Shown here in pieces: positions 1 to 52,818 of a DNA stretch of 52,818 bases. Within the stretch, counting starts at the first letter, position 1, and every line of letters begins with the position of its first letter. Source of the stretch: Moraxella sp. (GTDB taxonomy: Bacteria > Pseudomonadota > Gammaproteobacteria > Pseudomonadales > Moraxellaceae); NCBI GenBank assembly GCA_030530785.1, contig JAUMUJ010000012.1:1-52818 (forward strand), in the 5' to 3' direction. The position numbers and the translations under genes are program-made. Below the pieces are notes generated by a model that saw nothing but the letters and a program-made list of their open reading frames with translations, did no database searches and was not told the DNA's origin.

Positions 1-438
1 TTATTTTTTACAAAAGTATTAGATGAAAATAAGTTTGAGCTTGATGAAGATGATATTGTTTTAGAACCCAAAGATAGGAATTATTGGGAAAATAAAGCTT
101 CTGCAAATAGTCTAAAATTGGTAGATAAAATAATGTCTACATTAGGCGATGTTGTTTCTGAATATGAATTAAAATATAACAAGCATTATATAGGTATTGC
201 AAACAAACATAGTGGGATGGCTAATAATTTTATTCTTTTTAAAGCAAGAAAAGATACGGTTCTTTTTTATGCTAAAATGTCTCGTTCTGATGATATTGAT
301 AACGAATTAGATAATTTTGACTATTTGTCTTATGATCGGGGAAGTTATCGCATTCGTATTAAAGAAAAAGATTTAAGCAATCCCCAAACGGTTGAGTTTT
401 TAAAGCGTTTAACGCAAATTGCCAAAAATGAATATTAA
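1..438 (+). CDS. C-terminal part of a DUF5655-like protein (5' end outside the window)
   Basis: An open frame runs from the first base with no start codon and ends at TAA, giving 145 visible residues. The order of elements resembles the DUF5655 region of 'predicted transport'/nuclease-associated proteins: a YWENK segment, an amphipathic helix, ELKYNKHYIGIA, a short NNFILF strand, then SYRIRIKEKDL near the end. That assignment is from memory of the family. The DNA is more A+T rich than the genes that follow, which is common for defence or accessory genes. The GST gene starts 12 bases downstream. The function of the whole protein cannot be judged because its N-terminal part is missing. Confidence 0.6.
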   Translation, partial: LFFTKVLDENKFELDEDDIVLEPKDRNYWENKASANSLKLVDKIMSTLGDVVSEYELKYNKHYIGIANKHSGMANNFILFKARKDTVLFYAKMSRSDDIDNELDNFDYLSYDRGSYRIRIKEKDLSNPQTVEFLKRLTQIAKNEY

Positions 439-450
439 GAGGAAGCCCCC

Positions 451-1119
451 ATGCTTACGCTCCACCACCTAAACCATTCTCGCTCTTTTCGTATTTTATG
501 GCTGTTATGCGAACTTAATGCTCGTTATGGCACACCCTTTACGGTCATCACACATACACGAACCCAAAACCACCTTGCTCCCGATGAAATGCAGGGTATT
601 CACCCGATGGGCAAAGCCCCGATTTTGGTGGACGAAAATCGTAGCAAAACACTCATTGAATCGGGCTTTATCATTGAATATCTATTAAAATATTATGACA
701 AAGATAAGCATTTTTTACCCAGCGATGATGATTGGGAGAATTATACTTTTTGGCTACATTTTGCCGAAAGCTCCATGATGCCCCCTTTGGTGATGAGGCT
801 TGTGATGAATAAAGTTGCCACCAAATCACCTCTTTTAGTCAGACCCATTGCCAAAGCGATTGCTAACAAGGTGGAAAGTTTGGTGATTGCAGACAATGTC
901 AGACGAAGTTTTGATTTATTGAATAACCACTTGTCAGACAAGAAATGGATTGCAAATAAATTCACAGGGGCAGACGTGCAGGCATATTTTGCGGTTAAGG
1001 CACTGCAAAATCGTGGTGGGCTTGGTGATTTTGTGCATTTAAAAGCGTGGCTTGTTCGCTGTGAGAGTCGCAGTGCTTATCAGCAAGCGGTAGAGCAAGG
1101 TGGGGCATTGTTTGGTTAG
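451..1119 (+). CDS. Glutathione S-transferase family protein
   Basis: A 222-residue cytosolic protein with the two-domain GST layout. The thioredoxin-like half covers about residues 1-82: an N-terminal strand, then Ser10/Ser12 before an Arg-rich helix where the catalytic Ser/Cys of bacterial GSTs lies, a cis-proline in KAPIL at 55-59, and the glutathione-binding Glu-Ser pair at 70-71. The helical half follows. GSTs of this kind conjugate or reduce electrophiles with glutathione; the substrate cannot be read from sequence. An AGGA-type ribosome site (GAGGAAG) lies just before the ATG. The stop codon overlaps the end of the convergent dnaG gene by four bases. Confidence 0.85.
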   Translation: MLTLHHLNHSRSFRILWLLCELNARYGTPFTVITHTRTQNHLAPDEMQGIHPMGKAPILVDENRSKTLIESGFIIEYLLKYYDKDKHFLPSDDDWENYTFWLHFAESSMMPPLVMRLVMNKVATKSPLLVRPIAKAIANKVESLVIADNVRRSFDLLNNHLSDKKWIANKFTGADVQAYFAVKALQNRGGLGDFVHLKAWLVRCESRSAYQQAVEQGGALFG

Positions 1120-3065
1120 TAGATTTTGTCAAGCAGACTGGCTTGCTTGGCTTTTTGGGTGCTGTCCCAGCGTTCTAAGGCTTGTAGTCGGCGTTTGTGA
1201 ATCTCGGAGATGATGAGATTCTGGCTGTCTTTGCTGGCTTTTTTGATGGCATCTTGGACAGCTTGACAAAGCAGTTCATTAAACAGTAAACCGATATCAT
1301 CTAAATGATGATGCTGAGTTTGGTGAAAAAACTCTCGCCATGCTTTGGTAAGTTTGGTGCGTAGCTCGGCGTTGGTTAGGCTTGCCATGATAAAATGAGC
1401 TTTTTGGTCAATGGTGCTTGGGCGATTATCTGCCAAATCAAAGGGCAGGTTAGGGTGGGATAAAATCCGTCCAATAGCAGACACAAGCTCGCTAAATTCA
1501 TCGTCCAAATCCTGCCAAGTAGGTAGAGGTGGGGCGGTCATGTCGGTGCTGTGTAGGCGTTTGGCATAAAGGGCGTGGGCGGTATCCACGCCAGACGCAC
1601 TAAGCAGTGTGCTGATGTCATTGGTTTGTAGTAGGCTTGGACGATACAGCAGGCATAAGGCAAGCTGTAAGTTTTGGTCAATTTGAGCGATGTAGCTTTT
1701 GGTGTCGGGGGCGGTTTTGGTTTTTTTGTGGTTAAATTTTTGGTAGATGTCGTTATTTAGCCACCATTTAAAACTGGAACCTTTGGGAAATCTGCCCGTC
1801 AGCTCTTTAAGTTGTGCCATCGCTTGTGCTTTACCTTCGGGTCGGCTCACATCAAAGCGAGAACACAGTATGTCATAGACATACTCCGATGTGGGTTTGG
1901 CTTGGCTAATGGCTTGACGGGTGGCATCTGCCCCAAAGGTTTTAACGTAGGTGTCGGGGTCATGTCCGTCCGCTAAGGTTAAAAATTTAAGCTGTTTGCC
2001 GTCATTTAACATCGGGGCAGACACTTCTAACGCTCGCCAAGACGCTCTTTGTCCTGCTTCATCGCCATCAAAACACAGCGTGAGCGTGTCGTGATATTTT
2101 AAAAGATGAGTAATCTGATTTTCATTGACTGCCGTCCCCATCGGAGCGACCGCTCCATAAATCCCCGCTTGATGTAGGGCGATGACATCCATGTAGCCCT
2201 CCACCACCAAAAAGCGAGTGGCTTTGGCAAGGCGTGCTTCATAAAGTCCATACAGGATATGCTGTTTGGCAAAAACAGGAGACTCTGATGAGTTGATGTA
2301 TTTGGGCATTTCATCACCAAGCGACCGTCCTGCAAAGCCCACCACCCGACCTTGACGGTCTTTGATGGGAAAAATCATGCGGTTTCTAAATAAGTCAAAA
2401 TCCCGCCCTTTTTGGGACGTTCTGACCAGACCTAATATTTTTAAGCCTTCTATATCATGGGCAAAGGTGCGTTCTAGGTGTTGCCAGTCGCTTGGGGCGT
2501 AACCCAGCCCAAAAGTGGCGATGGTCTCATCGGTCAGTCCTCGCTTGATAAAATACTGATAAGCGGTGGGGTTTTGTTTAAGTTGTGCTTGATAATAAGC
2601 ACAAATTTGAGCCAACAGAGTGTATAAATCACCATCTTGCTCGTTTTGGGGGTGGGGCAAAGTGATGTGGTTTGGTTGTGGGGTTTTTGGTGGCTGATGG
2701 TTGGGCGGGTCGGGCATACCTGCGGGGGGTGTTGGCAGGGATTTTTTGTAGCGAATCTTATCTGTGCTGTCATCTTTGGGTAAGTCTATGCCTGTTTGGT
2801 CAGATAGGTATTCCACTGCCTCTTGAAAGGTCATGCGTTCGTATTCACGCAAAAACTTGATGGGATTGCCCCTAACACCACAGCCAAAACAGTAATATAG
2901 GTTGGTTTGGGGGTTAACAAAAAAAGACGGACTTTTTTCGCCATGAAAGGGGCAACACCCCTTAAACTCATGACCAGCGGGTTTAAGGGGGGTGTGTTTT
3001 TTGATGATGGCGATTAAATCGGCTTGGCTGTTTAACCGCTCTAAGATGTTGTCAGGTATCCGCAT
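1116..3065 (-). CDS. dnaG: DNA primase DnaG
   Basis: Synthesises RNA primers at the replication fork. The 649-residue product has the three expected parts. The CHC2 zinc finger has Cys38-x2-His41 and Cys59-x2-Cys62. The TOPRIM catalytic core has VEGYMD near residue 288 and DGDEAG near 331. A helical C-terminal region would bind DnaB helicase. The frame stays open 63 codons further upstream, but that stretch only mirrors bamD in another frame; the ATG at 3065 gives the canonical RIPDNILERL start. It follows the bamD stop by one base, so the two are probably cotranscribed. A proline/glutamine-rich linker of about 50 residues lies between the zinc finger and the core. Confidence 0.95.
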   Translation of the reverse strand: MRIPDNILERLNSQADLIAIIKKHTPLKPAGHEFKGCCPFHGEKSPSFFVNPQTNLYYCFGCGVRGNPIKFLREYERMTFQEAVEYLSDQTGIDLPKDDSTDKIRYKKSLPTPPAGMPDPPNHQPPKTPQPNHITLPHPQNEQDGDLYTLLAQICAYYQAQLKQNPTAYQYFIKRGLTDETIATFGLGYAPSDWQHLERTFAHDIEGLKILGLVRTSQKGRDFDLFRNRMIFPIKDRQGRVVGFAGRSLGDEMPKYINSSESPVFAKQHILYGLYEARLAKATRFLVVEGYMDVIALHQAGIYGAVAPMGTAVNENQITHLLKYHDTLTLCFDGDEAGQRASWRALEVSAPMLNDGKQLKFLTLADGHDPDTYVKTFGADATRQAISQAKPTSEYVYDILCSRFDVSRPEGKAQAMAQLKELTGRFPKGSSFKWWLNNDIYQKFNHKKTKTAPDTKSYIAQIDQNLQLALCLLYRPSLLQTNDISTLLSASGVDTAHALYAKRLHSTDMTAPPLPTWQDLDDEFSELVSAIGRILSHPNLPFDLADNRPSTIDQKAHFIMASLTNAELRTKLTKAWREFFHQTQHHHLDDIGLLFNELLCQAVQDAIKKASKDSQNLIISEIHKRRLQALERWDSTQKAKQASLLDKIY

Positions 3066-3066
3066 A

Positions 3067-4101
3067 TTATTCGTTGTCGGGCAATCCCAGTCCGATGGTG
3101 CGTGGTTTTTGGGCGGGTTGGGGTCGCTCGGTCGGCACGCTTTCGCTTGGCGGTAATTGCAGGGCGTTGGCGGTATTGATGAGTTGCTCACGGGTCTGAC
3201 CTGTGTAGCTACCTTGGTAGCTTTGGGCATCTTTGGCACGTCCAAATTTACCAAAGGTTAAAGCCGATAGGGCTTTTTTGCCATAAGACAGACCAAGGTT
3301 GCTGTTTACTTTGACCGTGCCATCGCTGTTTAGGTATTGTGGATAGTTAATCTGTAATAGGGTTTTGTATTCGTTGGCGGTGTCGGTCAGACCCAATTTG
3401 GCATTGCTGTGAGCCAAGATGGCAATCGCTTCGGGAACTTGGTCGGATTGGGGGAAATACTGAAACACCCATTTGGCACGGTTGGCGGCTGCCACATGAG
3501 CATCACGCTTGATATACCAGCGAGCAGCTTCTAGCTCATGATAGGCAAAGTGATTGTACAAAGCGGTCATGCGTTGTACCGCATCAGGCACATAGACGCT
3601 GTTTGGGTATTGATTGACCAAATTCTGAAAATCATTAAAAGCAAGACGCAGATAGGACGTGTCTCTCTCGGATTGATTTAGACGAATGAGCCGACTTGAT
3701 TTGGGTGAACCGTCCATGTTGGTAACGCCTTGCACATACAAAGCATAGTCAGCGTGGCGACTGGTTGGGTACGAACGGATAAATTCAGCCGTACTGGCAG
3801 TAACTGACTCATAGTCTTTGGCTTGGTATTGGGCGTAAATCAAGTCCAATAAGGCTTGCTGGGCGTAGCGACCTGTGGGATAAAAGGTGCGAATATTAGT
3901 CAAGGCGACCACCGCTTCCCGATAGCGTTCTTTGGCTAGGGCGTTTTGGGCGGATTGGTAATAATCATGTTCGCTTTTTTCGGCGGTGGTGATAATCTCT
4001 TTTTTGTCTTTTTTAACTGCCCCTTTTACGCTGGCACAGCCTGTTAAGGTCAGCCCGATACTGATTAGGCTGATGGATAATAATTTGGCAGAAGTGTTCA
4101 T
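3067..4101 (-). CDS. bamD: Outer membrane assembly lipoprotein BamD (ComL)
   Basis: A 344-residue lipoprotein with an N-terminal signal ending in the lipobox LTGC (Cys22). It is followed by TPR-type helical repeats (for example ALAKERYREAVVALTNI and YAQYQAKDYESV). BamD is the essential lipoprotein partner of BamA in outer-membrane beta-barrel insertion, anchored to the periplasmic face of the outer membrane. A C-terminal tail of about 60 residues beyond the TPR body is rich in Gln, Pro and Ser. It lies directly upstream of dnaG and divergent from rluD; the bamD/rluD/pgeF neighbourhood is conserved in many gammaproteobacteria. Confidence 0.93.
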   Translation of the reverse strand: MNTSAKLLSISLISIGLTLTGCASVKGAVKKDKKEIITTAEKSEHDYYQSAQNALAKERYREAVVALTNIRTFYPTGRYAQQALLDLIYAQYQAKDYESVTASTAEFIRSYPTSRHADYALYVQGVTNMDGSPKSSRLIRLNQSERDTSYLRLAFNDFQNLVNQYPNSVYVPDAVQRMTALYNHFAYHELEAARWYIKRDAHVAAANRAKWVFQYFPQSDQVPEAIAILAHSNAKLGLTDTANEYKTLLQINYPQYLNSDGTVKVNSNLGLSYGKKALSALTFGKFGRAKDAQSYQGSYTGQTREQLINTANALQLPPSESVPTERPQPAQKPRTIGLGLPDNE

Positions 4102-4220
4102 AAATTATCCTAATGTGGTCTTGTCTGACAAAGGTGGCGACTAGTTTACCACAAAATTAGCCAAAGTTTTAGCATTTGCCGATTTTAATTATGCTAAAAT
4201 ATCAATAAATTGCTACCGAG

Positions 4221-5177
4221 ATGACCATGACCACGCTCCCAGAATTATTTTGCCACACTGTTTGTGAGCATGAAGTTGGCACACGCCTAGATAAAATCGC
4301 CACCGATGTTTTTGATGGATTTTCCCGAGTGCAGATACAAGGCTTTATTGATGATGAGTGTTTGCTTGTTAATGACGTTCCCCAAAAAAGCAAATACCGT
4401 GTCAAATCGGGTGATGTTTTAACCTTATCCGCCACGCTTGATAATCACAGCGAAGATTTGCCCGAAAACATCGCCCTTGACGTGGTCTATGCCGATGATG
4501 ATGTGATTGTGATAAATAAGCCTGCTGGTTTGGTCGTCCACCCAGGTGCGGGTAATCGCACAGGCACGCTGGTCAATGCCTTGCTATATCATTATCCTGA
4601 TAATGCCCACCTGCCAAGAGCAGGACTGGTGCATCGTATTGACAAAGACACATCGGGGCTACTGATTGTCGCTTGCACCAAATCCGCCCAGCTTCATCTG
4701 ACCGAACAATTAAAAGACAAATCGGTCTATCGGGAATACCAATGTATCGCCACAGGCACGCCAAGCGACATCTTACGCCATGCCACGATAGACGCACCGA
4801 TAGGGCGACACCGCATTCATCGCACGAAGATGGCAGTAACGGACGGCGGTAAACCTGCCATCACACATATCATCTCTGCCACGCCACTTGGTACGCATTT
4901 TAGCCTGCTTCATGTTCGCTTAGAGACGGGACGTACCCATCAAATCCGTGTACATCTGTCTCATGTTGGTCATGCTCTGCTTGGCGATAAGGTTTATGGT
5001 GGACTGCCCAAATCGGGGCTTGCCCCCACCACTTGTCAAGCGGTAATAGATTTTCCCCGTCAGGCCTTGCACGCCCACAAGCTCGGTTTTATTCACCCCA
5101 CCACAGGTAAGGCGTTGGTATTTAGCCGTGATATGCCGTCTGACATGGCGGACATGATTGGAATTTTACAGGATTAA
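4221..5177 (+). CDS. rluD: 23S rRNA pseudouridine synthase RluD
   Basis: A 318-residue protein with an S4 RNA-binding domain at about residues 17-75 (TRLDKIATDVFDGFSRVQIQ) and an RluA-type catalytic domain. The signature HRIDKDTSG begins at His138, placing the catalytic Asp at 141. The later RTHQIRVHLSHVGHALLGD block is also typical. RluD modifies helix 69 of 23S rRNA; assignment to RluD rather than RluC or RluA rests on the S4 domain, the length and the adjacency to bamD and pgeF. pgeF starts 11 bases after the stop, so both are probably one transcript. Confidence 0.92.
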   Translation: MTMTTLPELFCHTVCEHEVGTRLDKIATDVFDGFSRVQIQGFIDDECLLVNDVPQKSKYRVKSGDVLTLSATLDNHSEDLPENIALDVVYADDDVIVINKPAGLVVHPGAGNRTGTLVNALLYHYPDNAHLPRAGLVHRIDKDTSGLLIVACTKSAQLHLTEQLKDKSVYREYQCIATGTPSDILRHATIDAPIGRHRIHRTKMAVTDGGKPAITHIISATPLGTHFSLLHVRLETGRTHQIRVHLSHVGHALLGDKVYGGLPKSGLAPTTCQAVIDFPRQALHAHKLGFIHPTTGKALVFSRDMPSDMADMIGILQD

Positions 5178-5188
5178 AAAAGGTTATT

Positions 5189-5989
5189 ATGTTTGATATA
5201 TTATACCAAAATGACCGTGTATTGATTGTCCAAACCCATGCAGGCGAGTTTGACAAATGGGGCGATGATTTGTACGGTTCATGGAATATGGGATTACACG
5301 TTGGCGATGACAGCGAGCAAGTATTATCCAATCGCATGGCGTTATTAGATAAATTAAATAAAATAACAGATGGTAAAGTGGGCGAAATCCACTGGCTAAA
5401 CCAAATCCATAGCGACATCGTGGCACACGCCAAGTCCGCCATATCCCCCCAAAATGCGGACGCACTTATTACCAATAAGGCAGGCGTGGGTCTGTCTGTC
5501 ATGACCGCTGACTGTGTGCCAATTGCTCTTTTTAATGATGATTATACTCAAATTGCTTGTGTTCATGCAGGCTGGCAGGGTTTGACTAAGGGTATTATTA
5601 AAAACACCCACAAGACCTTTAATAATAAAGATAACATTAAAGCCATCATCGGGGCGTGTATCAGTCAGAAAAATTATGAAATCAATCAAAACTTAGCTCA
5701 TGACATCATCAGTCAAGTGATTGATAAAAAATTGGTGGCATTGGTATTTGATGAGTTATATCAACAGATTATCCAAGACAAAGACAACGATAAATGCTTG
5801 ATGGATATTATCAAATTGACCCGATTACAACTGGCTCATTTAAACATCGCGGTCATCAATGATGTTATCCCATGCAGTTATGATGACCTTAGGTTTTATT
5901 CTTACCGCCAACAGACCCATACCAAAAAGCGTACTACAGGACGCATGGCGACCGTGATTATCAAATACGAAACCCGCCATCAGGCATGA
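5189..5989 (+). CDS. pgeF: Laccase-domain protein PgeF/YfiH (purine nucleoside phosphorylase-like)
   Basis: A 266-residue member of the multicopper-oxidase-like DUF152 family. The three metal ligands of the family are visible: His74 in NQIHSD, Cys109 in TADCVPI and His126 in CVHAGWQG. Family members act on purine nucleosides (adenosine deaminase or phosphorylase activity), and E. coli YfiH has been linked to correcting peptidoglycan mis-synthesis. It follows rluD closely, as in enterobacteria, and has an AAAAAGG ribosome site. Confidence 0.88.
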   Translation: MFDILYQNDRVLIVQTHAGEFDKWGDDLYGSWNMGLHVGDDSEQVLSNRMALLDKLNKITDGKVGEIHWLNQIHSDIVAHAKSAISPQNADALITNKAGVGLSVMTADCVPIALFNDDYTQIACVHAGWQGLTKGIIKNTHKTFNNKDNIKAIIGACISQKNYEINQNLAHDIISQVIDKKLVALVFDELYQQIIQDKDNDKCLMDIIKLTRLQLAHLNIAVINDVIPCSYDDLRFYSYRQQTHTKKRTTGRMATVIIKYETRHQA

Positions 5990-6021
5990 TTTGTGCTATA
6001 ATGCGATTTTTGGAGAGATTT

Positions 6022-6312
6022 ATGAACAAACAAGACATCTTAAACAGTCTAACCCCTGAAATCATCGCCAAATTTCGCACTGCCATTGAGATTGGTAAGT
6101 GGGAAAATGGTGTGCGTCTAACCGATGAGCAACGCCAAACTTGTATGCAGGCGGTCATGGTGTGGGAGCATGAGTATTTGCCCATCAATGAGCGTACAGG
6201 CTATATTGAAAAGCCCAAAGATGACAAGGGGAATGTTGTTGGCGAGGAATGTGATGTGGAGCATGAGCATCATTATCCCAATGTGGAGCGACCTGTGAAG
6301 TTCAAGGAGTGA
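6022..6312 (+). CDS. YeaC-like DUF1315 family protein
   Basis: A small acidic protein of 96 residues. It contains the features of the DUF1315/YeaC family: a helix with LTPEIIAKFRTAIEIGKWENG, LTDEQRQTCMQAV, and a C-terminal His/Glu-rich stretch with VEHEHHYPN. No biochemical role is established for the family. The frame is open from 5986, but the ATG at 6022 has a GGAGAG ribosome site and begins the conserved region. It lies 32 bases after pgeF and is probably the last gene of that transcript. Confidence 0.8.
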   Translation: MNKQDILNSLTPEIIAKFRTAIEIGKWENGVRLTDEQRQTCMQAVMVWEHEYLPINERTGYIEKPKDDKGNVVGEECDVEHEHHYPNVERPVKFKE

Positions 6313-6347
6313 TGGGCTTGGCAAGTGGACAAATACAACATAAAAGC

Positions 6348-7979
6348 CTAGACCAAAATCCGCCACACCACAAAGCCTAACGCCAGCACATGAAACATCA
6401 CACCCACCCACCAAATCGGCACGACAAGCCCAATGGCTAAAAGGGTTAAAAATCCACCCAACGCCATCCAGTCATGGCGTTTTTGGTTTAAAAAATCAGC
6501 TCTTAGGGCTTGGATTTCTCTTAGCTGTTTGTCTTGTCTTCCACCAAGCGTGGCAAGCGATTGGATACTTTGCGTGGCGAGTTTGGGTAGGTCGGTGGCG
6601 GACAGTAGGTGTTCGGGCAATTTATCATAAAAATCATCAATATGACGCACAGGGTCAAGCTGTGATTTTACCCAATCGGTCAAAATTGGCTTGGCAAGCG
6701 ACCAAATGTCCAGCTGTGGATACAGCTCACGTCCAAGCCCCTCTACATGGACGAGTGTCTTTAACAGTAGCATCAGCTGTGGCGGTATGCTCATCTGATG
6801 ACGGCGAGCGATGTTTAAAATCTCAAACAATATCCCTGCAAAATCAAGCTCGCTCATGGGTTTAGACACCATTGGGCTTACCGTGCGAGCCATGTCGGTG
6901 ATGAGTGCGTGCTTGTCAGCGGACGGTGGTATCCAGCCTGCATGACTGATGATGTCCACCAGCGTGGTATAGTTGCCGTTCATGACCGACAGTAACATAC
7001 GAGCGACAACGAGCTGGTCATCAGGAGCAAGCTCGCCCATAATCGCACAGTCTATCCCGAGATAACGTGGCTGTGCGACCGCTTGTCCATCAGGTAAGGT
7101 CTCCACAAAGATGTTACCAGGGTGCATATCGGCGTGAAAAAAATTATCCCGAAACACTTGGGTAAAAAATATCGTCAAGCCATTTTTGGCAAGGACGGCA
7201 CGGTCATAGCCTAATGCATCAAATTTATCCGTCTGTGAAATCGGCACGCCAAAAATCCGTTCCGATACCATGACGGACTTGCTTGTCATATAGACTTCGG
7301 GAACATAGATGAGTGGCGAACCCATAAAATTATTTCTCATGCGAGTGGCATTGGCGGACTCTAAGGTCAAATCAAGCTCATTGAGCATGATTTGGCGGTA
7401 GTCTTCCACGATGCTTACGATATGCACCGCCCGAGCCGACTCCATGCGAGCCGACAGATAATTGGCAAGCTCTCTTAGTAGCTCAAAATCCTTGATGATG
7501 ATAGGGCGAATGTCGGGGCGGACAACTTTAACAACCACTTCCCGACCATCAGGCAAGCAGGCGGTATGCACTTGGGCGATACTGGCGGCTGCCAAAGGTT
7601 TATCATCAAATCGGCTAAATATCTCACTGATGGGCTTGCCCAGCCCTGTTTTAGGGTTTTGTATTTCACGTTTTAGAACCGCCACATCAAACGGGGCGAC
7701 TTTGTCTTGTAGCAGTGATAATTGGGCGATGATGTCAGGGGGCAGTAGGTCAGAACGGGTGGAGAGCAGTTGTCCCAGCTTTAAAAACAGCGTCCCCATC
7801 TCTTCTAAGGCGAGCTTGACACCCAAAGGGTTGTGAGATTTGCCAATGCTGGCAGGGTGCATTCGTATCAGTCGCACAAGTGGAGCAAGCTCTGGCACGT
7901 TTGAAAAATGCGTGTCTAGGCGGTATTTGGCACAAATGCGATATAAGGCGAGCAGGCGATTTTTATAAGAGATGAGCAT
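6348..7979 (-). CDS. ubiB: Ubiquinone biosynthesis atypical kinase/ATPase UbiB
   Basis: A 543-residue UbiB (ABC1/ADCK) protein of the inner membrane, needed for ubiquinone synthesis. Visible features are the KxGQ motif at 67-70, the Ala-rich loop of LAAASIAQVH at about 129-138, Lys151 of the nucleotide site, HADMHPGNIFV, and a C-terminal pair of membrane segments (about residues 503-543). The metal-binding loop reads GIDCAIMG where E. coli UbiB, from memory, has IDCGIVG, so Gly is replaced by Ala. The matches ALEEMGTLFLKLGQ and VEGLGRELYPQLD identify UbiB rather than a generic ABC1 kinase. ubiE lies upstream on the same strand; I see no ubiJ between them. Confidence 0.93.
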   Translation of the reverse strand: MLISYKNRLLALYRICAKYRLDTHFSNVPELAPLVRLIRMHPASIGKSHNPLGVKLALEEMGTLFLKLGQLLSTRSDLLPPDIIAQLSLLQDKVAPFDVAVLKREIQNPKTGLGKPISEIFSRFDDKPLAAASIAQVHTACLPDGREVVVKVVRPDIRPIIIKDFELLRELANYLSARMESARAVHIVSIVEDYRQIMLNELDLTLESANATRMRNNFMGSPLIYVPEVYMTSKSVMVSERIFGVPISQTDKFDALGYDRAVLAKNGLTIFFTQVFRDNFFHADMHPGNIFVETLPDGQAVAQPRYLGIDCAIMGELAPDDQLVVARMLLSVMNGNYTTLVDIISHAGWIPPSADKHALITDMARTVSPMVSKPMSELDFAGILFEILNIARRHQMSIPPQLMLLLKTLVHVEGLGRELYPQLDIWSLAKPILTDWVKSQLDPVRHIDDFYDKLPEHLLSATDLPKLATQSIQSLATLGGRQDKQLREIQALRADFLNQKRHDWMALGGFLTLLAIGLVVPIWWVGVMFHVLALGFVVWRILV

Positions 7980-8007
7980 GGTTTTGGCAAAAATGGGGTT
8001 TAAAAAT

Positions 8008-8042
8008 AAAAGGCAAATTTAGCATGATTAAAAATGCCTTTT
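8008..8042 (-). terminator. Possible terminator between ubiE and ubiB
   Basis: AAAAGGCA and TGCCTTTT form inverted arms around a 19-base loop, followed on the minus strand by a T-rich run. The loop is long for an intrinsic terminator, so read-through from ubiE to ubiB is likely at some level. Confidence 0.3.
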
Positions 8043-8111
8043 TAAAGCTGAACCGTGGGTAAATCACACTCGCCCACAGATTAAAGCAAAAAATGAAATT
8101 TATCTTAGTCA

Positions 8112-8999
8112 TTAACGAGTCTTAAAACCACGATGTACTGCCACGATGCCACCTGTGAGATTATGATAATCACAGTTGATAAAGCCTGCTTGTTCCATCA
8201 TGTCTTTTAAGGTGGCTTGGTCGGGGTGCATACGAATACTTTCTGCCAAATACTGATAGCTTTCGCTGTCATTGGCGACTATCTTGCCCATAAGCGGTAG
8301 GGCGGTAAATGAGTACAAATCATACGCCTTTGACAGCGGTTCAAACACAGGTTTGCTAAATTCTAGTACCAACAGTCGCCCGCCAGGTTTTAGTACACGG
8401 TGCATGGCTTCTAGGGCTTTTTGCTTGTCGGTTACGTTACGAAGTCCAAAGCTGATTGTTACCAAATCAAACGAGTTGTCAGCAAAAGGTTCTAATGTTT
8501 CGGCATTGGCAAGCACAAAATCCACGTTATTACATCCTGCGTTAATCAGTCGTGTGCGTCCGACCTCTAACATGGCTTCGTTGATGTCGGACAGCACCAC
8601 ACGTCCTGTGCGACCCACTTCTTTGCTAAATACTTTTGCCAAATCACCCGTACCGCCTGCGATGTCAAGCACGTTTTGCCCTGCACACACGCCACTCATC
8701 TTGATGGCAAAACGCTTCCATAAGCGATGAATGCCAAAACTCATCAGATCATTCATGATGTCGTATTTGGTGGCGACTGACGTGAATACTTGTCCGACTT
8801 TGGCTTGTTTGTCGTGGGCGTTGATGGTTTGGTAGCCAAAATGGGTGGTCTCACCCACATTTTCAGAATAGCGGTTGTCGCTTTGGGGTTTGGTGGGTTC
8901 GGCGTTAGCGGGTTTTTGCATGGCGGATTGTCCTTGGGGTGTGCCTGTGGGCAGGATATTAGGGTTGGTAAAGTCGTTATCGGAGATATGGTTGCTCAT
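8112..8999 (-). CDS. ubiE: Ubiquinone/menaquinone biosynthesis C-methyltransferase UbiE
   Basis: A class I SAM-dependent methyltransferase of 295 residues that C-methylates the quinone precursor. The core from about residue 50 matches UbiE very closely: ETTHFGYQT, the SAM motif [11 protein letters not shown] near 111-121, [25 protein letters not shown], and [10 protein letters not shown] near the C-terminus. The first ~48 residues are an extra low-complexity extension rich in Asn, Pro, Gln and Thr that E. coli UbiE lacks; an internal Met at 27 is a possible alternative start. It lies 132 bases upstream of ubiB. Confidence 0.93.
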
Positions 9000-9158
9000 T
9001 GGGTTGCCTTATTTTATACAAAATTAAGACTATGATACTACAAAATGACAACTTTTTGGAAAAATTTTGGGGGTAGGCGGGCAAATATGGCAAAAGGTGG
9101 GAGTGTTGGTGGAGTGTATAGACGCACCAAATGTTGCTTTTCTGTCATCATGGCAATA

Positions 9159-9184
9159 AAAAGCCCAGTTTTTTACTGGGCTTG
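9159..9184 (-). terminator. Intrinsic terminator after the 9189-9560 gene
   Basis: A perfect 8-bp stem (AAGCCCAG / CTGGGCTT) with a 7-base A/T loop lies just after the minus-strand stop codon and is followed on that strand by a T run. Confidence 0.8.
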
Positions 9185-9188
9185 TTGG

Positions 9189-9560
9189 TTAGTAAACGTC
9201 AAAATATGAATAATAATCTATATCCAAGACGGTAGATAAACGACTTAATGTGCTAGCAGATTTGGCACTTAACATTAAATCGGCGACATCATTCTCATCA
9301 TGAAATGGCACATATAGATGAATAATGCTGGCTTCTAGTTTTTGGAGTAAGCCGATATTTTGGTCATAACTAATGACCTGAATGGCATTTTCAAGCCAGC
9401 AATTAAAACTGTCGCTTTCTCCTTTAATATGCAAATAAACTTCGGTATTTTTTTTATCAAAAGAGATGCTAAAATGGGTATTGGTATCTGCATATTGCAA
9501 AACCTCATCTTTATGGCAAATATCAAAGGCAATAACCCAATCTATTTTCATGGTTGTCAT
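9189..9560 (-). CDS. Hypothetical protein, 123 residues
   Basis: I do not recognise a family. The protein is acidic, has no signal peptide or membrane segment, and alternates short strands with polar residues. The start at 9560 is supported by a GAGGTG ribosome site six bases upstream; the codon three residues on is a weaker alternative. The gene ends at a strong terminator and follows a small secreted-protein gene on the same strand, 22 bases apart, so the two may be cotranscribed. The pair sits between ubiE and cysB, where I expect no conserved gene. Confidence 0.6.
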   Translation of the reverse strand: MTTMKIDWVIAFDICHKDEVLQYADTNTHFSISFDKKNTEVYLHIKGESDSFNCWLENAIQVISYDQNIGLLQKLEASIIHLYVPFHDENDVADLMLSAKSASTLSRLSTVLDIDYYSYFDVY

Positions 9561-9582
9561 GGCAACACCTCATAAGTTTCTA

Positions 9583-9870
9583 TCATACTACCTTTGCAAT
9601 TTTTTCCCTAATCACAATAGATTTGTCTTTACATTTACATAGTTCAAATTTTGAGATATTTGCCTTATTACCAAGTATATCATATTTTATTTGGTGCGGG
9701 CCTATATTTGCCTGCTTAATTTCCCAATCTTTTAATTTGTCGTTACAAATCTTGCTTACTTGACCAGTTTGAGATTTGTTGGTTTTCTTGCCCTGTGCAA
9801 GTGCTGATGTAGGACTAATAGTCAACAGGATTGATGTGCTGACAGCTACAAGTAGCTTGAATGGGTGCAT
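9583..9870 (-). CDS. Small secreted protein, 95 residues
   Basis: The N-terminus is a classical Sec signal peptide: Lys5, a hydrophobic stretch to about residue 19, and a probable cleavage after ALA at 23-25. The mature part is about 70 residues, Lys-rich, with three cysteines (one near residue 42, and the LCKC pair near 78-80). No family is recognised; the product is presumably periplasmic or extracellular. A GAGG ribosome site lies about ten bases before the ATG. It lies just upstream of the 123-residue orphan gene on the same strand. Confidence 0.6.
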   Translation of the reverse strand: MHPFKLLVAVSTSILLTISPTSALAQGKKTNKSQTGQVSKICNDKLKDWEIKQANIGPHQIKYDILGNKANISKFELCKCKDKSIVIREKIAKVV

Positions 9871-9960
9871 AATTTTGCCCTCATGTGGAGTATTTGCCTA
9901 CATTCCACGCTTATTTTGAGTATTATTCAATCATTTTTTGAATAATTTTTAACACTTATC

Positions 9961-10905
9961 TTACTTTTTATCAAACTGCCCCTGACATAATTTAATAAAC
10001 TCTTGTCCAAATTTGCGAATGTCGCTGTCATCACGCACCGCAATCCAGCTGGTAAACCGTCCAAAATGACTGATGGGAATGGCAACCAAATCTGGGTAGT
10101 GCTTAGGTTCGTACGCCATCTCAGCGATGATGCCCACACCAAGCCCTGCCGACACATAAGTGCTAATCACATCTGCATCTAGGGCAGATAAGATGACATC
10201 AGGGGTCAGCCCTGCATTGGCAAAGGTCTTATCTATCGCACCTCGCCCTGTAAATCCGCCATGATAGGTAATGATGGGATAGCTTGCCAAAGTTGGCAAA
10301 TCCACGCTGTCCACCACGCCAGCAAATTTGGCGAGCTCATGTTCTTTGGGAATGATGATGACGTGTGACCAGTCATAATAGCGATAACATCTTAGTACGC
10401 TGTTATTGAGCAGGCTTTCGGTGGCGATACCGATGTCAGCTTGTCCACGAATGACCATTTGGGCGATACTTTCGGGGTCGGCCTGTGATAGCACCAGATT
10501 GACTTTGTTAAATTTTTGGCGAAAAGCCTTGACTATCTTGGGTAGGACATAGCGGGCTTGGGTGTGGGTGGTGGCGACTGTCAGCGTGCCTTCTTGGGCA
10601 TTATTAAAATCAAGGCTGAGATTTTCAATGGTGCGTATCTCGGCAAATATCGCTTCAATGTGGGGCAGTAGTGCTTTGCCAATGGGTGTAAGACCTGTTA
10701 AGCGTTTGCCTTGACGGGTGAATACTTCTGTTTTGAGCTGATTTTCAAGTCCTGCGATTTGTTTGGATAGGCTAGATTGGCTGGTGTGTAACAGTTCGGC
10801 GGCTTTACTTAGGTTGTAGCCATTGACCACCGTATGCCAGACGGTTTCTAGTTGTTTTAGCTGAATTTGTAAGTGCTTTTGATTAACAACAACATCAATG
10901 GTCAT
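9961..10905 (-). CDS. cysB: LysR-type regulator CysB
   Basis: A 314-residue LysR-family activator, close to the 324 residues of E. coli CysB, the N-acetylserine-responsive regulator of sulfur assimilation. An N-terminal winged helix contains the recognition helix TSQSSLSKQI. The effector domain matches CysB strongly: ATTHTQARYVLP, IATESLL, YHGGFTGRGAID, DADVISTYVSAGLGVGIIAEMA. The frame is open to 10974; the ATG at 10905 has an AAAGG site and gives the normal short N-terminus, though ATG 10953 is possible. No cys biosynthetic genes lie nearby. Confidence 0.85.
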   Translation of the reverse strand: MTIDVVVNQKHLQIQLKQLETVWHTVVNGYNLSKAAELLHTSQSSLSKQIAGLENQLKTEVFTRQGKRLTGLTPIGKALLPHIEAIFAEIRTIENLSLDFNNAQEGTLTVATTHTQARYVLPKIVKAFRQKFNKVNLVLSQADPESIAQMVIRGQADIGIATESLLNNSVLRCYRYYDWSHVIIIPKEHELAKFAGVVDSVDLPTLASYPIITYHGGFTGRGAIDKTFANAGLTPDVILSALDADVISTYVSAGLGVGIIAEMAYEPKHYPDLVAIPISHFGRFTSWIAVRDDSDIRKFGQEFIKLCQGQFDKK

Positions 10906-10992
10906 ACCTTTGCCTTGAAAGTGGTGAATGGGTGGGGTTATTATAAAACTCATCACACCAAAAGAAAATGCCAAATCCCCAAAATTTCATAA

Positions 10993-11021
10993 AAATACCA
11001 AATTCTTTGCATAAATACCAA
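10993..11021. promoter_or_regulatory. Tandem AAATACCAA repeats in the cysB-ampG gap
   Basis: AAATACCAA occurs at 10993-11001 and again at 11013-11021, a spacing of 20 bases (two helical turns) on the same face of the helix. Both copies are preceded by an A-rich CATAA-type sequence. It lies upstream of cysB, where LysR-family proteins commonly bind for autoregulation; that role is inferred. Confidence 0.3.
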
Positions 11022-11196
11022 GCAATAGGGCTTTTTATATGTCTAAAATCCATCTTAATGTAAATTTTAGTAAAATGGCGATGTTGCTTAGTTAAAGTTT
11101 ATCATTGTTTGTAATCTTATGGGTTTATTTCAAAATGGGGGCTTTTTATCTGCCAAAATATGGTCTAAAATGGCGTTTTTGTCAATTTATCCATCT

Positions 11197-12732
11197 ATGA
11201 AAGCGTCTCAACAACCAGATACTTCGTCAATGAGTGGCTTTGAAGCCTTTAAAACCGCCTATTTTAATCGTCCTGCCATTGCTATGTTACTGCTTGGTTT
11301 TGGTGCAGGCGTGCCGATTTTATTGATTTTTAGCAGTCTTGGTCTCTGGCTTCGTGAAGCGGGTATTGATAGGACAACGGTTACGATGTTCAGTTGGGCG
11401 GCGTTGGGCTATTCGTTTAAGTTCATCTGGTCGCCATTGGTGGACGTGTTGCCTTTGCCTATACTGGGCAAATTAGGACAAAGACGCTCATGGCTACTGT
11501 TGTCGCAAATACTCATCATTATCGCCATCATTGTGATGGCGATGACTGACCCGACAGGGGCGACACTTGGGGTGATGGCGATGGGGGCGGTATTACTCGG
11601 CTTTTCGGCAGCGACCCAAGACATCGCCATTGATGCTTATCGTATTGAATCTGCTCCGAGCGAAATGCAAACTGCCCTGTCAGCTAGCTATGTGGGTGGT
11701 TATCGTGTGGGTATGATAGTGTCGGGAGCGGGAGCGTTGTATTTGGCGGAATTTTTTGGTTCTAATGAAGCGGGTTATTTGTATGTGGCGTGGCAAAAAA
11801 CCTACCTTATCATGGCGTGTGTGATGAGTGTGGGGGTCTTGACAACATTATTGGTGCTTCGTGAGCCTGTAAAAATGCTGGAAGCCAAAACCATCAAAAC
11901 ATCAGACCATGCCCGTTTGGTGGGGGTATTTTTGCTGTCTGTTGTCGCCTTTGTGCTGACTTATCGTTTTATGGGTGGGGTATTGCCTGAGAGCAAAGAT
12001 GCACTGGTCGGGTTTTTGCTTGGGACGGTACGGTTTTTAAGTAGTGGCATGGCGATGTTTTTGGTGGGTTATTTATTGGTGCAAATGGGGGTGGTCGCCA
12101 AAGACGTGGCGGTCAAAACATGGGTGTCGCCCATCACTGATTTTTTTGAACGCTACGGCAATCAAGCCATGATGTTGCTACTGCTTATCGGGTTGTATCG
12201 CATCTCTGATATTGTGGCGGGAAACATCTCCAACCTATTTTATCAAGACTTAGGATTTAGCAAAACCCAAATCGCCAACGCTGTTAAAGTTGTGGGCGTG
12301 ATGGCGTCCATTGGTGGCGGTTTTATCGGGGGCTGGGTCGCCCAAAAAACGGGGGTCATGCGTGCGATGATGATAGGGGCGATTTTGGCGTGCATCACAA
12401 ATTTAATGTTTATTGGGCTGTTTTATGCCCCAAGTGTGCCTTATCTGTATGGGGCGGTGATTTTGGATAATACGGCAGCAGGGTTGGCAAGTGCGGTGTT
12501 TATTGCCTTTTTGTCGGCTTTGACATCCATTCGTTTTACGGCGGTGCAGTATGCCTTGTTTTCATCGCTTATGACCTTATCGCCTAAGATTTTGGGGGGG
12601 TATTCAGGGGCAATCGTGGACGCACAAGGTTATCCTACCTTTTTTATGATTACTTTTTTAATCGGCATACCTGTGTTGTATTTGGTTTATTGGGTGCACA
12701 AAAAAATTCCCCTAAAAACGGATAATGTATGA
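11197..12732 (+). CDS. AmpG-like major facilitator permease
   Basis: A polytopic inner-membrane protein of 511 residues of the AmpG family, which imports GlcNAc-anhydroMurNAc muropeptides for cell-wall recycling. Family marks are the N-terminal LLGFGAGVPILLIFSSLGLW, LREAGIDRTTVTMFSW, a KFIWSPLVDV loop and DIAIDAYRIE near the fourth to fifth membrane segments. About 12-14 hydrophobic segments are visible. The start is uncertain: ATG 11119 gives 26 more residues, and no good ribosome site precedes either. Its stop overlaps the prmC start in ATGA, implying translational coupling. Confidence 0.8.
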   Translation: MKASQQPDTSSMSGFEAFKTAYFNRPAIAMLLLGFGAGVPILLIFSSLGLWLREAGIDRTTVTMFSWAALGYSFKFIWSPLVDVLPLPILGKLGQRRSWLLLSQILIIIAIIVMAMTDPTGATLGVMAMGAVLLGFSAATQDIAIDAYRIESAPSEMQTALSASYVGGYRVGMIVSGAGALYLAEFFGSNEAGYLYVAWQKTYLIMACVMSVGVLTTLLVLREPVKMLEAKTIKTSDHARLVGVFLLSVVAFVLTYRFMGGVLPESKDALVGFLLGTVRFLSSGMAMFLVGYLLVQMGVVAKDVAVKTWVSPITDFFERYGNQAMMLLLLIGLYRISDIVAGNISNLFYQDLGFSKTQIANAVKVVGVMASIGGGFIGGWVAQKTGVMRAMMIGAILACITNLMFIGLFYAPSVPYLYGAVILDNTAAGLASAVFIAFLSALTSIRFTAVQYALFSSLMTLSPKILGGYSGAIVDAQGYPTFFMITFLIGIPVLYLVYWVHKKIPLKTDNV

Positions 12733-13568
12733 CCATCAAAGAGTTAAAAGTGTATTTTCGCCAAATTGCAAACGAGCGTCTGCCCCGACATTGGCTGGAC
12801 GGTTGGCTAAAATTCGTCCTAAAACAAGACGATGTGTTTTTGATGGTGCATGATGATTATGAGCCAAATGATGATGAGCTGACACGACTACATGATGGCA
12901 TACGCCAAATGCAACAGGGCATACCACTTGGCTATTTGCTGGGTTATCAAGGATTTTTTGGGCATGAGTTTGTCATCAATCGGCACACGCTCATTCCCCG
13001 AGCTGATACCGAGTTGTTGGTGCAGTCTGTGCTTGATGTGGTGGGGGTGCGTGGTCTTAGGTCGGGTAGGATTTTGGATATGGGGACAGGGTCGGGCTGT
13101 ATCGCCATCAGTCTTGATAGGGCTTTAAGTAACATCTCAGCCGATTTTGGTGTGGTGGCGTGTGATGTCTCCGAGCAAGCGTTGGTGGTAGCAAAACAAA
13201 ACAATCAGCGACTGGGAGCAAATTGTACCTTTGTACAGTCAAACTGGTACGACAACATCACAGGACGTTTTGATTTTATTGTTTCAAATCCGCCTTATAT
13301 TGATAAAGCAGATGAGCATTTGCAAGACTTAAAGGTTGAACCGATGACGGCATTGGTTGCTGATGATGGTGGCTTGGCAGACATTAAGCTCATCGCCAAA
13401 TCATCGCAAGATTATCTTAATCCTAATGGCGTGCTGATGGTAGAGCATGGGCACACGCAAGGCGGTGCGGTGCGTGATATTTTTACCGAAGTGGGGCTGT
13501 CAGGTGTGCATACCATACAGGACTATGGGGGTAATGATAGGGTTACGATGGGGGTGTGTCGTGGATAA
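12729..13568 (+). CDS. prmC: Release factor glutamine methyltransferase PrmC (HemK)
   Basis: N5-methylates the GGQ glutamine of peptide chain release factors. The 279-residue product has the N-terminal helical domain with GYLLGYQGFFGHEF and RADTELLV, the SAM-binding ILDMGTGSGCIAISL, and the catalytic NPPY at residues 187-190. Overlaps: four bases with the upstream ampG-like gene and eight with moeB downstream. This is a compact three-gene operon whose products have no obvious shared pathway. prfA is not adjacent here, although it often is in other gammaproteobacteria. Confidence 0.93.
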   Translation: MTIKELKVYFRQIANERLPRHWLDGWLKFVLKQDDVFLMVHDDYEPNDDELTRLHDGIRQMQQGIPLGYLLGYQGFFGHEFVINRHTLIPRADTELLVQSVLDVVGVRGLRSGRILDMGTGSGCIAISLDRALSNISADFGVVACDVSEQALVVAKQNNQRLGANCTFVQSNWYDNITGRFDFIVSNPPYIDKADEHLQDLKVEPMTALVADDGGLADIKLIAKSSQDYLNPNGVLMVEHGHTQGGAVRDIFTEVGLSGVHTIQDYGGNDRVTMGVCRG

Positions 13569-14316
13569 GTTTAGCCAAGAGCTTGGCGATGATGAATTGT
13601 TGCGTTATAGTCGTCAGATACTCTTAGATGGGTGGGACATGGACGCTCAAATTCGCCTAAAATGTGCCAATGTGCTACTGATAGGAGCAGGTGGGCTTGG
13701 CTGTCCTGTCGCCCAAATCCTAACCCGAGCGGGTGTGGGGCAACTTCATCTGATAGACCATGATGTCATTGATGACAGTAACTTGCAACGTCAAGTTCTC
13801 TTTACCAAAGATGACATTGGCAAACCCAAAGCCACTGTTGCCAAAACCGCCCTAGAACGCCAAAATCACCTAATAACAATTACCGCAAGCACTCAAAAAA
13901 TCACGCCCGACAACGTCAAACATCTGATAGATGGTTATGATTTGGTGATAGATGGTACGGATAATTTTGCGGTACGTGATGTTATCAATCAGGCGTGCAT
14001 GAGCAATCATCTCCCCTTGTTGTCCAACTCTGCCATCGGTGAAACAGGGCAGATTGCGTTATTTGATGGGGTGGGGTGTTATCATTGTGTATTTGGGGGC
14101 GTGGGCGATGATGAGCGTAACTGTGCCAATAGCGGTGTCTTGGCAAGCACGGTGGCGGTCATTGGCTCTATGACCGCCCAAATTGCCCTTGATTATCTGG
14201 GGCGGGGAAATAACCCCATCAAAGGCGAGCTACTTATTTGGCAGGGTAAAACGATGAGATTGCAAAAACTTCACTATTTAAAAAACCCTGATTGTCCCGT
14301 GTGTGCCATTTTTTAA
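13561..14316 (+). CDS. moeB: MoeB/ThiF-family adenylyltransferase (HesA/MoeB/ThiF)
   Basis: A 251-residue E1-like enzyme that adenylates the C-terminus of a ubiquitin-like sulfur carrier such as MoaD or ThiS. Visible: the Rossmann loop GAGGLG at 42-47, NLQRQ at 74-78, DGTDN at 131-135 and zinc ligands in two CxxC pairs (Cys173/176 and Cys245/248), plus Cys188 at the position of the conserved MoeB cysteine. The start is a GTG overlapping the end of prmC; the longer open frame upstream only mirrors prmC. MoeB is preferred over ThiF for the C-terminal NPDCPVC ending, but the two are hard to separate. Confidence 0.85.
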   Translation: MDKFSQELGDDELLRYSRQILLDGWDMDAQIRLKCANVLLIGAGGLGCPVAQILTRAGVGQLHLIDHDVIDDSNLQRQVLFTKDDIGKPKATVAKTALERQNHLITITASTQKITPDNVKHLIDGYDLVIDGTDNFAVRDVINQACMSNHLPLLSNSAIGETGQIALFDGVGCYHCVFGGVGDDERNCANSGVLASTVAVIGSMTAQIALDYLGRGNNPIKGELLIWQGKTMRLQKLHYLKNPDCPVCAIF

Positions 14317-14339
14317 ACCATGATTATTTAAGACAACAT

Positions 14340-15614
14340 ATGAAAAAACACTCCTCAGTTGACCTTGTCAAAAAAACCCTAAGTACAGGTATTAATGTGC
14401 TTGGGCGTGTCCAAAAAACCGCCAGTGTGGCAGGATTGTCCGCTTTGCGAGTTGCACAAGGCGAAAAGGCAGATGCTGAACTTGTCAAAGATGCTTTTAT
14501 GCAGATGGGCGTAACTTACATCAAACTTGGGCAGTTTATCGCAAGCACGCCGTCCATTTTTCCAAAAGAGTATGTCAAGGCGTTTAGCGACTGCTTGGAT
14601 AAAACGCCTCCCGTGCCGTTTAGCCACATACAAAAGGTACTAAAAGACGAACTTGGTGAGCGGTATGATGAGCTTGACATTGACCCTGTGCCGATAGCGT
14701 CCGCCAGTATCGCCCAAGTGCATAAAGCTACCTTAAAAGATGGGCGAGTGCTTGCCATTAAGGTGCAAAAACCTGACGTGTCAGCACTCATCGCCACTGA
14801 TTTGGGGGTGCTACATGGGGCGTTTTGGACGATGGAAAAACTCATGCCGTCTCTAAGGGTGGTCAATCTTGCTCCCATCATGGCAGAGATAAAAAGCCGT
14901 ATGCTGGCAGAGACGGATTTTTTATCAGAAAGCCGTCATATTGATGAATTTTTGGCATTTTTAAAACAAACGGGCAACAGTGCTGTTACCGCTCCTTATG
15001 TCCATCATGAGTACAGCACCAAACGGGTTTTGACGATGGATTTTTTGGTGGGCAAATCGCTGGTGGACGACAGTTTGGGGTTGTCTGATGAAGTGGCAAG
15101 CCGTGCGATGAATACGGTGCTTGACACTTGGTTTATGTCGGTCATCATGACGGGAAGGTTTCATGCCGATTTGCACGCAGGTAATTTGATGATGCTTGAT
15201 GATGGTCGGGTGGCGTTTTTGGATTTTGGCTTGGTGGGGCAGATAGACCCTAAGAGCTTGCAGGCGTGCTTTGATTTGGTGCAAGCCTTGCAACAAAACG
15301 ACCATCAAGCGATGGCAAATGCCATGATAGACATCGGCATGACCAAAGTGGCGGTGGATAAAGATGGGCTTGCGTGTGATTTACGGCAGTTTTTAAGCAC
15401 CCAAACCCCCGATAACACAGCGTCCAAAGACACCCTAAACGCCATGATGATGCAACTGGGACAAATTGGCAAAACGCACGGCATTCATTTTCCTAAGGAT
15501 TTTGCCCTTTTAACCAAACAGCTACTGTATTTTGACCGCTTTATGTTGGCATTAGACCCCCAGATGGAGCTGTTCGGTGATGGGCGATTGCAAGGTATAA
15601 AAGTTGTAAACTAA
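14340..15614 (+). CDS. Second ABC1/UbiB-family atypical kinase
   Basis: A 424-residue ABC1 (AarF) family protein, distinct from ubiB at 6348-7979. It has KLGQ at 62-65, the Ala-rich loop IASASIAQVH at about 119-128, Lys141, HADLHAGNLMM and a canonical DFG in FLDFGLVGQI. Unlike ubiB it has no C-terminal membrane pair and is about 120 residues shorter, so it is probably soluble or peripheral. ABC1 kinases support coenzyme Q or lipid metabolism; the substrate of this one is unknown. It follows moeB by 23 bases and may be read from the same promoter. Confidence 0.82.
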   Translation: MKKHSSVDLVKKTLSTGINVLGRVQKTASVAGLSALRVAQGEKADAELVKDAFMQMGVTYIKLGQFIASTPSIFPKEYVKAFSDCLDKTPPVPFSHIQKVLKDELGERYDELDIDPVPIASASIAQVHKATLKDGRVLAIKVQKPDVSALIATDLGVLHGAFWTMEKLMPSLRVVNLAPIMAEIKSRMLAETDFLSESRHIDEFLAFLKQTGNSAVTAPYVHHEYSTKRVLTMDFLVGKSLVDDSLGLSDEVASRAMNTVLDTWFMSVIMTGRFHADLHAGNLMMLDDGRVAFLDFGLVGQIDPKSLQACFDLVQALQQNDHQAMANAMIDIGMTKVAVDKDGLACDLRQFLSTQTPDNTASKDTLNAMMMQLGQIGKTHGIHFPKDFALLTKQLLYFDRFMLALDPQMELFGDGRLQGIKVVN

Positions 15615-15763
15615 CGTGTAAATCAAGCGTAAAAATTGTATAGGAACTGTTGCTTTATATTTCAAGGCAGTAAATTTTCTGTTATGATAGTGAAGTATTC
15701 TTATTGAGTGAGAATATGTCTTATTTTTAACTGATTGCATGATTAGCAATTTTAAGGATAACC

Positions 15764-17206
15764 ATGAGTGCAAGTAATAACAATTCAAGCGATTTGACGC
15801 TTGAGACGGATTTTAAGGGCGACAGTGATGCTTCGCCACCGTCAGGTAAGATTTCTAAGGACGCTGTGCGTGGCGTGATTATTTTGCTGGTTTCGGCGGT
15901 TGTGTCCTATTTTTTATATGCCAGCGTTTTGCCGTTTGATGACATGGTAAATCGGGGCTTGGCATTGCTGATTTTTATTGGTACGCTGTGGCTGACCGAA
16001 GCCATTCATGTAACGGCGACGGCCATTTTAGTGCCACTGTTGGCAATGCTTATCGGCATTCCTGAGTTTGAAACTAAGCAAGCATTATCTCATTTTGCTG
16101 ACCCCATCATCTTTGTGTTTTTTGGTGGCTTTGCATTGGCGGCAACCTTACACGTCCAAAACCTTGATAAAAAAATCGCCTTTGGTTTGGTGAGATTGGC
16201 GGGCGGTCATTTGGGTTTGGCGGTGTTGTATATCTTTATTGCAACAGCCGTTTTGTCCATGTGGATTAGTAATACGGCAACGGCTGCCATGATGCTTCCT
16301 TTGACGCTTGGACTTTTGACACAAATAGACCAAGCCAAAGACAGAAACACTTTTATCTTTGTGTTACTTGGGATAGCCTACTGTGCCAGTATCGGCGGTC
16401 TTGGGACAATGATTGGTTCACCACCAAATGGTATCGCTGCTAAGGCACTTGATTTGAGCTTTACTGAGTGGATGGCGTTTGGTGTGCCAATGATGCTCGT
16501 GCTACTACCTGTGCTACTTGGGGCGATGTATGTGTTTTTACGACCCAACCTTAACCAAAGAGTGCAAATGAGCGATGAAGTCATTCCTTGGACATTTTCT
16601 CGGGTGTTGACGGCTGTCATCTTTGCTTTGACGGCACTTGCTTGGATTTTTGGTAAGCCACTTGGTGAGACCTTTGGTTTTAAATCGCCCGATACGGTGA
16701 TTGCCTTGTTCTCTGCGGTGTCGGTGCTGGCGTGCGGTTTGGTCAGCTGGAAACAAGTGTCGGACAACACCGACTGGGGCGTGCTTATGCTCTTTGGTGG
16801 TGGTATTGCTTTGTCGGTTGTGATGAGTAAGTCAGGAGCATCTAAGGTCTTGGGCGAACAAATCGCAGGAATGTTAAGCAATGCCCCGATTCTTGTGATT
16901 ATTCTTGCCATCGCTGCCTTTATTGTATTTTTGACCGAATTTACCTCAAACACCGCATCAGCAGCTTTGCTTGTGCCATTGTTTGTGCCTATTGGTGCGG
17001 CATTAAATCTGCCACCTGAGGTACTTGTGATGGTTATCGGTATCGGTGCATCTTGTGCGTTTATGTTACCTGTGGCGACCCCACCGAACGCCATCGTTAT
17101 GGGAACAGGCTACATCAAACAAAAAGAAATGATGAGGGTGGGCATACTCTTAAACATCGTTTCTATCATTGTTGTAACCATTTGGGCAAGATTCTTTTTA
17201 ATTTAA
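15764..17206 (+). CDS. DASS family sodium:dicarboxylate/anion symporter
   Basis: A 480-residue inner-membrane transporter of the divalent anion:Na+ symporter family (SLC13/CitT). The two inverted SNT motifs that form the sodium and substrate site are present: ISNTATAAMMLP near residues 168-179 and TSNTASAALLVP near 393-404. The N-terminal ~35 residues are polar and cytoplasmic; about 11-12 membrane segments follow. Likely substrates are C4-dicarboxylates, citrate or sulfate, not resolvable from sequence. A strong AAGGA site sits five bases before the ATG. The gene stands alone between an upstream gap and a terminator. Confidence 0.87.
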   Translation: MSASNNNSSDLTLETDFKGDSDASPPSGKISKDAVRGVIILLVSAVVSYFLYASVLPFDDMVNRGLALLIFIGTLWLTEAIHVTATAILVPLLAMLIGIPEFETKQALSHFADPIIFVFFGGFALAATLHVQNLDKKIAFGLVRLAGGHLGLAVLYIFIATAVLSMWISNTATAAMMLPLTLGLLTQIDQAKDRNTFIFVLLGIAYCASIGGLGTMIGSPPNGIAAKALDLSFTEWMAFGVPMMLVLLPVLLGAMYVFLRPNLNQRVQMSDEVIPWTFSRVLTAVIFALTALAWIFGKPLGETFGFKSPDTVIALFSAVSVLACGLVSWKQVSDNTDWGVLMLFGGGIALSVVMSKSGASKVLGEQIAGMLSNAPILVIILAIAAFIVFLTEFTSNTASAALLVPLFVPIGAALNLPPEVLVMVIGIGASCAFMLPVATPPNAIVMGTGYIKQKEMMRVGILLNIVSIIVVTIWARFFLI

Positions 17207-17220
17207 TGCTCAATTACCAC

Positions 17221-17249
17221 AAAAAACGCTCGTTTAGGGGGCGTTTTTT
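17221..17249 (+). terminator. Intrinsic terminator after the DASS transporter
   Basis: A 9-bp perfect stem (AAAAAACGC / GCGTTTTTT) with an 11-base loop lies 14 bases after the stop, and the 3' arm ends in a T run. Confidence 0.85.
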
Positions 17250-17345
17250 GTATTTTTGTCAAGTATTTGCTAAACGATATTGTATATTTTATGATTTGTT
17301 TTTATAATGGGTAACATTTTGGTTTTGGTAAATTTTTAAACAACA

Positions 17346-18440
17346 ATGAAGCGTTCAGTACAGATATTTTTTATCGCAGGGTTTATGCTGATGTTATTGG
17401 CGGGGTTGGCAGGGTGCGACAAATCAACTGCCACCACAACCCACGAAGAAGTTATCATAAAGACCCCATCTTATGAGCCTGCTCCCATCATAAGACGACC
17501 CAATGTCAGTCAGCAATTTATCGGCATTGATTTGGTCAGCGTGCGTCTGGCAAGTGCCTTAGATGAGTTGCCTTATGAGACGGACACGCTAGATGTCTAT
17601 GCCAAATCGGTCAATCATGCCGTTTGGACACCACCCCAAGCTCCTGCCAATTCCACCACGCTTGATGAAGCCACTGTGTTACGTATACAGGCACTCTTAA
17701 ACTGGCATCATCATGGCGTGGGTGCGGTAGACGGTAAAATGAACAAAAACACCATCAAAGCCATGAGGGTATTCCAAGAAAAGCAAGGTCTGCCCATCAC
17801 CGATACGATGGATTGGGCGACTTGGCAGGCATTATTTGCCAACCCAAAGTTGAATGAACAGCCTGTTTTGGTACGTTATGAACTGACACCAGAAGATGTC
17901 AAGCTCTATGGTGGCAGAAGTGAGTATCAGTCAGTGTCTGAAAAGATTGCTGAGAAGTTTCATATGAGCCGTTCTTTGCTACAATCGCTTAATCCTAACA
18001 CACCTTTGAAGGCGGGTAACGTGATTACGGTGTATAATCCTTATCAGCCTAATGAAGTGGCGGTTACTAAGGTAAAAGTTAAACGCAAAGACAACATTTT
18101 ATTTGCCTATGATAAGGACGACAAATTAGTGGCTAGCTATCCTACCACGGTGAATATGGCACGTACCCCAAAAGGGACATATAAGGTAACCAGCCGTGTC
18201 ATCAAACCGACTTATAACAGTGATTTTAGCAGTAAAAAAGGACTCATCGCCCCAGGTCCAAATAACCCTGTGGGTTTAGTATGGATAGGGATTAGTAAAC
18301 CCAGCTTTGGTATTCATGGCAGTCCTCAGCCCGAAAAAATCAGCCAACAAACATCAGCAGGCTGTGTGCGTCTGACCAACTGGGACGCTTTGGGGCTTTA
18401 TGGGGTAATCCAAGACGGGGCAGAAGTGGAATTTATGTGA
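17346..18440 (+). CDS. L,D-transpeptidase lipoprotein with peptidoglycan-binding domain
   Basis: A 364-residue cell-wall enzyme. The N-terminal signal ends in LAGC (Cys24), so it is a lipoprotein. A PG_binding_1-type helical domain covers about residues 107-166, a LysM-like segment about 198-233 (SEKIAEKFHM to VITVYNP), and the YkuD catalytic domain about 243-364. The catalytic motif is intact: His324 in HGS and Cys340 in SAGCVRL. Such enzymes make 3-3 crosslinks or attach outer-membrane proteins to peptidoglycan. No Shine-Dalgarno is evident before the ATG. The order binding domain, LysM, YkuD resembles YkuD proteins of Acinetobacter and Pseudomonas. Confidence 0.88.
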   Translation: MKRSVQIFFIAGFMLMLLAGLAGCDKSTATTTHEEVIIKTPSYEPAPIIRRPNVSQQFIGIDLVSVRLASALDELPYETDTLDVYAKSVNHAVWTPPQAPANSTTLDEATVLRIQALLNWHHHGVGAVDGKMNKNTIKAMRVFQEKQGLPITDTMDWATWQALFANPKLNEQPVLVRYELTPEDVKLYGGRSEYQSVSEKIAEKFHMSRSLLQSLNPNTPLKAGNVITVYNPYQPNEVAVTKVKVKRKDNILFAYDKDDKLVASYPTTVNMARTPKGTYKVTSRVIKPTYNSDFSSKKGLIAPGPNNPVGLVWIGISKPSFGIHGSPQPEKISQQTSAGCVRLTNWDALGLYGVIQDGAEVEFM

Positions 18441-18444
18441 TGCT

Positions 18445-18457
18445 TTCTTAATAAGAA
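18445..18457. promoter_or_regulatory. Palindrome TTCTTAATAAGAA upstream of yceI
   Basis: A 13-bp inverted repeat, extended to 15 bp by flanking T and A, lies 85 bases before the yceI start. It differs by only the central base from the palindrome at 36128-36140 in the nitroreductase/LysR promoter region. The T-N11-A form is typical of LysR-family binding sites; the regulator is inferred. Confidence 0.4.
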
Positions 18458-18542
18458 ATGATGGTTTTTTGAAAATGAGCTTGTTTTTGTGTGTGGAGAT
18501 TGTTAAGATGGACACACTGTTATCAATCCTAAGGATACCCTT

Positions 18543-19115
18543 ATGAAAAAATTCATCGCATTGTCTGCTTTGCTTATGGCAGGCTTGGCTCATTCTGCCA
18601 CTTATGAGATTGACTCTTATCACACCAATGCACGCTTTGCCATTGACCATTTTGCCACCAGTACCAATGTGGGTGGTTTTTATGGGCTGACAGGTGAGCT
18701 TGATTTTGACCGTGTGGCTAAGACGGGTAAGATTGACATCACCATTCCTGTGTCAAGCCTACAAAGTAGCTCGCAGGCGTTTACCGACCACCTAAAAAGT
18801 GCTGACTTATTCCACGCCGAAAAATACCCAGAAATGCGTTTTGTTTCCACCAAATTTAACTACACAGGCACAGCTAAAAACCGTAAATTGTCATCGGTTG
18901 ACGGTAATTTAACCTTGCTTGGACAAACGCATCCAGTTCGCCTAAAAGCCACCAAATTTAACTGCTATCAAAGCCCTATGAAAAAAGCAGAGGTGTGTGG
19001 TGGCGACTTTACCACCACCATTGACCGTACTCGTTGGGGCATGGACTATCTGGTGGCTAACGGCATGGCAAAAAATGTCAAAATTGACATTCAAGTAGAA
19101 GCGGTTAAAAAATAA
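18543..19115 (+). CDS. YceI family periplasmic lipid-binding-like protein
   Basis: A 190-residue exported protein. A signal peptide spans about residues 1-19 with cleavage after AHSA; the mature chain opens with YEIDSYHTNARFAIDHF, the start of the YceI lipocalin-like barrel. The family marks DHLKSADLFHAEKYPEM and the closing RTRWGMDY are present. YceI barrels bind isoprenoid or polyprenyl ligands, and E. coli YceI is base- and osmotically induced. It has its own upstream gap with a palindrome shared with another locus, and a terminator directly after. Confidence 0.9.
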   Translation: MKKFIALSALLMAGLAHSATYEIDSYHTNARFAIDHFATSTNVGGFYGLTGELDFDRVAKTGKIDITIPVSSLQSSSQAFTDHLKSADLFHAEKYPEMRFVSTKFNYTGTAKNRKLSSVDGNLTLLGQTHPVRLKATKFNCYQSPMKKAEVCGGDFTTTIDRTRWGMDYLVANGMAKNVKIDIQVEAVKK

Positions 19116-19126
19116 CCTTATTTTAT

Positions 19127-19152
19127 TAAAACCGTCCCAGTGGGCGGTTTTT
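19127..19152. terminator. Bidirectional terminator between yceI and yjjB
   Basis: AAAACCG pairs with CGGTTTT and inner CCC with GGG, with one bulged T and a 3-base loop. It has a T run on the plus side and an A run on the left, serving both convergent genes. Confidence 0.75.
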
Positions 19153-19613
19153 TAGACAATCGGTTTTTTCCGATAAAACAAAATGCCAGGAATGGACAGA
19201 CCCAACACCAACGCACTGATGACAAAAATCGCTTCAAAAAAGTAAGTCATCATCTGCACAAATAATGCCATGCTAAACCCAAAATAGCCAATTTGTACCA
19301 TGCTGACCATTGCTTTATATGCCACAATACCAGGCATCAGACAAATCACGCTTGGCACGATAAGAGCCTTTGGGGGCAATCCTTTTTTTTGGGCAAAATA
19401 CACGCCCACAAAACTTGCAAGCATTGACCCAAAAAAAGTCGCCACTGCCAAATGAATACCTGATGCAACCATCACCGACTTTGAACCAAAACCCAAAGCG
19501 GTCATAAACAGACACAATCCAACATATCGTAGGGGCAGATTAAACATCAAACACCACCCAAAAGTAATGACGCAGCTTAATAAAATGTCGCCCAACAATC
19601 CCAAAATGACCAT
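19152..19613 (-). CDS. yjjB: YjjB-like subunit of a ThrE-type exporter
   Basis: A 153-residue membrane protein with four to five hydrophobic segments, matching the ThrE_2 (YjjB) half of split threonine/serine exporters; PSVICLMPGIVAYKAMVSMVQ is characteristic. The start at 19613 shares a base with the TGA of the preceding gene (TGATG), so it is translationally coupled. The longer frame to 19673 merely overlaps that gene. In E. coli the YjjPB pair exports succinate; the substrate here may be a small acid or amino acid. Confidence 0.82.
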   Translation of the reverse strand: MVILGLLGDILLSCVITFGWCLMFNLPLRYVGLCLFMTALGFGSKSVMVASGIHLAVATFFGSMLASFVGVYFAQKKGLPPKALIVPSVICLMPGIVAYKAMVSMVQIGYFGFSMALFVQMMTYFFEAIFVISALVLGLSIPGILFYRKKPIV

Positions 19614-20461
19614 CAGTTTAGCCCCCAATGTGGAATTTGTAATAAAATAAGTGCCATAACAATACCTACACATGACGATAAGGTCAGCATGGTGGCAAGC
19701 ATCCAGCGACCCACTCCCATATTCATGTAGCCTTTTAGAATGTCTGATAAGGAGTTAATGATGGGAAAGCCAGGTACAAATAGCAAAATGCTAGATGCCA
19801 CCGCCACATCGGCATTTGTGCCTAGATTTAAAAAATACGCCATTGCTCCTAACATGGTTGCCACAAAAGCACTGATGATGACCACCACAAAGATATTAAA
19901 ATGATGGGCGGACAAAAAAATCCGCATTCGCATGGCACAAAAAGAAGCCACGAGTGTAATCAGTGAAATGTAAACGTTGCCACTGTTAAGATAAGCAAAG
20001 CTGGCACAAGACAGCCCCACAAAAAATGCCATCGTGTTATTGGGGTAGGGGGTGCGGTCTATACCATCAAGGCGTTTTTCTATTTCGGCGATGAGATATT
20101 CATCGGCGGATTTGTTTTGACGGGGGTCGGCTCGTTGGCGTTCTACGTCCAAAACAATGCGTTGGATTTGTACCAAAATGCTCACGTTAATGCCTTGATG
20201 GATGGTATTTCTGGCGGTGGTGATGCATTGACCATGATACAATGTGGTCAGTGTGATGGCGTTAAATGACAAAGCACACTCCACGCCCGACACGCCCAAA
20301 GACAGACCTAAGCGTTTGGTTAGATCCACCACCACCACCGACTCTGCCCCGTACTGCATGAGCAATAAGGCACAACGCACACATACTCGGGTAATGCGTT
20401 GCTGAGCTTCGTGGCTAAGGTAGGGTAGACGGTTTTTGGTGGTCATGGCATGAATGGTCAA
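19613..20461 (-). CDS. yjjP: YjjP-like subunit of a ThrE-type exporter
   Basis: A 282-residue protein of the ThrE/YjjP family. The N-terminal cytoplasmic part is about 120 residues, with RCALLLMQYGAES and SGVECALSFNAITLT; the C-terminal half has about five membrane segments, including FVPGFPIINSLSDILKGY. Partner of the downstream yjjB, to which it is coupled by TGATG. The start may instead be the Met five codons in; neither has a strong ribosome site. A 200-base gap separates it from the divergent pyrG. Confidence 0.85.
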   Translation of the reverse strand: MTIHAMTTKNRLPYLSHEAQQRITRVCVRCALLLMQYGAESVVVVDLTKRLGLSLGVSGVECALSFNAITLTTLYHGQCITTARNTIHQGINVSILVQIQRIVLDVERQRADPRQNKSADEYLIAEIEKRLDGIDRTPYPNNTMAFFVGLSCASFAYLNSGNVYISLITLVASFCAMRMRIFLSAHHFNIFVVVIISAFVATMLGAMAYFLNLGTNADVAVASSILLFVPGFPIINSLSDILKGYMNMGVGRWMLATMLTLSSCVGIVMALILLQIPHWGLN

Positions 20462-20658
20462 TTTTTTGCTTATTTTAAAACGATTTTATCAAAATCACAA
20501 AACCATTTGCGAATTTTTTAACTTGGTGTGGTCATGAGTTGATTTTGGTGGTGTACCCGATATGTGCCATCTTGCAATTTTGGGTAAAAACCGAAAAATT
20601 ACCTTGAACCCCCTATATTTTTTCATCATTTTTTAGTAAAATTCGCTTTTACCAATAA

Positions 20659-22299
<1,641 letters not shown>

Positions 22300-22414
22300 A
22301 GTCAATAGGTGGGGTTTTGCCCTGCCACACGCCTATTGGGATACAAAAATTTACTGAAACTCATTCGGTATTTTGTCAAAATACCCAAATGTGTTTAAAA
22401 CATTTGGAGCTTTT

Positions 22415-22843
22415 ATGAATGCTTATCTCATAAAAATCACCAGTACATTATTGGTTTTGGTTTTGCCCGTGATGGCACAGGCAAATCGGATTGACAGTTC
22501 AGCAGTTTTTAACCAAAACACCAAAGGCTACCCCATTAAAGCAGTCATTGACCAATGGGGTCAGCCTACCAATGTTCAAGGAAGATGGTATCATTGGCAA
22601 GAGTGCTATAATACCGATGTGGTAACCAGTCAATATTCGGGTGGTGGCTCTTGGACATCTTTTCGTGATCAGGTGTGTTGTGTCCAAAAATTTAAAGTAA
22701 AGCAAGGTATGATACAAAAATATGATTATGGTGCATTTTTGAATACAGCATCTGGCAAGAGAAATAGAAGCCCTGTCGGTTCTTACTGTTTTCATCATTT
22801 GGATTATTCAAAGATTCATCAAAATTATCGTAGAGTAGGCTAA
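22415..22843 (+). CDS. Hypothetical secreted protein, 142 residues
   Basis: No family is recognised with confidence. A signal peptide is clear: Lys7, a hydrophobic core to about residue 18, and an AQA cleavage site at 21-23. The mature chain contains [15 protein letters not shown], which recalls the small BamE/OmlA-like fold ('bait' of helix plus GxPT turn), and five cysteines including a CC pair, so disulfides are likely. The ATG at 22415 has a GGAG site; the frame extends 14 codons upstream without signal-peptide character. It stands between pyrG and kdsA, usually adjacent in Moraxellaceae. Confidence 0.6.
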
Positions 22844-22862
22844 TATTATAGGATTGATGACA

Positions 22863-23732
22863 ATGATTTCTAAAACAGCACGGTCAATGATTGAATTACT
22901 ATCACCATCAGGAGACATAAAGATTGCCAACGATTTGCCCTTTGTCTTATTCGGTGGTATGAATGTCTTAGAAAGTCGTGATTTAGCATTTGAGATTGCT
23001 AAGACTTATATTGAAATTTGCCAAAAACTAAATATTGGTTATGTTTTTAAGGCAAGTTTTGATAAAGCCAATCGTTCTAGCCTAACTTCATTTCGTGGAC
23101 ATGGACTTGAAAAAGGCGTACAATGGCTTGGCGAGATTAAAGATAAATTTAGCGTGCCGATTATTACTGACATTCATGAGCCATATCAAGCCGAAATGGT
23201 TGCCGAAGTGGCTGATATTTTACAGTTGCCTGCTTTTTTAAGCCGTCAAACCGACCTTGTAGAAGCAATAGCAAAAACAGGCAAAATCATCAACATCAAA
23301 AAAGCCCAATTTCTTGCTCCGCATGAAATGCGACACATCATCAGTAAGTGTCTAGAAGCGGGCAACGATAAGATTATCTTATGTGAGCGTGGTACGTCAT
23401 TTGGTTATAATAATCTTGTGGTGGATATGCTGGGCTTTGACACCATGAAAGCGATGAATGTGCCTGTATTTTTTGACGTAACGCACGCCTTACAAGAGCC
23501 AGGTGGGCGAGCTGACAGTGCAGGCGGTCGCCGTCATCAGATTACCACGCTTGCCCGAGCAGGCATGGCGACAGGATTGGCGGGACTGTTTTTGGAAGCT
23601 CACCCCGACCCTGATAAAGCCAAATGCGATGGTCCTTGTGCGTTAAGATTATCACAATTAGAGCCGTTTTTAACTCAATTAAAACAGCTGGATAACTTGG
23701 TCAAAGGGTTTAAGACGTTGGATACGCATTGA
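22863..23732 (+). CDS. kdsA: 3-deoxy-8-phosphooctulonate synthase KdsA
   Basis: Condenses phosphoenolpyruvate with arabinose-5-phosphate to KDO-8-phosphate for lipid A/core assembly. The 289-residue product matches KdsA throughout: [88 protein letters not shown]. Metal-independent type, as it lacks the Cys near the N-terminus that metal-dependent enzymes use in CGP-like motifs. The start at 22863 has AGGA nine bases upstream; ATG at 22857 is too close to that site. Confidence 0.95.
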
Positions 23733-23754
23733 TTTAAAAATTAAAATCACTAAG

Positions 23755-24369
23755 ATGATAATAAAAAAGCCCCCCTTAATCATTGCTTTATTTGCTGTTG
23801 GTTTTATGATTAAGGCTAATGCCAATAGCCATACTGCTGTTACGGATTATACCACAACCACCGTCATTCGGAGTTTGCGTATTAAAAGCCCTGCATTGAC
23901 CGTAGATGATGTTTTAAACCGTATGGTGGATTTGGCAAATGATGGTAATATTTTAAATCTAAAAAAATCGGCAATCGCTCTTGGTGCTTATGATATTACC
24001 AGTGTGCCATTACGTCCCATCGCTAAGAATGACACTATCAGCTACATTTATCACAATCATGATAATGATTATCCAATAGCGTCTATCACGCACCGCATGA
24101 GTGTGGGGTGGTTTTTGGATATTGAACTTACTCAAGTGCATAAAAGCGTGAACATTGATTTTAAACCACAATTTTGTCCAAGCATTTCACAATTAAAAGA
24201 CAAATTTGGCGATGGTTTTCAATCATGGGAAGTACCAATCTCGCCCGATTTGGTTTCGGGCAAGGGTGGCAGTTACACCACATATCACATCATTACCAAA
24301 AAATATTTGATTTTTATTGAAAATGATGGCTGTCAGTTTAATGTGGTGAGTAAGGCAAAGTTTGGGTAA
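23755..24369 (+). CDS. Hypothetical secreted protein, 204 residues
   Basis: Not recognised. The N-terminus has two lysines, a hydrophobic core and an ANA cleavage site near residue 24, so it is exported. The mature chain starts with a Thr-rich stretch, then a DUF302-like feel: VDDVLNRMVDLANDGNILNLKKSAIALGAYD. Two cysteines (in QFCPSI and DGCQF) could form a disulfide. It lies 22 bases after kdsA on the same strand, and its 3' end converges on the minus-strand lipoprotein array. It is one of the accessory genes separating kdsA from eno. Confidence 0.6.
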   Translation: MIIKKPPLIIALFAVGFMIKANANSHTAVTDYTTTTVIRSLRIKSPALTVDDVLNRMVDLANDGNILNLKKSAIALGAYDITSVPLRPIAKNDTISYIYHNHDNDYPIASITHRMSVGWFLDIELTQVHKSVNIDFKPQFCPSISQLKDKFGDGFQSWEVPISPDLVSGKGGSYTTYHIITKKYLIFIENDGCQFNVVSKAKFG

Positions 24370-24380
24370 TAAAAATAAGC

Positions 24381-24491
24381 AACGCCATTACCCTTAAAAA
24401 TGGCGTGCAGTTCGCTGTTTCTATCTATTCTTGACAGGCGGTCATTACTAATAATGTGGATAATGACACAAAAGCAAAATTTTTTTATCAT
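24381..24491 (-). pseudogene. Frameshifted remnant of a third paralogous lipoprotein gene
   Basis: Bases 24381-24442 match 25268-25330, inside the lipoprotein gene at 24956-25375, at 58 of 63 positions (four substitutions and one deleted base). The ATG at 24491-24489 overlaps the TGA of the preceding lipoprotein gene. If one A is removed from the A run after the ATG, the frame reads a full lipoprotein signal with lipobox VMTAC followed by QE, then a stop caused by the deleted base. In the next frame IDRNSELHAIFKGNG continues the family sequence, after which homology ends. This is a decayed third copy with at least two frameshifts and a lost 3' part. Confidence 0.7.
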
Positions 24492-24922
24492 AAATGGCGA
24501 CAATACTCTGTGGATAAAGTTATCTTGGCTTCATGATTTTCTTGTATGACACAAAAATCATTACCATGTGTACCATAACTGCGTTTTTTTGGGTGCATGC
24601 TCCACAAAGAAATGCTGTACCGCTGAATGGGAACGATGGCTTCCCAATCAGGAAAATTATCTTGATTAAATTCAATACAATGCTCTTGGTTGGGATAATG
24701 CTCCTCAAAGGTGTTTTCATAATACCAATCTTTGGTAATGCCTTGATGATGGGTATGTAGATTAAATTGGTATTTGCCCTTAAAATTTTTGTCTTTGATA
24801 TAAAAACAAGGGTTGCCATTTTGTAGGGTGATGTGCATTTCCCCGTGTTCATGCCTTTTTTTACAGGAAGTGATTGGTAATATTAGTAATAAGCACATCA
24901 CTGTAACTAATTTATGTTTCAT
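24488..24922 (-). CDS. Lipoprotein, paralogue A of a tandem pair
   Basis: A 144-residue lipoprotein: signal peptide with lipobox ITSC (Cys20). The mature part shares most positions of the following blocks with the neighbouring gene at 24956-25375: GEMHITLQNGNPCFYIKD, NFKGKYQFN, EEHYPNQEHCIEF, NFPDWE, YSISLWSMH, THGNDFCV. Four conserved cysteines after the lipid anchor suggest two disulfides in the periplasm. No known family is recognised. It lies 33 bases after paralogue B on the same strand, behind a metallopeptidase-like gene. That placement, and the tandem copies, suggest an immunity- or inhibitor-like role; this is inference. Confidence 0.72.
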   Translation of the reverse strand: MKHKLVTVMCLLLILPITSCKKRHEHGEMHITLQNGNPCFYIKDKNFKGKYQFNLHTHHQGITKDWYYENTFEEHYPNQEHCIEFNQDNFPDWEAIVPIQRYSISLWSMHPKKRSYGTHGNDFCVIQENHEAKITLSTEYCRHL

Positions 24923-24955
24923 GATTAAAATTTTCTAGTAAGAATAATAATATAA

Positions 24956-25375
24956 TCAGGTTTTGGGGCAACCAACTTCTTTGGGTTCAATGAGTTTAGT
25001 GATGCCCTTTTCTTGTTTCACACAAAATCCACCTCCATGACTGCCATAAAAATCTTTGTGTTTACTCCATAAGGATATGGTATAATAAGTGTCAAGTTGC
25101 AGTGTGTTCCAGTAAGGGAAATTGGTTACATTTATGACAATACAATTTTCTTTATTGGGATAATGAACTTCGTAACTGCTTGTGTATGTCCAAATTTTTG
25201 GTTCATGTAAGATTTGTATGTTTAATTCATAATTTCCTTTAAAATTATCATCATCAATATATAGGCAAACGTCATTACCCTTAAAAGTGGCGTGCAGTTC
25301 GCCGTTTTTATCTATTTCTTGACAGGCGGTTATGAATAATGGTGATAAAAATAATAGACAGCCTAAATGTTTCAT
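24956..25375 (-). CDS. Lipoprotein, paralogue B of a tandem pair
   Basis: A 139-residue lipoprotein with lipobox ITAC (Cys18). The mature chain parallels paralogue A: GELHATFKGNDVCLYIDD, NFKGNYELN, EVHYPNKENCIVI, NFPYWN, YTISLWSKH, SHGGGFCV, so the two arose by tandem duplication and have diverged to roughly half identity by eye. The ATG at 25375 has an AAGGAG site nine bases upstream; the open frame further upstream overlaps the metallopeptidase gene. Only 13 bases separate it from the stop of that gene, so they are almost certainly one operon. Confidence 0.72.
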   Translation of the reverse strand: MKHLGCLLFLSPLFITACQEIDKNGELHATFKGNDVCLYIDDDNFKGNYELNIQILHEPKIWTYTSSYEVHYPNKENCIVINVTNFPYWNTLQLDTYYTISLWSKHKDFYGSHGGGFCVKQEKGITKLIEPKEVGCPKT

Positions 25376-25388
25376 AAGTATCATCTCC

Positions 25389-25958
25389 TTAATAACTGGT
25401 GATGATACCACGATGGGCGGGATTGGCAATAAAGGGTTTTAAGATATTAAGTAGCACGTTTTTTTGTGCATCGGTTCTGTTTTTTGGATTGATTTTAAGA
25501 TAACGAATGGCGTAATATTCAGCAATCATGCTGGCTTGCTGTTCAATATTAAACTGTGAAAATTTTTTGTTTTTATCTTGGGCAGACAGACCATAATCAT
25601 AAGCGTCCCATAAAAAATAGCCACCCGTAATGCCGATGGTCAGCCCACAACCTGCCACAGAGATACCCATCGTGCGTTGCCAAACATGAGCCATTTCATG
25701 AATGAATAGGATTTTGTAGTCATTTTCTCTTTGAGAAAAGTCTTTAATTTTATCATATGTGTTGTCAGAAAAATGAATGTCGCCAAAGGGTGTCATGGCA
25801 TTATTGGACAGATTGGGCATTCCCAAAAGCCCGCCCCGTATGATTTTAACCTTACCATAATCAATGCTGTTTTTAAATACCAGCTTTGCCATCGTAATCT
25901 CACCTGTGGTCAGTGAGCGAGATGTGGTCTTACGAATGATGCGTGTCGTGATGCTCAT
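25389..25958 (-). CDS. Small HExxH zinc-metallopeptidase-like protein (possible effector)
   Basis: A 189-residue protein with a zincin motif, His87-Glu88-x-x-His91 in LFIHEMAHVWQ. A candidate third ligand is Glu147 in the helix MIAEYYA, 56 residues later. The N-terminal part AKLVFKNSIDYGKVKI with GGLLGMPNLSNNAMTPFG resembles small proteins that I recall being labelled 'Rhs/type VI-associated' in Acinetobacter. There is no signal peptide; a glycine-rich hydrophobic stretch follows the motif (about 101-116). The ATG at 25958 has an AAAGGA site; the frame extends upstream without support. It is the first gene of an operon with two paralogous lipoprotein genes. A toxin role is inferred from that arrangement. 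Confidence 0.65.
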   Translation of the reverse strand: MSITTRIIRKTTSRSLTTGEITMAKLVFKNSIDYGKVKIIRGGLLGMPNLSNNAMTPFGDIHFSDNTYDKIKDFSQRENDYKILFIHEMAHVWQRTMGISVAGCGLTIGITGGYFLWDAYDYGLSAQDKNKKFSQFNIEQQASMIAEYYAIRYLKINPKNRTDAQKNVLLNILKPFIANPAHRGIITSY

Positions 25959-26071
25959 ACAACTGTCCTTTAAAAAACCAAAGAAAACACCAAATGATGA
26001 GATTATAATAGCATAAAAAATAAACAAATCAGATGCTGTCAAGATAATTATTCGTTGTTATTTTGTAATAA

Positions 26072-27511
<1,440 letters not shown>

Positions 27512-27517
27512 GTCGCC

Positions 27518-27937
27518 ATGAATGTAACGCCTAATACCCACAAAACCATCATCAGCCCTAATTTTTTGGGGCATTTGCTACTCATCATGTTTGGGTTGGG
27601 GGTATTTGTGGCGTTGCAGTATCACTATTGGTATGGTGAATTTGGACATCATGAAGTTACCAAACTCAAAAAAGAAGTTGCCACACAACAACGGATAAAT
27701 GCTGAACAAGCACGCTCAAATGCGGTACTAATGGCAGACATTGCCGATTTAAAGTCGGGACTGGGAGCGGTAGAAGAACACGCACGTTTAAATCTGGGCT
27801 TTATTAAAAAAGGCGAGACTTTTGTGCAATTATCCACCGCCACTACGGCATACAGCACCCACCAAAGTACCATTGGTACGGACAGTACGCCCGCCACCGA
27901 GCCTGTTGATGTGTTTGATGATGTCGGTGTGCCTTAG
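27518..27937 (+). CDS. ftsB: Cell division protein FtsB (DivIC/septum initiator family)
   Basis: A 139-residue bitopic inner-membrane protein. A membrane segment covers about residues 17-35, followed by a periplasmic coiled coil (KLKKEVATQQRINAEQARSNAVLMADIADLKSG, about 46-78) and the conserved EEHARLNLGFIKKGETFVQL. FtsB forms the divisome FtsQBL complex. The C-terminal ~35 residues are a Thr/Ser/Pro-rich tail longer than in E. coli FtsB (103 residues). The position between eno and ispD is the classic one. Confidence 0.88.
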   Translation: MNVTPNTHKTIISPNFLGHLLLIMFGLGVFVALQYHYWYGEFGHHEVTKLKKEVATQQRINAEQARSNAVLMADIADLKSGLGAVEEHARLNLGFIKKGETFVQLSTATTAYSTHQSTIGTDSTPATEPVDVFDDVGVP

Positions 27938-27946
27938 AGTGTCGCC

Positions 27947-28648
27947 ATGCCAAACCCAGTCATTCACGCCTTGGTGGTCAGTGCAGGCACGGGCAGTCGC
28001 TTTGGGGCAGCCGTGCCAAAGCAGTATCTTAAAGTGGCAGATAAAACCGTCCTTGAACATTCGCTTTCACGACTAAATCATCCGTTCATTACCGATTTAA
28101 CGCTTGTGATTGCCCAAAATGATACCATCGCCAAAACTTTAACATTTTGTTTTGATAAACCCATCTATTTTGCTGTCGGTGGGGCAGAGCGATTTTTGTC
28201 GGTGCGTTCGGGCGTGGCAAGCATTCGCCATCGGGGTGGACGTGATGATGATTGGGTGCTGATACATGATGGGGCAAGACCGTGCTTATCCTTTGCTGAT
28301 TTGGATAAGTTAATACAAACCATTTGTCCGCCCTTTGATAAGGTGGGGGCGATTTTAGCGACTCCTGTGGTAGATACTTTAAAATTTGTCCAAGATGGCA
28401 TCATCGCTCATACTGTCAGTCGTGAAAATCTGTATCATGCTCAAACCCCGCAGGTTTTTCGCCTAAAAACCTTAGAGTTCATGTTAGATACTGCCATCAA
28501 TCAGGGCTTTTTGATTACCGATGAAGCCAGTGGCTTTGAGCGGTTGGAGCAAGATGTGGCGGTGGTCATGGGGTCAGCCACTAACATTAAGTTGACTTAT
28601 CCTGATGATTTAAGATTGATTGAGTTGTTGCTTAGGGTGATGCGATGA
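27947..28648 (+). CDS. ispD: 2-C-methyl-D-erythritol 4-phosphate cytidylyltransferase IspD
   Basis: Third step of the MEP isoprenoid pathway, transferring CMP to methylerythritol phosphate. The 233-residue product has the nucleotide loop AGTGSRFGAAVPKQYL (residues 13-28), GGAERFLSVRSGV, LIHDGARP and AQTPQVF, plus the TDEASGFE segment. It starts nine bases after ftsB. The last codons overlap the comEC start in ATGA, coupling the two. ispF is not adjacent. Confidence 0.93.
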   Translation: MPNPVIHALVVSAGTGSRFGAAVPKQYLKVADKTVLEHSLSRLNHPFITDLTLVIAQNDTIAKTLTFCFDKPIYFAVGGAERFLSVRSGVASIRHRGGRDDDWVLIHDGARPCLSFADLDKLIQTICPPFDKVGAILATPVVDTLKFVQDGIIAHTVSRENLYHAQTPQVFRLKTLEFMLDTAINQGFLITDEASGFERLEQDVAVVMGSATNIKLTYPDDLRLIELLLRVMR

Positions 28649-31026
28649 TTTGGTGGCTATTTGGGCTGACAGTGGCGGTGGTATTGGGAGTGTTGGACGT
28701 TCCCATGTCCACCTTAATGGACAGTCAGGATTTGTCAATACAGGGCATTTGGGCAAATACACTCGTGGTCGGGTGTATTTTTTTGTGTCATCAATGCTGG
28801 CAGACGGCGCATGTCAGTCAACGATGGGGTAAATTCATTGCCTTTTTGGTGGGTTTTGTGCTGATGGGGGTGGTGGCGTTTTTGTTTTTATTAAAAGCGG
28901 TTGGGGCAAGGCATGAGCAGGAGCGGTTTGTCCCCAAAGACAGCTATACCATTCGTGCCACCGTACACATTCATGAGATTAGTGATGGCGTGTATGACTC
29001 CATTGCAGGAACGCATTATCGCCAAAAGGCGGTATTGACCGACCTACAACCTGTGGATAATTTGCACAAATATAAGGACAATGCCAAGCACGCTCAAAAT
29101 CCCTTTGGAGACAATGATGAGACATCGGCGGTGGATTTGCCTGACACGATGACCGTGCTTTTGACGGCGTTTGCCAATCCTAAGGCAGATTTTGGGGCAT
29201 TAAAAGATGCAAAACCCAACACCAAAACCACCATGACGCTCACCATTTCGCCTGTCATGCCCGATAAAAGAGCAGATGGTTTTGATGGTTATCGCTGGCT
29301 TAGTACCCGCCACATTCATGCCAATGCCAAAATTCACAACATAGATGGTGCGTTTGTTTCTGATGGTAAGACAGGCTTAAAAATCACGCTAGAAACGTGG
29401 CGATGGCACCTAAGAGAGCATTTTTATCAAAATTGGCACGCACTTACGCCCCAAGACAGACAAAACAAAGCCATCACGTTAAGCCTTTTGACGGGCGACC
29501 GCTCGCTCATTGATAAAGACACCAAAGAACTGTATCAGCTTGGTGGCATCAGTCATTTGCTTGCCATTTCGGGTACCCATGTGGTGTTTTTGGCGTTGAT
29601 ATTGGCAAGCATGCTGAGCTTTTTTGCCGATAAGATGCCATCTGTGTATTTAACCGTGTCTCGCTCCATGCTAAGGCTTTGGGTCATGATTGGGGCAAGT
29701 ATCATCTATGCGTTGTTTACAGGCTTTGATGTGCCTGCGGTGCGTGCGGTGTATATGATGATTGGGGTGGCGTTGGCTCGGCGATTTGCTTTGCCCATTT
29801 CAAGTGGTGGGGTGTTAACATCGGTGGCGTTGGTGATGATTTGGCTTGACCCTTATGTTTTGTGGCAGGCGGGGTTTTGGCTGTCTTTTGTAGCGGTGTG
29901 GCTACTTATGAGATATGACCAAACGCCATCAGATGACATTGACTTTAAACAAAAAGTCATTGGATTGGTTCGGTTGCAAGGTTGGTTATTTTTTGCCATG
30001 CTTCCTGTATCGCTGTGGTTGTTTGGTAAGGTATCGCTTTGGGGGTTTGTCATTAACCTATTTGCGGTGGGGTTGTTTGGGGCAGTCATCGTGCCCATCA
30101 ACTTATTGGCGGGGGTGCTATTTGTTGTGTCCCCCATGTTGTCAGACGGGCTGTGGGCGGTGTCTGGGGCGATACTGGGTGTGCTTCATGGATTGCTTGG
30201 TATGATAGACGGCATGGGGTCAATCTGGGCTTATGAAAGCATGGGTGGGGCAGGACTTTTGTTGATGGTGTTGATTGTTGTGCCTTTTGTGTTGCCCATG
30301 TTAAGCAAAAAATATGCCTTGATACCGATGGTGGCGTTGGGGTTTTTGGCGGTAAGTACGCCATCTATCAAGGGATTATCCATAACTGCCTTAGGCGATA
30401 ATCCTACTATTGTTCAGCTGTTGGTGCGTCAGGACAATGCCGACCCACACGCCATAAGCGGTCAGGCAAATTGGCTAATTTTGGCGGATTTTGACAATCG
30501 TTTAACCGCTCAAAATGCAGACAGTCTTGCCAAATCTCTGACCGATGCCTTAAAAAAGCATAAAGTTAATCATCTAACGGGCGTGGTGGTACAAACGCCC
30601 AGCCCGATATTACATGATGTGATACAAAAACTCAACAAAAATATCATCATTTATCGTTATTGGCACGCAGGACGACCATCATCATCGTCATTGCCTGTAT
30701 TAAGCTGTGGTGCAGGCGAGCTGTGGCAAGGCGATGGTTTGTCAGTTCGGGCTTTGACGGGTTGGGGGCAGATTGATGATAGGGCGGTGTGGGGCTGTAC
30801 ATTGGCATTTGATGGGTTGGACGGTAATGATGATACTCACATTGTCATCAATGGAGTAACGTACGAGCGAGCATGGGAGTTGTATGCCATGTTGTGTCAT
30901 ACCCCAGAGCTTGCCCCAAGACTGACTGACATATGGCTTACTCACCCAAAAGCAACACAAGATGATGATGTGATGGAACGATTTTCACCCAAAAACATTA
31001 TCAGCGACCCTAAAAATCTGCCCTAA
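28645..31026 (+). CDS. comEC: ComEC/Rec2-type DNA uptake channel
   Basis: A 793-residue inner-membrane protein for transport of single-stranded DNA during natural transformation. Layout: N-terminal membrane segments (about 1-90), the DUF4131-type soluble part, the Competence domain from about residue 290 (LTGDRSLIDKDTKELYQLGGISHLLAISGTHV is split here across adjacent segments) with about eight membrane segments, then a C-terminal MBL-like domain from about 580. The MBL part lacks the usual SHxDxDH metal motif: VVVQTPSPILHDVIQ stands where it is expected. Moraxella species are generally naturally competent. Confidence 0.85.
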   Translation: MIWWLFGLTVAVVLGVLDVPMSTLMDSQDLSIQGIWANTLVVGCIFLCHQCWQTAHVSQRWGKFIAFLVGFVLMGVVAFLFLLKAVGARHEQERFVPKDSYTIRATVHIHEISDGVYDSIAGTHYRQKAVLTDLQPVDNLHKYKDNAKHAQNPFGDNDETSAVDLPDTMTVLLTAFANPKADFGALKDAKPNTKTTMTLTISPVMPDKRADGFDGYRWLSTRHIHANAKIHNIDGAFVSDGKTGLKITLETWRWHLREHFYQNWHALTPQDRQNKAITLSLLTGDRSLIDKDTKELYQLGGISHLLAISGTHVVFLALILASMLSFFADKMPSVYLTVSRSMLRLWVMIGASIIYALFTGFDVPAVRAVYMMIGVALARRFALPISSGGVLTSVALVMIWLDPYVLWQAGFWLSFVAVWLLMRYDQTPSDDIDFKQKVIGLVRLQGWLFFAMLPVSLWLFGKVSLWGFVINLFAVGLFGAVIVPINLLAGVLFVVSPMLSDGLWAVSGAILGVLHGLLGMIDGMGSIWAYESMGGAGLLLMVLIVVPFVLPMLSKKYALIPMVALGFLAVSTPSIKGLSITALGDNPTIVQLLVRQDNADPHAISGQANWLILADFDNRLTAQNADSLAKSLTDALKKHKVNHLTGVVVQTPSPILHDVIQKLNKNIIIYRYWHAGRPSSSSLPVLSCGAGELWQGDGLSVRALTGWGQIDDRAVWGCTLAFDGLDGNDDTHIVINGVTYERAWELYAMLCHTPELAPRLTDIWLTHPKATQDDDVMERFSPKNIISDPKNLP

Positions 31027-31101
31027 ATGTTAATACGCTACCATCTTTATGAATTTTCAAGTAAAATAGAGCCTATTTTTAATATATCAGTGAGATAAGC
31101 T

Positions 31102-32118
31102 ATGGCATGGCCACCAAATCCCAATAAGAGACCAGAAAACTCACCCGCTCAAAGCACGCCTCCCACAGGTCGTGAATGGCGATTGCTAGAAAAAGCCGTT
31201 ATGGCAGGGTTAGAAGAGCAAAAAAAAGCCCGCCGTTGGGGGGTATTTTTTAAACTTTTAACCTTTGCTTATTTAATAGGTGTGATGTTATTGATGGGCA
31301 AAGGTTGTAGTACTGCCACCAAAAATGCACCCATGATGCATGAGCCACATCTGGCGGTGGTGGAAGTTGAAGGTGTGATTTCCAGCGATGCCAAAGCCAA
31401 TGCCCGTGATGTGAGTGGGGCATTGATGGATGCTTTTGAAAATCCCAAAGCCAAAGCGGTGGCTCTTGCCATCAATTCACCGGGGGGTTCACCTGTGCAG
31501 TCTGATGAAATTTGGCAAATGGCGATGGAATTACGCAAAGAATACCCCGACAAAAAACTCTATGCTGTCATTGGCGATATGGGAGCGTCTGGGGCGTATT
31601 ATATTGCCAGCTCCGCCGATGAGATTTGGGTCAATCCATCTAGCATTGTGGGTTCTATCGGGGTCATCATGTCAGGTTATAACATAGAAGAACTCATGAA
31701 AAAAGCAGGGGTCAAGACCACCACCATGACATCGGGCGAATATAAGGACATTTTGAGCGTCAGTCGAGCAATGACCGAACCTGAACGCCAACACTTACAA
31801 CAAGTGCTGGACATTACCCACCAAAATTTTATCAATGCTGTCAAAGAAGGTCGAGGCGATAAGTTAAAAAATCCTGAGCAAAATCAGCTATTTAGTGGTC
31901 TTTTTTGGTCGGGCAGTCAATCGGTTGAGCTGGGACTTGCTGATAAAGTGGGTGGCATATCCGCCTTAGAAAAGTCGCTTGATGTCAAGCATTCCATTAA
32001 CTATACTTATACCGACCCCATGCGTCAGATGTTTGACCGTTTTGGCATACAAGTCGGCAAAGGTCTGGGGCAGGGCATTCAGCTCACTTGGCAAGAAAAT
32101 CAAGCCAAATTGCAGTAA
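31102..32118 (+). CDS. sppA: Signal peptide peptidase SppA (S49 serine protease)
   Basis: A 338-residue membrane-anchored protease that degrades cleaved signal peptides. One membrane segment lies at about residues 50-68. The S49 catalytic dyad is visible: Ser163 in GDMGASGAYYIA and Lys215 in SGEYKDIL. SINSPGGSPVQSDE and NPSSIVGSIGVIM are also typical. It is a short, single-domain (SppA36K-like) enzyme rather than the 67-kDa E. coli form. An own promoter is likely in the 75-base gap after comEC; GAGATAAG is the ribosome site. Confidence 0.9.
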   Translation: MAWPPNPNKRPENSPAQSTPPTGREWRLLEKAVMAGLEEQKKARRWGVFFKLLTFAYLIGVMLLMGKGCSTATKNAPMMHEPHLAVVEVEGVISSDAKANARDVSGALMDAFENPKAKAVALAINSPGGSPVQSDEIWQMAMELRKEYPDKKLYAVIGDMGASGAYYIASSADEIWVNPSSIVGSIGVIMSGYNIEELMKKAGVKTTTMTSGEYKDILSVSRAMTEPERQHLQQVLDITHQNFINAVKEGRGDKLKNPEQNQLFSGLFWSGSQSVELGLADKVGGISALEKSLDVKHSINYTYTDPMRQMFDRFGIQVGKGLGQGIQLTWQENQAKLQ

Positions 32119-32194
32119 ATTAGGCTTACTAATCATGCTCAAAGTACGTCTGGGTGGTCGGGTGTTTGTTGCGGGTGTGGACGATTGTGGCATA

Positions 32195-32341
32195 TCATCT
32201 TTTGTGGTGATGACCATGTCTTCCTATCATTGACCAAATGTCCGTGTCACTTTCAATGACTTGTGCTTTGTGGTGAAAATGGTTAATCAGACGTTTGGCA
32301 AGTCTTGTCTCATTGGTGGTGGCGACATTGACATATGGCAT
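32195..32341 (-). pseudogene. Possible decayed DUF2218-like gene fragment
   Basis: A 48-residue frame starts at 32341 behind GGGGTG. Its first ~30 residues (ATTNETRLAKRLINHFHHKAQV) look like the N-terminal helix-strand of DUF2218 proteins, which usually have about 90-100 residues. It stops early at TGA; continuing past the stop in frame yields VHTRNKHPTTQTYFEHD, loosely like the family's C-terminal half. This suggests a degraded gene, or a short unrelated frame. The stretch 32119-32415 between sppA and lrgA holds nothing else I can name. Confidence 0.3.
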
Positions 32342-32415
32342 GATACACCCCATTAAATAAGACCGATGACAATCAATTTAAGGTCATGGTTTGTTTTAAT
32401 AAAAAAGGAAGCAAG

Positions 32416-32772
32416 ATGATTTTAAAGGCGTTTTTGGTGGTTTTTGGGTGCTTGTTTTTGGGGGAGATTTTTATTCATTTGACGGCTTTGCCCTTGCCAC
32501 CGAGTGTGATTGGACTGCTTATCTTATTTGGGGCATTGCAGATGGGCGTAGTCAAACTTGATACAGTGCAATCACTTGCCAAGACATTGCTGGATTATTT
32601 GGTACTCATGGTTGTGCCTGCGTGTATCTCCGTCATGCAGTATTTGGACATCATTCGCCATGATGCGTGGATATTGGTAGTGGCGACATCGGTCAGTACT
32701 TTTTTGGTGTTGGCGGTTACGGGCAAATCCTACGAATGGCTGAGAATTTGGCAAAAGAGTAGGGGGCGATGA
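32416..32772 (+). CDS. lrgA: CidA/LrgA family holin-like protein
   Basis: A 118-residue protein with four hydrophobic segments and the LrgA/CidA hallmark IHLTALPLPPSVIGLLILF near residues 20-38. With LrgB it forms the membrane pair linked to murein hydrolase control and, in some bacteria, pyruvate transport. The ATG at 32416 has an AAGGAAG site; an upstream start at 32386 adds only polar residues. The stop overlaps lrgB in ATGA. Confidence 0.87.
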   Translation: MILKAFLVVFGCLFLGEIFIHLTALPLPPSVIGLLILFGALQMGVVKLDTVQSLAKTLLDYLVLMVVPACISVMQYLDIIRHDAWILVVATSVSTFLVLAVTGKSYEWLRIWQKSRGR

Positions 32773-33467
32773 TGGTTGATGAGCTGTTAAGCAGTCCGTT
32801 TTTGTTGCTGTTTTTGTTGATTGGTTGTTTTCAAGGCTGTATTTGGCTAAAAACCAAACTGCATTCGTCTCTCATTAACCCCACGCTCATCACCACCGTT
32901 GTGATGATTGGGGTGTTAAAAGCATTGCACATTGAGTGGCAAACCTTTGAAAAAGCAAGCAGTTATCTGACCTTTTGGCTACAACCTGCGGTGGTAGCAT
33001 TGGCGATACCACTATATGTTCAATGGCAAAAAATCCGCTCACAATGGCTACCCATCATCATTTCACAGATTTTAGGTTCGTTGGTGGGTATCGTGTCTGG
33101 TGTTTTATTGGTAAAATGGCTGGGTGGTAGCACCCAAGCGATGATTTCTATCGCTGCCAAATCCGTTACCATGCCAATTGCCATTGAGGTTACTCATAAG
33201 CTTGGTGGGGTAATCGGTATTGTGTCAGCAACTGTGTTGGTGGCGGGTGTGGCGGGGCAAGTGATGGGTGTTTGGCTACTTTATCGGGTGTGTGTACGCC
33301 GTCCAATGGCTCATGGTTTGGCGATGGGAACAGCATCTCACGCACTAGGAACGGTGCGGGTCATGCAGATGGGTTCTCGTTTTGTGGCATATGCGACTGT
33401 TGGGCTGATTTTAAATGGTGTTTTGACGGCATTTTTTGCCCCTGTGATTGTGCCATATTTGCTTTAA
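32769..33467 (+). CDS. lrgB: LrgB/CidB family membrane protein
   Basis: A 232-residue polytopic partner of LrgA. Conserved segments are ALAIPLYVQW, AAKSVTMPIAIEVTHKLGG, and GTASHALGTVRVMQMGSR near the C-terminus, all typical for LrgB. Translationally coupled to lrgA by a four-base overlap. The two-gene operon ends in a shared bidirectional terminator with htpX. No LytSR-type or LysR regulator is adjacent. Confidence 0.9.
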   Translation: MMVDELLSSPFLLLFLLIGCFQGCIWLKTKLHSSLINPTLITTVVMIGVLKALHIEWQTFEKASSYLTFWLQPAVVALAIPLYVQWQKIRSQWLPIIISQILGSLVGIVSGVLLVKWLGGSTQAMISIAAKSVTMPIAIEVTHKLGGVIGIVSATVLVAGVAGQVMGVWLLYRVCVRRPMAHGLAMGTASHALGTVRVMQMGSRFVAYATVGLILNGVLTAFFAPVIVPYLL

Positions 33468-33492
33468 AAATCCCCAAAGGGGGGATTTTTAG
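33466..33492. terminator. Bidirectional terminator between lrgB and htpX
   Basis: A 10-bp perfect stem (AAAAATCCCC / GGGGATTTTT) with a 5-base loop, T run on the plus side and A run on the left. The htpX stop codon overlaps its right edge. Confidence 0.88.
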
Positions 33493-34382
33493 GCAGGTAG
33501 GTTTTGTAAGGAGTTGATTCTCTCGTCCAGTGTGGGGTGAGTGGCAAATAGGTTGGCAATGCTAAATCCTTGGGATTGACCGCTTGAAATGGCAAAAGCT
33601 CTCATGCCTTCGGGCATTTGGTCGGGAAGAGTTGTGGCAGGACGCAAGGCATTTAAGGCACTAATCATGTTATCACGACCAGCAAGTTTTGCCCCCATCT
33701 CATCGGCTTTAAATTCACGTTGTCTTGAAAACCACATGACCACTGCTGTCGCCAAAAAGCCAAGCAAAATGTCCATAATCATCGTGGTAATAAAATAACC
33801 CATGCCAACAGAGACGCCATCGTTTTTAAAGATGGCTTTATCCACCACTGTACCGATGACCCGAGCAAAGAACATCACAAAGGCATTGACCACACCCTGA
33901 ATGAGTGCCAAAGTTACCATGTCGCCATTTGCCACATGACCCATTTCATGAGCCAACACCGCTTCTATCTCGTCAGCAGTCATGGTGTCTAGAAGTCCTG
34001 TGGAGACAGCAATCAGAGCGTTATTTTTATTCCAGCCTGTGGCAAAGGCGTTTGGTTGGAGATTATCAAAGATGCCGACTTCGGGCATTTTTAAATTGAC
34101 CATTTGAGCTTGCTTGGCAACCGTGTCAATAAGCCATTGCTCGGTGGCGTTTGATGGGGTGTCAATGATGACCGTCCCTGTGCTTTTTTTGGCAAGCCAT
34201 TTGGATAAAAACAATGAGATAAGTGAGCCTGCCATGCCATAAATAAAACACATGATGATTAGACTTGTATAGCCACCTGACCCAAGTTTAATCCCAAAAA
34301 ACGCCGACAAAATGCTCATGACCACACCAAAGACGATGAGAACAGCAAGGTTTGTCAGTAAAAATAATCCAATGCGTAACAT
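33489..34382 (-). CDS. htpX: Membrane metalloprotease HtpX
   Basis: An M48 zinc protease of the inner membrane involved in quality control of membrane proteins. Length 297 (E. coli 293). N-terminal membrane pair at about 4-28 and 38-60; motif HEMGH at 145-149; EFKADEMGA supplies the third ligand near residue 223; two further hydrophobic segments lie between. The preceding [21 protein letters not shown] is family-typical. GGAG four bases before ATG supports the start. Confidence 0.94.
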
Positions 34383-34443
34383 GAATGCTCCAAAAATAAA
34401 AAAGGTGGTGCATTGATGGGGGCGGTGGTCGGCATTTTAAAGG

Positions 34444-35289
34444 TTAGCGACTGCCACTACTGATAAAAATTCTCCCAGAGCCATTGCCTGTAACGGTGGG
34501 TGTGTCGGGGGCGGTGTAGCTGACTTTTACGGTTTGTACGCCCCGAGATGTGGGAACTTGTACGTTAGTAGGAGCAGGTATGGAAGTTGTGCTGACCTGT
34601 GGGGTGTTCATGGCAAGATGGGTGTTGCCACCAAGAGTGCCACGATACAAACTGCTATAACGGCTGTTTACAGATTTGACGTAGTTTTGGGTTTCACGAA
34701 ATGGCGGTATGCCTCCGTATTTTTTGACGTTCCCCAAGCCAGCATTATAAGATGCCACCACAAAATCACGGTTTCTAAACTGTCTTTGAAGCCAAGCCAG
34801 ATATTTTGTGCCACCTTCAATATTTTGGGCGGGGTCCCATGGGTTCATCACGCCCATGTCCCGAGCTGTACCAGGCATGAGTTGCATAAGTCCCATCGCC
34901 CCAACAGGAGAGCGAGCGTTAGGATTAAAGGCAGATTCGGTATGAATGATGGCTTTCACAAGTGCAGGGTCCACCCCATGCCGCATGGCGGACGCAAGAA
35001 TAAGATGGTCGTAGGCGTTACGATTAGCACTACGGCTGGGTGTGGCAGCAGTGCTTGGGTTGTAGGTGCTGGGAATGTCGCCTTTATGGAGTTTGGTGTC
35101 GGGATAATAAGTAACACTAATTTCGGTGAATTTTTCGCCACCGCTTTGATTTTGTTTAATGTTGGTCAAAAACAGTTGTTGATTATCGCCTTTTTTATAG
35201 GCGTAAATGTGTTCGGCAAAGGCAGTGCTACTTAGACCGCAAGCGGTGGCTAATAGCAGGGCGATTGATTTGGAAACTTTATTTAACAT
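34444..35289 (-). CDS. Lytic transglycosylase (SLT domain)
   Basis: A 281-residue exported murein hydrolase. Signal peptide about residues 1-25 (cleavage after AFA), a short N-terminal DUF4124-like part with YAYKKGDNQQLFLTNI, then the SLT domain from about residue 93: catalytic Glu118 in HTES, GAMGLMQLMPGTA, and AYNAGLGNV. The C-terminal ~60 residues are Thr/Pro/Gly-rich. It cleaves the MurNAc-GlcNAc bond of peptidoglycan. Family 1 lytic transglycosylases of this size are often called MltC-like or Slt; the exact subgroup is unclear. Confidence 0.88.
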   Translation of the reverse strand: MLNKVSKSIALLLATACGLSSTAFAEHIYAYKKGDNQQLFLTNIKQNQSGGEKFTEISVTYYPDTKLHKGDIPSTYNPSTAATPSRSANRNAYDHLILASAMRHGVDPALVKAIIHTESAFNPNARSPVGAMGLMQLMPGTARDMGVMNPWDPAQNIEGGTKYLAWLQRQFRNRDFVVASYNAGLGNVKKYGGIPPFRETQNYVKSVNSRYSSLYRGTLGGNTHLAMNTPQVSTTSIPAPTNVQVPTSRGVQTVKVSYTAPDTPTVTGNGSGRIFISSGSR

Positions 35290-35398
35290 AATCTATTTTG
35301 TATAATTAACCATCAATAATTAGAATTATAGCACAAATTAAATAAATAAGCAGAGATTTACAAGAAAAGGGGGCGATTTTTTGGGATAGATGGTTTTT

Positions 35399-35428
35399 AA
35401 AAAAATAAAGGCACAAACGTGCCTTTAT
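35399..35428 (-). terminator. Intrinsic terminator of the nitroreductase gene
   Basis: A perfect 10-bp stem (ATAAAGGCAC / GTGCCTTTAT), loop AAAC, followed on the minus strand by a T run; 15 bases after the stop codon. Confidence 0.88.
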
Positions 35429-35442
35429 AGGGTGGTGGGTAA

Positions 35443-36045
35443 TTAGCCAAATATTTTTAATCTGTTTGCCACAGGTTCAAAGGTTTTGTTGCCAGCAGAG
35501 ACGGCAATGCCACCAAAAACAAGCTGAGCCACCAGTCGCCAGTTGGCAGGGATTTGCCAAGTTTTGGCAACTTCATTATCAATCAAAGGGTTGTAATGTT
35601 GTAAGTTCGCTCCGACATTTTCGCTTGCCAAAGTCGTCCAAATGGCGTACTGAATCATGGCGTTGGCATGGTCAGCCCAAATGGGGAAGTTGTCGGCATA
35701 GGTGGGCATTTGTTCTTGTAAGCCTTTGATGACATTAGTGTCTTCAAAAAACAGCACCGTGCCTGCCCCTGCTTTAAACATATTGATGCGTGTTTCGGTG
35801 GGGGCAAAGTTTTCGGCAGGGACGATTTTGGCAAGTTCGGCTTTGGTGATTTCCCACAGCTTGTCATGTTCTTCGCCATGCAACACCACAAGACGGGCAG
35901 ATTGAGAGTTAAAAGATGATGGGGTGTGCGTTAAGGCGTGTTCTACGATTTGGTTGATGTCATCGGTGCTGATGGGTAAGGTTTTGTTTAGGGCATAAAC
36001 TGAACGGCGGGTTTGGGCGATGGTTTGCAGGGTGGTTTTTGACAT
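35443..36045 (-). CDS. Nitroreductase family protein (Frm2/Hbn1 type)
   Basis: A 200-residue FMN-dependent oxidoreductase. The TRRSVYALNKTLPI, HTPSSFNSQSARLVVL and GAGTVLFFED segments and the late LVAQLVFGGI mark the fungal-type Frm2/Hbn1 subfamily, which reduces nitroaromatics and is linked to redox stress; the natural substrate is unknown. It is divergent from a LysR gene with promoters facing away from each other, a common regulator-target arrangement. The minus-strand promoter is clear (see 36077-36104). Confidence 0.87.
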   Translation of the reverse strand: MSKTTLQTIAQTRRSVYALNKTLPISTDDINQIVEHALTHTPSSFNSQSARLVVLHGEEHDKLWEITKAELAKIVPAENFAPTETRINMFKAGAGTVLFFEDTNVIKGLQEQMPTYADNFPIWADHANAMIQYAIWTTLASENVGANLQHYNPLIDNEVAKTWQIPANWRLVAQLVFGGIAVSAGNKTFEPVANRLKIFG

Positions 36046-36076
36046 GATTTTCTCTGTAAAGTTAAAAACAACGCTT

Positions 36077-36104
36077 ATTATAAAATAATTTTATCAAAAA
36101 ACAA
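36077..36104 (-). promoter_or_regulatory. Promoter of the nitroreductase gene
   Basis: Read on the minus strand, TTGTTT (36104-36099) and a perfect TATAAT (36082-36077) are separated by 16 bases, 32 bases before the start codon. Confidence 0.6.
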
Positions 36105-36123
36105 CCGCCAAACAGTGAATGGA

Positions 36124-36153
36124 TTGTTTCTTATTAAGAAAAGATGTTATAAT
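36124..36153 (+). promoter_or_regulatory. Promoter of the LysR gene, with overlapping palindrome
   Basis: TTGTTT (36124-36129), 18-base spacer, TATAAT (36148-36153) preceded by TGT as an extended -10. The perfect palindrome TTCTTATTAAGAA at 36128-36140 overlaps the -35 and spacer. It has the T-N11-A form of LysR binding sites, suggesting autorepression and control of the divergent nitroreductase. Confidence 0.55.
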
Positions 36154-36181
36154 TTTATCATCATTTTTTAAAAATACTGTC

Positions 36182-37066
36182 ATGGATACCTTAAAAAGCA
36201 TAGAAGTTTTTCATCAAATCATCGCACAAGGTAGCTTCACCAAAGCGTCCGACAGTCTGGGCATTTCGGTGGCAATGGCAAGTAAGCATCTGGCGTACTT
36301 AGAAAAACAGCTTGGCACAAAATTGCTTCACCGTAACAGCCGAAACTTACATTTGACGGATGCAGGGCAAGAATACCACAGGCAATCGCTGTATGCCTTA
36401 GATGTGCTAAATCATGCCAAACTCACCGCACAAGGAGCGACCGATCACCCGCAAGGCGTGCTTAAAATTACCATGCCACGTTGGTTTGCTAATGCCAAAG
36501 TGGCAGGTTATTTGGGTGAATTTGGCAAGCGTTATCCTGATGTTGTGCTAAATCTGTCCCTGTCAAATCAGCTTGTGGACTTGGTGGCGGACGGCTTTGA
36601 TTTGGCATTACGGCTCACGCACGACCCTAAGCCATCTTTGATTGCCCGTCCGCTTGGGGTGGTGGATTTTTATTTGGTGGCAAGCCCAGAGTACCTTGAC
36701 ACGCATGGCACGCCCACTTGTCCAGATGAGCTTGGTAACCACCATATCATCATGCCTACTTATAATAAAAGCCGCCCCACCGAGCTGACCTGTCGCACCA
36801 CCAAAGAGCGTACGCCCATAAACCCAAAAGTTGCCATGATGTCGGACGACACGCCCATGAATGCCGAGCTTATCCGTCAAGGTTTGGGCATGGGTTATGC
36901 CCCAAGTTGGTTGGTGGAGCAGGATTTGGTCAGGGGTAATTTGGTGCAGGTGCTACCCGATTATGATGTGTTTTCAGTCAATCTGTATGCTGTTTATGCT
37001 GATAGGGCATTTTTAAGGGCGAATGTGCGGGTATTTATAGATTTTTGGGTGGAGCAGTTGGGATAA
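36182..37066 (+). CDS. LysR-family transcriptional regulator
   Basis: A 294-residue regulator. N-terminal HTH about residues 1-60 (FTKASDSLGISVAMASKHLAYLE), then a periplasmic-binding-like effector domain with ITMPRWFANAKVAGYLGEF and DLALRLTHDP, typical of the CrgA/AaeR-like branch that regulates an adjacent divergent oxidoreductase. The ATG at 36182 is chosen because the conserved MDTLKSIEVF starts there; the open frame to 36119 overlaps the promoter. The inducer is unknown. Confidence 0.85.
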   Translation: MDTLKSIEVFHQIIAQGSFTKASDSLGISVAMASKHLAYLEKQLGTKLLHRNSRNLHLTDAGQEYHRQSLYALDVLNHAKLTAQGATDHPQGVLKITMPRWFANAKVAGYLGEFGKRYPDVVLNLSLSNQLVDLVADGFDLALRLTHDPKPSLIARPLGVVDFYLVASPEYLDTHGTPTCPDELGNHHIIMPTYNKSRPTELTCRTTKERTPINPKVAMMSDDTPMNAELIRQGLGMGYAPSWLVEQDLVRGNLVQVLPDYDVFSVNLYAVYADRAFLRANVRVFIDFWVEQLG

Positions 37067-37148
37067 ATACCATTTCTCACATTGGAGAATAAATAAATGC
37101 TTAAAAAACTAAGACCTCCTTGATATTGCTTAAATTATTTGTATCACA

Positions 37149-37390
37149 TCACCGATAAGATAAACAAAAAGTCAAATTTGATGACCGCTGAACGGTTGGC
37201 GTATTTTTAGTATTGTGCCTAGATGTATAAATCGCTTTTTTATGAGTGAATTTAAGGCGTTTTAAGGCTTTGCTGATGGCTTTATTGGTGTAGTTTTCTC
37301 TTTGAGAGGCATCGGGATGCTCTGTAACATTTTGAGTAAATTGTTCTGGGTTATTTTTTCGCAAAAATACGCTAAAATAATCAAAAATAA
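37149..37390 (-). mobile_element. Relic of an IS630-type transposase gene
   Basis: A fragment of about 70-80 codons resembles the N-terminal HTH part of IS630-family transposases: FLRKNNPEQF, then HPDASQRE and NKAISKALKRLKFTHKKA. The junction between SQRE and the next block seems to lack about ten residues, the start is missing and the frame ends soon after, with no catalytic DDE region. No inverted repeats or target duplication were found by eye. The 360-base gap 37067-37426 between the LysR gene and dusA holds only this relic. Confidence 0.45.
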
Positions 37391-37426
37391 TTCATAATCT
37401 AAACCCCATAAAAGGCTTATAATTCA

Positions 37427-38413
37427 ATGCTTTCCCTACAAAACGCTTTAAAATCAAACACTAAGAGAATATCGGTCGCTCCCATGATAGATTGGACAAC
37501 TACTGATTTTCGTTTTTTTGCTCGGCTGTTTAATCGGCACATTTATTTATACACCGAAATGATAAGCACCAGTGCCATTTTAAAGGGCGATACTGATTAT
37601 GTGTTACGCTATGATGACAGTGAGCATCCTGTGGTGTTACAGCTTGGCGGGTCAAACCCTACTGAGATGGCAAAGTGCGTACAAATTGCCGATAAGATGG
37701 GCTATGATGAATTTAACATCAATGTTGGCTGTCCGTCCGACCGTGTTCAACATCATAAAATCGGAGCGTGTCTGATGGCAGAACCTGCCCTTGTGGCGGA
37801 GATGGTGCGTGCGATGAAAGACAGCACAGACAAGCCCATCAGTGTCAAGCACCGCATTGGTATTGATGATTTTGACAGTTATGAGTTCATGCGTGATTTT
37901 GTGGGGACGGTGGCGGACGCTGGGTGTACGCACTTTATCGCTCATGCTCGGATAGCGTGGCTAAACGGCTTATCCCCCAAAGAAAACCGAGAAATCCCAC
38001 CCCTACGCCATGATGATATTTATCGTCTAAAAGCAGAATTTCCTCATTTGTTGATAGAGATTAACGGCGGTATTGATAATATTGATGACATCAAAACCCA
38101 CTTAAATCACGTGGACGGCGTGATGATGGGGCGGGCATTTTATCACAATCCCATGCTCATGGGGGCGTGTAATGAGCTGTGGGGCGAGCCTATCCCCACG
38201 CACCGTGAGATTTTACAAAAGCTATGCTCCTATCTTACAAAACGAGCCGAGCAAGGGGCGAATTTGGCGACCTTGACTCGGCATTATTTGGGGCTGTTTC
38301 AAGGCTTGACGGGGGCAAGAAAATGGCGACAGGCATTAAGCGGTAAGCGACATCTTAGTGTGGACGACATCAGGCAAGCAGGCGAGAGTGTGCTTGACCG
38401 AAATGGTCTATAA
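37427..38413 (+). CDS. dusA: tRNA-dihydrouridine(20/20a) synthase DusA
   Basis: FMN enzyme that reduces U20/U20a in tRNA D-loops. The 328-residue TIM-barrel protein has SVAPMIDWTT at about 16-25 (FMN site), YTEMIST, the catalytic Cys102 in NVGCPSDRVQ, VKHRIGID, FIAHARIAWLNGLSPKENREIPPL and NGGIDN, then GVMMGRAFYHNP. The last two are specific to DusA rather than DusB or DusC. Its stop region overlaps the convergent lpxH by six bases. Confidence 0.94.
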   Translation: MLSLQNALKSNTKRISVAPMIDWTTTDFRFFARLFNRHIYLYTEMISTSAILKGDTDYVLRYDDSEHPVVLQLGGSNPTEMAKCVQIADKMGYDEFNINVGCPSDRVQHHKIGACLMAEPALVAEMVRAMKDSTDKPISVKHRIGIDDFDSYEFMRDFVGTVADAGCTHFIAHARIAWLNGLSPKENREIPPLRHDDIYRLKAEFPHLLIEINGGIDNIDDIKTHLNHVDGVMMGRAFYHNPMLMGACNELWGEPIPTHREILQKLCSYLTKRAEQGANLATLTRHYLGLFQGLTGARKWRQALSGKRHLSVDDIRQAGESVLDRNGL

Positions 38414-39175
38414 ATCCACACAAAAACGATGAGCCGTCAGCCCGTCATCGCCAAGAATGCCAATGATGGCAAAAATTTGCCCATCGTCTTGCCAGTCGCC
38501 CAGCACAAACCGTACCTTATCACCCAACACATGAACATCGGGGCGGTGTGTATGCCCGTGTATCAAGACATCACAGTCTGATAAGGCAATGCTGACCGCT
38601 TGGGCGTTTACGTCCATGATGGCGGACGATTTTTGGGCTTTGTCGTGATAAGATTGGCGTTTGATGTTTTGAGCGAGCTGTCGGCGTTTGGTAAGGGGCT
38701 GTTTTAACAGTAGCCACATGACCCAGCGATGACGGATAATTTTGCGATAGCGTTGGTATTTTTTATCGTCAGTGCATAAAGCATCTCCGTGTTCTAGGCG
38801 GTAGGTGGTGTTGTGATGATGCAGTAGATACGGCTCTTTGATGAGCTGACCGCCAAACGTTGTGCAAAAGGCTTGACCGATGGCAAAATCACGATTGCCG
38901 TGCATGATGTAAATCTTTGTTTTTTTTGATAAAATAATAAGACTGTCTATGATGGGGGTAAGCCAATGCCGTTGCCTGTCGTCATGAGATAAACTCAAAT
39001 AATCATCATCGCCTATCCAGCCGTCAAACCAATCCCCCAAAATATACAAGGCGTGCAGATGGGGTAGGGCAGTCAGTTCTTTTAATAACACCAAAAAGCC
39101 AAGATTAAGGTGGGGTGTGTCGGCAGATAAGTGCAAATCAGAGATAAAAATATGTTGGGCAGATGATGGTATCAT
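38408..39175 (-). CDS. lpxH: UDP-2,3-diacylglucosamine hydrolase LpxH
   Basis: Removes UMP from UDP-diacylglucosamine to give lipid X in lipid A synthesis; peripheral on the inner membrane. The 255-residue calcineurin-like phosphoesterase shows every metal motif: FISDLHLS near 10-17, LGDWFDGWIGDD near 46-57, MHGNRDF and HGHTHRP near 200-206. Slightly longer than the E. coli enzyme (240). It converges with dusA, overlapping by six bases. Confidence 0.94.
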   Translation of the reverse strand: MIPSSAQHIFISDLHLSADTPHLNLGFLVLLKELTALPHLHALYILGDWFDGWIGDDDYLSLSHDDRQRHWLTPIIDSLIILSKKTKIYIMHGNRDFAIGQAFCTTFGGQLIKEPYLLHHHNTTYRLEHGDALCTDDKKYQRYRKIIRHRWVMWLLLKQPLTKRRQLAQNIKRQSYHDKAQKSSAIMDVNAQAVSIALSDCDVLIHGHTHRPDVHVLGDKVRFVLGDWQDDGQIFAIIGILGDDGLTAHRFCVDL

Positions 39176-39300
39176 GATAAAATCTTAAAAATTTTGTGAA
39201 AATTGTCGCACAAAACACCCAAAATTACCACCATCATGATTTTTCATGTACTTTTGGTTTGCTTTGGGGTATGATAATCCTTTTTAAATTGGAAAAATTG

Positions 39301-39804
39301 ATGAAAAAATTATTGGGCTTGACCCTAGCGGTCATGATGGCAAGCACCCATGCCCATGCCTTAACAAAGTCGCAATTTGTGGGCGATTGGCGGTGTACCA
39401 CACAGTTTGAGTTTGATGATGGCGGTCAAGAAAGAACGGTAACCTTAGATACCATGAACGCAGACGGCAGTATGTCCCAGCTTTGGGAAGTGGTTTCTCG
39501 TAATGTAAAAGGGCATTTGGTCAGCGTGGAGCATTTTAGCATTAAAAATCGCTGGTCGGTCAAGGGCGATGAGTTGCGTATTTTTGATTTTGATTTGGTA
39601 GAATATGTTGGCTATGATAAGGAAAAACTGCCTTATCATGACGAAGCTCAAGCCGAATTAAAAGGTTATTGGGTGGAGCTGTATCAAGAGCCTTATGACT
39701 CAAAGGTAAAATTTATTGATAAAGACACCATGATTTTTCCCCAAGATGATGGCACAAGTAATACCACCTGTGTCCGCTTAACCCCAAATGGAGCGACATC
39801 ATGA
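39301..39804 (+). CDS. Hypothetical secreted protein, 167 residues
   Basis: A signal peptide spans about residues 1-20 (cleavage after HAHA). The mature chain begins LTKSQFVGDWRCTT, a pattern seen in lipocalin-like small exported proteins, and is strand-rich with two cysteines (WRCTT and TTCVRL at the end), likely disulfide-linked. No family is recognised with certainty. The ATG at 39301 is preferred over 39196 since the extra 35 residues lack signal character. The stop overlaps the yghU start in ATGA, so the two are coupled. Confidence 0.65.
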   Translation: MKKLLGLTLAVMMASTHAHALTKSQFVGDWRCTTQFEFDDGGQERTVTLDTMNADGSMSQLWEVVSRNVKGHLVSVEHFSIKNRWSVKGDELRIFDFDLVEYVGYDKEKLPYHDEAQAELKGYWVELYQEPYDSKVKFIDKDTMIFPQDDGTSNTTCVRLTPNGATS

Positions 39805-40607
39805 GCTACATACCTCCAAAAGTTTGGACTCCCAATGACATGGGTGGAAAATTTGGTGGCATTAACCGCCCCACCGCAGGAGCAAGGCACGAACAAGCCT
39901 TGCCAAAAGGCGATAAGCCCTATCAATTATACAGCCTAAATACGCCCAACGGCATTAAGGTCAATATCATTTTAGAAGAGTTAAAGGCGTTAGGACTGCT
40001 TGATTATGATGCTTTTAAAATTGACATCATGGCAGGCGAGCAGTTTGGCTCAGGCTTTGTTGCGATTAACCCCAATTCAAAAATCCCTGCGTTGGTGGAT
40101 TATGATGCTGACACACCCATATCTGTGTTTGAAAGTGGGGCGATACTTTTGTATCTTGCCCAAAAGTATGATGAATTTTTACCAAAAAACCCCACCGACC
40201 ACGCCCAAATGTTGTCTTGGCTCATGTGGCAAATGGGGTCAGCTCCCTTTGTCGGTGGTGGATTTGGGCATTTTTATGCTTATGCCCCCGAGCCGATAGA
40301 ATACGCCATTAACCGCTATGCAATGGAAGCCAAACGTCAGCTTGATGTGCTGGACAAACATTTGGCAGGGCATGAATACATGGCAGGTGAATACAGCGTT
40401 GCCGACATGGCGATTTATCCGTGGTATGGGGCGTTGGTGCTGGGGGGTTTGTACATTGGCGAAAATGACTATGCTAAGTACGATGCGTCCGAATTTTTGA
40501 GTGTACGTGAATACCAAAACGTCATGCGTTGGGCAACACAGTTGGAGCAAAGACAGGCGGTCATTCGTGCCAAAACCTTGCCCCTAATGCCCCTATGTCG
40601 TGAGTGA
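39801..40607 (+). CDS. yghU: Glutathione transferase-like disulfide reductase YghU
   Basis: A 268-residue Nu-class GST. Matches E. coli YghU closely: YIPPKVWTPND, GGINRPTAGARHE, LYSLNTPNGIKVNIILEEL, NPNSKIPALVDYD, FESGAILLYLAQKY, GHFYAYAPEPIEYAINRY. YghU binds two glutathiones and acts as a disulfide-bond reductase/peroxidase in the cytosol. It lies in an overlapping gene run: ATGA with the upstream secreted-protein gene and a shared base with the small membrane-protein gene downstream. Confidence 0.93.
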   Translation: MSYIPPKVWTPNDMGGKFGGINRPTAGARHEQALPKGDKPYQLYSLNTPNGIKVNIILEELKALGLLDYDAFKIDIMAGEQFGSGFVAINPNSKIPALVDYDADTPISVFESGAILLYLAQKYDEFLPKNPTDHAQMLSWLMWQMGSAPFVGGGFGHFYAYAPEPIEYAINRYAMEAKRQLDVLDKHLAGHEYMAGEYSVADMAIYPWYGALVLGGLYIGENDYAKYDASEFLSVREYQNVMRWATQLEQRQAVIRAKTLPLMPLCRE

Positions 40608-40921
40608 TGGGGGTAAACATGGGCTTTATCGGCTATCTGATTTTGGGCAGTTTGGTGTACATCATCGGTACATTCATTCATCAAAAGCACCTAAAACCCC
40701 AGCGACAAGCAGGCGTAACTCACACACTAAGGCATCCGACCATCATTAAGTTGTTGGTGGGCTGTTTTTTGGTCATGCTTGTGGTGTCAGCAATTTTGGG
40801 TAAGTTTGTGATGGGTCATGATGGCATTGATGTGGCATTTGTCGGAGTAAATAGCCTTGTGGCGACTTTTATTTTTTATTTTGCCATCAATCCTGACCCA
40901 AGCATGAGTCTGCCCGACTAA
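40607..40921 (+). CDS. Small membrane protein, 104 residues
   Basis: Three hydrophobic segments are visible (about 5-19, 45-63 and 77-94). No family is recognised. The start ATG at 40607 shares one base with the yghU stop (TGATG); the Met four codons later is an alternative. It lies 12 bases before the first gene of a Yej-type ABC transporter, so it is probably cotranscribed with both neighbours. Confidence 0.6.
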   Translation: MGVNMGFIGYLILGSLVYIIGTFIHQKHLKPQRQAGVTHTLRHPTIIKLLVGCFLVMLVVSAILGKFVMGHDGIDVAFVGVNSLVATFIFYFAINPDPSMSLPD

Positions 40922-40933
40922 ACAGGTGGCAAG

Positions 40934-41971
40934 ATGTTGGCGTATGTGCTAAAACGGTTGGCTTTGATGATGCCAACCTTATTTTTGATTTTGGGGTTAA
41001 ATTTTGTCATTGTGCATTTGGCTCCAACCAGTCCCATACATACCGAGCTTGCCAAAATCCACACCGAGCAAACTGCCCTGTCGCAGAGCATGGGGTCGGT
41101 TGGTGGTTTTCGCTATCAGGGGGCGGACGGTGTCAGTGATGAGATGATGGCACAGCTGTCGGTGCGTTTTGGGTTTGATAAGCCCATGCACGAGCGTTTT
41201 TTTATGATGGTAAAAAACTACATGAGTTTTGAGCTGGGCAAATCGTTTTTTAAGGGACAGACGGTGTTGTCGCTCATCAAAGAAAAACTGCCCATGAGTA
41301 TGATGTTTGGGCTGTTATGTTTGTGCGTCATTTATGGTATGGGGGTGGGGCTTGGTGTGGCAAAGGCATACCACGATGGGCGAGCATTTGATAAGATAAC
41401 CACCGTGCTACTGGCACTCATGTATGCCGTGCCGAGCTTTGTGGTGGGAGTGGGGTTGTTGGTGCTGTTTGCAGGCGGGCGGTTTTGGCAGATTTTTCCC
41501 ATGCAAGTGTCTTTACAGATGGAAGGATTGTCTTTTTTGCACAAAATAAGCATGGCGGTTTATGAGCTGTTTTTGCCTGTGATGGCAAGCAGTTTGTCGG
41601 GCGTGGCAGGTGTGGCGTATTTGAGTAAATTTAGCTTGCTTCATGAAAAAAATCAGCCCTATGTCAAGTTGCTAAAAGCACAAGGGTTTGGCGGTCGGCA
41701 GATGTTGGGTCAGGGACTGCTCAAAAACGCCTTATTGCCTGTGATGAGCGAAATGCCGATGGCGGTGGTGGGGCTGATGTTTTTTGGTAATTTTATCATG
41801 GAGGTGATTTTTGGCATGGACGGCGTGGGGAGATTGGCTTATGAAGCAATGATGAGTAAAGATTATCCTGTGATGTTTGGGTTATTGTATGTGCTGACAC
41901 TGTTGGCGATGGTGGTACAGCTTGTGTTTGATGTGTGGTATCGCTTGCTTGACCCGAGAGTAAGGTATTAA
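40934..41971 (+). CDS. ABC transporter permease, YejB-like
   Basis: A 345-residue inner-membrane permease of the oligopeptide type. The N-terminal YVLKRLALMMPTLFLILGLNFVIVHLAP is the typical DppB/OppB/YejB opening, followed by a periplasmic loop (about 35-105) and the BPD_transp_1 domain with about five membrane segments ending LLDPRVRY. The loop with MGSVGGFRYQ and SVRFGFDKPMHERF favours YejB, whose system imports microcin C and peptides in E. coli. An AGGTGGCAAG ribosome site precedes it. yejE-like and yejF-like genes follow directly. Confidence 0.85.
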   Translation: MLAYVLKRLALMMPTLFLILGLNFVIVHLAPTSPIHTELAKIHTEQTALSQSMGSVGGFRYQGADGVSDEMMAQLSVRFGFDKPMHERFFMMVKNYMSFELGKSFFKGQTVLSLIKEKLPMSMMFGLLCLCVIYGMGVGLGVAKAYHDGRAFDKITTVLLALMYAVPSFVVGVGLLVLFAGGRFWQIFPMQVSLQMEGLSFLHKISMAVYELFLPVMASSLSGVAGVAYLSKFSLLHEKNQPYVKLLKAQGFGGRQMLGQGLLKNALLPVMSEMPMAVVGLMFFGNFIMEVIFGMDGVGRLAYEAMMSKDYPVMFGLLYVLTLLAMVVQLVFDVWYRLLDPRVRY

Positions 41972-41972
41972 G

Positions 41973-42974
41973 ATGGGCAAATTTTTTGAGCGATTATGCC
42001 GACAATGGGGGTTTAAATTTGCCCTGTTAATGGCGGGTTTGTTCATGATGGTGGCACTATTGACCCCGTTTGTCGCCAATGACAAACCGCTCATCGTGAT
42101 ATATCAGCAAAATGCCTATTTTCCCATCATTAAGGACTATCCAGAGACGAGCTTTGGCGGGGTGTTTGACACGCCTGCTGACTATACCGACCCTGTGGTG
42201 GTCAGTCTTATCTCCCAAGATGGCATGATGGTCATGCCTCCTGTGCCATATGGCGAAAACAGCTTGGTGTTAAATCCGCCCACGCCACACCCATCAGCCC
42301 CTACGATGGAGAATTGGTGGGGGACTGATGCTTTGGGGCGTGATGTTTTTGTGCGGACTTTGTATGGGCTTCGTTTGTCTTTGCTATTTGGGGTGGGGCT
42401 GACGGTCATCAGTTCGGTCATCGGTTTGGCGGTGGGGTCGGCGATGGGTTATTTTGGGGGCTGGGTGGATTTATTGGGTCAAAGGGTGGTGGAGATTTGG
42501 CTTGGTTTGCCACAGTTGTTTATTTTGATGATGTTTGCCAGCGTGTTTGAGTCGTCATTGCAGATGGTGTTTGTGGCGATGTTGTTGTTTGGGTGGTTGC
42601 CCCTTGTGGCGTTATCACGGGTGCATATTTATCGTTTGCGTGGGGCTTCGTTTGTCATGACCGCCAAAAATTTAGGTGTGCCTGCTCATCGGCTGATTTA
42701 TCGGCATTTTTTACCCAGTTTGTTGCGTTTAAATTTGGCTCAATTTCCATTTATCTTGGCAGGCAACATTACGGTTTTAACTGCATTGGACTTTTTGGGG
42801 GTGGGTTTGCCCATGAACGTGGCAAGTTTGGGCGAGCTGTTGCACCAAGCTGTCCGTCATTTGGATGCACCACATCTGATGATGGCAAGCGTGGGTGTGC
42901 TTGGCGTCATTTTGGTGGTGTTAATGGTCATCGGCGAAGCGTGTCGCAAGGCATTGCAGGTGGGCGATGAGTGA
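41973..42974 (+). CDS. ABC transporter permease, YejE-like
   Basis: A 333-residue inner-membrane permease, partner of the preceding gene. Features: N-terminal membrane segment, a long periplasmic loop (about residues 35-120) with WWGTDALGRDVFVRTLYGLRLSL at its end, which is the hallmark of OppC/DppC/YejE, and about five more segments in the BPD_transp_1 domain. It starts one base after the yejB-like stop and its end overlaps the ATPase gene by eight bases, indicating coupled translation. Confidence 0.87.
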   Translation: MGKFFERLCRQWGFKFALLMAGLFMMVALLTPFVANDKPLIVIYQQNAYFPIIKDYPETSFGGVFDTPADYTDPVVVSLISQDGMMVMPPVPYGENSLVLNPPTPHPSAPTMENWWGTDALGRDVFVRTLYGLRLSLLFGVGLTVISSVIGLAVGSAMGYFGGWVDLLGQRVVEIWLGLPQLFILMMFASVFESSLQMVFVAMLLFGWLPLVALSRVHIYRLRGASFVMTAKNLGVPAHRLIYRHFLPSLLRLNLAQFPFILAGNITVLTALDFLGVGLPMNVASLGELLHQAVRHLDAPHLMMASVGVLGVILVVLMVIGEACRKALQVGDE

Positions 42975-44388
42975 AGTGTTAAGCATTCGCCAGTTGTCCA
43001 TTAGTGCATCAGACAAGGTGCTGATTGATGATGTGTCGTTGTCGGTAAAATCAGGTGAGATGGTGGCACTGGTGGGGCAGTCAGGCGTGGGCAAAACGCT
43101 TGCCATGTCGGCGGTGGCAGGTCTTGTTGATGAGCGGTTATGTGTTCGGGGGAGAGTGTCGCTTTTGGGGCAAACACTTGCCATCAGCGACCCGAATAGT
43201 CCTAAGTGGCAGTCGGTGCGTGGTCAAAAAATTGCCTATATTTTTCAAGACCCCAAACACACCCTAAACCCCACACAATCAGTCAAACGACTGTTTACGC
43301 CCATCTTAACCCGTCAAAACCACCCAAAATCATGCCATCAAGACATGATGATAAAGCTTTTAGCACAAGTGGGGCTTGGCGACCCCAAGCGGTTTTTAAA
43401 CCGTTATCCCCATGAGTTGTCAGGTGGAGAAGCTCAGCGTATCGCCATCGCTTTGGCATTCGCCCTAGACCCTGTGATTATCATCGCCGATGAGCCAACC
43501 AGCAGTCTGGACGATGGGCATAAAAAGGGCGTATCGGCACTGTTTCGGCAGTTTGTGAGCAGACAGACGGCAGATAATGCACCACGAGCGGTAATCATCA
43601 TCAGTCATGATGAGATGGTAACAGACGTGGTGGATAAAGTGGTAGTCATGCAAGGGGGACGTGATGGCGGTTACGGTGTGCCATCGCCCTTTGGTGGGGC
43701 GGACGTGGTGCTGTCAGTGCAGGAGTTGTCGCTGTCTTATCGTAAGTCATGGTTTGGTAAGCACGCATCTGTTTTACAAAATTTTAATCTACAACTGCAA
43801 CAAGGACAAATTGTAGGGTTGATGGGTGCGTCAGGCTCTGGCAAAACCACGCTGGCTTGTGCCATTACTCGCTTAGATGACCGTCTTGTCATGACAGGTA
43901 GGATTTTGGTATCTGATGGTGGACAGATGCAAGATGTATTAAGATTGCAAGGCAGAGCATTACAAAAGTTTCGCCCCACCATCATGATGATGAACCAAGA
44001 TGTGTCAGGCAGTTTAAATCCTGATTTAACCATTGCTCAAAGCCTGCAAGAAGCGATGAATGACCGCTCACCATCGCTAGATGAGTTGTTTGATATGTTA
44101 GATTTGGATAAAAGCATGACAAACTGCTATCCTGATGAGCTGTCTGGCGGTCAAAAAGCAAGAATTTGTTTGGTGCGAATACTGCTGGCAAATCCTACCA
44201 TCATCATCTTAGATGAGCCAACCGCCATGCTAGATGGGCAAAATACCGCCAAAATGCTCAGCCTATTACGCACCATCAATGAGCGTTTCAAGGTTGCCAT
44301 GCTTATCATCAGCCACGATAAGGCAGTACTACAAGCGGTGTGTCATGACATCATACAAATCACTGCCCATCATGATGGGTTGGTTTGA
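42967..44388 (+). CDS. ABC transporter ATPase with two fused nucleotide-binding domains, YejF-like
   Basis: A 473-residue cytoplasmic protein with two ABC domains. Domain 1: Walker A GQSGVGKT at 37-44, signature LSGGEAQR, Walker B IIIADEP with TSSLDD. Domain 2 (from about 240): Walker A GASGSGKT, signature LSGGQKAR, Walker B IIILDEP. This fusion powers dipeptide-type YejBEF importers. The product is shorter than the ~529 residues of E. coli YejF, lacking C-terminal regions. No substrate-binding protein gene is present upstream or downstream in the window. Confidence 0.87.
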   Translation: MSEVLSIRQLSISASDKVLIDDVSLSVKSGEMVALVGQSGVGKTLAMSAVAGLVDERLCVRGRVSLLGQTLAISDPNSPKWQSVRGQKIAYIFQDPKHTLNPTQSVKRLFTPILTRQNHPKSCHQDMMIKLLAQVGLGDPKRFLNRYPHELSGGEAQRIAIALAFALDPVIIIADEPTSSLDDGHKKGVSALFRQFVSRQTADNAPRAVIIISHDEMVTDVVDKVVVMQGGRDGGYGVPSPFGGADVVLSVQELSLSYRKSWFGKHASVLQNFNLQLQQGQIVGLMGASGSGKTTLACAITRLDDRLVMTGRILVSDGGQMQDVLRLQGRALQKFRPTIMMMNQDVSGSLNPDLTIAQSLQEAMNDRSPSLDELFDMLDLDKSMTNCYPDELSGGQKARICLVRILLANPTIIILDEPTAMLDGQNTAKMLSLLRTINERFKVAMLIISHDKAVLQAVCHDIIQITAHHDGLV

Positions 44389-44708
44389 TTAAGATTAAAA
44401 CACACAGATTGGTGGTGGGTTGATGACCAGTAGTGGCATCGCTCAAAAAAAAGCGATTAGTATCCGTGCGTTTACCCATCATTCTCATGACAAAAACCAG
44501 AAAGCAATAAAAGTTGAAGCATTGTGAGGCATTTTTATTAGTATTTTTGTTAAATAAACTGTGATTGATGAGATTTTATGTGATGGTTTATCAATTTTTT
44601 AATATAAAAAAATTTTTATATTAAAAAGAGCATAATTATTGAGATTACAAAGTTGTTATGATATATTTGGTAAGTTAATATTTGTAGCGAAATTGTATAG
44701 GAGTTTCT
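44389..44708. promoter_or_regulatory. 320-base gap upstream of cydA with an AT-only palindrome
   Basis: The gap between the ABC transporter and cydA contains a perfect 15-bp inverted repeat with a 2-base spacer (44596-44627), made only of A and T. Further down, TATGAT (44657-44662) preceded by TGT forms an extended -10 for cydA, 47 bases before its start. A 34-codon frame at 44423-44527 begins behind GGTGGGT but has no recognisable features. The palindrome could be an operator or a terminator of the upstream operon. Confidence 0.45.
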
Positions 44709-46283
44709 ATGATTAGTGAATCATTAGTAGAGATGTCCCGATGGCAGTTCGCCATTACAGCGATGTATCACTTTTTGTTTGTGCCTTTGACGCTTGGGCT
44801 GACGTGGCTTTTGGTGATTATGGAAGCGACCTATGTCATTACAGGTAAGGAAATTTGGAAGGACATGACCCGCTTTTGGGGCAAGCTCTTTGGCATCAAT
44901 TTCGCCTTAGGTGTTACCACAGGGATTACGATGGAGTTCCAGTTTGGGACGAACTGGGCGTATTATTCTCATTATGTGGGGGACATCTTTGGGGCTCCCT
45001 TAGCCATTGAAGGTCTGATGGCGTTTTTCTTAGAGTCCACGATGGTGGGGCTGTTCTTTTTTGGTTGGGATAAGATGAGCCGAGTTCAGCATTTGCTGAC
45101 GACCATCGGGGTAGCACTCGGCACAAACCTATCTGCCGTGTGGATTTTGGTGGCAAATGGTTGGATGCAAAACCCTGTGGGGGCGGAGTTTAACTACCAA
45201 ACCATGCGTATGGAGATGACCAGTTTTGCCCAAATCGTGCTAAACCCTGATGCACAAAATAAATTTGTTCATACCGTGTCAGCAGGCTATGTGGTGGCAT
45301 CCATCTTTGTGTTGTCCATCTCGGCATGGTATTTATTAAAAGGGCGTGATGTCGCCTTTGCCAAACGCAGTTTTCATGTGGCGGCTGCCTTTGGTTTTGC
45401 GTCCGTGTGTAGCGTGATTGTGTTGGGTGATGAGTCGGGTTATTCCATCGGTAGGGCTCAACAGACTAAAATAGCTACCATGGAAGCGATGTGGGAAACC
45501 GAACCTGCTCCTGCTGGCTTTAATGTCATTGCAGGCATCAATGAAAGCGAACAAAAAAATGATTGGGCGATACATATCCCTTATGTGATGGGGATTATCG
45601 GCACTCGTTCGTTTGATACCGAATTGGTCGGCATTCACGACATCAAAGACCAAAACCGTGTGCGTATCATGAATGGTGCGGTGGCGGTGGATTTGCTTGA
45701 CCAAATGCGTGCTGAAAAAGCTCGTGGCATAGAACCATCACAAGAGGTCATTGCCAAGTTTGAACGATACAAAGATGATTTGGGTTTTGGTTTATTGCTT
45801 AAAAAATACACCGATGACATTAAAACCGTAACCCCTGACATGATTCAAAAAGCGGTGGACGACAGCGTACCCAGTGTCGCTCCGATGTTTTGGACGTTTC
45901 GTATCATGGTGGCGTTGGGCTTTTTGATGTTCTTTTTGTTCGCACTTTGTTTATTTTATGCACTCAAAGGTAATTTTACTGAGAAAAAATGGCTACTTAA
46001 ATTCGCCGTTATCATGTTCCCTGCTCCTTGGATTGCGGTGGAGATGGGCTGGTTTGTCGCCGAATATGGTCGTCAGCCTTGGACGGTATATGGCGTGTTG
46101 CCCACGCATTTATCTGTATCCACGCTAAGTACCAGTACTGTCATATGGTCAATGATTGGGTTTATCGTCTTTTATACTGTATTGCTTGTGGTGGAAGTGT
46201 ATCTTATGCAAAAATACATCAAACTTGGACCTGCCAGCTTAGGCACAGGCAAGTATTTTGGCGAAACCACAATCAACCCATAA
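44709..46283 (+). CDS. cydA: Cytochrome bd ubiquinol oxidase subunit I
   Basis: The heme-bearing subunit of the high-affinity terminal oxidase in the inner membrane. The 524-residue product (E. coli 522) has axial heme His21 in AITAMYHFLFVP, about nine membrane segments, GRQPW (heme region) near residue 449, and a long periplasmic Q-loop from about residue 255 to 380 containing the quinol-site Lys/Glu segment. It is therefore the long-Q-loop (CydA-L) type. AGGAG lies just before the ATG. cydB starts 17 bases after the stop. Confidence 0.96.
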   Translation: MISESLVEMSRWQFAITAMYHFLFVPLTLGLTWLLVIMEATYVITGKEIWKDMTRFWGKLFGINFALGVTTGITMEFQFGTNWAYYSHYVGDIFGAPLAIEGLMAFFLESTMVGLFFFGWDKMSRVQHLLTTIGVALGTNLSAVWILVANGWMQNPVGAEFNYQTMRMEMTSFAQIVLNPDAQNKFVHTVSAGYVVASIFVLSISAWYLLKGRDVAFAKRSFHVAAAFGFASVCSVIVLGDESGYSIGRAQQTKIATMEAMWETEPAPAGFNVIAGINESEQKNDWAIHIPYVMGIIGTRSFDTELVGIHDIKDQNRVRIMNGAVAVDLLDQMRAEKARGIEPSQEVIAKFERYKDDLGFGLLLKKYTDDIKTVTPDMIQKAVDDSVPSVAPMFWTFRIMVALGFLMFFLFALCLFYALKGNFTEKKWLLKFAVIMFPAPWIAVEMGWFVAEYGRQPWTVYGVLPTHLSVSTLSTSTVIWSMIGFIVFYTVLLVVEVYLMQKYIKLGPASLGTGKYFGETTINP

Positions 46284-46299
46284 ATTAAAGGAGCCTAAA

Positions 46300-47439
46300 A
46301 TGTTATTTGATTATGAAACTTTAAAGCTCATCTGGTGGTTGTTGGTAGGCGTGCTACTCATTGGCTTTACCATCATGGACGGTCATGACATGGGTGTGTG
46401 CAGTCTTTTGCCTTTTGTGGGTAAAACAGACGATGAACGCCGTGTGGTTGTCAATACCGTAGGGGCTCACTGGGAAGGTAACCAAGTGTGGTTTATCACC
46501 GCAGGCGGGGCGATTTTTGCTGCCTTGCCATTGGTGTATGCCACCGCATTTAGTGGCTTTTACTGGGCATTGATAGCGGTGCTTTGGGCGTTATTTTTGC
46601 GACCTGTCGGCTTTAAATACCGTAGCATGGTGCATAGTGACACTTGGCGAAAAACGTGGGATTGGGGGCTGTTTATTGGCTCATTTGTCCCTGCGGTGGT
46701 GTTTGGTGTGGCATTTGGTAACTTATTTTTAGGCGTGCCATTTAGTTTTGATGAGTATTTGGTTTCTACCTATACAGGGTCATTTTTTGCCTTACTAAAT
46801 CCCTTCGCCATTTTGTGTGGGCTGGTCAGTGCCACCATGATGATAACGCAAGGCGGAGTGTATTTGGCTCACCGTACCGAAGGCGAAATCCAAGAACGCA
46901 CCAAAAAATTTACCATGATTTCTGCCGTTGCCATGTCGGTGCTGTTTGTGCTGGCGGGTTTTTGGGTGGCAAACTTAGATGGTTATGTCATCACAAGCCA
47001 AGTGGACAAGGGGGCGTTTATTGACCCCATCAGTAAAACCGTAACCACCGAGCAAGGTGCTTGGCTTGCCAATTTTAAAGCCAATGGCGTGCTGTGGATA
47101 TTTCCCGTGCTTGGGGTGGTCATGCCCATCGTGGCGGTGCTTGTCATGAAATCAGGACGAACGCTGACAGCCTTTGTGCTATCTAGTGTGGCGGTATTTG
47201 GGGTTATCATGACCGCAGGTGTGGCATTATTCCCATTTTATATGCCATCATCGTCCGACCCTCGTTCAAGCCTGACTGTGTGGGACAGTGCGTCTAGTCA
47301 GCTGACGCTTATGGTGATGGTTTATGTGGTGGTGTTTTTGCTACCTGTGGTGCTTGCCTACACCAGTTGGGCGTATGCCGTCATGCGTGGTAAAGTTACC
47401 AAAGCCTACATTAAAGAAAACGAACATACATTATACTAG
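46300..47439 (+). CDS. cydB: Cytochrome bd ubiquinol oxidase subunit II
   Basis: A 379-residue subunit with about eight or nine membrane segments and the family marks WWLLVGVLLIGFTIMDGHDMG, NTVGAHWEGNQVWFITAGGA, RPVGFKYR and FGNLFLGVPF. It forms the heterodimer with CydA. The start at 46300 has AAAGGAG upstream; the longer frame to 46258 overlaps cydA. cydX follows nine bases after the stop. Confidence 0.95.
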   Translation: MLFDYETLKLIWWLLVGVLLIGFTIMDGHDMGVCSLLPFVGKTDDERRVVVNTVGAHWEGNQVWFITAGGAIFAALPLVYATAFSGFYWALIAVLWALFLRPVGFKYRSMVHSDTWRKTWDWGLFIGSFVPAVVFGVAFGNLFLGVPFSFDEYLVSTYTGSFFALLNPFAILCGLVSATMMITQGGVYLAHRTEGEIQERTKKFTMISAVAMSVLFVLAGFWVANLDGYVITSQVDKGAFIDPISKTVTTEQGAWLANFKANGVLWIFPVLGVVMPIVAVLVMKSGRTLTAFVLSSVAVFGVIMTAGVALFPFYMPSSSDPRSSLTVWDSASSQLTLMVMVYVVVFLLPVVLAYTSWAYAVMRGKVTKAYIKENEHTLY

Positions 47440-47448
47440 GAGATTATC

Positions 47449-47568
47449 ATGTGGTATTTTGCATGGATTTTAGGTTTGGGTTTTGCTGTACTGCTCTCTA
47501 TCATCAGTGCAGTTTGGGTGGAGTTTGAAGAAAGCCGTGATAAAACCTTTAAAACAAAAAAGGAGTAG
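47449..47568 (+). CDS. cydX: Cytochrome bd oxidase small subunit CydX
   Basis: A 39-residue membrane protein: N-terminal MWYFAWILGLGFA matches the CydX/YbgT start closely, one hydrophobic helix at about residues 3-24, then an acidic/basic tail with EFEES. CydX stabilises the heme centres of cytochrome bd. An AGGAG site lies in the cydB stop region. The gene is followed by a strong terminator. Confidence 0.9.
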   Translation: MWYFAWILGLGFAVLLSIISAVWVEFEESRDKTFKTKKE

Positions 47569-47574
47569 CACAAC

Positions 47575-47602
47575 AAACCCACCTGTTTAGGTGGGTTTTT
47601 TT
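47575..47602. terminator. Bidirectional terminator between cydX and rmlC
   Basis: A perfect 10-bp stem (AAACCCACCT / AGGTGGGTTT) with loop GTTT and a T run on the plus side; it serves the cyd operon and the convergent rml operon. Confidence 0.9.
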
Positions 47603-48158
47603 AAAATAAATCCGCTTGATAAAAAGCACTTGCCATCTTGTCTTTGTCTGTTAATATAAATCCCCCATCGCCTTGCCAATCAATCGCCAAGTCAGGGTCA
47701 TTCCACACAATGCTCCGTTCGCTGTCTTTGTCATAAAAATTGGTGGTTTTATACAAAAACTGGGTGTCATCATCTAACGCCACAAAGCCATGAGCAAAGC
47801 CTTCGGGTATCCAAAACTGGCGGTGGTTATCGCCTGTCAGCTCCACGCCCACCCATTGCCCAAAGGTGGGACTGTTTTTGCGAATGTCCACCGCCACGTC
47901 CCACGCTCGCCCCTGTACCACACGCACCAGTTTGCCTTGGGCAAATGGTGGGAGCTGATAATGCAGACCACGCAACACGCCTTTTTTTGACACTGAGTGA
48001 TTATCTTGCACAAAGGCAGGTGCGATAAAGCCACGTTCTGTTAAAGCGGTTGTAAACTTTTGCTGATTAAAACTTTCAAAAAAACAGCCCCGCTCATCAT
48101 CAAAGACTTTCGGTTCAAAAATCAAAAGCTCTGGAATTTTGGTTTCAATGACATTCAT
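47601..48158 (-). CDS. rmlC: dTDP-4-dehydrorhamnose 3,5-epimerase
   Basis: Third enzyme of dTDP-L-rhamnose synthesis, a cupin of 185 residues. Conserved segments: FDDERGCFFESFN, QDNHSVSKKGVLRGLHYQ with the catalytic His66, HRQFWIPEGFAHGF and the closing KDKMA. It is the last gene of the rmlB-rmlD-rmlA-rmlC operon, one base after rmlA. Confidence 0.95.
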   Translation of the reverse strand: MNVIETKIPELLIFEPKVFDDERGCFFESFNQQKFTTALTERGFIAPAFVQDNHSVSKKGVLRGLHYQLPPFAQGKLVRVVQGRAWDVAVDIRKNSPTFGQWVGVELTGDNHRQFWIPEGFAHGFVALDDDTQFLYKTTNFYDKDSERSIVWNDPDLAIDWQGDGGFILTDKDKMASAFYQADLF

Positions 48159-48159
48159 G

Positions 48160-49038
48160 TTAATGCTCTTTTGATAAATTTAAAATATATTGACCATAGC
48201 CTGTTTTTTTAAAGAATTCGCCACGAGATTTTAATTGGGCAGGGTCAATCCAACCATGATTAAAAGCAATCTCTTCTAAGCAGGCGACTTTTAGACCTTG
48301 GCGATTTTCAATGGTTTGTACAAATGAAGATGCTTCTAATAGGCTATCATGTGTGCCTGTGTCTAACCACGCAAAACCTCGACCCAATAACTCCACATTT
48401 AAATTACCTTGATTAAGATAAATGTTATTAACATCGGTAATCTCTAATTCGCCACGCTCTGACGGTTTGATGTTTTTGGCAATATTGACCACGTCATTAT
48501 CATAAAAGTACAAACCTGTTACGGCATAATTGGACTTTGGGTTTTTGGGTTTTTCTTCTATGCTTAATGCTTTGCCATTTTTATCAAACTCTACCACGCC
48601 AAATCGCTCTGGGTCATTGACATAATAACCAAAGACGGTCGCTCCTGTTTGTTGCTCGCTGGCTCTTTTTAATTGGTCGCTAAAATGCTGACCATAAAAA
48701 ATATTATCACCCAAAATGAGACAAACATTATCATCACCAATAAACTCTTCGCCCAAAATGAATGCCTGTGCCAAACCATCGGGGCTGGGTTGTACTTTAT
48801 AAGACAGACGAATGCCAATCTCTTCGCCTGTACCTAAGAGTTTTTCAAAGTTGGGCAAATCTTCGGGTGTGGAGATGATTAAAATTTCACGAATGCCTGC
48901 CAACATCAGTACTGATAAGGGATAATAAATCATCGGTTTGTCATAAATGGGCAACAGTTGTTTTGATGTTCCCATCGTAATGGGATAAAGGCGAGTGCCT
49001 GACCCACCTGCTAAAATAATGCCTTTACGGTTTTTCAT
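48160..49038 (-). CDS. rmlA: Glucose-1-phosphate thymidylyltransferase
   Basis: Transfers dTMP to glucose-1-phosphate, the first step of dTDP-L-rhamnose synthesis. The 292-residue product has the nucleotide-binding [15 protein letters not shown] (residues 5-19), [23 protein letters not shown] and the [20 protein letters not shown] block. The ATG at 49038 overlaps the rmlD stop by four bases; the upstream open frame only mirrors rmlD. Confidence 0.95.
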
Positions 49039-49961
49039 GATTGATTTTCCGATTGAGTTAAGGTTTTTAATACTTGTTCCACGCCAAATTGCCAATGGGG
49101 CAAACTGATATTAAATTGGGTTTTTAATTTATCGCAATTTAATCTTGAATTTAAAGGACGTTTGGCGGGAGTAGGGTAATCGCTTGTGGGAATGGGATTA
49201 ACCATATTGACTTTTAATTCAATATTTAACTTGCGAGCGGTATTAAAAATAAACTGTGCATAATCATACCATGAGCAATAACCACTGGGTGCTAAATGAT
49301 AATGCCCAATGAAACCATTTTTGTCAAAATTTGATGAGTGTTGATATGTTTGCAGTATGTGAGCGGTAATATCAGCGATTAAAAAAGCAGGTGTGGGCGA
49401 GCCAATTTGGTCATTGATGATATTTAATGTATCTCTCTCTTTGCCAAGCTTTAACATGGTTTTTAAAAAATTATGACCATAAACACCATAAACCCAACTG
49501 GTGCGAATGTTAATAAATGAACAGCCACTATTTTCTAAGGCAATCTCACCTTGTCTTTTGGAGTATCCATAATGGTTAATGGGATTGGTTGTGTCATTTT
49601 CTATCCATGCCTCATCGCCTTGCCCGTCAAAGACATAATCGGTGGAATAATGAATCAATAGGGCATTGATTTTTTTGGCACAAAAGGCTAAATGCTTGAC
49701 TGCCAAATGGTTAATTAAGTCGGCATTATCTGTATCGGTTTCAGCGTTATCCACGGCAGTGTAAGCGGTGGCATTAACAATCACATCGGGCTGATAATCA
49801 TCAATGACAGACGATATGGCATTAAAATCCGCCACATCGCCACAATGACCGTCTTGATTGGTGTTTCTATTAAGGGCTAATACTTGCCCCAAAGGTTGCA
49901 AGGCACGATGTAATTCAAAACCCACCTGTCCGTTTTTGCCCAATAATAATATTTTTGTCAT
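49035..49961 (-). CDS. rmlD: dTDP-4-dehydrorhamnose reductase
   Basis: The final reductase of the pathway, an extended-SDR of 308 residues. Visible: GKNGQVG at 8-14, [14 protein letters not shown], the catalytic region YSTDYVFDG followed by [10 protein letters not shown] (YxxxK), and RTSWVYG. The gene lies five bases after rmlB and overlaps rmlA, so all four rml genes are tightly linked. Confidence 0.94.
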
Positions 49962-49966
49962 AAAAA

Positions 49967-51037
49967 TTATTCGCCTTGATAGTGTTTTTTAATCCAGTTT
50001 TGGTATTCGCCACTTTGGACATTGGCGACCCATGCTTGATTTGCCAAATACCACTCTACGGTTTTACGCAATCCGCTTTCAAAGGTTTCCTGTGGTCGCC
50101 AGCCCAATTCACGTTCAATCTTACTGGCATCAATGGCATAACGCACATCATGTCCTGCTCGGTCTTTGACGTGGGTAATTAAATCTTTGTAATGCTTTAT
50201 GCCATTTGGTTTATTTGGGGCTAGCTCTTCTAATAATTCACAGATTTTATGCACGACATCAATATTACGTTGTTCATTATGACCGCCAATGTTATAGGTT
50301 TGTCCAATATCAGCTTTGGTTGCCACCAAATATAAAGCGCGGGCGTGGTCTTCTACAAACAGCCAATCACGGATTTGTAAACCGTTGCCATAAACGGGCA
50401 AAGGTTTGCCATTGATGGCATTTAAGATGATGAGCGGAATGAGCTTTTCGGGAAAATGATAATAGCCGTAATTATTAGAGCAATTTGTGATAATGACAGG
50501 CAAACCATAAGTTCTATGCCACGCTCTGACCAAATGGTCGGAGCTGGCTTTGCTGGCTGAATAGGGTGAGCTTGGGGCATAAGCGGTGGTTTCGGTAAAT
50601 AAATCATCAGTGCCATGCAAATCGCCATAGACTTCATCGGTGGAGATATGATGAAATCTAAAAATTGCCTTTTTGTCGTTGGCTAAACCATCATAATATT
50701 GGCGAGCCACTTCTAATAAAGTATAAGTACCGATGATATTGGTTTGGATAAATTCTGCTGAGCCTGTGATGGATCTATCTACATGGCTCTCTGCCGCCAA
50801 GTGCATGATAATATCAGGACAAAAATCATAAAACAATTGGCGGATTTTTTCTTTATCGCAAATGTCCGTTTGGCTAAACTCATAACGGGGATTGTCGCTA
50901 ATGCTTGCCAAAGATTCTAAATTACCTGCATAAGTTAATTTATCCACGTTTAATACCGTATCATCAGTATGGTTGATGATATGACGAATGACGGATGAAC
51001 CGATAAAACCTGCCCCGCCTGTGATGAGAATGTTCAT
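49967..51037 (-). CDS. rmlB: dTDP-glucose 4,6-dehydratase
   Basis: Second enzyme of the pathway. A 356-residue SDR with NAD-binding GGAGFIGS (residues 7-14), [23 protein letters not shown], and the catalytic YxxxK in [12 protein letters not shown] near 165-176, ending with [12 protein letters not shown] and [13 protein letters not shown]. It starts 15 bases after a glycosyltransferase-like gene on the same strand, so five minus-strand genes are probably cotranscribed. Confidence 0.96.
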
Positions 51038-51052
51038 AATATCTCTCTATGA

Positions 51053-52141
51053 TTAAATCAGTGATAAAGAAGTATGTGGCTGAATGTCTAAAATATATTT
51101 AATCCAATTACCAAAGGCGTATTTTTCGGTAATGGATTTGTCTAAAATTGTATAGGGATTGTGCAAAAATTCTTGAAACTTTTCTAAATCTAAATTTTGA
51201 TTATCCCAAATAAATACATTATCAGGGTGATATAGGTCATATTCCATGACTTTTGGATTATTGGTAATGAGTTTTTTGTGATAATGAATGGCTTCAAAAA
51301 AGCGAAATGATAAGCCGTCATGCTCTTCCTTGACAAAATCCACCAAAACGTCTGAATTTTTGACATGATTAAGATTGTCTTCAAAGCTCATGGAATAATC
51401 TAAAAATTGAATTTTATCAGCGTTTTGATATTCGTGGCGACCTTCTGATTTTTTATCTAGGATATAAAATTTTGGCGTGATGTTATATTGGCTGATTTGA
51501 CCCAAAAAGCCATCTATCATGGGTGTGCGGTTTGACCAATGTCTTCCCACAAAATAAATCTGTGGATTGTGCGGATTATAGAGAGAGAGAGTTTCATCTT
51601 TGTCAAAATCAAAATAAAAATTGGTGGTACTAAGCAGGTTAAATTGTGGGTTATTTTTAATGTCATTGACATCAAAAGCAAAAAATCGCTCAAACTTTGG
51701 GACATATTCCATGATTTCAGGAAATATGCTAAAACCGTCCCAGTGATATGCCACATTATGATGAGCCAGCTGATAAACTTTATCAAAAACAAAAGGTTCA
51801 AAAATAGATGCGTGAATAAATAAAGTATAATCTAATTTATCTTTACCGTAGGTAAGACCATGAGCATGAAACTGATGGGCAAGATTGTCTTCTAAAAATG
51901 TTTTGGCTTGACGTTTGGCTTTGTAATTGCGTTCACCTAAAAATACATGGCGTAAAAATTTATACACTTTTTCCCAGTTATTTTTGTAGCGAAAAGGGCG
52001 ATAAGTACCATCAATGACAGTAAATCCATGATATTTAAGGTTTTTTATTATCATGTCGGACAGACCCACCACATCAGGCATGGCGAGCATGATGGTTTTA
52101 CCTGTACCAAATTTATCATCAGAGATGGGCGTATTGCTCAT
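51053..52141 (-). CDS. Putative glycosyltransferase (GT-B type) of surface glycan synthesis
   Basis: A 362-residue cytosolic protein. Residues 16-30 give a strand-loop (TIMLAMPDVVGLSDM), and the C-terminal half has the shape of a GT-B acceptor/donor domain: YFVGRHW and the SFRFFEAIHYHKKLITNN block typical of the sugar-nucleotide binding helix (Glu in FEA). No close named family is recognised; it resembles capsule/LOS glycosyltransferases of Haemophilus and Moraxella. Its position directly before the rhamnose genes suggests a rhamnosyltransferase or a partner in rhamnose-containing glycan assembly. The gene is A+T-rich compared with the rest of the window. Confidence 0.55.
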   Translation of the reverse strand: MSNTPISDDKFGTGKTIMLAMPDVVGLSDMIIKNLKYHGFTVIDGTYRPFRYKNNWEKVYKFLRHVFLGERNYKAKRQAKTFLEDNLAHQFHAHGLTYGKDKLDYTLFIHASIFEPFVFDKVYQLAHHNVAYHWDGFSIFPEIMEYVPKFERFFAFDVNDIKNNPQFNLLSTTNFYFDFDKDETLSLYNPHNPQIYFVGRHWSNRTPMIDGFLGQISQYNITPKFYILDKKSEGRHEYQNADKIQFLDYSMSFEDNLNHVKNSDVLVDFVKEEHDGLSFRFFEAIHYHKKLITNNPKVMEYDLYHPDNVFIWDNQNLDLEKFQEFLHNPYTILDKSITEKYAFGNWIKYILDIQPHTSLSLI

Positions 52142-52250
52142 AAAATCGTGATTTGTTCAAAAATTTTTGGGTTATTATACAATATTTTGCTGAAAAATGT
52201 GGAAAATTATTGTAAAATTAGTCGTCATGTTTAACCAAATAGTAAGCCTT

Positions 52251-52818
52251 ATGGATAACTCATTGATATCAATAATTATTCCATGCTTTAATGCGGAAAA
52301 GTATATTGCTGAGACATTAGACAGCGTGATAAATCAAACCTATCAAAACATTGAAGTTATTGCCATTGATGATGGTTCAACAGATAATACACAAAAATTA
52401 CTGTGTGAATATCAGCAAAAAATGCCAAACCTAAAAGTCATCAGTCAGCAAAATACTTACTATGTCATTGCCCGACAAAATGCCATCACCCATGCAAAGG
52501 GTAAGTATTTGGTCTGTTTAGACAGTGATGATAAACTGCATCCAACTTATATAGAAAAATGCCATCAGCTTGCCGAAAAAGAACATTTGGATATTGTCTA
52601 TGCAGATGCTTGGTGTTTTGATGCAAAGAATAAAAAATGGGATTTGCCAGAATTTAAGTTGCCTGATTTTTTACATTGTAATTGTATCTACGTTACAGCG
52701 ATGATTAGGAAGTCAGCATTTGATGAAGTTGGCGGGTTTGACACCAGTTTAACGCAGTTTGAAGATTGGGATTTATTTATTTCCATCATTAAACATAATA
52801 AAAAAAGAATGAATAATG
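52251..52818 (+). CDS. Family 2 glycosyltransferase, N-terminal part (cut by the window edge)
   Basis: The frame is open to the last base; 189 codons are visible. GT2 features: SIIIPCFNAEKYIAETLDS at the start, IDDGSTDNT near 38-46, the DxD-like DSDD near 92-95, and later ETxF-like GGFDTSLTQFEDWDLF. It is divergent from the minus-strand GT/rml operon. An in-frame ATG at 52227 is an alternative start; neither has a strong ribosome site. With the rml genes it marks a surface polysaccharide region extending past the window. Confidence 0.85.
   Translation, partial: MDNSLISIIIPCFNAEKYIAETLDSVINQTYQNIEVIAIDDGSTDNTQKLLCEYQQKMPNLKVISQQNTYYVIARQNAITHAKGKYLVCLDSDDKLHPTYIEKCHQLAEKEHLDIVYADAWCFDAKNKKWDLPEFKLPDFLHCNCIYVTAMIRKSAFDEVGGFDTSLTQFEDWDLFISIIKHNKKRMNN

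What the first reader, a model, noticed from the sequence alone, without database searches (positions are those of the whole stretch)
24381..25958. Candidate toxin-immunity module: HExxH metallopeptidase-like gene followed by tandem paralogous lipoprotein genes
A 189-residue protein with HEMAH is followed 13 bases later by a lipoprotein gene, then 33 bases later by its paralogue, then by a decayed third copy. Tandem, diverging and decaying copies of one small exported gene behind an enzyme gene are the usual look of effector/immunity loci under conflict. The block sits between kdsA and eno, normally close neighbours in this family, which supports acquisition. The lipoproteins match no family I recognise. 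That the enzyme is a toxin and the lipoproteins are immunity proteins is inferred from layout alone.
Basis: partly seen in the sequence, partly recalled or inferred. Interest (0 to 1): 0.78.

Follow-up and report, generated by a model that had tools for sequence, protein, structure and literature searches.

The report
Detached Tpe-type toxin with tandem immunity genes
A Moraxella-like bacterium carries a gene that looks like a known weapon enzyme (one that rival bacteria inject into each other's cell envelope), followed by two related surface proteins that look like its antidote, but the parts that normally load and fire the weapon were not found; it is a clear new example of a known kind of system rather than a new kind.

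Summary
At 25389-25958(-) lies a 189-aa zincin with HEMAH; 13 bases on, lipoprotein A (24956-25375); 33 bases on, paralogue B (24488-24922); then a 72-bp stub of a third copy (24381-24452, 89% identical to A). In 299 Moraxellaceae genomes, 23 of 29 other enzyme loci scoring 77 bits or more have NF045616 matches directly downstream (10 of 29 with two to eight). PAAR genes lie upstream in 24 of 29 loci tested. The block is absent from the kdsA-eno interval of 18 of 18 other genomes of the genus, is AT-rich, and groups with Acinetobacter/Psychrobacter modules rather than with the paralogue resident in the same genome: it was acquired. What differs: no PAAR beside it, and no VipA, VipB, VgrG, Hcp or TssK match in this 87%-complete draft, although two PAAR genes exist elsewhere. 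Most likely a detached effector-immunity cassette, kept now mainly for protection. Toxicity and neutralisation are untested. New member of a known kind.

The parts
25389..25958 (-). Tpe-type zinc metallopeptidase (zincin), 189 aa, no hydrophobic N-terminal stretch seen; candidate periplasm-acting toxin
   Evidence: phmmer to PDB 6h56_A E 4.4e-15; 46-51% identical to three Acinetobacter PAAR-linked enzymes; tree; hydropathy
25686..25700 (-). HEMAH zinc-binding/catalytic motif (residues 87-91)
   Evidence: H87, E88, H91 invariant in all 23 aligned sequences (these were partly picked by that motif); an HExxH in the same context is found in 52 of 54 loci picked without it
25542..25544 (-). Glu139, presumed third zinc ligand
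   Evidence: invariant in all 23 aligned sequences; aligned with the IEQQ glutamate of VgrG2b; zinc role inferred
24956..25375 (-). Lipoprotein A, 139 aa, NF045616 family, candidate immunity protein
   Evidence: NCBIfam NF045616 50.7 bits, cut-off 50; lipobox ITAC, four mature cysteines shared by six proteins
24488..24922 (-). Lipoprotein B, 144 aa, NF045616 family, tandem paralogue of A
   Evidence: NF045616 57.7 bits; 43% identical to A; lipobox ITSC, four mature cysteines
24381..24452 (-). 72-bp stub of a third lipoprotein copy, derived from A
   Evidence: 89% nt identity over 73 columns, E 1.8e-21
22863..23732 (+). kdsA, left boundary
   Evidence: PF00793
23755..24369 (+). Small protein (204 aa, exported by look) sharing the interval; homologues (36-39% identical) lie in the same interval of G005, G008 and G012
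   Evidence: no family over cut-off
26198..27511 (+). eno, right boundary
   Evidence: PF00113, PF03952

Best explanation
The block is a Tpe-Tpi type effector-immunity module. Shown by sequence: the enzyme belongs to the VgrG2b C-terminal metallopeptidase family and keeps its invariant residues; the two lipoproteins belong to NF045616, a family found directly behind such enzymes. Inferred from the proven members: if placed in the periplasm of a rival, the peptidase damages the envelope, while the lipoproteins, anchored in the producer's own periplasm and stabilised by disulfides, bind and block it. Inferred for this genome: the cassette came by horizontal transfer from the Acinetobacter/Psychrobacter pool, inserted between kdsA and eno, and is detached from the PAAR tip protein that usually precedes it. 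With no type VI secretion core found, its present value is most likely protection against Tpe-armed neighbours, with duplicated and diverging immunity copies widening or renewing cover, and the toxin gene retained but probably not fired, or fired only if an unassembled T6SS is present.
For: 6h56_A match E 4.4e-15 over residues 13-150. H87/E88/H91/E139 invariant in 23 aligned sequences. NF045616 above cut-off for both lipoproteins, NF045617 'putative T6SS immunity periplasmic lipoprotein' below cut-off. In 299 Moraxellaceae genomes, 23 of 29 non-window enzyme loci of at least 77 bits have NF045616 downstream on the same strand, 22-108 bp between match edges, 10 of 29 with two or more matches, eight in G244. 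PAAR upstream in 24 of 29 loci examined; in G005 PAAR and enzyme are one 405-aa frame followed by two paralogous exported proteins, with VipB and TssK on the same contig within about 13 kb. Four conserved cysteines, as cysteines are reported for the proven immunity family. Tree: window in an 18-row set (SH-aLRT 96) with 15 NF045616-linked rows, apart from the resident paralogue. GC 36.1%; 9 of 482 non-overlapping windows of that size are as low. G017, without detected T6SS core, keeps a near-identical immunity pair (95.8 and 97.5% aa) with only a 3' remnant of the toxin gene, showing that immunity can outlive the weapon in this genus.
Against: No PAAR beside the module (best E 0.25) and no VipA, VipB, VgrG (PF05954), Hcp or TssK match in the genome, so the weapon may not be deliverable; but the draft is 87% complete and holds two PAAR genes, so a T6SS cannot be excluded. 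Lipoprotein A only just passes the NF045616 cut-off (50.7 against 50). 6 of the 29 enzyme loci, and 20 of all 45 non-window rows entered, lack a downstream NF045616 match. An intact toxin frame is not what a pure defence relic predicts. The function of NF045616 is inferred from linkage, not tested.
Confidence: 0.85

Rival explanations
1. Live T6SS cargo: the organism has a T6SS that is missing from the draft assembly, and the enzyme is loaded in trans by one of the PAAR/VgrG proteins elsewhere.
For: Genome 87% complete in 57 contigs; two PAAR genes, one in a 612-aa frame on C26, one a short frame at the start of C27; the two other PAAR-positive genomes of the genus (G005, G012) both have VipB and Hcp; eno is about 98% identical to theirs.
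Against: Five core families give no hit in G000; the C27 PAAR does not follow the ClpB-type ATPase gene that precedes PAAR in G005 and G012; only 3 of 22 genomes of the genus have VipB, and one of these (G003) has no PAAR match, so the two do not always go together.
Confidence: 0.3
2. Orphan immunity with a dead passenger: only the lipoproteins matter; the enzyme is a relic that has lost its delivery part and will decay.
For: G017 and G013 carry NF045616-type immunity genes without a cognate toxin gene found beside them and without VipB, Hcp or TssK matches; G284 has an in-frame stop in its enzyme beside an open NF045616 frame, with no PAAR within 1.5 kb and no VipB or TssK; a second enzyme copy in G000, on C47, appears broken near its 5' end.
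Against: The window enzyme is full length with all invariant residues; one lipoprotein copy has itself decayed.
Confidence: 0.35
3. Housekeeping protease with unrelated lipoproteins.
For: Related short enzymes occur in 20 of 22 genomes of the genus, in two forms, with no NF045616 match near them.
Against: The window enzyme is in a different clade, is absent from this interval in 18 of 18 relatives examined, and its relatives are linked to NF045616 in 23 of 29 loci.
Confidence: 0.03
4. Addiction-like element: the pair acts within its own cell and lineage, the enzyme reaching the periplasm by leakage or another route, so that loss of the lipoproteins is punished.
For: 7 of 23 NF045616-linked modules lie in five genomes without VipB and TssK matches; enzyme relatives occur in 45 of 72,556 plasmid records.
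Against: No N-terminal export signal seen in the enzyme; PAAR lies upstream in most loci tested and 15 of 23 carrier genomes have VipB; PAAR genes may simply outlive recent T6SS loss.
Confidence: 0.08

Closest known systems
Tpe1-Tpi1 of Acinetobacter baylyi (ACIAD0053-ACIAD0054)
   Same: Same enzyme family, small envelope-exposed immunity gene directly downstream (PMC6899460, passages); Acinetobacter Tpe1 genes usually sit next to PAAR genes (PMC6838775, passages)
   Different: Here no PAAR, no T6SS found, immunity proteins are lipoproteins rather than helix-anchored, and there are two plus a stub. ACIAD sequences were not fetched or compared here
VgrG2b C-terminal domain and PA0261 of Pseudomonas aeruginosa
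   Same: Homologous zincin domain (6h56), periplasmic immunity protein with cysteines
   Different: There the enzyme is fused to a VgrG spike; here it stands alone. PA0261 was not compared in sequence
PAAR-enzyme fusion with two exported paralogues in G005 (taken to be Moraxella lacunata NCTC10359 because a 682,084-base contig of that record, equals its contig C4)
   Same: Enzyme followed by two tandem paralogous exported proteins with weak NF045616/NF045617 matches
   Different: Enzyme fused to PAAR, inside a T6SS region
T6SS immunity gene arrays of Vibrio cholerae (PMC5361080, abstract and outline), loci with several immunity genes in Acinetobacter baumannii (PMC6833914, passages), orphan immunity genes of rAID clusters (PMC12247911, abstract and outline)
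   Same: Extra or orphan immunity genes kept beside or away from effectors
   Different: In the V. cholerae and A. baumannii cases the extra genes match other effectors; here the tandem copies are paralogues of one family behind an intact enzyme. No recombinase array was seen or searched for

Membership tests
Tpe-Tpi metallopeptidase effector-immunity family | Zincin domain homologous to VgrG2b C-terminal domain | tested here: met
   E 4.4e-15 to 6h56_A
Tpe-Tpi metallopeptidase effector-immunity family | HExxH plus downstream Glu | tested here: met
   H87, E88, H91, E139 present and invariant in 23 aligned sequences
Tpe-Tpi metallopeptidase effector-immunity family | Small envelope-targeted protein encoded directly downstream | tested here: met
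   13-base gap, lipobox
Tpe-Tpi metallopeptidase effector-immunity family | Partly conserved cysteines in the immunity protein | tested here: met
   four invariant mature cysteines in six proteins
Tpe-Tpi metallopeptidase effector-immunity family | Sequence homology of the lipoproteins to PA0261 or ACIAD0054 | not tested
   Neither sequence was fetched; only NF045617 similarity below cut-off
Tpe-Tpi metallopeptidase effector-immunity family | Carrier link to PAAR or VgrG at the locus | tested here: not met
   no PAAR in the window, best E 0.25; no PF05954 match in G000. Cargo members without a fused carrier are reported, so this bears on delivery more than on membership
Tpe-Tpi metallopeptidase effector-immunity family | T6SS in the genome | tested here: inconclusive
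   no VipA, VipB, VgrG, Hcp, TssK match in an 87%-complete draft with two PAAR genes
Tpe-Tpi metallopeptidase effector-immunity family | Toxicity in the periplasm and neutralisation by the partner | not testable with these tools
   needs bench work
NF045616 (Acin_mostly_LP) | Score over curated cut-off of 50 bits | tested here: met
   50.7 and 57.7 bits
NF045617 (putative T6SS immunity periplasmic lipoprotein) | Score over curated cut-off of 43 bits | tested here: not met
   26.6 and 30.3 bits
eCIS core domain PF13699 | Score over gathering cut-off of 22 bits | tested here: not met
   15.6 bits

The most novel reading that the evidence does not exclude
Tpe enzymes that have shed their PAAR carrier, in genomes without a T6SS, are not relics but in use: released by another route or acting as a self-stabilising pair, with the lipoprotein tandem evolving as a growing defence array. 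Seven linked modules in five genomes without VipB and TssK matches would then be a second way of life of the family.
Probability: 0.1. Interest if true: 0.65.

Novelty: new member of a known kind. Interest (0 to 1): 0.4.

Why it matters
It ties NF045616, a curated family whose NCBIfam description states no function, to immunity against Tpe metallopeptidases: 51 of 72 NF045616 matches in 299 Moraxellaceae genomes (the window's two included) lie in chains behind such an enzyme. It also shows that in this genus effector-immunity cassettes and bare immunity genes persist where no T6SS core was found (G000, G017, G013), which makes the question of why cells keep a toxin they apparently cannot fire testable with small genes in laboratory strains.

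Tried and rejected
Considered and rejected: housekeeping protease (other clade, not constant); eCIS cargo (PF13699 below cut-off); anti-phage defence genes (no PADLOC match for five proteins); a phage-borne module (1 of 50,697 phage records, a VgrG-like gene; 3 viral contigs, not examined further). A PAAR remnant in the window was sought and not found. A T6SS empty-site test was not done, because the genes flanking the cluster differ between G005 and G012 (read by eye).

Corrections and limits: the eno query was out of frame by one base; one search repeats it in frame. VipB alone misses G216, which has TssK, so G216 is not counted as T6SS-negative; the VipB-based tests below still count it as negative. 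The 77-bit threshold was chosen after seeing the list; of all 45 non-window rows entered, 25 have NF045616 within 1.8 kb downstream. Those rows are the top of the listing, itself cut; all 72 rows were entered, and some of the matches counted in chains carry stops (one in G216). Enrichment of VipB among carriers (15 of 23 genomes against 99 of 275, p 0.007; NF045616 carriers 23 of 31, p 2e-5) is not corrected for relatedness. The 29 loci (L002, L136-L163, about the best per genome) are not the same set as the 29; PAAR further than 1.5 kb away would be missed (as at L148, where the longer L033 shows one). The tree is a quick one without bootstraps and warns of long branches; 7 of the 29 loci gave no row by its motif and length filter (L138, L150, L154, L155, L158, L159, L161), at least three of them NF045616-linked. 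The orphan immunity pair of G017 differs from G005 by 11 non-synonymous and 7 synonymous codons in all, too few for a selection claim. The +2 residues printed are wrong (taken after the first cysteine, not the lipobox one) and are not used. The promoter scan found no more promoter-like sites than shuffles (10 against 11.4). Two fragments behind the C47 enzyme copy match no Pfam family, so calling them toxin remnants would be a guess by eye. Gene names not given by a call (kdsA for the DAHP-synthase-family gene, dgt, rarA, clpV) are recalled; Pfam agrees in kind.

Full report
WHAT IS THERE. On the minus strand between kdsA (22863-23732) and eno (26198-27511), both on the plus strand, three genes run in one direction: a 189-aa protein with HEMAH (25389-25958), lipoprotein A (24956-25375) and lipoprotein B (24488-24922), with gaps of 13 and 33 bases. 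Beyond B, 24381-24452 is a stub 89% identical over 73 columns to nt 36-108 of gene A. A and B are 43% identical in protein and match at 262 of 410 aligned bases; the stub matches A at 65 of 72 and B at 43 of 69. So there were at least two duplications of different age, and one product has been reduced to a stub.

THE ENZYME. Pfam and NCBIfam give no hit over cut-off. Against solved structures at E 0.001 it matches one sequence, 6h56_A, the effector domain of Pseudomonas aeruginosa VgrG2b, E 4.4e-15 over residues 13-150. Aligned with 22 relatives, H87, E88, H91 and E139 are invariant; the relatives were partly found by the motif, but an HExxH in the same context is also found in 52 of 54 loci picked without it. 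No long hydrophobic stretch is seen at the N terminus. In the published work the VgrG2b domain is a periplasmic antibacterial toxin blocked by the periplasmic protein PA0261, with disulfide formation needed for efficient protection, and with Tpe1-Tpi1 of A. baylyi it is proposed as the Tpe-Tpi family (PMC6899460: passages and section 10). That paper already notes cargo, PAAR-fused and VgrG-fused forms, lipoprotein immunity in Enterobacteriaceae, and homologues in Sphingomonadaceae, which rarely have a T6SS.

THE LIPOPROTEINS. Both score over the cut-off of NCBIfam NF045616, 'extracytoplasmic (lipo)protein' (50.7 and 57.7 bits against 50), and below that of NF045617, 'putative T6SS immunity periplasmic lipoprotein'. 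Both have a lipobox (ITAC, ITSC) and share four cysteines with the downstream proteins of three Acinetobacter and one Psychrobacter enzyme.

LINKAGE. Of 299 Moraxellaceae genomes, 263 have some relative of the enzyme at E 1e-5 and 32 have NF045616 at E 0.001, 27 of them over the cut-off. Among 29 enzyme loci of at least 77 bits other than the window, 23 have NF045616 directly downstream on the same strand (22-108 bp between match edges), 10 of them two or more: eight in G244, six in G276, four in G188. Of all 45 non-window rows entered, 25 do. Of 72 NF045616 matches, 51 lie in such chains, the window's two included; of the other 21, those of G126, G238, G266, G156 and G116 lie about 12 kb from a VipB gene. 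Copies with internal stops occur in G216, G116 and G230, so decay in this family recurs. A PAAR gene lies just upstream in 24 of 29 loci tested (L002, L136-L163), in two of them split between frames (L140, L145); the five without are L142, L148, L160, L162 and L163, the last three falling with the short resident type in the tree. Acinetobacter Tpe1 genes near PAAR are already in print: 20 near PAAR, one near VgrG (PMC6838775, passages).

ORIGIN. Of 22 genomes of the genus, 19 have a kdsA match. In the 18 besides the window's, the kdsA-eno interval and its flanks hold no match to the enzyme or either lipoprotein; the interval is 38-153 bp in 14 and 562-3495 bp in four, three of which hold other genes, among them homologues of the 204-aa protein at 23755-24369. 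The block is 36.1% GC against a mean of 44.3% (sd 3.3) for windows of that size; 9 of 482 windows that do not overlap it are as low. In a tree of 72 enzyme domains the window sits in an 18-row set (SH-aLRT 96) with 15 NF045616-linked rows, nearest to loci that equal named Acinetobacter records (L136, L139 and L140 match L027, L028 and L029 at 100% in the PAAR and lipoprotein queries), while the short type found in 20 of 22 genomes of the genus, G000 included, lies elsewhere, in two sets. The module is therefore best read as an acquisition, not a derivative of the resident paralogue.

DELIVERY. No PAAR is in the window (best E 0.25). In G000 no match to VipA, VipB, VgrG (PF05954), Hcp or TssK is found; in the genus VipB is in 3 of 22. 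Yet G000 has two PAAR genes, one in a 612-aa frame on C26 with a weak metallopeptidase match behind it (25.1 bits, cut-off 27) and one a short frame at the start of C27, followed by a gene with transposase-type helix-turn-helix matches; in the genus only G005 and G012, both with VipB and Hcp, have PAAR matches besides, while G003 has VipB and Hcp but no PAAR match. The draft is 86.92% complete. I put the chance that a T6SS exists but was not assembled near 0.3 (judgement). This state is not unique: seven of the 23 linked modules lie in five genomes, all at least 99% complete, without VipB and TssK matches (G160 three, G158, G284, G260, G067). In G284 the enzyme frame has a stop and no PAAR is seen within 1.5 kb.

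IMMUNITY WITHOUT WEAPON. G017, without VipB, Hcp and TssK matches, carries both immunity paralogues of G005 at 95.8 and 97.5% protein identity; the matching DNA begins within the last 159 bases of the G005 toxin gene, and the only enzyme match in G017 is the short resident type. G013, also without these core matches, has an NF045616 gene (101.8 bits) among insertion-sequence-like genes, and a relative (67% identical) of the membrane-anchored protein that follows another enzyme near VipB in G005. This supports a protective role of stranded immunity genes in this genus, as described for Vibrio cholerae arrays and rAID clusters (abstracts).

MECHANISM. Shown: family membership, intact invariant residues, linkage, duplication, decay; acquisition strongly suggested. 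Inferred from proven relatives: periplasmic peptidase attack and blocking by direct binding of the lipoproteins. Inferred from context: in this organism the cassette serves mainly as protection, the toxin being undeliverable or deliverable only by an unseen T6SS.

NOVELTY. New member of the Tpe-Tpi kind. Searches on VgrG2b/PA0261, orphan immunity, Moraxella T6SS, Tpe1/Tpi1 and multiple immunity genes show no title or abstract start on tandem NF045616 arrays behind Tpe enzymes, but the listings are partial and most subscription papers are not held. Loci with more than one immunity gene are known in A. baumannii (PMC6833914, passages). PMC6838775 (passages) mentions an unreported T6SS cluster in Moraxella and Neisseria.

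Noticed in passing
L095:6374-6859 (G000:C14) and L003-L007, L009-L022, L026: A short (about 160 aa) zincin of the same superfamily, in two forms, is present in 20 of 22 genomes of the genus, with no NF045616 match near it; in G000 it lies beside an HD-domain gene (dgt by recall). Such constancy suggests a role other than weaponry.
   Followed up: partly
L094:6718-8744 (G000:C47): A third, diverged enzyme copy whose N-terminal part appears to lie in another frame from the rest; two frames behind it match no Pfam family.
   Followed up: partly
L099:6339-7376 (G017:C13): Two immunity paralogues 96-97% identical to those of the T6SS-bearing G005, with only a 3' remnant of the toxin gene, in a genome without T6SS core matches.
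   Followed up: yes
G244:C1:408904-412996: Eight tandem NF045616 matches behind one enzyme gene, the longest array seen.
   Followed up: partly
window 23755-24369; L129-L131: The kdsA-eno interval is a variable spot: over 500 bp in 5 of 19 genomes, with relatives of the 204-aa protein in G005, G008 and G012; no family known.
   Followed up: partly
L126:7744-9582 (G000:C26) and L127:83-298 (G000:C27): A 612-aa PAAR frame with a weak metallopeptidase match at its C-terminal end, and a short PAAR frame next to a transposase-like gene, in a genome without detected T6SS core.
   Followed up: partly
L140 (G158, equal to Acinetobacter portensis L029) and L145 (G132): PAAR genes split between two frames upstream of full-length enzyme genes: the carrier seems to decay before the toxin.
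   Followed up: no
L083:1749-5537 (Spirulina sp.): A relative of the zincin motif near the end of a 1262-aa frame in a cyanobacterium.
   Followed up: no
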